A DNA stretch of 34,692 bases from contig NZ_JH556659.1 of NCBI RefSeq assembly GCF_000179595.2, forward strand, positions 380,224 to 414,915, in the 5' to 3' direction. Each line of letters opens with the position of its first letter. Position 1 is the stretch's first letter. Of this stretch, positions 1-34,692 are shown in pieces. The translations under genes were made by a program, and so were the position numbers. Source of the DNA: Acetivibrio cellulolyticus CD2. GTDB taxonomy: Bacteria; Bacillota; Clostridia; Acetivibrionales; Acetivibrionaceae. The notes beneath the pieces are model-generated. The model saw only the letters and a program-made list of their open reading frames with translations, had not been told where the DNA came from and did no database searches.

Positions 1-2
1 TC

Positions 3-374
3 GCAACACCTGAAGAATGTGCAGATGCTTTTCTTTGGGAGGATACAAGGAAAGTAGATAACACTGGCTGCATAAAACTTAATGGTTATGAATATGAAGC
101 TGGAATAGAATATATAGGTAAAAAGGTTGATGTAAGATACGACCCTTTTGATATGGGGCTTGTGGAAATATGGTATAGCGGAGAACGCAAGAAGAAAGTA
201 AGCCCGCTTACGATTGGAGAATACTGTGGAAAGGTACAAAAGTCAAGTTCGACAGTAAAGACGACACACTCAAGACTGCTTAAGGTATATGAGCAGGAAA
301 ACGCAAAGCGTCAGAAACAACGAATTGGAGTACTTTCCTTCAGGAGCATGAAGGGAGGTTCGGATAATGTTTGA
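3..374 (+). CDS. Mu-type DDE transposase, C-terminal part (cut by window edge)
   Basis: The frame is open from the first codon in the window to a stop at 374, so this is the 3' end of a larger gene. The visible 123 residues look like the C-terminal beta-barrel of rve/Mu-type transposases (Mu_transpos_C): an FLWEDTRKV start, a VDVRYDPFD segment and an LVEIWYSG strand, then a basic tail. The catalytic DDE domain lies outside the window. The stop overlaps the start of the downstream AAA ATPase gene by 8 bases. That is the usual layout of two-gene transposons in which an ATPase helps the transposase choose its target, as in Tn7 TnsB/TnsC, Tn5053 TniA/TniB and IS21 IstA/IstB. The family assignment rests on the short C-terminus plus this partner gene. 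Confidence 0.75.
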   Translation, partial: ATPEECADAFLWEDTRKVDNTGCIKLNGYEYEAGIEYIGKKVDVRYDPFDMGLVEIWYSGERKKKVSPLTIGEYCGKVQKSSSTVKTTHSRLLKVYEQENAKRQKQRIGVLSFRSMKGGSDNV

Positions 375-1170
375 ACAATACTTTAACCTGACAAGAATAC
401 CATTTAGCAGGGATATACCAGAAGAAGAACTGTACAGTACTCCGAGTATAGAAGAATTATGTGAAAGATTGCAGTATGCAGCAAGAAATAGGTTGTTTGC
501 AGTTATAACCGGTGATGTTGGAACAGGAAAAACAACAGCGCTAAGAAAGTTAGTAGATAGCCTTGATATCAATCGTTACAAGGTAATGTACATAAGTGAT
601 TCATCTTTAACACCAAGAAATTTCTACTGGGAGGTATTAAACCAACTAGGTTGCGAAGCAAAATTTTACAGAGGAGATGCAAAACGTCAGTTAACCCGTG
701 AGCTATCGAACCTCATAGAAACACAAAAGAGGATACCAGTGATAATATCAGACGAAGCACATCTTTTATCAAGAGAAATGCTAGAGGAAGTACGGTTTCT
801 CTTAAACTTTAAGATGGATTCATACAATCCAATGAGTTTAATTCTAGCGGGACAGAGTGAACTTAGAGATGTTCTGAAAAAACAGATATATGAGGCAATA
901 TGCCAAAGGATAGATATACGTTATCACCTTACCCCTTACGATCGGCAACAAACCGGAGAATACATCAAAAAGCATCTTGAATATGCAGGAGAAACCAGGG
1001 ATATATTTACCGAGAAGGCTATTGGCGAAATTTATGACTATTCTCATGGAGTAGCAAGGAAAATCAATAAAGTATGTATAGCCTGCCTGATGCACGCAGC
1101 ACAAAGGCAAACAAAGTTGATAGATGATCATGTAGTAAGGCTCATAATTGAAGATGAATTCAATTGGTAA
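367..1170 (+). CDS. ExeA/TnsC-like AAA+ ATPase, transposition partner
   Basis: The product is a 267-residue AAA+ ATPase of the ExeA/AAA_22 type. It starts with the typical MFEQYFNLTRIPF segment. A Walker A motif GDVGTGKTT lies at residues 49-57, and a Walker B motif ending in DE (129-130) is followed by AHLL. The C-terminal part (about 190-265) resembles the helical lid of this family. Such ATPases act as target-selection or regulatory subunits for Mu/Tn7-like transposases. The start is supported by a GGGAGG site and by the 8-base overlap with the transposase stop, which implies translational coupling. General secretion ExeA proteins share this fold, but the transposase neighbour favours transposition. 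The gene looks intact. Confidence 0.85.
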   Translation: MFEQYFNLTRIPFSRDIPEEELYSTPSIEELCERLQYAARNRLFAVITGDVGTGKTTALRKLVDSLDINRYKVMYISDSSLTPRNFYWEVLNQLGCEAKFYRGDAKRQLTRELSNLIETQKRIPVIISDEAHLLSREMLEEVRFLLNFKMDSYNPMSLILAGQSELRDVLKKQIYEAICQRIDIRYHLTPYDRQQTGEYIKKHLEYAGETRDIFTEKAIGEIYDYSHGVARKINKVCIACLMHAAQRQTKLIDDHVVRLIIEDEFNW

Positions 1171-1177
1171 TTAATTA

Positions 1178-1204
1178 CCCTGTTCGGTGAAGTATCGGAC
1201 AGGG
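1178..1204 (+). repeat. Imperfect inverted repeat after the transposon ATPase gene
   Basis: CCCTGTTCG (1178-1186) pairs with CGGACAGGG (1196-1204), 8 of 9 positions plus a possible G-U pair, around a 9-base loop. No T-run follows, so it is not a good intrinsic terminator. It may be part of the transposon end, or a hairpin at the 5' end of the next gene. Confidence 0.5.
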
Positions 1205-1207
1205 TTA

Positions 1208-2791
1208 ATGAGCAAAATATACGGACACAAAATTTGGGCAAAGAGCGGTCAAACAGACCGAGCAGCGACAATCAAAGGGTTGTTGGTATTATGTACAGTT
1301 ATGTCGATAATACTGACATGTATGTGCAGTGTATATGCAGCACCAAGGGGTAAAGAAGATAAAGAAAAATGCGAGGTTGAACAGCTCAAACACCACAAAG
1401 TGCCTAAAGCGCTTGGACAGAAGGATATTAAGTTTATAGATCTTAGAGATACACATTGGGCATACATTGCTATATCAGATCTTTATGACCGGGGAATTAT
1501 TATCGGATATTCAGATAACTCATTCAGACCAAATGAGCAGGTTACAAGATCACAGTTTGCTGCAATGTTGGTAAAGACACTTGGGTTGGATACAGAAAGC
1601 AAGACTCAAACTTTTAAAGATGTTCCTAAAAAAGCTTGGGATTTTAAGGCAGTAGAAGCTGCAAAGTCATACCTTACAGGCTACAAGAAAGCTGATGGAG
1701 AACTCTACTTCTATGGTAACAGGAATGCTGTTCGTGAGGATATGGCTGTTGCATTGGTAAAAGCACTTGAATTGACAGTGGTAAGTGATGATGGCAAATT
1801 AGAAGAAATATATGATGATTATGAAAGTATTTCTGAAAACCTTAGGGATTTTGTTTATACTGCTTATAAAGAAGGAATTATGTTTGGAGCTGATGGAAAA
1901 TTCAATCCTCAGGGTTCTTTGACAAGAGCAGAAGCAGCTGCGCTTTTAGAGAAGGTTATTGAGAAAACAGAAAAGGTTGTTATTGGAGACACTAGCGATG
2001 AGGACAAAGTTGTATTAGACGAAGATTCAGATGTAACACTTAGCGTTCTTAAATATGATGGCAAGAATGTTGAAGAGTTTGATGAAGATTATACATACTA
2101 TGTAGTAGAACTTGAGGATGAAGATGACATCCCTACCGTTACAGCTAAAGCAACTGATTCTGATGCTACAGTTACTATAACTCAGGCAACAGATATACCA
2201 GGAACAGCAAAAGTAGTTGTAACTGCTAAGGATGGTGAAACAACAAGGGTATATAAAATACGTTTCTTAGTTGAAGATGCAAGTACAGATGTAACACTTA
2301 AAGAGCTTAAATACGATAATAAGAATGTTGAAGGTTTTGATAAAGATGATACTTATTACATAGTAGAACTTGAAAATGATGATGACATTCCTACAGTTAC
2401 AGCAACAGCAACAGATGCTGATGCTACGGTTATTATAACTCAGGGAGATGCTATACCAGGATATGCAAAGATAATTGTAGTGGCAGAAGATGGTGTGACA
2501 AGAAATGTCTATTATATTAAATTTACAGTTAAGAGTAGTTCAGATGCAACAATTAAAGGTCTTAAGTATGATAATAAGAGTGTTGCAAACTTTGATGCAG
2601 CTACAAAATATTATACAGTAGAACTTGAAAATGATGATGACATTCCTACAGTTACAGCTGTAGCAAATGATTCTAAAGCTACATTGAATGTGGTTCAGGC
2701 AACATATTTGCCGGGAACTGCAAAAGTATATGTAAAAGCAGAAGATGGTACATCAAATATTTATAAGATACATTTTGTTGTTAAAGATTAA
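1208..2791 (+). CDS. SLH-domain surface protein with three cadherin-like repeats
   Basis: This is an exported cell-surface protein of about 527 residues. A basic N-region and a hydrophobic segment (LLVLCTVMSIILTCMCSVYA) form a signal peptide, probably cut at VYA-AP. Three S-layer homology domains follow (beginning near KFIDLRDTHWAY, TFKDVPKKAWDF and IYDDYESISENL); these normally bind pyruvylated secondary cell-wall polymer. The second half has three repeats of about 85 residues, each with the core LKYDxKxV...YYxVELExxDDIPTVTA, resembling cadherin-like beta-sandwich domains. They are very acidic, so calcium binding is possible. ATG 1208 is chosen over GTG 1187; neither has a good ribosome-binding site, which is odd. 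The gene starts only a few bases past the apparent transposon end, so its native promoter may be lost. Confidence 0.85.
   Translation: MSKIYGHKIWAKSGQTDRAATIKGLLVLCTVMSIILTCMCSVYAAPRGKEDKEKCEVEQLKHHKVPKALGQKDIKFIDLRDTHWAYIAISDLYDRGIIIGYSDNSFRPNEQVTRSQFAAMLVKTLGLDTESKTQTFKDVPKKAWDFKAVEAAKSYLTGYKKADGELYFYGNRNAVREDMAVALVKALELTVVSDDGKLEEIYDDYESISENLRDFVYTAYKEGIMFGADGKFNPQGSLTRAEAAALLEKVIEKTEKVVIGDTSDEDKVVLDEDSDVTLSVLKYDGKNVEEFDEDYTYYVVELEDEDDIPTVTAKATDSDATVTITQATDIPGTAKVVVTAKDGETTRVYKIRFLVEDASTDVTLKELKYDNKNVEGFDKDDTYYIVELENDDDIPTVTATATDADATVIITQGDAIPGYAKIIVVAEDGVTRNVYYIKFTVKSSSDATIKGLKYDNKSVANFDAATKYYTVELENDDDIPTVTAVANDSKATLNVVQATYLPGTAKVYVKAEDGTSNIYKIHFVVKD
2362..2658 (+). repeat. 42-bp exact direct repeat inside the SLH gene
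   Basis: The 42 bases at 2362-2403 recur exactly at 2617-2658, 255 bases (85 codons) apart, in cadherin-like repeats 2 and 3. Repeat 1 has only a diverged version. This suggests recent repeat duplication or gene conversion. Confidence 0.9.
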
Positions 2792-2809
2792 AAGATTATA
2801 AAGCTGAAA

Positions 2810-2846
2810 AGAGGCATGTAGGTTTCCGGCATGCCTCTATATTTTT
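2810..2846 (+). terminator. Intrinsic terminator after the SLH gene
   Basis: AGAGGCATG (2810-2818) pairs perfectly with CATGCCTCT (2830-2838), followed by ATATTTTT. Confidence 0.85.
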
Positions 2847-2866
2847 GCTCTTATAAAGGGAGTGTA

Positions 2867-2878
2867 ATGTGCTTTTAA
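2867..2878 (+). other. Possible three-codon upstream ORF (Met-Cys-Phe)
   Basis: ATG TGC TTT TAA follows an AAAGGGAG site by a few bases. It lies about 90 bases before the hairpin that precedes the ABC-F gene. Short uORFs are part of known antibiotic-sensing attenuators of ABC-F genes, but an ORF this short can occur by chance. Confidence 0.25.
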
Positions 2879-2963
2879 TTTTGACTTGGCGTATACGATG
2901 TTTGCAGCATATAGAGTGGGTTTTCTAACACCACTGGCTATTCAAATGGTATTAGTATATAAT

Positions 2964-3000
2964 ATCGGTACATGGAATTTAATAACCATGTACCGATTTT
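2964..3000 (+). terminator. Terminator-like hairpin just before the ABC-F gene (possible attenuator)
   Basis: ATCGGTACATGG (2964-2975) pairs perfectly over 12 bp with CCATGTACCGAT (2986-2997) around a 10-base loop, and four Ts follow. It ends 22 bases before the ABC-F start codon and just before the ribosome-binding site GAGGGG (3008-3013). The SLH gene already has its own terminator upstream, so this second one is placed to control entry into the ABC-F gene. The short T-run makes it a weaker terminator. A TATAAT at 2958-2963 overlaps the hairpin, so the transcript could instead start here. Confidence 0.55.
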
Positions 3001-3021
3001 GGCTAACGAGGGGATTTTTGA

Positions 3022-4941
3022 ATGAATGTTTTGTCTGCAGAGAAAATATCAAAAAGCTACAGTGAAAAGATATTGTTTAATGATATATCAGTCAGTATCA
3101 ATGATGGAGAGAAGCTTGGGCTGATAGGTATCAACGGAACAGGAAAATCCACCCTGCTAAAGGTTATTGCAGGGGTTGAAACCACAGATACAGGCAGAAT
3201 CATATATAGAAACGGTATAAAAATAGAGTATTTGGATCAAAATCCACACTTCGAGGATGGAACAACTGTACTTGAACAGGTCTTTAAGGGGAATTCACCT
3301 GTAATGAAGCTGCTTAGGGAGTATGAATCCGTCCTTCAGAAGGTAGATGCTAATCCTGATGACTTAAGGCTTGAAAAGGAATTGATTACATTAACTCAGA
3401 GAATGGACAGTATGGAGGCCTGGACAATTGAGGCAGAGGCGAAAAGCGTCCTCACTAAGCTTGGAATATCCGACTTTTATGCTGATGTGGGCAAATTATC
3501 CGGTGGACAGCGGAAAAGAGTAGCAATGGCAAGTACATTAATATCTCCTTCGGACTTATTGATTCTCGATGAACCTACCAATCATATCGATAATGATACA
3601 GTAGACTGGCTGGAGAAATACCTTGAAAAAAGAAAAGGTGCACTGCTTATGGTGACACATGACAGGTACTTCCTTGACAGGGTTGCAAACAGAATTATAG
3701 AAATTGATGAAGGTAAGCTCTTCAGCTATCAGGCGAATTATACAAAGTATCTGGAAATGAAGGCTGAAAGAGAGGAAATTGAGGAAGCATCCGAAAGAAA
3801 ACGCCAGGGACTTATACGTAATGAATTGAAGTGGATACGCAGGGGCGCGCAGGCTCGTTCTACCAAGCAGAAGGCGAGGATAGAGCGTTTTGAAAAACTT
3901 GTAGATCAACAGGGACCCGCGGATAAGGAAAGTGTTGAAATACAGGTGGGCTTTTCACGCCTTGGCAGAAAGATTATTGAAATAGAAAATGTCAGCAAAA
4001 GTTTTCCGGGCAAAGAGGTAATAAAGGATTTCAGCTATACTCTCCTTAGGGATGACAGGGTTGGAATTATTGGACCTAATGGAAGCGGAAAATCAACTCT
4101 TATGAAAATTGCTGCCGGAAAGTTAAACCCGGATTGCGGCAAGGTTGATATCGGCGAAACAGTCAAAATAGGCTTCTTTTCTCAGGAAAATGAGGATATG
4201 AATGAGAATTTAAGAGTTATAGAATATATCAGAGAGAAAGCTGAATTTTTGAACACCCCGGACGGTACAATAAGTGCTTCCCAGATGCTTGAGAGATTTT
4301 TGTTTCCGCCAAGCGTGCAGTGGACACCCATTTCGAAGCTTTCCGGAGGGGAAAAAAGACGGTTATATCTCCTTCACATACTTATGGGGGCACCAAATGT
4401 TTTAATGCTGGACGAGCCTACAAATGACCTGGATATTCAGACGTTGACTATTTTGGAAAGCTACCTGGACGAATTCTCGGGAGCGGTGGTTGTTGTATCA
4501 CATGATAGATATTTCCTCGATAGGGTGGTTGACGGAATATTTGCCTTTGAAGGCAATGGTGTAATTACTCAGTATGTTGGAAACTATAGTGATTATAGCG
4601 AGTATATCGAACAGCGTGAAAGCTTGTTGGAAGTCAGTACATCAAAAGCTCCGAAGGATAAAGTCAGCGAAAAAGCAGAAAATAAAAAGGATAGGCCGTT
4701 GAGGTTTTCATATAAAGAGCAAAAGGAATTTGACGAAATCGATGGAGTTATTGCAAAACTTGAGCAGGATATTAAACAGGTAGATAAACAGATGAGTGAA
4801 TCCTCCAGTAATTTTGAGCTGCTTCAGAAGCTTATAGAAGAAAAGGAACAGCTTGAAAAAAAGCTGGATGATGCGATAGAACGTTGGACTTACTTGAGTG
4901 AACGTGCCGAAGAAATTGAAAAGAGTAAAAAAGGAGAATAA
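3022..4941 (+). CDS. ABC-F family ATPase, Uup/YfmR-like
   Basis: This 639-residue soluble protein has two ABC ATPase domains and no membrane segments, which marks the ABC-F family; members act on the ribosome. Domain 1 has Walker A GINGTGKST (36-44), signature LSGGQRKRV and Walker B LLILDEPTNHID. Domain 2 has GPNGSGKST, LSGGEKRRL and VLMLDEPTNDLD. The linker contains the basic RRGAQARSTKQKARIERFEKL-type helix, shortened compared with antibiotic-resistance members. The C-terminus (about 550-639) is a lysine/glutamate-rich coiled coil as in Uup and YfmR. Both catalytic glutamates are present. It is two bases upstream of the DEAD-box helicase gene, so the two are probably co-translated. Uup/YfmR is favoured by length and C-terminal domain; a drug-resistance role is possible, given the leader hairpin, but not shown. 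Confidence 0.9.
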   Translation: MNVLSAEKISKSYSEKILFNDISVSINDGEKLGLIGINGTGKSTLLKVIAGVETTDTGRIIYRNGIKIEYLDQNPHFEDGTTVLEQVFKGNSPVMKLLREYESVLQKVDANPDDLRLEKELITLTQRMDSMEAWTIEAEAKSVLTKLGISDFYADVGKLSGGQRKRVAMASTLISPSDLLILDEPTNHIDNDTVDWLEKYLEKRKGALLMVTHDRYFLDRVANRIIEIDEGKLFSYQANYTKYLEMKAEREEIEEASERKRQGLIRNELKWIRRGAQARSTKQKARIERFEKLVDQQGPADKESVEIQVGFSRLGRKIIEIENVSKSFPGKEVIKDFSYTLLRDDRVGIIGPNGSGKSTLMKIAAGKLNPDCGKVDIGETVKIGFFSQENEDMNENLRVIEYIREKAEFLNTPDGTISASQMLERFLFPPSVQWTPISKLSGGEKRRLYLLHILMGAPNVLMLDEPTNDLDIQTLTILESYLDEFSGAVVVVSHDRYFLDRVVDGIFAFEGNGVITQYVGNYSDYSEYIEQRESLLEVSTSKAPKDKVSEKAENKKDRPLRFSYKEQKEFDEIDGVIAKLEQDIKQVDKQMSESSSNFELLQKLIEEKEQLEKKLDDAIERWTYLSERAEEIEKSKKGE

Positions 4942-4943
4942 AA

Positions 4944-6104
4944 ATGACTGAATCGTTTGAAAATATGGGCTTGAATCCAACCCTCGTGACTGCACTGAAA
5001 AAAGAAAACATTACAATACCTACGGATATACAGCAAAGGGTTATACCTGAAGCCTTAAAAAACAAGGACATTGTTGCACAATCGGGAACAGGTACGGGAA
5101 AAACTCTTGCCTACCTGCTGCCTCTATTTGAAAAGGTTAATGCTGAGCTTAAGGAGATGCAGGCGATCATACTTTGTCCGACCCATGAACTGGCAGTACA
5201 GATCATGAGGCAGATTGAGCGTTTGTCTCAAAATTCTGACATTAAGATTAAGGGAACAACTATTATAGGAAATGTGAATATAGACAGGCAAATCGAAAAG
5301 CTCAAGGAGAAGCCGCATATTATTGTAGGTACTCCCGGCAGGATATTGGAACTTATTAAAAAGCGGAAGATATCAGCACACACTATTAAAACAATTATCA
5401 TCGATGAGGCTGACCGTTTAATGGATGAGAATAATACAGAATTTGTGAAAGCAGTGATAAAGAGCACACTAAAAGAGCGTCAGGTTATGGCGTATTCTGC
5501 AACTATTCCAAAGCGTGTGGAAACCGGGATCATAGAACAAATGAAAGAAGCACAGGTTATACGTGTTGAGGAAAAACTCTCAGTGCCTGATACTATTTCG
5601 CATATGTGTTTTCTGGCAGAGAAGAGAGATAAAATTGAAGTGTTGAGGAAACTGGTAAGAATTTTAGAGCCCCAAAAGGCTATTGTATTTGTAAACAACC
5701 AGGGCAACGAAATTGAAATTTTCACCTCCAAACTTAAGTATCATGGTCTAGGTGTTGAGGGCATTCATGGTACAACCCATAAGTTGGAAAGAAAAAAGGC
5801 AATGGAGGAGTTTAAATCCGGAAAGATCCAACTCTTGATTGCTTCGGACATCGCTGCGAGAGGCCTTCATATTGAAGGTGTCACACATATATTCAATATT
5901 GATATTCCTGAGGATGTAAAGGCTTACGTCCATAGAGTCGGCAGAAGCGGTAGAAATGGAAACACTGGAATGGCAGTATCCATTGCTACAAAAAGGGAAT
6001 TGGAGCTTATTAAAAAGTACGAAAAAGAATTGAGTATACATATCGAGCCAAAGAGTATGTATAAGGGTGCTATTGTTGAGGTCAAAAAGCCTAAGACATT
6101 TTGA
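4944..6104 (+). CDS. DEAD-box ATP-dependent RNA helicase
   Basis: The 386-residue protein is a complete helicase core with all the main motifs: Q-motif region ending TDIQQ, motif I SGTGTGKT (47-54), PTHELA (Ia), TPGR (Ib), DEAD (154-157), SAT (III), ASDIAARG (V) and HRVGRSGR (VI). It lacks the long C-terminal RNA-binding extension of DbpA or CsdA, so it is a minimal DEAD-box protein that unwinds short RNA duplexes, plausibly in ribosome assembly or RNA decay. The ribosome-binding site AAGGAG lies inside the last codons of the ABC-F gene and only two bases separate the genes. Both act on RNA or ribosomes, consistent with one operon. Confidence 0.93.
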   Translation: MTESFENMGLNPTLVTALKKENITIPTDIQQRVIPEALKNKDIVAQSGTGTGKTLAYLLPLFEKVNAELKEMQAIILCPTHELAVQIMRQIERLSQNSDIKIKGTTIIGNVNIDRQIEKLKEKPHIIVGTPGRILELIKKRKISAHTIKTIIIDEADRLMDENNTEFVKAVIKSTLKERQVMAYSATIPKRVETGIIEQMKEAQVIRVEEKLSVPDTISHMCFLAEKRDKIEVLRKLVRILEPQKAIVFVNNQGNEIEIFTSKLKYHGLGVEGIHGTTHKLERKKAMEEFKSGKIQLLIASDIAARGLHIEGVTHIFNIDIPEDVKAYVHRVGRSGRNGNTGMAVSIATKRELELIKKYEKELSIHIEPKSMYKGAIVEVKKPKTF

Positions 6105-6173
6105 TATTGGCTCTTCGCTGTTTTGTGTTGGCTCTAACAATAAAACAACAAAAAACCCTAATTAAGTCACAAG

Positions 6174-6383
6174 CCTGTTTTGTGTCAAATGACGCAATTC
6201 CTTGGCCTGAGCATTAGAATCTGTTGCCGAAAGCTTGATAATTTGAAGCAAAAATGCCACGGATGGCATTTTTAGCGTCTCGGGACAGGATGTCCCATAG
6301 ACGCGTGCGAAAATTATCAAGCTGAGGCTACAGATTCTATGCGAAGGTCATGGAATGGAGTCGTTTGACACTAAAACAATAGG
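6174..6383. repeat. Long imperfect palindrome with two internal hairpins (MITE-like or structured RNA)
   Basis: Two arms of about 70 bases face each other. Perfectly paired blocks are TGTCAAA 6183-6189 with 6364-6370, TAGAATCTGT 6215-6224 with 6330-6339, and AGCTTGATAATTT 6232-6244 with 6311-6323. Between the arms sit two hairpins: AAAAATGCCA/TGGCATTTTT at about 6250-6273, and GCGTCT...GGGACA/TGTCCC...AGACGC at about 6275-6304. The whole would fold as a three-way junction in either strand. It fills most of the 409-base gap between the helicase and dus genes and encodes no protein. I do not recognise it as a named RNA family. A non-autonomous transposon (MITE) or an ERIC/REP-like element is the likeliest explanation. 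Confidence 0.75.
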
Positions 6384-6513
6384 TACTACCTTCATGCAGG
6401 TTCCCAAACCGCAGTACCACCGAATTTCATTACTTTTGATTTATATCAATTAACCCACATGGAATACAAAAGAGCCTTGACGTTTATAATAAACTAAATG
6501 AGAGAGTGTGCAT

Positions 6514-7455
6514 ATGAATCTTTTTTTAGCCCCAATACAAGGAATGACAATAGCAGGATACAGGAACGCATTTGCAAGACATTTTGGAAATATTGATGCC
6601 TATTATACCCCGTTTATTTCTTCTTCGGAAGTTGATAAAGTCAATAACTTGCTGTTAAAAGACATTCTTCCCGAGTACAATGACCCGGCAGTTAAGCTTG
6701 TTCCTCAGCTTCTTGGCAATGATGGAGCTCAATTTAAAGCTTTTGCCTGTGCAATTTCGGACATAGGTTACCATGAAATCAACTGGAACATTGGCTGCCC
6801 TTATCCTACAGTAACGAAAAAGAAAAAGGGCTCAGGAATACTGCAACATCCGGACATGATAAAAAAGGTTCTTGATACAGCTTGTTCAGACAGCTCTTAT
6901 ACGGTAACCGTCAAGATGAGGCTTGGCTGGGATAAGCTAGAAGAAGGAATGCGTGTGATGGACGTGCTAAACGACTATCCATTGGGCGGCGTAATAATAC
7001 ATGCCCGTACGGGAATACAGATGTATGAAGGGCATGTAGACTTAGAGGAATTTGAAACGCTTGCTGCCTCCTGCAAACACGAAGTAACCTATAATGGTGA
7101 TATATTTACTCATGATGATTTTCTGCGCATTAGCTCGCGCCTACCTTTTATAAAGAACTTTATGCTGGGAAGAGGAGCCCTGAGTGATCCGTTTCTTCCA
7201 ACTGTTATCAAAGGACAAACGGTTTCGGATGCCAATAAGATCAGCATAGTAAGGGAGTTTCACAACGAGATTTTTAACTATTACAAGTGCAAACTTTCAG
7301 GAGATAAACATTTATGTGATAAAATGAAGGAGTTCTGGTATTACATGCACGTACATTTGGACAAGGACGGCAAGTACATGAAAAAAATTAAAAAATGCCA
7401 TAGGACTTCTGAGTATTTGGAATTGGTAAATCAGATCTTTCATTCTAATTCTTAA
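6514..7455 (+). CDS. tRNA-dihydrouridine synthase family protein
   Basis: This flavoenzyme of the Dus family reduces uridine to dihydrouridine in tRNA. It begins with the FMN-barrel strand MNLFLAPIQGMT and has the catalytic-cysteine motif NIGCPYP (Cys at about 95). VTVKMRLGW, HARTG and YNGDI follow on the barrel, and LGRGALSDPF forms the phosphate-binding region. Length (313 aa) is normal. The active-site loop reads GCPYPTVTKKKKGSGIL, so the usual Gly-Ala after the cysteine loop is replaced by Gly-Ser and the loop is unusually lysine-rich; it may contact tRNA. ATG 6514 is preferred to the in-frame GTG 6508 because GAGAG lies a better distance upstream. The substrate position cannot be assigned. 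It is preceded by the palindromic element and appears to be transcribed alone. Confidence 0.88.
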   Translation: MNLFLAPIQGMTIAGYRNAFARHFGNIDAYYTPFISSSEVDKVNNLLLKDILPEYNDPAVKLVPQLLGNDGAQFKAFACAISDIGYHEINWNIGCPYPTVTKKKKGSGILQHPDMIKKVLDTACSDSSYTVTVKMRLGWDKLEEGMRVMDVLNDYPLGGVIIHARTGIQMYEGHVDLEEFETLAASCKHEVTYNGDIFTHDDFLRISSRLPFIKNFMLGRGALSDPFLPTVIKGQTVSDANKISIVREFHNEIFNYYKCKLSGDKHLCDKMKEFWYYMHVHLDKDGKYMKKIKKCHRTSEYLELVNQIFHSNS

Positions 7456-7533
7456 TGAGTGATTTATAAATTATTATAGCTTTTCTTATCAATTAAAATA
7501 ATTGTCTTAATTTTTGAACCTGAGGAGACGGAT

Positions 7534-7581
7534 GTGCTAAAAAGGAAACCGAGGGATCCAAAAGAAAGCCTTTATGAATAA
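7534..7581 (+). CDS. Possible 15-residue leader peptide overlapping the ABC exporter start
   Basis: A GTG-started ORF (VLKRKPRDPKESLYE) follows GAGGAG (7522-7527) with 6-base spacing, the best ribosome-binding site in this gap. Its stop overlaps an ATG at 7574 that opens the exporter frame (tATGAATAA). The peptide is basic. It could be a coupled leader peptide, a relic of an N-terminus split by a frameshift, or chance. Confidence 0.35.
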   Translation: MLKRKPRDPKESLYE

Positions 7582-7636
7582 AAGTATGCTGACGGGTATA
7601 TTTAGGTTGCGCCTAAAAAAGGGAAGTGAATTATTT

Positions 7637-9382
7637 ATGTCAAAGCTAAAAATTGAACCAATGAAACAACCTGATAGAATTATTAACTATTGGAAAAAAG
7701 AGAAATTTGTTGTGTTCTGCATTTTTATTTTTGGGCTGACATTTAATAGTGCAATTGTCTTAGGCCCCATTTATCAAGGCAAACTCATAGATTCCATTGT
7801 TGCCGGGAGCAGTCTATCCTCTTTAGTGAGACTTGCAGTTACTTTTGTTGTATTAATCGGAATTATTCAGATTTTGAGGTATTTAAAGCGCTTTTATATA
7901 AGGCGTTTTGCCAACAACACCAGTGCTACCATGAGGTTGATGATTTACAACAATATAATGTACAAGAGTGCACCGGAATTAGATGATGAAAATATGGGAA
8001 ACCTAATGTCAAGAGCTATCTCGGATGTGGATTTATGCGTTGAAGGTATGCGAAAATTTACAACTGAAATCTTTGATACAGGTGTTTTGATGGCATCTTA
8101 TCTTATATCAATGCTTGTTTATGATGTTAAGGTAACTGTAATTTCCAGTCTCTTTATTCCGATTGCAATGATTCTTGCAGAAAAACTGAAGAGCTTTATT
8201 TATAAATATTCTGCCGATTTTCGTGAAAAAAGCGGCTACGTAACCGGAATTACTTATGAATTGATTGAAAATGCAATGCTTTATCGTGCCAATGGCATTG
8301 AGGCTAAAAACAGAGAGAATTACAGTGTTGAACTTGAGGAGTTGCAAGATAGGGGAATTAAAGCAAATATTTTGGAAAATTCCATGCAGCCTATTTATAA
8401 TGTAATTGCAATGCTTGGAGTTATTGTAGTGATTTACCTTGGGGGAACAAAGGTGATTGGCAGTGAATGGACTGTCGGGGTATTTGTGGCCTATATAACC
8501 ATGTTTGCAGCAATGGCAAATAAGGCAAGTAAGGCTGCAAAACTATTCAATTTAGTACAAAAATCCCAGGTATCGTGGAAACGAATTAAGCCTTATCTTA
8601 CTGAATACAAGAGTAAAGGGACATCCTTAAATATAGATATGGTAAATACAAGTCTGCAAGTTAAAGATCTTAGCTTTTGCTATCCAACCGGTAACGAAAA
8701 AATTATAGAAGATATCAATTTTGAAGCAAAACAGGGAGACATTATAGGTGTAACCGGTTCTATTGCTTCAGGTAAATCTACCCTTGGCTTAGCTTTGCTT
8801 GGATTATATCCTTACATGGGCAGTATAAAAATAGATGGCAGGGAGCTTAAAGATTACTCGGAATTTGAGAGAAGTCAGATGATATCCTATTTGGGGCATA
8901 AACCGGAGCTTCTTTCAGATACCATTTATAATAACATAACATTAGGAAAGGATCAGGACATAACTGCAGTGCTTGCGGATGTATGTTTTGATACTGATAT
9001 TGCGGCTATGCCTGACGGACAGAAAACACTGGTTGGTAACGCAGGTGTTCGCTTAAGCGGCGGCCAGCAGGCAAGAATTGCACTTGCGAGGACTTTGATA
9101 AATAAAAGCAAAATTATAATTATGGATGATCCGTTTTCAGCAGTAGACATGAAAACTGAGGAAAAAATAATAGAAAACCTAAGAAAACGGTATCAGAGTA
9201 GCATCATTATAATAATTTCACATCGTTTGGCTATATTTAATAAGGTTAACAAGATTGTACTGCTAAAAAGTGATAAAAGTGCTGATTACGGGACACATAA
9301 CGAGTTAATGAAAAGTTCCGGGCTTTATGCTGAAATATTTAACCTGCAATGTTCGGAGTGTGATGATAATGCTGAAAAATAA
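7637..9382 (+). CDS. ABC exporter half-transporter, subunit with degenerate ATP site
   Basis: The product is a type IV ABC exporter half: an N-terminal membrane domain with about six hydrophobic segments and a C-terminal ATPase domain. Numbered from the longer start at 7574, Walker A is GSIASGKST (395-403), the signature is an intact LSGGQ (494-498) and the H-loop is SHRL (His 550). Walker B reads IIIMDDP, so the catalytic glutamate is Asp 519. The Q-loop reads YLGHKPELL, with His in place of Gln. Such changes mark the degenerate half of heterodimeric exporters such as TM287/288 and BmrCD. ATG 7637 (MSKLKIEP) follows GGGAAG by 10 bases; the in-frame ATG 7574 would add 21 residues and is coupled to the leader ORF. 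It is followed by the partner subunit with overlapping ends. The substrate is unknown. Confidence 0.9.
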   Translation: MSKLKIEPMKQPDRIINYWKKEKFVVFCIFIFGLTFNSAIVLGPIYQGKLIDSIVAGSSLSSLVRLAVTFVVLIGIIQILRYLKRFYIRRFANNTSATMRLMIYNNIMYKSAPELDDENMGNLMSRAISDVDLCVEGMRKFTTEIFDTGVLMASYLISMLVYDVKVTVISSLFIPIAMILAEKLKSFIYKYSADFREKSGYVTGITYELIENAMLYRANGIEAKNRENYSVELEELQDRGIKANILENSMQPIYNVIAMLGVIVVIYLGGTKVIGSEWTVGVFVAYITMFAAMANKASKAAKLFNLVQKSQVSWKRIKPYLTEYKSKGTSLNIDMVNTSLQVKDLSFCYPTGNEKIIEDINFEAKQGDIIGVTGSIASGKSTLGLALLGLYPYMGSIKIDGRELKDYSEFERSQMISYLGHKPELLSDTIYNNITLGKDQDITAVLADVCFDTDIAAMPDGQKTLVGNAGVRLSGGQQARIALARTLINKSKIIIMDDPFSAVDMKTEEKIIENLRKRYQSSIIIIISHRLAIFNKVNKIVLLKSDKSADYGTHNELMKSSGLYAEIFNLQCSECDDNAEK

Positions 9383-11117
9383 TTTAGTGAAGATATCTAT
9401 TATAAATGTGGCAAAGAAAAACATAAAAATCTGTGCATTGCTGATTTTTGTTGTTTGTGGGGTTATTATTACCAGTTTGCTTCCTCCTCAAATATTGAAA
9501 CAGGTTATTGACCGCAATCTTGTACCCAAAAGCAGTGATGGGCTGATGAGTGCTGCGGCTTTTTATATGGGCGTTTTATTTCTTATAGGTATTTTTGATT
9601 TTTTGAAAGAAGCTGTATTGACGATTTTAGGTCAAAAAATTACAACGGAAATTCGTACTGAAATGATGAGAAAACTTGAAAAAATAAATGCGTTGTTCTT
9701 TTCTTACAATGAATCCGGAGCAGTGGTATCTGGATTTATAAATGATGTTGATGCAATCAACTCACTTTTTACTAGCGGTATTATAGGCATGATTATTGAT
9801 TGTTTCAAGATCATTGGAATTATATTTTCTATTTGGATGTTCAGTGCAAAGCTCGGAATTGTTACTCTGATTTTACTTCCTATAATTTATGGGATTACAA
9901 GGCTTTTTCAAAGGAAAATGCTGAAGGCACAAATTGAAAACCGGATTTTGGTTGGCAAGGTAAATAATCATATATCGGAAAGCTTAAGAAATGTTCGGAT
10001 GATTAAATCCTATAGCAAGGAAAGCTACATGGAAAAGAACTACACGGACTATTTGATGGATAACTATAAAACCATGGAGAAAGTGAACTTCTATGATTCA
10101 TCCTTTTCTCCGATCATCCAGATTACCCGTGCTGTTGTTATTAGCATAATTGTAATATTATCATCCGAAAAGTTAAACTATTTTGGTATTTCGTTAGGTA
10201 TGGTTGCCGCATCTATAGACTTGATTTCCAACCTGTTTACACCGATTGAAAATCTGGGTATGGAACTTCAAAGCATTCAACAGTCGGTAGCAGGCATGCA
10301 TAGGGTAAACGATTTTTACAGTGAGCCGGAGGATGACAGCAAGAGTAATGGGCTGAAAGCGGAGGAAATTATTCAGGAACGAGATAATATAAGGCTTTCG
10401 TTTAATGACATAACCTTTAATTACGAGGAAGGGTCGGATATCTTACAAAACGTTAACCTTTCAATAAACCCAAAAGAGAAAGTTACATTTGTGGGGAGAA
10501 CGGGAGTAGGCAAATCTACGCTATTTAAATTGGTTATGGGCTTACTGAAACCAACTAAAGGTAATATTACAATAAACGGAATTGACGTTTATAGTATACC
10601 GAACAGTGAAAAACGTAAGATATTTGGTTATGTAGATCAAAACTTCCATTTGATAAGAGGAACTGTAGCAGAACAAATAAGTCTGAAAGATGAGAACATT
10701 ACAAGAAAGCAGATTGAAAATGCTCTGGAGTTTGTGGGAATGACAGAATATGTGGCAGCGTTGGAAAATGGATATGACACTGAGGTGAAAAATGATGCTC
10801 TTTTTTCGCAGGGTCAAAAACAACTGCTTGCCATTGCCAGAGCTATTGCTACAAATCCTCCTATTCTACTGCTTGATGAAATAACAGCAAATTTAGACTC
10901 TATTACGGAAGATAAAGTCCTGTCTGTATTGCAAAAGGCAAGCAGCACTCATACTGTATTAGCCATATCTCATAGGTTATCTTCGATGATTGCCAGTGAT
11001 ATTGTGGTCATTTTGGAAGATGGTAAGGTTAAAAATGCAGGTTCACCGGAAATGCTTCTACAGAATGATGAATGGTATCGCAGCCACATTACGCTGGAAA
11101 AATTGACATGGAGTTGA
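9369..11117 (+). CDS. ABC exporter half-transporter, partner subunit with catalytic Walker B
   Basis: This second half of the exporter also has about six membrane segments and a C-terminal ATPase domain. Walker A is GRTGVGKST, the Q-loop YVDQNFHLI is intact and Walker B ILLLDEITANLD keeps the catalytic glutamate. The signature motif is degenerate, FSQGQ instead of LSGGQ. It therefore complements its neighbour: the neighbour's LSGGQ plus this Walker A/B make one competent site, and this FSQGQ plus the neighbour's Asp make the degenerate one. ATG 9369 is chosen because GGAG at 9355-9358 is 10 bases away; the frame is open upstream to 9327. It overlaps the end of the first subunit gene by 14 bases, so equimolar translation is likely. 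Confidence 0.9.
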   Translation: MLKNNLVKISIINVAKKNIKICALLIFVVCGVIITSLLPPQILKQVIDRNLVPKSSDGLMSAAAFYMGVLFLIGIFDFLKEAVLTILGQKITTEIRTEMMRKLEKINALFFSYNESGAVVSGFINDVDAINSLFTSGIIGMIIDCFKIIGIIFSIWMFSAKLGIVTLILLPIIYGITRLFQRKMLKAQIENRILVGKVNNHISESLRNVRMIKSYSKESYMEKNYTDYLMDNYKTMEKVNFYDSSFSPIIQITRAVVISIIVILSSEKLNYFGISLGMVAASIDLISNLFTPIENLGMELQSIQQSVAGMHRVNDFYSEPEDDSKSNGLKAEEIIQERDNIRLSFNDITFNYEEGSDILQNVNLSINPKEKVTFVGRTGVGKSTLFKLVMGLLKPTKGNITINGIDVYSIPNSEKRKIFGYVDQNFHLIRGTVAEQISLKDENITRKQIENALEFVGMTEYVAALENGYDTEVKNDALFSQGQKQLLAIARAIATNPPILLLDEITANLDSITEDKVLSVLQKASSTHTVLAISHRLSSMIASDIVVILEDGKVKNAGSPEMLLQNDEWYRSHITLEKLTWS

Positions 11118-11222
11118 TAACAAGATTACTAAAAAATAACTCACCAATTGACATTTTAATTTGCGTATTAAGGAATAGCTGAAATGAAGATAATATAAGT
11201 AGTGAGGAAAACAATAGTGACA

Positions 11223-11251
11223 TTGATAATTCCCCAAATATCGTATATAAT
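11223..11251 (+). promoter_or_regulatory. Sigma-A promoter for the methyltransferase-like gene
   Basis: TTGATA (11223-11228), a 17-base spacer, then TATAAT (11246-11251), a near-consensus housekeeping promoter about 80 bases before the start codon at 11331. It separates this gene from the ABC exporter operon. Confidence 0.65.
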
Positions 11252-11330
11252 TAAGCCAAAGAACGTAATAGGAGCATTAATATGTCAGTAAAAATATCGT
11301 GAATTTATCAATTCTAATACTGGAGGAGAC

Positions 11331-12278
11331 ATGAGAAATTTTAGTAAAGAAATGGCTCAAAAAATACTCATGAACAAGATTGATACAAAATCGTTGGCTC
11401 TTCAGTATCCTGAGTTTAAGGATATGGTTATAAAAGACTTTTCCCAAATAAAAGAAGGAAGCAGTTTTGATGAAGTCAGGTTGCGTATAGATAAATACAA
11501 GGCTAAGGCCAGTTTTGCGGTGAAAAGGATACACGAAAGCGGTTTTAATGAGATGACTGTGAATTCTTTTCTTCCAGATATAATAAAAGCCCGCATTGCA
11601 CTTGATACCTTGGAACAGCTAAATTTATCAGCCCAGGCAGGAAAGTCTTATGGAAAGGTAAGATTTAATCTATGGGATGGTTGGATTCTTCAAAAGGTTT
11701 TATTTAAGAAAGGTTTTGAAAGAAAACCTGTATCTTTGTTATTGTTTAAACTCGTCTGGCCTTTTATTACAAATAAAAAGATACTTTTGCCCATGGTAAA
11801 TAAAAAGGGAATTTACTGCTTTTACTCAAAAAAGCTTTTAAAGGAACTAGCAAATTTAATTGGTGATTTAAAATGCATTGAAATAGGTGCCGGGGACGGC
11901 ACTTTGACACGCTTTCTAAAAGCTTATGGGGTTTCTTGCTTGGCAACAGATGATTATAGTTGGAATAACTACATTCAATACCCGGATTATGTTGAAAAAA
12001 TAGATGCAAAGGAAGCACTTAATAAGTATAAACCAGATGTAGTAATTTGTTCGTGGGCTCCGCCGGGTAATGCCTTTGAGAAAACCGTTTTTAAAACTGA
12101 ATCTGTAAAGCTTTATATAGCTATTGGGACAAAAAATCATGCCTTGACGGGCAATTACGAGGCGTATCAAAATCAGGATACGTTCGATATGGAATTAAGT
12201 CAGCAATTATCATCTCTTGTGCTTCCACAGTCAAAGGATAATGCAGTTTATATCTTTAAAAGGAAAGTTACTTTGTAA
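11331..12278 (+). CDS. Protein of unknown function with class I methyltransferase-like region
   Basis: I do not recognise the full-length family of this 315-residue protein. The first 110 residues are mostly helical and charged, starting RNFSKEMAQKILMNKID. From about residue 180 the sequence reads LKCIEIGAGDGTLTRFLKA, matching motif I of class I S-adenosylmethionine-dependent methyltransferases. ATDDY follows as a possible motif II acidic residue, and DVVICSWAPPGN sits where motif IV would be. The substrate cannot be predicted. A clear GGAGGAG site (11322-11328) fixes the start at 11331. It lies after the ABC exporter genes but has its own promoter, so a joint role (for example modification and export of one product) is only a possibility. 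Confidence 0.7.
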   Translation: MRNFSKEMAQKILMNKIDTKSLALQYPEFKDMVIKDFSQIKEGSSFDEVRLRIDKYKAKASFAVKRIHESGFNEMTVNSFLPDIIKARIALDTLEQLNLSAQAGKSYGKVRFNLWDGWILQKVLFKKGFERKPVSLLLFKLVWPFITNKKILLPMVNKKGIYCFYSKKLLKELANLIGDLKCIEIGAGDGTLTRFLKAYGVSCLATDDYSWNNYIQYPDYVEKIDAKEALNKYKPDVVICSWAPPGNAFEKTVFKTESVKLYIAIGTKNHALTGNYEAYQNQDTFDMELSQQLSSLVLPQSKDNAVYIFKRKVTL

Positions 12279-12333
12279 GAATTATTCAATGAAGATATTT
12301 ATGAATTTGCTGTGTCAGATGATTGTATATGTC

Positions 12334-12362
12334 TTGATTAATTTAAAATATTGTGTTATACT
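12334..12362 (+). promoter_or_regulatory. Sigma-A promoter for the zinc-ribbon gene
   Basis: TTGATT (12334-12339), a 17-base spacer and TATACT (12357-12362) predict a start near 12369. This leaves a leader of about 115 bases before the coding region at 12483. Confidence 0.6.
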
Positions 12363-12482
12363 TATATAGTTAGAAACTATATATTAAATAGGATTGTTTT
12401 TCTGAATACAACTCTCTTTGGTTTTTTTGGAGTGAGAAGTAAGGAATTATATGATCCAAATAAATTAAGGAGGTATATAGAT

Positions 12483-12686
12483 ATGGCAGATAAAGTTTTA
12501 ACTTGTAAGGATTGTGGAGCAGAATTTGTTTTTAATGAAAGTGAACAAGCTTTCTACAAAGAAAAGGGATTCGATAATGAACCACAAAGATGCCCTGATT
12601 GTAGAAAAGCAAGGAAGCAACAGAGAAACAACAATAATAATAGAGGCGGCGGAAGAGGCGGCTTCGGTGGCGGTAACAGATGGTAA
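12483..12686 (+). CDS. Small zinc-ribbon protein with RG-rich tail
   Basis: The 67-residue protein opens with MADKVLTCKDCGAEFVF and has a second CPDC pair near residue 43, so CxxC...CxxC makes a zinc ribbon of the type Pfam calls a probable zinc-ribbon domain (zf-trcl). The C-terminus is an asparagine, arginine and glycine run (RNNNNNRGGGRGGFGGG), like RGG boxes that bind RNA. A role as a small nucleic-acid-binding protein is inferred. The start at 12483 follows an ideal AAGGAGG (12467-12473); the frame is open upstream but that part is the untranslated leader. A strong terminator follows directly, so this is a single-gene unit with a long 5' leader, as seen for cold-shock type genes. Confidence 0.85.
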   Translation: MADKVLTCKDCGAEFVFNESEQAFYKEKGFDNEPQRCPDCRKARKQQRNNNNNRGGGRGGFGGGNRW

Positions 12687-12690
12687 ATAA

Positions 12691-12717
12691 GAGGAGAGCT
12701 TAATGCTCTCCTTTTTT
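12691..12717 (+). terminator. Intrinsic terminator after the zinc-ribbon gene
   Basis: GGAGAGC (12693-12699) pairs with GCTCTCC (12705-12711), followed by six Ts. Confidence 0.9.
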
Positions 12718-12720
12718 GAT

Positions 12721-12843
12721 TTAGCCTCTTGGAGTGAAATGAAAGAGGCAAAAACTTAGGGACTCGATGTCCCGGAGTTTTTATTGAGTGAATTTGCGAA
12801 GCTAATGTCCTGAAACCTCGGGAGCTAAATGTCCCCGAGGTTT
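12721..12843 (+). repeat. Intergenic hairpin repeat, copy 1 (two hairpins)
   Basis: This starts with TTAGCCTCTTGGAGTGA, shared with 32629-32645 except for one base. Hairpin 1 (12750-12782) has outer AAAAACT/AGTTTTT and inner GGGAC/GTCCC. Hairpin 2 (12813-12843) pairs AAACCTCGGG with CCCGAGGTTT and is followed by TGATTTTTT, so it can also act as a terminator. Together they fill most of the gap between the zinc-ribbon gene and yyaC; no coding region is seen. Confidence 0.7.
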
Positions 12844-12992
12844 TGATTTTTTGATGAAAAATGTACAAAGTTTTAAGTATAAAATAAAAATGGTACTTTT
12901 TAAAAGTTAAATATTGTTGTATAATAAACTCATAAAATATAGATAAGAGATAATATCTCAATAGTTGTATTTTGTTTAGGGGAGAAATTTGT

Positions 12993-13583
12993 ATGTCAAA
13001 AGTAAAGAAAGTCTATGTTAATACTAATGAGAAGATGTGCCAATTCAAATTAAATCAGGAAGCTTACAATCTAATTGATGGAATCAATAAGCCGTACAAA
13101 AGAATTGCAGTTGTTTGCATCGGGACAGACCGCTCAACAGGAGATAGTTTTGGGCCTTTAGTTGGATTTATGTTGTCTAAGTACAAAATGTACGATTTTG
13201 ATGTGTATGGTACTATTGAAGAGCCCGTACATGCTATGAATCTGGCTGAAACAATTGGCAAAATCGATCTTCCAAATACTCTTGTCATTGCTGTTGACGC
13301 ATCTGTAGGAAATCTAGAACATATCGGACATATCGGATTGAGCGATGGATCAATCAAACCTGGAAGTGGAGTAGGTAAGGATTTGCCTGCGGTTGGAGAT
13401 GTTTCTTTTTCAGGTGTTGTGACATTAGGAGGTATTATGCCTCAGGTTATGCTTCAAAATACAAGTCTCGGATTAGTGTACAAAATGGCTGATATCGCAG
13501 CTAAGTCAATTAAGCATGTCCTATATAAGCAACAGTTGGAACCGCAAAAGAGCAAAAAAATAGGCGAGTTTGCAACAGCGTAA
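12993..13583 (+). CDS. yyaC: Spore protease YyaC (DUF1256 family)
   Basis: This 196-residue protein matches the YyaC family, related in fold to the germination protease GPR and hydrogenase maturation proteases. Recognisable parts are the strand IAVVCIGTDRSTGDSFGPLVG near residue 35, where the acidic residues of the GTDRSTGD loop match the family's conserved site. VIAVDASVG and the segment GSGVGKDLPAVGDVSFSGVV follow. The gene is a standard marker of endospore formers. ATG 12993 is preceded by AGGGGA at good spacing; an upstream in-frame TTG at 12972 is less likely. It stands between two terminators and so is monocistronic. No clear sporulation-sigma promoter was identified. Confidence 0.9.
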   Translation: MSKVKKVYVNTNEKMCQFKLNQEAYNLIDGINKPYKRIAVVCIGTDRSTGDSFGPLVGFMLSKYKMYDFDVYGTIEEPVHAMNLAETIGKIDLPNTLVIAVDASVGNLEHIGHIGLSDGSIKPGSGVGKDLPAVGDVSFSGVVTLGGIMPQVMLQNTSLGLVYKMADIAAKSIKHVLYKQQLEPQKSKKIGEFATA

Positions 13584-13620
13584 TCATTTATTTTGTCTAA
13601 ATTTTTAAAATTATATGGAA

Positions 13621-13664
13621 TAAATAACAAAGAGGAAGTCTATAGACTTCCTCTTTGTTATTTA
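13621..13664. terminator. Strong terminator after yyaC
   Basis: A perfect 20-bp stem (13621-13640 with 13645-13664) around a TATA loop, with A-rich and T-rich outer parts, so it works on either strand. Confidence 0.9.
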
Positions 13665-13747
13665 TGATTATGTTCCATTATTGATTTGATTAGGATATTT
13701 AAAGGTTTGTGAAACATTTAGAATTTACTGATACATATACGTATGCA

Positions 13748-13799
13748 CTATTTTAAGAAAATAACGGACAAACCATTATTTTCCTAAAATAGTTTTTTT
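13748..13799 (+). terminator. Second terminator, upstream of the surface-module operon
   Basis: A stem with 16 of 17 pairs (13748-13764 with 13776-13792) and an 11-base loop is followed by seven Ts. It comes 84 bases after the yyaC terminator and ends 79 bases before the next start codon. It therefore ends either a short transcript of its own or the leader of the next operon. Confidence 0.8.
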
Positions 13800-13825
13800 G
13801 TTCTTGTAATTAATTTAAGAGCAAT

Positions 13826-13854
13826 TTAAGTTTTTGGATTTAAACTAAACTTAA
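13826..13854 (+). promoter_or_regulatory. Inverted repeat near the start of the surface-module operon
   Basis: TTAAGTTT (13826-13833) and AAACTTAA (13847-13854) are perfect 8-bp arms, 13 bases apart, just before the ribosome-binding site AAGGAGGG. This could be an operator; the region is AT-rich, so chance is possible. Confidence 0.35.
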
Positions 13855-13878
13855 TCACTGAGAAGGAGGGCTAACAGA

Positions 13879-14856
13879 ATGAAAAAAATAAAAACAAAAC
13901 CAGTGAAAATTTTAGTAGCTACTTTGATTATAGCAATAACTACCGGTGGATACCTTGCTGCAGATAGGTTTCTGATAGAGCATGTTGAAGTTGATAATGT
14001 ACCAAATTTGACCAATATATCAAATGCCCAGAGCTTAAATGATGATTCAACATCAAATGATAAATCAACTTCAGAGAGCGCTGACAATAATTCTGACTCT
14101 ACTACATCGGATGATTGGAACTATAAAAGCAATGATGTTTCTCTCTCAGTTAAGGAGGTTTCCACCGGCAGCGGCAATAACAAGGTAACATATTTTGTTG
14201 CGGACATTCAATTGTCGAATGCTACCGAGTTAAAGAGCGCATTTGCTAAAAATAAATTTGGAAGAAATATAATTCAAGACACTTCGATTATTGCTGAAAA
14301 TAATGGTGCAGTTTTTGCAGTAAATGGCGATTATTACGGTTTTCGAACCGATGGTATTGTAATCCGTAACGGTGTTATTTACCGTGATGAACCGGCTCGT
14401 ACAGGTCTTGCATTTTATAAGGATGGCTCTATGAAGATTTACGATGAGACAAAAACGAGTGCACAAGAACTATTAGATGCAGGGGTTTGGAATACACTGT
14501 CTTTTGGGCCGGCATTGCTTATAGATTCCATGATGCCTTCCGATATTTCAGAAACTGAAGTTGATACAAACTTTGGGAATCACTCCATTCAGGGTGCTAA
14601 TCCAAGAACTGGGATAGGAATTATCGATGAAAATCACTTTGTAGTTGTAGTAGTTGATGGACGTAGCAAAGGTTACAGTAAAGGAGTCACCCTGACGGAG
14701 TTTTCACAAATATTCAAAGATCTGGGATGCACAGACGCATATAACCTTGATGGGGGCGGTTCATCCACAATGTATTTCAACGGTCGTGTGGTTAATAACC
14801 CTCAAGGTAAGAATCGTGAGCGTGGTGTAAGTGATATTTTATATATAGCAGGTTAA
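13879..14856 (+). CDS. Phosphodiester glycosidase (NAGPA domain) exported protein
   Basis: The 325-residue protein has one N-terminal membrane anchor (ILVATLIIAITTGGYLAA), a low-complexity Ser/Asp/Asn linker to about residue 75, then a phosphodiester glycosidase domain of the NAGPA/DUF2233 type. Family landmarks are AVNGDYYGFRTDGIVIRNG, the SFGPALL strand, NPRTGIG, VVVVDGR and the C-terminal NLDGGGSSTMYFNGRVVN. The human relative uncovers mannose-6-phosphate. Bacterial members are thought to act on cell-envelope glycan phosphodiesters or to trim glycan linkages outside the cell. It heads a three-gene operon, 12 bases ahead of the glycosyltransferase gene. The start follows AAGGAGGG with 8-base spacing. 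Confidence 0.88.
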   Translation: MKKIKTKPVKILVATLIIAITTGGYLAADRFLIEHVEVDNVPNLTNISNAQSLNDDSTSNDKSTSESADNNSDSTTSDDWNYKSNDVSLSVKEVSTGSGNNKVTYFVADIQLSNATELKSAFAKNKFGRNIIQDTSIIAENNGAVFAVNGDYYGFRTDGIVIRNGVIYRDEPARTGLAFYKDGSMKIYDETKTSAQELLDAGVWNTLSFGPALLIDSMMPSDISETEVDTNFGNHSIQGANPRTGIGIIDENHFVVVVVDGRSKGYSKGVTLTEFSQIFKDLGCTDAYNLDGGGSSTMYFNGRVVNNPQGKNRERGVSDILYIAG

Positions 14857-14868
14857 GGAGATGAGGTT

Positions 14869-15876
14869 ATGAGGATTTTAATTCCTGCATATGAACCTGG
14901 AGAAAAATTAATTCAATTGATTAAGGATATACAAAAGAACTGCAGAATGGAAATACTAATTATTGATGACGGAAGCGGGAAGGTCTACTCATCTATATTT
15001 AAACAAGCGGAGATTTTAGGAGCTACAGTGCTCTATCATCCCAAGAATTTAGGGAAGGGAAAGGCTTTAAAGACTGGCTTCCAGTATCTTATGAATATAG
15101 GTGAAACTGAAGGAGTTGTATGTGCTGATTGTGACGGTCAGCACGCAGTAGAAGATATATGTAAAGTGGCTAAAGAGACCCAGCTGAATGATAATGCTGC
15201 TGTTTTAGGCGTAAGGCAGTTTACGGGTAAGGTTCCGCTAAGAAGCAGATTAGGGAATTCTGTCACTAGAGCAGTATTTTCACTTTGTGCAGGTTATCAA
15301 ATTTATGATACTCAAACTGGACTTAGAGGCTATCCGGCAGCAATGCTGCCATGGCTCTGCCAAATAGAGGGGAGCAGATTTGAATATGAGATAAATATCT
15401 TGTTAAAGCTAAAGCCTTCAGGGTATTCGGTTAGGGAAATATTTATTGAAACCATTTATGAAAAGGGAAACAAAAGTTCTCATTTCAGGCCTCTAGTGGA
15501 TTCTTACAGAGTTTATCTACCGTTTGTAAAATATACTGCATCTTCGCTTCTTGCTGCTTTATTGGATTTTGGATTATTGCTTCTTTTTAAAAGCCTTTTC
15601 GGTCAACTTTGGTTAGCGGTTTTACTTTCAAGAGGAATGAGCTCGGTATTTAATTATAGCTGCAACAAAAATTTTGTTTTTGATGGTAAGCATAAGAGTA
15701 GTGAATCAGCACCAAAATATTTTATATTGGTATTTGTAAATATGATACTAAATTACATTTTGTTGAGTACAATTCTATTCTCTGGGGTGTCATTAGCCTT
15801 TGCAAAAATTGTTACCGAGATGATATTGTTTTCATTTAGTTATGTAATGCAGAAAAAAGTAGTGTTTGCACACTAA
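14869..15876 (+). CDS. GT2 glycosyltransferase fused to GtrA-like membrane domain
   Basis: Residues 1 to about 205 form a family 2 glycosyltransferase of the dolichol-phosphate-mannose synthase type. They begin RILIPAYEPGEKL and contain IIDDGSG, NLGKGKALKTGF and the metal-site motif CADCDGQH. Residues about 220-335 hold four membrane segments ending FNYSCNKNFVFDG...QKKVVFAH, the GtrA domain, which moves lipid-linked sugars across the membrane. A single protein could therefore make and flip an undecaprenyl-phosphate sugar that decorates a surface polymer. The gene is 12 bases after the NAGPA gene with AAGGAGATGAGG as its ribosome site, and 36 bases before the beta-helix lipoprotein gene. Confidence 0.9.
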   Translation: MRILIPAYEPGEKLIQLIKDIQKNCRMEILIIDDGSGKVYSSIFKQAEILGATVLYHPKNLGKGKALKTGFQYLMNIGETEGVVCADCDGQHAVEDICKVAKETQLNDNAAVLGVRQFTGKVPLRSRLGNSVTRAVFSLCAGYQIYDTQTGLRGYPAAMLPWLCQIEGSRFEYEINILLKLKPSGYSVREIFIETIYEKGNKSSHFRPLVDSYRVYLPFVKYTASSLLAALLDFGLLLLFKSLFGQLWLAVLLSRGMSSVFNYSCNKNFVFDGKHKSSESAPKYFILVFVNMILNYILLSTILFSGVSLAFAKIVTEMILFSFSYVMQKKVVFAH

Positions 15877-15912
15877 ACAGGAAATACTGATTATAGCTAG
15901 GAGGATAAAATT

Positions 15913-17880
15913 ATGAATAAGAAATCCCTATGTTTAAAAATATGTGCGTTGCTTTTGTGTGCAGGTTTGTTGGTATCCTGCGATGGAAAACCCATATCTT
16001 CGGCAAATGCAACTTCCCCGGATGCAACTAGTACAACCGGTAGTACAGATAGTACTGGTGTAACTTCAAAACCTGTTACGGTTGATATGGTTGAATACGA
16101 TGATGATGATTACTATAGCAGCTGGGAAGCACAAAATCCCAATTATATTAAACTTAACGGAGATAGCGCCAGCTTAACTGGTTCAGGTGCACAGATTGAT
16201 GGAAGTACGATTAATATAACAGCAGCAGGTACCTATGTTATCAGCGGAAAATTAGATAATGGTCAGATTGTCATTAATTCTGAGGAAAAGGGTGCCGTCA
16301 AACTGGTTTTAAACGGAATGGAAATAAACTGTACCGACAATGCACCGATTTATGTAAAAAATGCAGAGAAAACTATTTTGATGCTGCAAGATGGAACGCA
16401 GAACCTTTTAACAGATGGAGCGAACTATTCTTTAGCTGATGCTGAAAGTGATGAGCCAAGTGCAGCAATCTTCAGTAAAGATGACCTTACTATAAATGGA
16501 ACAGGAACTCTTACTGTTAAAGCAAATTATAAAGACGGAATTTCATGTAAAGATGATTTGAAAATTACCGGTGGCAATATTAATGTTACTAGTGTTGATG
16601 ATGGTTTAGTAGGACGTGATATGGTAGCAGTTAAAGATGGAAATATAACTGTTCAAGCTGGTGGAGACGGTTTAAAATCGACAAATGATACAGATGCTGA
16701 TAAAGGCTTTGTAGCTGTAGAGAAAGGAACATTTGATATAGTTGCCGGTGCAGACGGAATTCAGGCTGAAACATCCGCATTGATTGTTGATGGAGATTTC
16801 AAAATTACAACCAATGGAGGAAGTGGAAACAGTGTTGCTAAAACCGGTGATAAAATGGGAGGTCCATGGGGAAAACAGGAGCGAAGTACGACAGCTGTCA
16901 GTGATAATACAGAATCTCAAAGTGCAAAAGGAATTAAAGTAGCTTCAGATATTACAATAGAGGGAGGAAAGTTTTCAATAGATTCTTCAGATGATGCGAT
17001 ACACAGTGGTGTAAGTGCTAATATTGCAAGTGCGGATATTGAGATTAGCGCAGGTGATGATGGAATTCATGCGGATTCCTCTATTGAAATAAAAAGTGGA
17101 AAAATAGATATTGCAAAAAGTTATGAAGGAATAGAGAGCACGCTGGTAACAATCCAAGATGGTAATATTAATATAGTGGCAAGTGATGATGGAATTAATA
17201 TTGCCGGGGGCAACGACGGGTCATCAATGGATGGACGCCCTGATCAGGAGAATATGAGCTCTTCAGGAAACTATAAGTTAACTATAAATGGAGGATATGT
17301 GTCAGTAGATGCAGGAGGAGATGGGCTTGATTCAAACGGTTCAATTTATATGACAGCCGGTACAGTAATTGTGAACGGACCGACGAATGATGGAAACGGT
17401 GCATTAGATTACAATGGAGTATTTGACATCACTGGTGGAACAATGATTGCTGCTGGAAGTTCAGGAATGGCACAAGCGCCTTCTGATTCATCAACACAGT
17501 ATTCTGTTGCAATGACTTATTCAACCGCACAGCAGGCAGGTACATTATTTAACATTCAAGACAGTAATGGCAATACAATTGTGATTTTTACTCCCAAAAA
17601 GCAATATCAATCCGTCATTATTAGTTCACCTGAGCTCAAAAAGGATACAGCTTACTCAATATACACAGGTGGAACTTCAACAGGGAATGCAGTAGATGGG
17701 CTATATACAGGCGGATCGTATAGTGGAACAAAGGTAGTTGACTTTACTATCTCCAAGATTACAACATGGATGTCTGAATCTGGTGAAACAACAGGTGGCA
17801 ACGGAATGGGAGGACCAGGTGGTGGACATGGAGGTGGTCCTGGAGGTGGCCCTGGCGGAAGACGTGGAGGTCTACAGTAA
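15913..17880 (+). CDS. Cthe_2159-type beta-helix carbohydrate-binding lipoprotein
   Basis: The 655-residue protein starts with a lipoprotein signal peptide whose lipobox is LVSC near residue 23, so it should be lipid-anchored outside the membrane. A Ser/Thr-rich linker follows. From about residue 75 to 600 the sequence is a run of short beta repeats (INGTGTLTVKANYKDGIS, GGNINVTSVDDGLVG, ADIEISAGDDGIHADSSIEI) with recurring D-D-G turns. This is the pattern of the right-handed beta-helix family first described for Cthe_2159 of Clostridium thermocellum, reported to bind acidic polysaccharides with calcium. The end is a Gly/Pro/His/Arg tail (GGGHGGGPGGGPGGRRGG). It is the last gene of the operon with the NAGPA and GT2/GtrA genes. 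Binding specificity cannot be read from the sequence. Confidence 0.87.
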   Translation: MNKKSLCLKICALLLCAGLLVSCDGKPISSANATSPDATSTTGSTDSTGVTSKPVTVDMVEYDDDDYYSSWEAQNPNYIKLNGDSASLTGSGAQIDGSTINITAAGTYVISGKLDNGQIVINSEEKGAVKLVLNGMEINCTDNAPIYVKNAEKTILMLQDGTQNLLTDGANYSLADAESDEPSAAIFSKDDLTINGTGTLTVKANYKDGISCKDDLKITGGNINVTSVDDGLVGRDMVAVKDGNITVQAGGDGLKSTNDTDADKGFVAVEKGTFDIVAGADGIQAETSALIVDGDFKITTNGGSGNSVAKTGDKMGGPWGKQERSTTAVSDNTESQSAKGIKVASDITIEGGKFSIDSSDDAIHSGVSANIASADIEISAGDDGIHADSSIEIKSGKIDIAKSYEGIESTLVTIQDGNINIVASDDGINIAGGNDGSSMDGRPDQENMSSSGNYKLTINGGYVSVDAGGDGLDSNGSIYMTAGTVIVNGPTNDGNGALDYNGVFDITGGTMIAAGSSGMAQAPSDSSTQYSVAMTYSTAQQAGTLFNIQDSNGNTIVIFTPKKQYQSVIISSPELKKDTAYSIYTGGTSTGNAVDGLYTGGSYSGTKVVDFTISKITTWMSESGETTGGNGMGGPGGGHGGGPGGGPGGRRGGLQ

Positions 17881-17934
17881 AGCTAATTATAGTAAATTCA
17901 GATTGTAAAACCAATAGAAATAATAGCTATAAAG

Positions 17935-17974
17935 CAAGCCACCGGGTACCTGATTTCAGATATCCGGTGACTTG
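17935..17974. terminator. Hairpin between convergent operons
   Basis: CAAGCCACCGGGTACCTGA pairs, with a few mismatches, with TCAGATATCCGGTGACTTG. The T-run is poor on both sides. Its place between the surface-module operon and glnK suggests a shared transcription stop. Confidence 0.6.
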
Positions 17975-18019
17975 TGTTGTTATATTCTATCCTTGAGGAT
18001 TTTTTGTAGTAAATTGTAA

Positions 18020-18361
18020 TTACTTCAGTGCGGAATTACCCCTTTCACCCGTACGAATCCGAACAGCATCCTGAACGTCAATGATAAATATTTTTCCGTC
18101 GCCGACTTCGCCTGTTTGAGCAACTTTGCAAATTTTATTAATAACTGTTTCTACCTGTTCGTCCTGAACAACAATCTCCAACTTTACTTTGGGTAGAAAC
18201 TTAAAATCTACTTCAGATCCCCTTATAAATTCCTTCCAGCCCTTTTGATTTCCGCATCCCATGATTTCGCTGATGCTTAAACCATTAATATTCGTTAAAC
18301 AGAGGGCTTCTTGAATATCTTGAAGTTTTTCAGGTCTTATAAAAGCTTCTATTTTTTTCAT
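18020..18361 (-). CDS. glnK: PII nitrogen regulatory protein GlnK
   Basis: This 113-residue PII trimer subunit begins MKKIEAFIRPEKLQDI and has the T-loop region GCGNQKGWKEFIRGSEVDF and the ATP-binding B-loop TGEVGDGKIFI near residue 83. The T-loop has Val at position 51 and Ile at 46, where enterobacterial GlnB/GlnK has tyrosines, so the protein cannot be uridylylated at Tyr51. It probably senses ATP/ADP and 2-oxoglutarate directly and plugs the AmtB channel. It is 25 bases downstream of amtB, the near-universal amtB-glnK arrangement. ATG 18361 follows GAGGAG; the longer open frame upstream overlaps amtB and is not used. Confidence 0.93.
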   Translation of the reverse strand: MKKIEAFIRPEKLQDIQEALCLTNINGLSISEIMGCGNQKGWKEFIRGSEVDFKFLPKVKLEIVVQDEQVETVINKICKVAQTGEVGDGKIFIIDVQDAVRIRTGERGNSALK

Positions 18362-18386
18362 AATAATCAACTCCTCGCAATTTAAA

Positions 18387-19637
18387 TTAATAATCCATAC
18401 CATGGAAAGCTGGGTATGCAGATTCACCATGTTCGGAGGCATCAAGGCCTCGTTCTTCTTCTTTTGGAGTGACTTTGAGGTTCCCTGTAAACAATTTGGC
18501 AACTGCAATTGCAATTAGTGTACCTACAATAGCTACTACTATAGTGATGGCTATACTTGCAAGCTGGGTGGCAAATAGTTTCCATTCACCAAAGATCAGA
18601 CCATTCCATTTTGCTACAGAGTTTAGTGAAGTTTGTGCAAAAATACCGGTTGCAATACCACCCCAAATTCCTCCTATGCCATGGCAGCCAAAAGCGTCAA
18701 GAGCGTCATCATATCCGAGCTTTGGCTTGATATAGGTGATGAAAAAGTAGCAAATTGGGCTTACCAAAGCACCTATAATAATTGCTGCCCAGACTGGAAC
18801 GAATCCTGCTCCGGGAGTTATTGCGACAAGACCTACAACAAGACCAGTGGAAGCTCCAACGAGGGTTGGTTTGCCAGTGGACAACTTTTCAAGTAATAGC
18901 CATGAGAGCATAGCAGCAGCGGCTGAGGTATTTGTTGTCATAAAAGCTCGTACTGCCAGCTCGTTTGCCGCGCAAGCGCTACCGGCATTAAATCCGAACC
19001 ATCCGAACCATAAGATAGCTGCTCCAAGGAGTACAAACGGTACATTATGAGGATGGTAGGTTGCCTTGCCGTGGTTTTTACGTTTACCTACAAATAATGA
19101 AAGTACAAGGGCACTGACTCCTGAACTTATGTGTACTACATTTCCGCCGGCAAAGTCTATTGAACCGATCTTCTGTAGGAAGCCGCCTCCCCATACCATA
19201 TGAGCCAATGGGTAATAGACAATTATTGACCATACAGCAACAAAGGCAAAGAGCGACGAAAAGCGTATTCTTTCAGTTACTGCACCGGTAATAAGTGCAG
19301 GGGTTATAATTGCAAACATCATTTGAAAAATAGCGAAACAAAGGTTTGGTATAGTTGCTGCATAGGGACCTGGTGCTGCATCGACGCCAGATAAGCCAAA
19401 CCATTTTAAGTTTCCGATTATACCGCCGATATCACCGCTAAAGGACAGTGAGTATCCGATTAATACCCAGAGTATTGATGCAAGCCCCATAATAAAAACA
19501 GAGGACATTATTGTGTTTACTACATTTTTACGTTTTACAAGACCTCCGTAAAAGAATGCCAGTCCTGGAGTCATAAAAAGGACTAATGCAGATGATATAA
19601 GCATCCATGATATATCGCCAGAATTTAAAGCGTTCAT
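18387..19637 (-). CDS. amtB: Ammonium transporter AmtB
   Basis: The 416-residue membrane protein belongs to the Amt/MEP/Rh family, which conducts ammonium as a trimer with 11 membrane helices. Family features are the N-terminal MLISSALVLFMTPGLAFFYGG, the phenylalanine gate region CFAIFQMMFAIITPAL and WFGWFGFNAGS, and the twin pore histidines in NVVHISSG (about 169) and FGCHGIGG (about 319). The C-terminal tail contains the conserved DxSEHGESAY motif (DASEHGESAYP) that contacts GlnK. There is no N-terminal extension or signal. The ribosome site AGGAGGG lies 5-6 bases before ATG 19637. The gene is read first in the amtB-glnK operon and is preceded by a structured leader with its own terminator, so nitrogen-dependent attenuation is likely. 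Confidence 0.95.
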   Translation of the reverse strand: MNALNSGDISWMLISSALVLFMTPGLAFFYGGLVKRKNVVNTIMSSVFIMGLASILWVLIGYSLSFSGDIGGIIGNLKWFGLSGVDAAPGPYAATIPNLCFAIFQMMFAIITPALITGAVTERIRFSSLFAFVAVWSIIVYYPLAHMVWGGGFLQKIGSIDFAGGNVVHISSGVSALVLSLFVGKRKNHGKATYHPHNVPFVLLGAAILWFGWFGFNAGSACAANELAVRAFMTTNTSAAAAMLSWLLLEKLSTGKPTLVGASTGLVVGLVAITPGAGFVPVWAAIIIGALVSPICYFFITYIKPKLGYDDALDAFGCHGIGGIWGGIATGIFAQTSLNSVAKWNGLIFGEWKLFATQLASIAITIVVAIVGTLIAIAVAKLFTGNLKVTPKEEERGLDASEHGESAYPAFHGMDY

Positions 19638-19750
19638 AGTGATCCCTCCTATAAATTAAATAGATATTATTTACTGATGGATATAAAATGTGATTTTGCA
19701 ACTTTGCAAGATCGGACTTTCAAAAAAGATACGCGTAATGTAGATGGTGA

Positions 19751-19780
19751 TTTAAAGAGTTTTAAAGAGTTTTAAAGAGC
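19751..19780. repeat. Three tandem 10-bp repeats in the amtB leader
   Basis: TTTAAAGAGT occurs three times in a row, the last with a final C. The 10-bp period places each copy on the same face of the DNA helix. Confidence 0.85.
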
Positions 19781-19808
19781 AAATGCCGGCTGAATCTATA
19801 AAACCAGT

Positions 19809-19866
19809 AAAGAAAAAGGGCCTAAGTCTGTTACACAATTAGTGTAATCAAGATCTAGACCCCTTT
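19809..19866 (-). terminator. Terminator within the amtB leader
   Basis: On the minus strand AAAGGGG, TCTA, TCT and TTACAC pair with GTGTAA, AGA, TTAGG and CCCTTT, and the stem runs into CCCTTTTTCTTT. It lies about 170 bases before the amtB start with no gene between, so it can only stop transcripts heading into amtB. Confidence 0.65.
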
Positions 19867-20013
19867 GCCATCTACGAGTATTTTTGAATTTATGAATTAA
19901 GTGTACCATATAACTTGCAAAAATGCAATATGGAAATATAAAAAATTATCATTAATTAGTAAACGTACTATATATATATATTTATTGCACTACTTGATTA
20001 TGCAGCCCAGGAC

Positions 20014-20028
20014 TATTTGGGTCAAATA
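20014..20028. promoter_or_regulatory. Palindrome TATTTG-GGT-CAAATA, possible operator
   Basis: Perfect 6-bp arms around GGT, between the divergent amtB and ybaK genes. A closely similar palindrome, TATTTGGACAAATG, lies at 20101-20114 inside the ybaK promoter spacer, suggesting a paired binding site for one regulator. Confidence 0.4.
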
Positions 20029-20093
20029 AAACTTAGCCCGTGAAATTATTGCTAAAGTCATATTTTAAGCTCTCCTAACCTGGTAAAGGTGTG

Positions 20094-20122
20094 TTGATTT
20101 TATTTGGACAAATGAATATAAT
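20094..20122 (+). promoter_or_regulatory. Sigma-A promoter for ybaK
   Basis: TTGATT (20094-20099), a 17-base spacer and TATAAT (20117-20122), about 50 bases before the start codon. The spacer carries the palindrome TATTTGGACAAATG. Confidence 0.7.
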
Positions 20123-20172
20123 GATGTTGAAGGACTGCAAAATCGTAAAAGATATCATGGGAAGTGAAAAAG

Positions 20173-20661
20173 TTGGAAAAGATTAAGACAAATGCAATGA
20201 GGATTCTTGACAAGGCACAAATAAAGTATAATACATATGCATACGATCACAGTGATGGTTTGATTGATGGCGTTTCAGTGGCAAATAAAATGGGACAGCG
20301 TGTTGAATGTGTATATAAAACGTTAGTGACCCAAGGCGCAAGTAGGGAATACTACGTTTTTGTTATTCCTGTTGCGGAAGAACTGAATCTAAAAGCTGCG
20401 GCAAGAGCTGTAGGTGAAAAGTCTGTTGAGATGATTAAGGTAGCGGACATCAATAAAGTAACCGGATATATTCGTGGGGGATGTTCTCCAATAGGAATGA
20501 AAAAAGAATACAAAACTGTTCTGGATAGCTCTTGTGAAATTTTGGATAAAATCATTGTAAGTGCAGGAAAGATAGGACATCAGATTGAATTGACTCCTGC
20601 GGATTTAATAAAGCTAATTAATTGTAAAACAGAAAGTATTGCAATAGAAAGAAACTTGTAG
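20173..20661 (+). CDS. ybaK: Cys-tRNA(Pro)/aminoacyl-tRNA deacylase YbaK
   Basis: The 162-residue protein is a YbaK/ProX-type trans-editing enzyme that hydrolyses mischarged Cys-tRNA(Pro) or related aminoacyl-tRNAs. Landmarks are the catalytic-lysine segment RVECVYKTLV, then YYVFVIPVAEELNLKAAARA and the highly conserved VTGYIRGGCSPIGMKK loop that binds the amino acid. The length is normal. TTG 20173 is preferred because GGAAG lies 8 bases before it; an in-frame GTG at 20164 overlaps that site. It has its own sigma-A promoter and ends at a bidirectional terminator shared with trmB. Confidence 0.93.
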   Translation: MEKIKTNAMRILDKAQIKYNTYAYDHSDGLIDGVSVANKMGQRVECVYKTLVTQGASREYYVFVIPVAEELNLKAAARAVGEKSVEMIKVADINKVTGYIRGGCSPIGMKKEYKTVLDSSCEILDKIIVSAGKIGHQIELTPADLIKLINCKTESIAIERNL

Positions 20662-20694
20662 TTAATTTTCTAAATGTAGCTAAAACATCTTATT

Positions 20695-20738
20695 ATAAGG
20701 GCTTGTAGGCTGTGTTTTGCTTACAAGTCCTTATTATT
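20695..20738. terminator. Bidirectional terminator between ybaK and trmB
   Basis: ATAAGGGCTTGTAG (20695-20708) pairs with TTACAAGTCCTTAT (20721-20734) with minor mismatches; TATTTAATTTT follows on the plus strand and the flanks are A-rich on the other. It overlaps the trmB stop codon. Confidence 0.8.
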
Positions 20739-21411
20739 TAATTTTAATGGTATGGCTACGGTTTTCTGCTATAAGAAATTTAATTTTATGTCCCTGTTCA
20801 GAATACATTTTCTCGTGCTCAGTTACAACGTTTTTATCGAAATTGCTGCCATGCAAGTCTTCAGTTAGAAAGCTGATATTAAAATCACATTGTTCAAAGT
20901 ACTTTACTGAAGCATTGAATAAGATCTCGTCATCAGTCTTAAACCAAATCTGACCATCCGGAGCTAAAAAAGATTTATACTGGTTTAACTGATTTGGATG
21001 GGTAAGGCGTCTGGCCCCAAGAGTATTTTTGTGCCATGGATTACAAAAGTTAATATATATTCTATTAACAACATCATTCTCATTAAGAATCTTATGGATT
21101 ATCATTATTTCATGGGCCATAAGGCGAATATTATTTGTGCTCAAGTTAACAGAAGCAAATTCTTTCTCTATTTTCTGCTTTGCCAGAATCAGAACCTCAT
21201 CTTTAATATCTACAGCAATAAAATTTATATCCGGGTTGGAAGACGCAAGTTTGGATATGAAACCTCCTTTGCCGCAGCCTAACTCCAGCCATATTTCGTT
21301 GGAATTACCGAATACTGTATGCCATTTTCCTATATTTGCAGTTGGATTTGAAACAAAAAAATCGCATGCCTCAAGTTCAGGTCTTGCCCAGGGTTTCTTT
21401 CTTAATCGCAT
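20734..21411 (-). CDS. trmB: tRNA (guanine-46-N7)-methyltransferase TrmB
   Basis: This 225-residue class I methyltransferase begins MRLRKKPWARPELEAC, typical of TrmB. Motif I is WLELGCGKGGF, an acidic FIAVDIKDE follows, and the family motif reads INFCNPWHKNTLGARRLTHP, where the usual FPDPWPK..H.KRRL is altered (Cys for Asp, His for Pro). FKTDDE and EHEKMYSEQG complete the tRNA-contact region. It methylates G46 in the variable loop of tRNAs using S-adenosylmethionine. ATG 21411 fits family length; a GTG at 21423 with AAGGA upstream would add four residues. It is convergent with ybaK. The NFCNPWH variant occurs where the catalytic Asp of DPW is expected and deserves checking. Confidence 0.9.
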   Translation of the reverse strand: MRLRKKPWARPELEACDFFVSNPTANIGKWHTVFGNSNEIWLELGCGKGGFISKLASSNPDINFIAVDIKDEVLILAKQKIEKEFASVNLSTNNIRLMAHEIMIIHKILNENDVVNRIYINFCNPWHKNTLGARRLTHPNQLNQYKSFLAPDGQIWFKTDDEILFNASVKYFEQCDFNISFLTEDLHGSNFDKNVVTEHEKMYSEQGHKIKFLIAENRSHTIKIK

Positions 21412-21513
21412 AACGCACCTCACATGATTAATCCTTGGTTCAATTTATTTTAAAATTGTTTACGTAAAAATGCAACTATTTTATCGACTAAAGTAAAAAT
21501 TGGGACTTGTTCT

Positions 21514-21702
21514 GTGGAAGGAATGAGAAAGGTTGAGATAAAAGTAATAGAAATAAAGAAGCTGATTGATCAAAATAGCTTTATTGTTAATAAAATATTG
21601 ACTTATGAAATCCAGAATGATATACTAGAAATTAACGACAAAAGCAGAATGGATAAACCACTACACTTTAATTGTATCACAAAATTAATTGTTTGTCAAT
21701 AG
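21514..21702 (+). CDS. Small hypothetical protein heading the uncharacterised operon
   Basis: This encodes a 62-residue charged peptide with alternating hydrophobic and Lys/Glu/Ile positions (RKVEIKVIEIKKLIDQNSF), predicted soluble, no signal peptide or Cys motif. I do not recognise it. Translation may begin at GTG 21514 (GGGA 8 bases upstream) or at ATG 21523, where GGAAGGA is too close. It ends 33 bases before the next gene on the same strand, so it may belong to that operon. The chance of a spurious ORF is real. Confidence 0.45.
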   Translation: MEGMRKVEIKVIEIKKLIDQNSFIVNKILTYEIQNDILEINDKSRMDKPLHFNCITKLIVCQ

Positions 21703-21735
21703 TATTTTGATAAAAATTTGAAAGGGGTGTTTAAG

Positions 21736-22236
21736 GTGGAGAATAATTTTTTGCTGATAACCACTGGTATACAAAACAATCTCGCCGTTTCGGAAATTAT
21801 AAAATGTAATGAATATACGGCCAGATTTGGCCTGATTTTATCAGAAAGTGAGGTAAAGGAACTTGTAGAAACGCGTACCGAAGCACTTAGTCGTAATGGA
21901 CGTATTGAATTCGGGGGTGGAATTATTGATAAACTGATTAAGGAATTTTGCGATTCTCCTTTCCTTTATCAAGCCAACTATGCAGAAACTATGCATGATT
22001 TGATAGAAACGTTTTATTATTTCAAAAATGAATCTCTTGATGGTATAAGTGATGATGAATTGATTTCTTTAATGAAAAAGTATTTTGATCAGAACTGCCG
22101 TGGTTCTGTTGAATTACTGCAGAATCGCGAATTAGAAACATTAGCGAGGAATATTCGTTATGGTGTTCATGATTATGAAGATATAGATGACAAAGATGAT
22201 TATTATGATGAGGAGGATGATGAGGAAGATGAATAA
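21736..22236 (+). CDS. Uncharacterised protein with acidic tail (possibly DUF6323)
   Basis: This soluble protein of about 166 residues has no signal or membrane segment. The body contains ITTGIQNNLAVSEIIKC, then FGLILSESEVKELVETR, an RIEFGGGIIDKLIKEFCDSPF segment and YAETMHDLIETFYYFKNES, all predicted helical. The end is strongly acidic, with about 16 Asp/Glu among the last 25 residues. From memory this resembles the family catalogued as DUF6323, which I could not verify; the function is unknown. GTG 21736 is chosen because AAAGGGGTG (21721-21729) lies 6 bases before it. Its stop overlaps the start of the next gene, whose ribosome site lies in the acidic-tail codons, so the two proteins are probably partners made in fixed ratio. 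Confidence 0.75.
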   Translation: MENNFLLITTGIQNNLAVSEIIKCNEYTARFGLILSESEVKELVETRTEALSRNGRIEFGGGIIDKLIKEFCDSPFLYQANYAETMHDLIETFYYFKNESLDGISDDELISLMKKYFDQNCRGSVELLQNRELETLARNIRYGVHDYEDIDDKDDYYDEEDDEEDE

Positions 22237-23584
22237 CCTTGAAAAAAAATCTCTTATCAAAAGAGAAGATCTAAATGAAGAACACTATTTTCAGTCAATT
22301 TTACAGGAAGCACATAGGTTGAATTTGTTATCCGATTCTGAAGTAGAGAATATACAAATGCAAAGTATTAAACTTTTGGCTAGACAAACAGAACGCTACA
22401 CAAGAGGGGAAAGCAGTTCGGTCAGAGTAGAGAATGCTCAAAGTATTTTTGAATCTATTTTATATAGCATAGGGATATACCTTAAGAGCCTTCCGGATAC
22501 TGATATAAGTTTAGCGGCAATAAAGCAAAACCCTTTATCTGAGTTGTTTCAAAAGGGCAAAAAGCTTATCGAAAAGAAAGTAAATATCTCGAAACACTTA
22601 CTGCACTTAATACAGAGTGACCATGTTGAAAATAACAATATTGCGTATAACCAAACAATTGAAGAGGGATTACCTGAATTTTTCTCTACTTATGATGCTG
22701 ATTTTGCTGCCCATGATACCACCGGGTCTTTAGATTATCCATTAAATATCGATAAAATGGAGTTTGTTGGCATAGAGTATATTTATAATTATCTTCAAAA
22801 GCTTTATTGGGAGAATAATTTTTGTAAGAATTTTGCTGAGCATGATATTGACTGTGTATTACGAGGTTATGATGAAAAGTATCAGGATTTGCTTGTTAAT
22901 ATATTCAGGATTGTATTTACGAACGCATTAGGATGTATTATAGCAAATAAAAATATTAATAAACTTGAAATCGGACCTGTAGAGAGGCAGTACCTACAAG
23001 AAAAACTGAAAGACTTACCGGAAGATGAGTTGTATGAGGTGTTGAAAAAAACATCTGCAGAGCTTTGCAAGGAGCTTGGTATTGCAAATGAATTTTTATT
23101 AGAATATATTTCCCTCACTTTAATAGAGCTTTCTGGTAGATTAAAAAATGCACTGGAAAATGACCAATTGGCATCTATATTTGTGGATCATAAGGAAAAG
23201 ATTATTAAACCGATTATTCATTTTCTGGATGGCGATAAAATGGAAGATGAGTTGTTTAGGCAATTGGCGACTGAAATTAGAGAGTGCAGGTTTGTAGCAG
23301 ACAAGATATCAATAATTCAAAAGGAGATCCACAGCATTTCAGATTTGGTTGATATTATGGAAGCAGATTGCTTGTTTGAAAATGAATTTATTGATTTTTT
23401 TCAATCATTAGGAGATAATGAACTTGCAATGTTATCCAATTTGCTGCCAATAAATAAAGTGGATTCAACCCTTGCAGAAAGTGAAAAGGAATGGCATGTT
23501 AAACTGGATGAGTACTTTAAAGGTATTGATTTGGTTCGAAGGAATAATATAATAGAAAAAGCTGAAAAAATTGAATTGTGCTAG
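22229..23584 (+). CDS. Uncharacterised 451-aa protein (possibly DUF6179)
   Basis: This soluble, mostly helical protein of about 451 residues is rich in Leu, Glu, Lys and Asn, without a signal peptide, membrane segment or recognisable enzyme motif. Visible features are an N-terminal helical part (HYFQSILQEAHRLNLLSDSEVENIQMQSIKLLARQTERYTRG and onward), a central aromatic stretch near YIYNYLQKLYWENNFCKNF, and a C-terminal helical part. It resembles, from memory, the DUF6179 family; function unknown. ATG 22229 overlaps the stop of the preceding gene (ATGAATAA), with GAGGAAG and AGGAGG in the acidic-tail codons as ribosome sites. An upstream in-frame ATG at 22187 would read through Met/Lys-rich overlap and is rejected. 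Confidence 0.75.
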   Translation: MNNLEKKSLIKREDLNEEHYFQSILQEAHRLNLLSDSEVENIQMQSIKLLARQTERYTRGESSSVRVENAQSIFESILYSIGIYLKSLPDTDISLAAIKQNPLSELFQKGKKLIEKKVNISKHLLHLIQSDHVENNNIAYNQTIEEGLPEFFSTYDADFAAHDTTGSLDYPLNIDKMEFVGIEYIYNYLQKLYWENNFCKNFAEHDIDCVLRGYDEKYQDLLVNIFRIVFTNALGCIIANKNINKLEIGPVERQYLQEKLKDLPEDELYEVLKKTSAELCKELGIANEFLLEYISLTLIELSGRLKNALENDQLASIFVDHKEKIIKPIIHFLDGDKMEDELFRQLATEIRECRFVADKISIIQKEIHSISDLVDIMEADCLFENEFIDFFQSLGDNELAMLSNLLPINKVDSTLAESEKEWHVKLDEYFKGIDLVRRNNIIEKAEKIELC

Positions 23585-23670
23585 GAATGATGAAAATCCA
23601 GATTCGTCTATAATTTCATGGTCTAGCCTATAATCATATGTGAAACGATAAGGTATTGGGGGAATAAATT

Positions 23671-24051
23671 ATGAAGATTAACAAGAAGTATTTAATTACT
23701 TTCTTAATACTATTTGCTGTGGAAGTTCTTATTGCTCTATTTGTGCATGATAAAATCATCCGGCCGTTTATTGGTGATGTTTTGGTAATAGTTCTGATGT
23801 ATACATTTATCAGGGGAATTACACAAAAAGCGATAAAAGGGCTGCCTATTTACCTTTTCCTTTTTGCTGTCATAGTTGAAGTAACTCAGTATTTTCATCT
23901 TGTAGACATGTTGGGTTTGAGAGATAATAAACTTCTGTCTACGATTATGGGAACTTCTTTTGATATTAGAGATGTTTTATGTTACTTTGCTGGAACAGTT
24001 ATTTTGGTTGCATGGGAGAAGATCGAAAGTAGTAGGGAAAAATCTGCTTGA
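23671..24051 (+). CDS. DUF2809 family small membrane protein
   Basis: The 126-residue protein has about four hydrophobic helices. It matches the DUF2809 pattern: an N-terminal helix, FIRPFIGDVLVIVLMYTFIR-like second segment (here IIRPFIGDVLVIV), FAVIVEVTQYFHLVDMLGL and the C-terminal GTSFDIRDVLCYFAGT. The family is common in Firmicutes and Bacteroidetes and its function is not known. The start is preceded by a GGGGGAAT site, with two TATAAT-like stretches just upstream (23611-23616 and 23631-23636) that lack clear -35 boxes. It follows the uncharacterised operon by 86 bases but may be a separate unit. Confidence 0.8.
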   Translation: MKINKKYLITFLILFAVEVLIALFVHDKIIRPFIGDVLVIVLMYTFIRGITQKAIKGLPIYLFLFAVIVEVTQYFHLVDMLGLRDNKLLSTIMGTSFDIRDVLCYFAGTVILVAWEKIESSREKSA

Positions 24052-24198
24052 GAGTTAAGTTGTATTGACATAAAGAACTTGAGGCTGCAACATAATTAGT
24101 TAATCTGAATACACTATATTAGTAAGGCGTTTAAAGAAAGACATGTACAGATATTTGCCATAAGAAGGCAGATGTAAGTGGACCTTGAGGGCTTTAAG

Positions 24199-25098
24199 AT
24201 GTATGAATTTATGAGGTTATCTAAAATATTTGAGACTTCAGAACGTATTGCGTTTGATGATTCGTCTAGAATAATCTTAATGAGTGATTGCCATAGAGGT
24301 GACGGAAGTTGGGCTGATAGTTTCTGTAAAAATCAAAACCTTTATTATGCTGCCTTAACCTATTATCATAATAGAAATTACATATATATTGAGCTGGGAG
24401 ATGGGGATGAACTTTGGGAAAATAAAGAGCCTGGCGAGATAATGCGCCAGCACAGGGATGTTTTTTCGCTGCTTTCAAAATTTATTATTGAAGACAGGGG
24501 TTATTTTATTTATGGAAACCATGACATAGTAAAGAAAAACAAGGGGTTTGCTGGTGGTAGTGAATATCAGTATTTTGATGAGCGTGATATAAAGAATGTC
24601 TCATTGTTTGAAAATATAAAGTTTCATGAGGGGTTGGTTTTAAAACATAAAGTCACTGGAAAAGAGATTTTTCTGGTGCATGGGCATCAGGTAAATTTTC
24701 TGGACGATAGAATGTGGTGGCTAAACAGATTTTTAGTTAGATATCTTTGGAGACCGCTTGAATTATTAGGAGTAAATGACCCAACCAGTGCAGCAAAAAA
24801 TTATAATAGAAAAGCATTGGTAGAAAACAAATTGATTAATTGGATACAAAGAAAAAATCATATGATTATTGCCGGACACACTCATAGGCCAACGTTTCCC
24901 AAAGTAGGTGAGGTACCTTATTTTAATGATGGCAGTTGTGTACATCCATACGGAATAACGGGAATTGAGATTGAAGATGGGAATATTACTCTTGTCGAAT
25001 GGAGTATTAAGACAAAAAATGACGGGGTATTGTTTGCGGATAGGAGTGAATTGGCAGGACCTGAAAAGCTGAGTGATTACTTTGCCAGAATTGATTAA
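24199..25098 (+). CDS. Metallophosphoesterase
   Basis: This protein of about 299 residues has all five metal-binding motifs of calcineurin-like phosphoesterases: SDCHRGDG, ELGDGDELW, YGNHD, VHGHQ and GHTHRP. The two-metal centre hydrolyses phosphoesters; the substrate is not evident. The order and spacing recall UDP-2,3-diacylglucosamine hydrolases (LpxH-like), but a Firmicute lacks lipid A, so another diphosphate or phosphodiester is more likely. No signal peptide. ATG 24199 has GAGGG 7 bases upstream; GTG 24178 in the same frame would add seven residues. Its neighbours are unrelated, so it is probably monocistronic. Confidence 0.88.
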   Translation: MYEFMRLSKIFETSERIAFDDSSRIILMSDCHRGDGSWADSFCKNQNLYYAALTYYHNRNYIYIELGDGDELWENKEPGEIMRQHRDVFSLLSKFIIEDRGYFIYGNHDIVKKNKGFAGGSEYQYFDERDIKNVSLFENIKFHEGLVLKHKVTGKEIFLVHGHQVNFLDDRMWWLNRFLVRYLWRPLELLGVNDPTSAAKNYNRKALVENKLINWIQRKNHMIIAGHTHRPTFPKVGEVPYFNDGSCVHPYGITGIEIEDGNITLVEWSIKTKNDGVLFADRSELAGPEKLSDYFARID

Positions 25099-25203
25099 TA
25101 GATATTTGCAAGTTGTTATGTTATATTTTCAGCATTCCTTAACATCTACCAGATATAATGCATATGATATTATACAAAAGCTCATTATGAAAGGGGAGCC
25201 GAT

Positions 25204-25917
25204 ATGTATAATATTAATTACAGGGCAGATGTTATACTAGCTTATGCACGGGGTGATGTGAACGGTGATAAAGTGCCTGATAATGTTTATTTAACGGGTA
25301 CAAAAACACCCGACAGTCCGTTTGCTCAAAATATAACACTTGTAATACAAGATGGAAAGACCCATATAACTGCAGCTACACCACTAAAAGAAAATGCAGG
25401 ATATGATCCTTCACTGTTTTTGGGTGACTTTACGGGTGATGGTGTAGAGGATATACTGATTGGTATTGCCTCGGGGGGCAGCGGTGGAACAATGTTTTAC
25501 TATATTTACTCATATATTAGCAATATACTACGATTGCTGTTTGACTTTAATGTATATAACGAGCAGTTTCAATATGATGTTAATTATAAGGATAATTACA
25601 GGGTCGAATTTATCAGCAGATTAAATAAACAGAAATACATTATAGACCTATCCTATAAGGGAGCGGATTATTTAAATGAAATATACGATAGTAACGGCAA
25701 ACTAAAGGAGCCAATTGAGGGGTTTGTAAACCCTATTAGTGGTTTGTATCCGATAGATTTTGATTCAAATGGAGTATATGAATTATTAGCTTATCAAAAA
25801 ATAGCCGGAAGATATAATGCCGATGCCATAGGTTATGTGCAGAATTCTTTAAAATGGAGCAATGGTATATTCACATTGTATAATCAGGATGTTGCTATTT
25901 TTGGATCGCAAGTATAA
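25204..25917 (+). CDS. FG-GAP/VCBS-like calcium-loop protein without signal peptide
   Basis: The 237-residue protein contains three Dx(D/N)xxG-type calcium loops: DVNGDKVPDNV (residues 18-28), DFTGDGVEDIL (74-84) and DFDSNGVYELL (about 186). These loops sit in repeats like FG-GAP/VCBS beta-propeller blades. Unlike most such proteins it has no signal peptide or anchor; similar signal-less proteins occur in spore-forming Bacilli and Clostridia, where they may be spore coat or cytosolic. The start follows AAAGGGGAGC. CATATGATA at 25161-25169, with AC 17 bases before it, fits a sigma-K -10/-35 pair, which would suit a spore-coat role; the match has little information and is only suggestive. Confidence 0.75.
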   Translation: MYNINYRADVILAYARGDVNGDKVPDNVYLTGTKTPDSPFAQNITLVIQDGKTHITAATPLKENAGYDPSLFLGDFTGDGVEDILIGIASGGSGGTMFYYIYSYISNILRLLFDFNVYNEQFQYDVNYKDNYRVEFISRLNKQKYIIDLSYKGADYLNEIYDSNGKLKEPIEGFVNPISGLYPIDFDSNGVYELLAYQKIAGRYNADAIGYVQNSLKWSNGIFTLYNQDVAIFGSQV

Positions 25918-26023
25918 GTATATAATTTGTTTTTACATAAACTTAATATCTTTTCTTCTTCCCTTGTATGCAAGAGCTAAGGCTATAACAGCACCACATT
26001 TATGAAACATAGAGAATTGCAAT

Positions 26024-26065
26024 AAAAAACAGCTGCCCCTTTTTGAAGGAGTGGCTGCTTTTTTA
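26024..26065 (-). terminator. Terminator after hppA
   Basis: AGCAGCC pairs with GGCAGCT (one mismatch), with inner CCTT/AAGG, and the stem runs into six Ts on the minus strand. The mirrored A-run on the plus strand means it can serve the convergent gene at 25204-25917 too. Confidence 0.8.
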
Positions 26066-26095
26066 TAAAGTTCAGTTTTCCTTAAAAAGTAATAT

Positions 26096-28183
26096 CTAGA
26101 AGATAGAGTACAGAAGGAACAATGTTGACAGAAGAGAAGAAACCAGTGATACAACTGTAATTTGCGTGTTGAGAGAAGGTCCGGCAGTATCCTTGAAAGG
26201 ATCACCGACTGTATCTCCAACGACAGCAGCTTTATGAGCTGGTGAACCTTTACCGCCGCAGTTGCCGGCTTCAACATACTTTTTGGAATTATCCCAGAGT
26301 CCGCCTGCATTAGACATCAGTAAAGCAAGTAAAAGACCTGATGCAATGTTACCGGTAAGGAAACCGCCAATAGCTGAAACACCACCAATAAAGCCAACTA
26401 CTATAGTCGAGAGGATAGCAATAACTCCTGCCGGTATAAGCTCTTGAAGAGAACCGGTAGTTGCAATGTCTATACATTTGTCATAGTCGGGTTTGACATC
26501 CTTTTTTCCTTCTTTTAGGCCAGGAATTGTTTCCCACTGGCGATGGATTTCAGCAACCATTCTCTGCGCATTTTTGTTTACACCCAGCATTAGCATGGCT
26601 GAGAATACTGCAGGAATTGAAATACCGATAATAAGTCCGAAGAATACCGTTGGATTCATAATATCGAAGTTGGCAACGCCTTGGATACCTAATTCCTTTG
26701 CGGCAGTATTTACTTCACTCATGAATGCACCTAAAAGTGCGATAACTGTGAGACCTGCTGCACTGATTGCAAAGCCCTTTGTAACGGCTTTAACGGTGTT
26801 GCCGGCCGAATCCAAGTCGTCAGTGATAGCAATAACCTTTTCTCCTAACCCACCCATTTCTGCAAGACCTCGAGCATTGTCAACAATAGGCCCGTAAGCA
26901 TCGTTTGATATGATCATTCCAACTATGGAAAGCATACCGAGTGCCGACATTGAAATACCAAACATACCATAGCCTGTGCCTAATGGATCACAAATATTAT
27001 ATGCCAGCAAAGCAGTAACTGCTATACCCACTAATGAGGGAAGCGCACTTAATAAACCATAAGAAAAACCTGAAAGTATAGTAAACGCAGGGCCTGATTT
27101 GGAAGCATCGGCAACTGCATGAACAATTGGCTTGGTGTCATTTGTGAAATAGTCTGAAGTAATACCAATTATAGTACCAACTATAAGTCCAATGGCCGTA
27201 GCGCCCCAAATACGCCATTCAAGGCCAAATAAGTATGTAGCTAAAGCTGTTAACACAGCGTATATACCTGTGGTTACATAAGTTGAACTATTAAGAGCTC
27301 TGCTTGGATCACCTTTTTCCCCAATACGGGCTGTAGCAACACCTATGATTGAAGATAAAAGACCAATAGCTGCATAGACGAAAACCATAATGACGTTTTT
27401 TCCTGTCAGTCCGCCTAATGTAGTAGCCATAACTAACGCAGCGGACATTGAAGCAACATTAGAGTCAAATAGGTCTGCACCCATTCCTGCAACGTCACCA
27501 ACGTTATCACCAACATTATCGGCAATAACTGCAGGATTTCTTGGGTCGTCTTCTTCCATGCCGAGTTCTACCTTACCTACCAGGTCGGCACTTATATCGG
27601 CAGTCTTTGTAAAAATACCGCCACCTGCTTTAGCAAATAGTGCCAAAGAACTCGCACCAAAACTAAAACCGAGAACGGCACTGGCATCACCTATAAGCAT
27701 TAATACAAGAGTAACACCAAGAAGACTGCTGCCGACAACAGCCATACCCATTACTGCGCCGCCACGGAAACCTGCCATAAAAGATGGTTTAACGCCCTTG
27801 GTAGCAGCTTCTGCAGCTTTAATGTTTGCGATTGTGGCAACTTGAATACCAATTTTTCCTGCAAGAGCCGATAAAACTGTACCGAAAATATATGAAATAG
27901 CCATAAAAACATTTTCGGATATATTACCTGTAGTCCAAATTGGTTTTGGCAGTAAAATCAGAATCAATATAGCTGCAATTCCTGTGAAACGTGCCAAAAT
28001 AAGGTATTCACGCTTTAAAAATGTATTTGCCCCTTGCTGGATATATTTGCCGATTTCAGCAATGCGGGCATTAGATGAAGGTTGTGATTTTACCCATTTG
28101 TACAGCCAGGCTGCAACACCAAGAGATAGGACGGAGATTACAATTGATACGATTTGAACCGCTTGAGTAGAGATGTCAAACAT
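26096..28183 (-). CDS. hppA: Membrane-bound proton-translocating pyrophosphatase
   Basis: The 695-residue integral membrane protein (about 16 helices) hydrolyses pyrophosphate to pump ions out of the cell. Family motifs are the substrate-site segment ADLVGKVELGMEEDDPRNPAVIADNVGDNVGD, the second acidic site SNDAYGPIVDNARGLAEM, and the C-terminal DTVGDPFKDTAGPSLN. The position that decides potassium dependence reads GNTVKAVTKG, with Lys where K+-dependent enzymes have Ala, so a K+-independent, proton-pumping type is predicted. Na+ pumps are of the K+-dependent class. Start ATG 28183 has an ideal AAGGAGG upstream. Glycolytic clostridia often use pyrophosphate, so recovering its energy as a proton gradient makes sense. 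It stands alone between its own promoter and terminator. Confidence 0.95.
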   Translation of the reverse strand: MFDISTQAVQIVSIVISVLSLGVAAWLYKWVKSQPSSNARIAEIGKYIQQGANTFLKREYLILARFTGIAAILILILLPKPIWTTGNISENVFMAISYIFGTVLSALAGKIGIQVATIANIKAAEAATKGVKPSFMAGFRGGAVMGMAVVGSSLLGVTLVLMLIGDASAVLGFSFGASSLALFAKAGGGIFTKTADISADLVGKVELGMEEDDPRNPAVIADNVGDNVGDVAGMGADLFDSNVASMSAALVMATTLGGLTGKNVIMVFVYAAIGLLSSIIGVATARIGEKGDPSRALNSSTYVTTGIYAVLTALATYLFGLEWRIWGATAIGLIVGTIIGITSDYFTNDTKPIVHAVADASKSGPAFTILSGFSYGLLSALPSLVGIAVTALLAYNICDPLGTGYGMFGISMSALGMLSIVGMIISNDAYGPIVDNARGLAEMGGLGEKVIAITDDLDSAGNTVKAVTKGFAISAAGLTVIALLGAFMSEVNTAAKELGIQGVANFDIMNPTVFFGLIIGISIPAVFSAMLMLGVNKNAQRMVAEIHRQWETIPGLKEGKKDVKPDYDKCIDIATTGSLQELIPAGVIAILSTIVVGFIGGVSAIGGFLTGNIASGLLLALLMSNAGGLWDNSKKYVEAGNCGGKGSPAHKAAVVGDTVGDPFKDTAGPSLNTQITVVSLVSSLLSTLFLLYSIF

Positions 28184-28220
28184 ACAAGTCGACCTCCTTG
28201 AAAATTATGTATTTTATATT

Positions 28221-28249
28221 ATTTTATAACAATGCAAAATATTTATCAA
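28221..28249 (-). promoter_or_regulatory. Sigma-A promoter for hppA
   Basis: On the minus strand TTGATA (28249-28244), a 17-base spacer and TAAAAT (28226-28221), leaving a short leader of about 30 bases before the start codon. Confidence 0.55.
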
Positions 28250-28426
28250 ATATATAGATTTAACTATAGTGTTCGTTATATAGTTACTATATTTATAACT
28301 TCTACAATAATTTTGCACATACGTTAATATTTTATTCAATAAGGTTTTGATTGATTACTTAATGTGTATCGGCTAAAGAAACTAAATGTTAAAGGAATTT
28401 TACCGTAGTTTTGCATTTTACTCATA

Positions 28427-28455
28427 TTGACAATAAAAATTGGCGGTGCTATAAT
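28427..28455 (+). promoter_or_regulatory. Consensus sigma-A promoter of trpBA
   Basis: TTGACA (28427-28432), a 17-base spacer and TATAAT (28450-28455): both boxes match the consensus fully. The start is near 28462, at the head of the T-box leader. Confidence 0.9.
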
Positions 28456-28461
28456 TTAGGT

Positions 28462-28732
28462 AATATATTAAACCTGTGATCAAGAAGAGTAAGAATAGTT
28501 ACTTGTATAAGAGAGCCACTAGATGCTGAAAATGTGGTTACAAAGATTATTCTGAATGGACTTGTGAGGGAAGCCCCGAATTTATAAATAGTAGGCGCTT
28601 ACGGGAATCCTGCCCGTTATCATAAGGGTGTATATGTTAGTATACAGATTGAGTGGACGATTTATCGTCAATTTGGGTGGTACCGCAGAAGTTAAGTCTT
28701 TTGTCCCTAGTATAGGGATGAAGGCTTTTTTT
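28462..28732 (+). ncRNA. T-box riboswitch (tryptophan specificity) with terminator
   Basis: The leader carries the hallmark T-box sequence GGGTGGTACCGC at 28675-28686, which pairs with the acceptor end of uncharged tRNA. About 130 bases upstream a likely specifier segment reads CTGAATGGACTTG, placing a UGG (Trp) codon in the loop on the 3' side of Stem I; this fits the trp genes downstream. A GA-motif-like AGAGAG is present at 28510-28515. The element ends in a terminator (28694-28732): GTCCC/GGGA stem extended by AAGTCTT/AAGGCTT, then seven Ts. Uncharged tRNA-Trp should switch it to readthrough. Stem boundaries were judged by eye. Confidence 0.93.
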
Positions 28733-28740
28733 AATGTTCT

Positions 28741-28775
28741 AAAATCGAGTGAGGCTAAATGCCTTCAAGATTTTT
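28741..28775 (+). repeat. Intergenic hairpin repeat, copy 2
   Basis: AAAATC/GATTTT outer arms and GAGGC/GCCTT inner arms around TAAAT. The GCTAAATG core matches hairpin 2 of the repeat at 12813-12843. It lies between the T-box terminator and trpB. Confidence 0.5.
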
Positions 28776-28853
28776 ATTTTTAAAGAATTGTCGACAAATG
28801 CTTTGAAGAGTAAGTGATTTGATTAGTAGTATATGAAAGTGAGGAGGATGAAC

Positions 28854-30038
28854 ATGTCAAGAGGAAGATTTGGAATACATGGCGGTCAATACATTCCAGA
28901 GACATTGATGAATGCTGTAATAGAGCTGGAAGAGGCTTATAACCGATTTAAAAATGACCCTGAATTTGTAGCAGAGTTAAATGAACTGCTGAACAATTAT
29001 GCAGGGCGTCCATCATTGCTTTATTACGCAGAGAAAATGACTAAAGACTTGGGCGGTGCAAAGATTTATCTTAAAAGAGAGGACTTGAATCACACAGGTT
29101 CACACAAAATCAACAACGTATTAGGCCAGGTACTTCTTGCAAAACGTATGGGTAAAACACGCGTTATTGCGGAGACCGGTGCAGGTCAACATGGTGTTGC
29201 TACTGCTACAGCTGCAGCTCTGATGGGATTGGAATGCGAGATATTTATGGGTAAGGAAGACACTGAACGTCAGGCGTTAAATGTTTTCCGTATGGAACTT
29301 CTAGGTGCAAAAGTACATGCAGTTACAAGTGGTACTCAAACGTTGAAGGATGCAGTGAATGAGACAATGCGTGAGTGGACGCAGCGCATTACTGACACCC
29401 ATTATGTGCTTGGTTCTGTAATGGGACCTCACCCGTTTCCGACAATTGTACGTGATTTCCAAAGTATAATCGGACGTGAAGTAAAACAGCAGATGTTAGT
29501 CAAGGAAGGAAGACTGCCTGATGCAGTATTGGCTTGTGTGGGTGGCGGCAGTAATGCGATGGGATTGTTTTATGATTTTATAGGAGATAAAAGCGTCCGG
29601 CTAATTGGATGTGAAGCAGCTGGACGCGGTGCTGATACCGACAAGACTGCAGCAACAATTACAACAGGTACAGTGGGTATTTTCCATGGTATGAAGTCCT
29701 ATTTCTGTCAGGACGAGTACGGTCAGATTGCACCGGTTTATTCTATTTCAGCCGGACTTGATTACCCGGGTGTAGGTCCTGAACATGCCAACCTGCATGA
29801 TATTGGCAGGGCTGAATATGTTCCGGTTACGGATGATGAAGCAGTGGCGGCCTTTGAATATCTTTCACGCTGTGAGGGAATTATTCCGGCAATAGAGAGT
29901 TCACATGCCGTTGCACATGCAAGAAAAATTGCACCTGCTATGGGTAAAGATCAAATTATTGTAATCTGTCTGTCAGGAAGAGGAGATAAAGACGTTGCGG
30001 CTATAGCACGTTACAGGGGGGTGCAAATATATGAATAA
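28854..30038 (+). CDS. trpB: Tryptophan synthase beta subunit
   Basis: This 394-residue PLP enzyme joins indole with serine to give tryptophan. It has the PLP-lysine segment HTGSHKINN (Lys 85), [13 protein letters not shown] with the catalytic glutamate (107), GGGSNAMG as the cofactor-phosphate loop, and CLSGRGDKD near the end. It is of the TrpB1 type, which pairs with TrpA. ATG 28854 is chosen for GAGGAGG (28841-28847) at 6-base spacing; two upstream in-frame ATGs add only seven residues. It is controlled by the Trp T-box and overlaps trpA by 8 bases. The other trp biosynthesis genes are not next to it in this window. Confidence 0.97.
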
Positions 30039-30801
30039 GCTAGAACAGGCTTTTAACCACGGCAAAGCTTTTATTCCATTTGTTACGGCAGGAGATCCGT
30101 CACTCGAAATAACTGAACAGTTGGTGCTTAAGATGGCTGAGGCTGGTGCCGATTTGATAGAAATAGGTATACCGTTTTCTGATCCGGTCGCAGAAGGACC
30201 GATAATTCAGGAGGCAGATTACCGTGCACTTGAAGCTGGAACAACCACCGATAAAATATTTGACATGATGAGAAATATACGTAAAGTATGCAATATACCA
30301 ATAGCTTTTATGACCTATGTGAATCCAATCTTTACTTATGGTACTGAAAAATTCATGAAAAATTGTCAAGAGGTTGGGGTTGATGCAGTTATTGTACCGG
30401 ATGTTCCATATGACGAAAGGGATGAGCTTATTCCTTTTTGCTCAAAATACAATGTTACTTTTATATCCATGATTGCGCCAACATCCAATGACCGCATACG
30501 CATGATAGCTAGTGAAGCGGAAGGTTTCCTTTACTGTGTTTCGTCTATGGGAGTGACTGGTGTGAGGAAAGATGTTGGAAGTAATGTTGGGGAAATGATA
30601 AAACTTGCAAAAGAAGTAAAAGACATACCATGTGCAATTGGTTTTGGTATATCAACACCTGAACAGGCAGCTGCAATGAGCAAAATTTATGATGGTGTAA
30701 TTGTTGGAAGCGCAATTGTAAAGATTATTGCACAGTATGGAACGAATTGTATACCTCATGTGGTTGAATATGTGAAGAGTATGAAAAATGCAATCAAGTA
30801 G
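30031..30801 (+). CDS. trpA: Tryptophan synthase alpha subunit
   Basis: The 256-residue TIM-barrel protein splits indole-3-glycerol phosphate to indole and glyceraldehyde-3-phosphate and passes indole to TrpB through a tunnel. It begins [13 protein letters not shown]; the first catalytic glutamate is Glu 44 in [11 protein letters not shown]. The residue equivalent to E. coli Asp60 is Glu 55 ([11 protein letters not shown]), a conservative but noteworthy change at a catalytic position. The phosphate-binding loops GVTGVR, GFGIS and VVGSAIV are intact. The start overlaps the trpB stop, so translation is coupled. A hairpin follows at 30867. Confidence 0.97.
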
Positions 30802-31084
30802 AGGCTCTTAAATAGATCAAGTCCTAGGTAGGATGAGATGTAGAGCAAGTAAAACGGATATCAAATGCAAGTCACCTGATGAAGGTGACTTGCTTATGGG
30901 ACGGGATTCTGATGCAATAGCAAAGAACTTTAATGCAGCAACGATACCTTTAATTTAAGGTCGTTTGCTTTGAAAAATCCTAGGCGTATTTGTAGAAGGC
31001 TGCGGAATATATGGAAATATCAAGGTAGCGAAAGAGCGAAGGATTAAAGATTATATAAAAGCTGATATGGTTTGTCAGTTATTC
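30802..31084 (+). other. Intergenic stretch after trpA with one hairpin
   Basis: No coding region is recognised. GCAAGTCACCT (30867-30877) pairs perfectly with AGGTGACTTGC (30883-30893) around a five-base loop, but no T-run follows; it may stop transcription weakly or protect the trpA mRNA end. Nothing else supported between 30894 and the promoter at 31085. Confidence 0.5.
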
Positions 31085-31114
31085 TTGACAGCTTAGAATG
31101 ATATATAATATATT
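31085..31114 (+). promoter_or_regulatory. Sigma-A promoter before the 33-codon small gene
   Basis: TTGACA (31085-31090), an 18-base spacer and TATATT (31109-31114). The predicted start near 31121 is about 35 bases before the small gene. Confidence 0.6.
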
Positions 31115-31155
31115 ATGTTATAATAAAGTGAAGTAAATTTGGGGGTGATAGTGGA

Positions 31156-31257
31156 ATGGATGATATTCCGGAAGATATACGATGTAGTAGGGCGCTATGT
31201 AGATCATTATTAAAAGTAAAAAATCGGTTAAAAGCTAATTTTTACAGAAGGCCTTAA
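31156..31257 (+). CDS. Small protein of 33 residues, unknown
   Basis: ATG at 31156 is preceded by GGGGGTGATA, an almost full match to the ribosome's anti-Shine-Dalgarno, at 5-base spacing, with a near-consensus promoter 41 bases upstream. The peptide begins MDDIPEDIRC, contains CSRALC, and ends with a basic ANFYRRP. Acidic start and basic Cys-containing centre give it a helix-like, amphipathic look. I do not recognise it. A T-run-ended hairpin follows, so it seems a free-standing unit, although a role as a leader peptide for the CorC-type gene downstream is possible. Confidence 0.55.
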   Translation: MDDIPEDIRCSRALCRSLLKVKNRLKANFYRRP

Positions 31258-31291
31258 AATCCTGGAATATAGGGGAATTATGCCTTTTTTT
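31248..31291 (+). terminator. Possible terminator after the small gene
   Basis: AGGC/GCCT outer pairing and a weak AATCCT/AGGGGAATT inner pairing, then seven to eight Ts (31284-31291). The stem is imperfect. Confidence 0.4.
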
Positions 31292-31325
31292 ATTTGTAAC
31301 ATTAATTAATGGAGGATGAAAAAAT

Positions 31326-32624
31326 TTGTTTACCGAAATACTGGTTTTAATTTTGCTCATAGTGCTGAATGCGTTTTTTGCTGGATCTGAGATTGCTTTG
31401 ATTTCAATAAATGATAATAAATTAAAGTTGATGGCTGAGGAAGGGAATAAGAAGGCCATTTTACTAAAAAAACTTGTAGACGAGCCAAGCAGGTTTCTTG
31501 CAACTATCCAAATAGGGATAACCCTTGCCGGTTTTTTTGCAAGTGCGTTTGCGGCAGATAAATTTTCAGGAAGACTGGTTAAGTTGATACAGCTTACAGG
31601 AGTGCCTATTCCTGAGGGCGTGCTTGATAGTGTTTCTATGATACTGATTACTATATTATTATCATATTTTTCGCTTGTTTTTGGAGAATTGGCACCTAAA
31701 AGACTAGCAATGAAGAAGGCTGAACCGATTGCTATGCTTGTTGCAACTCCCTTAAATTTTTTGTCGATTGTTACTTCACCATTTGTAAAGTTTCTTACAT
31801 TATCCACAAACACTATTGTAAGATTGTTTGGGGTTGATCCGACTAAGGATGATGAAAATGTTACAGAAGAGGAAATTCGAATGATGGTGGATGTTGGGGA
31901 AGAAAGAGGAGCCATTGATGAAACAGAGAAAGAGATGATCAATAACATCTTTGAGTTTAATAATAAGATTGTTTCAGAAATAATGACACACAGAACTGAG
32001 ATTGCAGCTTTACCGGTTGATGCAAGCCTTGATGAGGTAATTGATTTTATAAATCTAGAAAAATACTCAAGGATACCGGTTTATGAAGACAGTATTGATA
32101 ACATAGTAGGTATAATGCATTCGAAATATCTTATTAAGTATTTGACTGAAGATGGTGATAAAGAAAAATTTGACTTAAAGAATCTTGTAAGGAAACCATA
32201 TTTTGTTCCTGCTTCTAAAAGAACGGATGAGCTGTTTAAGGAACTCCAGCGCAATAGCACTCATATCGCGGTTATAATTGATGAATATGGAGGAACGGCT
32301 GGTATAGTTTCTTTGGAAGATTTAATTGAAGAGATAGTTGGAAATATATTTGACGAAGATGATGAGATTGAGAAAGATATTGATAAATTAGACGAAAACA
32401 CATTTATTATAAATGGTACTACAAGTTTAGTTACCGTTAGGGATTATCTGGATGTGGATCTTCCGACTGAAGATTATGATACATTGAGTGGTTTTGTAAT
32501 TGGACAGTTGGGTAGAATACCCGATAAAGATGATAGCCCGAGCATTGAATTTAATGGTCTTGTTTTCAAGGTTGCGAAGGTTGATGAGAAGAGGGTAGCC
32601 AAGGTAAAAGTTTGCAGAGCTTAG
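31326..32624 (+). CDS. CNNM/CorC-type hemolysin-family transporter with CBS domains
   Basis: This 432-residue membrane protein has the usual three parts. Residues 1 to about 190 are a DUF21/CNNM transmembrane domain (FAGSEIALISINDNKLK, then ATIQIGITLAGFFASAFAA and ELAPKRLAMKKAEPI). A CBS pair follows at about 205-330 (IMTHRTEIAALPVDAS; IAVIIDEYGGTAGIVSLEDLIEEIVG). A CorC_HlyC domain closes the protein (about 345-430). Related proteins move magnesium or other cations; the hemolysin name is historic. The start is TTG 31326, 10 bases after GGAGG (31311-31315); the ATG next to GGAGG is out of frame. A hairpin repeat and a terminator follow. Confidence 0.9.
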   Translation: MFTEILVLILLIVLNAFFAGSEIALISINDNKLKLMAEEGNKKAILLKKLVDEPSRFLATIQIGITLAGFFASAFAADKFSGRLVKLIQLTGVPIPEGVLDSVSMILITILLSYFSLVFGELAPKRLAMKKAEPIAMLVATPLNFLSIVTSPFVKFLTLSTNTIVRLFGVDPTKDDENVTEEEIRMMVDVGEERGAIDETEKEMINNIFEFNNKIVSEIMTHRTEIAALPVDASLDEVIDFINLEKYSRIPVYEDSIDNIVGIMHSKYLIKYLTEDGDKEKFDLKNLVRKPYFVPASKRTDELFKELQRNSTHIAVIIDEYGGTAGIVSLEDLIEEIVGNIFDEDDEIEKDIDKLDENTFIINGTTSLVTVRDYLDVDLPTEDYDTLSGFVIGQLGRIPDKDDSPSIEFNGLVFKVAKVDEKRVAKVKVCRA

Positions 32625-32628
32625 TAGG

Positions 32629-32700
32629 TTAGCCTCCTGGAGTGATATTTAAAAAGCAAAAGCGAAGTGGTTCAATGCTCCGGAGCTTTTACTTGTAAGT
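32629..32700 (+). repeat. Intergenic hairpin repeat, copy 3
   Basis: TTAGCCTCCTGGAGTGA (32629-32645) matches 12721-12737 with one change. AAAAGC/GCTTTT arms enclose TTCAATGCTCCGGAG, and CCGGAGCTTTTACTTG parallels CCGGAGTTTTTATTG in copy 1. It lies directly after the CorC-type gene. Confidence 0.6.
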
Positions 32701-32724
32701 AAATACTACGCGCGAAATTTGGAA

Positions 32725-32776
32725 AAGGAAGTATTGTGAAACTACTTTGAAGTGGAGGAGGCATACTTCCTTTTTT
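32725..32776 (+). terminator. Terminator before the stalk-domain gene
   Basis: GGAAGTAT (32727-32734) pairs with ATACTTCC (32763-32770), with a smaller inner hairpin, followed by six Ts. Confidence 0.75.
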
Positions 32777-32927
32777 GTATGGCCTTTCTATGAGTAACTG
32801 TTAAGAAATAATTATATAAAATTTAATAGAAAGTTAATTGTTAGTTTATTTTTCCACATTAATCCTGTGATACAATATAGTTGCCAAATTCAGGACCTCA
32901 AATTCATAAAGGGAGGGTGTACGTGTT

Positions 32928-34082
32928 ATGGCAAAAGAGAAAATAGGTTTATTTATTGCTGTTTTAATAGGTGTTTTAGCCTTTTTCAATTTGTTTGCTT
33001 ATGCATCAGATAATGTAGAGATAACCGACTTAAATGTAATAATTAATGGAAAGACAGTTAGTTTCAGCGGTGTGCCTATAATTTTGAACGGCAGGACAAT
33101 GCTTCCCTTTAGAGAGGTATTAACTAATCTTGGCGTACCGGATGATGAGGAGCACATTATTTGGAATGGTGTCCAAAAAAGTGTTACTGTTATATATGGC
33201 AGTCAGAAAATATGCTTAAAAGCTAATGATAAGTCTGCGCATGTTGGTGATTTGGAGGTTGTCATGGATGTTGCTCCGATTATTAATTCGAAAAACAATA
33301 GAGTATACATTCCGGTAAGATTTATTGCTCAAGCTCTAGGAAATAAAGTGGTTTGGGATGAATCAACCAAGTCTGTCCTGATAAAGAATGAACAGGGTTA
33401 TGAACAGGTTAAAGCTACTTTGGAGAAAATAAATAATTCAATTAGCGAAATACAAAAGTACAAGTATGTTATGGATCACGATGTAACATTTAAAAATACA
33501 GATTCGGGAGAGAATAGTCTCTGGAAAATACAAGCCCAGGTTGATAGGGAAAACAAGGCAATTCATCAATTGCTTAGTTGGAATGATCTTGCAGCGCAGT
33601 ATCATATGGAGATGTTCTTTAAAGATAATGAAATTTTTAAGCAAAGCATGATGGGTTGGATAAAAGACGAGGTCAGCGGTACAGATTACCTCAGTCAATA
33701 TAATCAAAACACTTTCCTGGATGATTTAGCAGTTAGTGATTTACTTTGTGCTGGCTTGGTGCAGAAGCAAGGTAATACCCCCGAGGTAATTGTTTTGTCT
33801 GGAGATGTGTACATAGATGAACTTATACATAAGGCTCTGCATAGAGCGCCTTTTAAATTTGATGAGGGTGTATATCAATATGACTTGAAACTGGAAAAGT
33901 TTAATGTTGAGATAATTCTTGATAAAAGTTCAAGTTTATTACGCAGTATAAATATGTATATTGAGGGAAACTTAGATTATTTGTATAATGAAGTTGAAGA
34001 TGAAGAATTCGAAATGAAAGTTAAGTTACTATTTAGCGAGTATGACACTGATTTTAAAATCACAGTTCCGAGTGTTAACTGA
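32928..34082 (+). CDS. Copper amine oxidase N-terminal-like stalk domain protein, exported
   Basis: The 384-residue protein has a signal peptide ([21 protein letters not shown], cut near AYA-SD). A stalk domain of the copper-amine-oxidase N-terminal type follows: [31 protein letters not shown], then [30 protein letters not shown]. This domain is common in clostridial surface proteins and has no oxidase activity. The C-terminal 220 residues do not match a family I know; they are predicted mixed helix/strand with an acidic [11 protein letters not shown] region. ATG 32928 follows GGGAGGG by 10 bases. An extended -10 (TGATACAAT at 32868-32876) may be its promoter. It is followed by a terminator, so it is likely a single-gene unit. 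Confidence 0.8.
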
Positions 34083-34121
34083 AGTTTTTTTAAAAGATTT
34101 AAATTAAAGGATTGAATAAAG

Positions 34122-34155
34122 AATAGGACATGGATATATAAGTGTCCTATTTTTG
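34122..34155 (+). terminator. Terminator after the stalk-domain gene
   Basis: AATAGGACA (34122-34130) pairs with TGTCCTATT (34143-34151) and runs into TTTTTG. Confidence 0.85.
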
Positions 34156-34162
34156 TTTGGGT

Positions 34163-34692
34163 GTAAGCGTAAAATACAACCCGTCTACAATTACTACTCC
34201 TTCTGTTGTAAAATCTTATTATTAAGTCTGCAGGATTCAGGCAAATCATCCGACCAAGGCATTAAGGAATCCAGCACACTCTGATCTTTGACATCTACAT
34301 TTGGAAGCGTTTCCAGCAAATAAGTCAGATATTCAAAAGGCTTAAGATTATTTGCTCTGGAAGTTTCAATAATACTGTAAATCATTGCACTTGAGGTAGC
34401 TCCGCTTGGAGTATTGCAAAACAGGAAGTTTTTACGTGATATAACAAATCCTTTTATACTCCGTTCCGAAATGTTATTATCGCAATAAAGTCTACCATCA
34501 AGTAAGTAATTATTAAGCTTATCCCATTGGTTCAAACAATAATTAACAGCTTTACCAGTGGCACTCTTAGGTGTAATTCGAGGTCTTTGCTGCTTGAGCC
34601 ATTTGTAAAACTCATCCAATATAGGCTTGCTTTTTTTGAGTCTGCCTTCATATCTTTCGTCTGGGCTCGCATCTTCAAGCTCATGCTCAATA
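34163..34692 (-). mobile_element. IS66-family insertion sequence, 3' part (cut by window edge)
   Basis: This covers the transposase fragment plus the short end up to GTAAGCGT at 34163, which fits the GTAA start typical of IS66 terminal repeats. The other end and any 8-bp target duplication are outside the window. Confidence 0.6.
34194..34692 (-). CDS. tnpC: IS66 transposase (TnpC), C-terminal part
   Basis: The frame is open past the window edge, so at least 165 residues of the C-terminal part are visible. The catalytic-core end reads [20 protein letters not shown], with the Glu of the DDE triad in ISER, then [41 protein letters not shown], which is the IS66 C-terminal signature. The stop at 34194 is natural and family-like. 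An in-frame TTG at 34619 is only an internal codon. The IS seems complete on this side; whether the element is active depends on the missing N-terminal part. Confidence 0.92.

Follow-up and report, generated by a model that had tools for sequence, protein, structure and literature searches.

Two genes of Bacillus subtilis, helD and pps, were reported in 2026, on experimental grounds, to be induced by sub-inhibitory rifampicin via convergent promoters (PMC12802891). In that report, the sense promoter of helD is the weaker one, the antisense RNA is about 90 nt long and terminated, the two transcription starts lie 39 bp apart, and induction is lost when 17 bp are removed; the antisense promoter is also described there as GTP-sensitive. 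The same paper places such dual promoters before 18,798 genes of many kinds, so that the layout alone is no proof of a role, and suggests that function-less proteins encoded behind them may represent new mechanisms (PMC12802891). Here we describe a two-gene operon of Acetivibrio cellulolyticus CD2, located in a stretch of 34,692 nucleotides that is termed the window.

The first gene of the operon (21736-22236, + strand) begins with a GTG at 21736, just 3' of a Shine-Dalgarno-like AAAGGGG, and runs to a stop at 22236; it encodes 166 residues, the last 18 of which form an acidic C-terminus (DIDDKDDYYDEEDDEEDE). The second gene (22229-23584, + strand) extends from an ATG at 22229 to a stop at 23584 and encodes 451 residues. 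The two reading frames have 8 bp in common, in line with the two genes with overlapping ends described in the first-pass annotation, and a GAGGAGG at 22210-22216, within the acid-coding 3' end of the first gene, is a possible Shine-Dalgarno sequence for the second. That annotation had also proposed two DUF numbers, and both were correct: the first protein matches DUF6323 (PF19848; E 2e-54, 183.2 bits against a gathering cut-off of 30.6, profile positions 1-126 of 127) and the second DUF6179 (PF19677; E 1.8e-95, 319.6 bits against a cut-off of 25, profile positions 1-271 of 272), both far above the curated thresholds. Pfam lists these as families without a function, and the genomic pairing and promoter layout lie outside its models.

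Neither protein had a characterized homologue in our searches by sequence and by fold. NCBIfam gave no match for either protein, the PADLOC models gave 0 matched families, the PDB sequences included none related to DUF6323 and two chance-level matches for DUF6179, and no mention of DUF6323 or DUF6179 was found in the literature searched. Comparison of the two proteins with each other revealed no homology, and PHROG 35374, a candidate match at the C-terminus, was present in 1 of 79 members only. AlphaFold2 models were obtained from alignments that include the window's sequences (81 sequences for DUF6323, without L074; 79 for DUF6179, without L061, L074, and the split L098). The DUF6323 model (pLDDT 85.5) consists of six predicted helices followed by a low-confidence acidic tail (residues 151-166), and the DUF6179 model (pLDDT 92.9) is almost entirely helical, matching the acidic-tailed protein and 451-residue helical partner that had been annotated. 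In Foldseek searches of the PDB, neither model had a match with E ≤ 0.001, the best DUF6323 matches being designed helical repeats (E 0.09), and DUF6179 had none among viral models; as judged by Foldseek alone, both predicted structures are taken as folds without a known relative. DUF6323 is well conserved in the alignment. DUF6179 has at most 420 residues in 23 of 81 loci, fragments included, and copies near 300 residues would, judging by length alone, be without the last ~120 residues of the model. In L007 (1170-2730), a tandem duplication of about 60 codons at the start of DUF6179 results in two overlapping frames.

Across the 81 loci of our collection scan (the best 80 of 122 named loci plus one contig from a viral collection), DUF6179 lies directly downstream of DUF6323, in the same order, in every case, and the genes overlap in 54; DUF6179 is split into two frames in L098. 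In our second set, made up of 22 additional loci from relatives, the two genes are adjacent in 21. L126 of this set holds a DUF6323 remnant alone, and L132 is the only locus seen with a reversed order, its 275-residue DUF6179 frame ending just before DUF6323. Among 299 genomes of the phylum, DUF6179 was detected in 17, DUF6323 in 16, and both in 15; the single-gene genomes carry only fragments or a copy with stops (in G134 the copy lies at a contig start and lacks its N-terminus, in G228 the fragment spans 46 positions, and in G195 the fragment contains two stops). The tight coupling of the two genes that had been proposed is thus seen well beyond the window, and the pair is nearly always found together. 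A putative stoichiometric DUF6323-DUF6179 complex is plausible.

Upstream of the operon, two promoter-like sites face each other. The sense site (21598..21626, + strand; TTGACT-N17-TATACT with a TG extended -10) occupies -138..-110 from the start codon, has an equivalent in most relatives, and predicts an mRNA start at about 21633-21635. The antisense site (21671..21699, - strand; TTGACA-N17-TACAAT, also with a TG extended -10) has the higher consensus score, 12.5 versus 11.5, and an RNA would be expected to start from it at about 21664, a G, and to proceed leftwards. The end of the presumed short antisense RNA (21559..21664, - strand) is uncertain, because the terminator-like hairpin found in the window, 89-112 nt downstream of the antisense -10 box, is weak. 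In G299 (L035/L119), a genome of the same genus, the antisense site is absent from the 158 bp available on its contig.

Both sites (+ 21598-21626 and - 21699-21671) fall inside a 62-codon open reading frame (21514-21702, + strand) that had been put forward as a possible third small protein. We discarded this protein as a candidate, given that the frame has no match in Pfam or NCBIfam and that a tblastn search of 115 loci returned the window genome's own three copies only (next E 0.31). The frame also lies outside the upstream stretch common to the window and the operon-free genome G300 of the same genus, in which similarity stops at 21482. It was judged not to be a gene and is probably promoter DNA. 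RNA elements elsewhere in the window are a T-box leader (28467-28711, + strand, 131.1 bits), which precedes the ORF at 28833-30038, and a TwoAYGGAY motif (6202-6351, + strand, 54.9 bits against a cut-off of 43) upstream of the ORF at 6508-7455.

Equivalents of the two sites recur in the upstream regions of other loci, the + promoter at around -138 and the minus-strand one between about -37 and -65. As controls we used 306 regions, each being the 300 bp before another gene of the same loci. The antisense promoter score was 11 or more in 54 of the 79 upstream regions scanned and in 7 of the 306 controls; the spacer was exactly 17 bp in 51 of the 54. The scores were devised on the first loci, and when the antisense score was then applied unchanged to the second set, 15 of 22 loci reached 11. 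From 107 upstream regions we retained 101, leaving aside L126, which holds a remnant, the duplicate loci L119 (of L035) and L135 (of L110), and L035, L100, and L101 (length or Ns). A facing pair of sigma-A type promoters in the 300 bp before the gene, defined by 20-52 bp between the -10 ends and by consensus only, was present in 63 of these 101 regions, the window included, versus 1 of 306 controls; these settings were picked after both sets had been seen, and some second-set loci are close to first-set ones. After thinning, the facing pair was retained in 46 of 77 clusters at 80% protein identity and in 16 of 29 at 60%. Under a looser labelling, 74 of the 101 regions counted as facing (several of them doubtful) and 15 as back to back; another 3 were undecided, and 9 had just a weak antisense site.

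Features that were not part of the score also recur. In the extended -10 of the antisense promoter, the TG used for scoring follows a second TG (1.2 bits per position in 38 representatives), and TRTG is the Gram-positive form of this element. In 31 of 46 representatives a G stands exactly 7 nt past the antisense -10 box, and the position before it is a T in 39 of 46, versus a G in 2 of 46 at the same distance on the sense side; because this conserved G sits at the expected start, the antisense RNA is expected to begin with GTP. Within the 63 facing loci, the consensus score of the antisense promoter is higher than that of the sense promoter in 44, equal in 16, and lower in 3. We also considered that the antisense promoter could, as a general rule, be the upstream gene's own promoter, and rejected this since the upstream genes are mostly unrelated; by simple ORF-based calls, they are on the - strand in 48 of 80 loci and on the + strand in 32. 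On this evidence, a conserved antisense promoter very probably opposes the operon. One of the loci with the pair and facing promoter-like sites, L115 (9947-11873), is on the viral-collection contig of 54,685 bases.

A terminator within 85 nt of the antisense promoter was detected in only 10 of 63 facing loci; within 130 nt, terminators were found in 27 of 63 facing loci, 22 of 38 others, and 3 of 306 controls, the window's own being weak. Among the 38 non-facing regions, 27 have on the minus strand a promoter that combines an extended -10 with a spacer of 17 bp (versus 49 of 306 controls), and 11 have no such promoter (L057, L061, L099, L105, L109, L111, L116, L132, L133, L134, and L136). Of the 27, 19 also show a strong terminator within 85 nt, both Enterococcus species being among these 19, whereas a single one of the 306 controls has this combination. 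Fifteen regions, including those of both Enterococcus species, have a back-to-back layout with a weaker + promoter, and in most of these a CAAG-CTTG-like core was seen by eye. The back-to-back hairpin is not just the end of the upstream gene, as that gene is often on the minus strand. The two promoters of this layout adjoin, and therefore a polymerase bound at one should exclude the other.

The published dual-promoter motif (PMC12802891), TTGN3N(17,18)[AT]6N(45,55)[AT]6N(18,19)N3CAA, was not enriched when taken literally, with hits in 5 of the 101 operon regions and in 11 of the 306 controls, and the window itself falls outside it, with a 17-bp antisense spacer and a 44-bp gap. When spacers of 16-18 bp were allowed and the promoter shape was specified more fully, 39 of 101 regions matched, versus 1 of 306 controls. 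Only 22 of the 63 facing pairs lie in the published 45-55 bp range, and 10 have 22-31 bp between the -10 boxes, closer than in the helD deletion that abolishes induction (PMC12802891). HelD and PPDK_N genes of relatives were used as a positive control, which failed: a facing pair was detected before 1 of 20 and 2 of 30 of them, respectively, versus 21 of 306 controls, in a scan with slightly looser settings (68 of 101 operon regions there) and 16-19 bp spacers that may miss weaker promoters and that left aside two HelD loci with short upstream DNA. The window genome has a HelD-like gene of its own (G000 C3:33442-35520, L196; 529.9 bits, cut-off 419), with no facing pair upstream in the same scan. 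Before a PEP-synthase/rifampicin-phosphotransferase-like PPDK_N gene (L157), TGCTATAAT and an inverted TGATATAAT element were seen by eye close together.

What the sequences contain is the pair, its conservation, two opposed promoter-like sites, their spacing, the score asymmetry, and the conserved antisense G. From this well-supported promoter layout we infer the function, namely that the promoters fire and interfere, that a trigger relieves the interference, and that the proteins form a complex and act on RNA polymerase. Since the geometry and the asymmetry are common to helD and the operon, the same kind of control may apply and, one step beyond that, an RNA polymerase-linked task, in support of which HelD is commoner in genomes with DUF6323 (11 of 15 versus 54 of 181). 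DUF6323 and DUF6179 would constitute a co-dependent pair, probably one complex, encoded on an accessory two-gene unit. The stronger promoter of the opposite strand, pointing back at the sense promoter, would produce a short RNA and hold operon transcription down. If antisense initiation stalled or slowed, because of an RNA polymerase inhibitor (e.g. a rifamycin) or a fall in GTP, the sense promoter would be freed and the pair made; a GTP fall is a possible trigger given that G is the expected first nucleotide of the antisense RNA. RNA polymerase would be the most likely target or beneficiary of the two proteins, through protection or rescue.

Opposed-promoter control of a co-dependent DUF6323-DUF6179 pair that likely acts on or for RNA polymerase is our best explanation, which we hold tentatively and at somewhat less than even confidence. 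By analogy with helD, the antisense promoter may serve as an alarm for RNA polymerase inhibitors, which we consider possible with rather more doubt. That the proteins themselves protect or rescue RNA polymerase is on the unlikely side, and we regard as equally doubtful the complete picture of a putative two-protein protection or rescue complex, made of two new folds and placed under an antisense-promoter alarm that would sense stalled polymerase or low GTP.

It is also quite possible, if short of probable, that the opposed promoters are real and regulatory but tune the operon by growth state, for example through GTP or free polymerase, with neither the trigger nor the proteins connected to RNA polymerase inhibitors and with the complex doing something else, metabolic or structural. 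This would suit an antisense promoter that is common to the facing and back-to-back layouts, whereas the rifampicin model fits the facing layout only and the back-to-back layout should not respond by the facing-pair mechanism. The bias towards G at the expected antisense start (31 of 46 versus 2 of 46) is compatible with such tuning, as is the published occurrence of convergent promoters before many kinds of genes (PMC12802891). Weak evidence against it comes from HelD (E ≤ 1e-60), which is commoner in genomes with DUF6323 (11 of 15, the G314 remnant counted, versus 54 of 181; p 0.001, uncorrected for relatedness). The corresponding values are 10 of 12 versus 24 of 47 in genomes listed at 2.8 Mb or more (p 0.055, with unlisted sizes uncounted and relatedness uncorrected) and, using the curated HelD cut-off in 40 relatives, 10 of 12 carriers versus 12 of 28 (p 0.035, again uncorrected for relatedness).

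Short antisense RNAs of this type are found in type I toxin-antitoxin and RNA-protein systems, and the antisense RNA could itself be the regulator or a working part, pairing with the mRNA leader or being bound by the proteins. The minus-strand promoter followed by a terminator would suit such an RNA, and the spacing in facing loci implies an overlap of about 30 nt between the two RNAs. However, the spacing also implies no overlap in the back-to-back layout, there is little conservation between the boxes or in the antisense RNA body, the hairpin of the facing type has no clear covariation support, and no Rfam match in this stretch of the window came near a gathering score. These results do not support a conserved structured antisense RNA, and a role for the RNA itself is improbable.

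The distribution of the pair across Firmicutes is patchy: it is present in 12 of 40 relatives and in 15 of 196 genomes of the class (the G314 remnant counted in both). Within the genus, G299 has the pair with the same four downstream genes, and G300 keeps the order YbaK-TrmB-DUF2809-metallophosphatase without the pair at that site. The DUF2809 gene, which keeps its place in both genomes, lies 3' of the operon in the window (23671-24051) and encodes 126 residues with a VanZ-like match below the cut-off. The pair is also present, and annotated as such, on megaplasmids of Enterococcus raffinosus and E. gilvus. The patchiness, the empty site in a genome of the same genus, and the arrangement of a small first gene and a larger second one with overlapping ends could indicate a mobile defence or toxin-antitoxin pair. 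This is nonetheless a still less probable reading, as no PADLOC model matched, no phage record and one viral-collection contig only contained the pair, the 7 plasmid records with it are very large and typed non-mobilizable, DUF6323 is well conserved, and the flanking-gene survey, which sought a recurring partner, revealed no neighbor family at a fixed place (the commonest neighbor cluster occurs in 29 of 81 loci, at scattered positions).

A tie of the pair to sporulating Firmicutes had also been hinted at, a very improbable link that we dropped: SpoIVA is present in most carriers but is not significantly commoner in them (16 of 17 versus 234 of 282 others in the 299 genomes of the phylum, p 0.32; 13 of 15 versus 127 of 181 in the 196 genomes of the class, p 0.24), a weak comparison because both samples are so rich in SpoIVA, carrier G030 is without a SpoIVA match, G417 and G505 are absent from the genomes listed with SpoIVA, and the pair is carried by Enterococcus, which is non-sporulating, so that a spore-specific role is argued against.

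If opposed-promoter control of the pair proves true, the operon would be a concrete candidate for the new mechanisms foreseen in PMC12802891. Two function-less families would gain a specific and cheap test, namely induction by sub-inhibitory rifampicin, fidaxomicin, or GTP loss. Such control would also link the helD alarm to a single operon that shows this layout in dozens of species, and would hint that Clostridia possess a natural factor for RNA polymerase tolerance.

Among other known systems, argECBH is a further case of face-to-face promoters, and in the type represented by phage 186 and argECBH both transcripts lead to genes, whereas here the upstream neighbors are for the most part unrelated and occupy either strand. 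The likeness to phage 186, as cited in PMC12802891 for transcriptional interference, consists of opposed promoters and overlapping transcripts. With the bidirectional promoters described in PMC12825309, the back-to-back loci share two adjoining promoters; here, in contrast, 19 of the 38 non-facing loci have a strong terminator within 85 nt of the antisense arm. The closest likeness is to helD and pps, where a sense promoter is likewise faced by an antisense promoter before the gene; the antisense promoter is the stronger one in helD and, by consensus score, in 44 of 63 facing loci here, and the short antisense RNA with a terminator known for helD may have a counterpart here. The distance between starts is 39 bp in helD and would be about 32 bp in the commonest class here, where it is shorter and variable, the antisense spacer is 17 bp instead of the 19 bp of helD and pps, the genes are unrelated to either, and a back-to-back layout also exists (PMC12802891). 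What is new is an operon of two function-less families before which a predicted sense promoter and a usually stronger predicted antisense promoter face each other.
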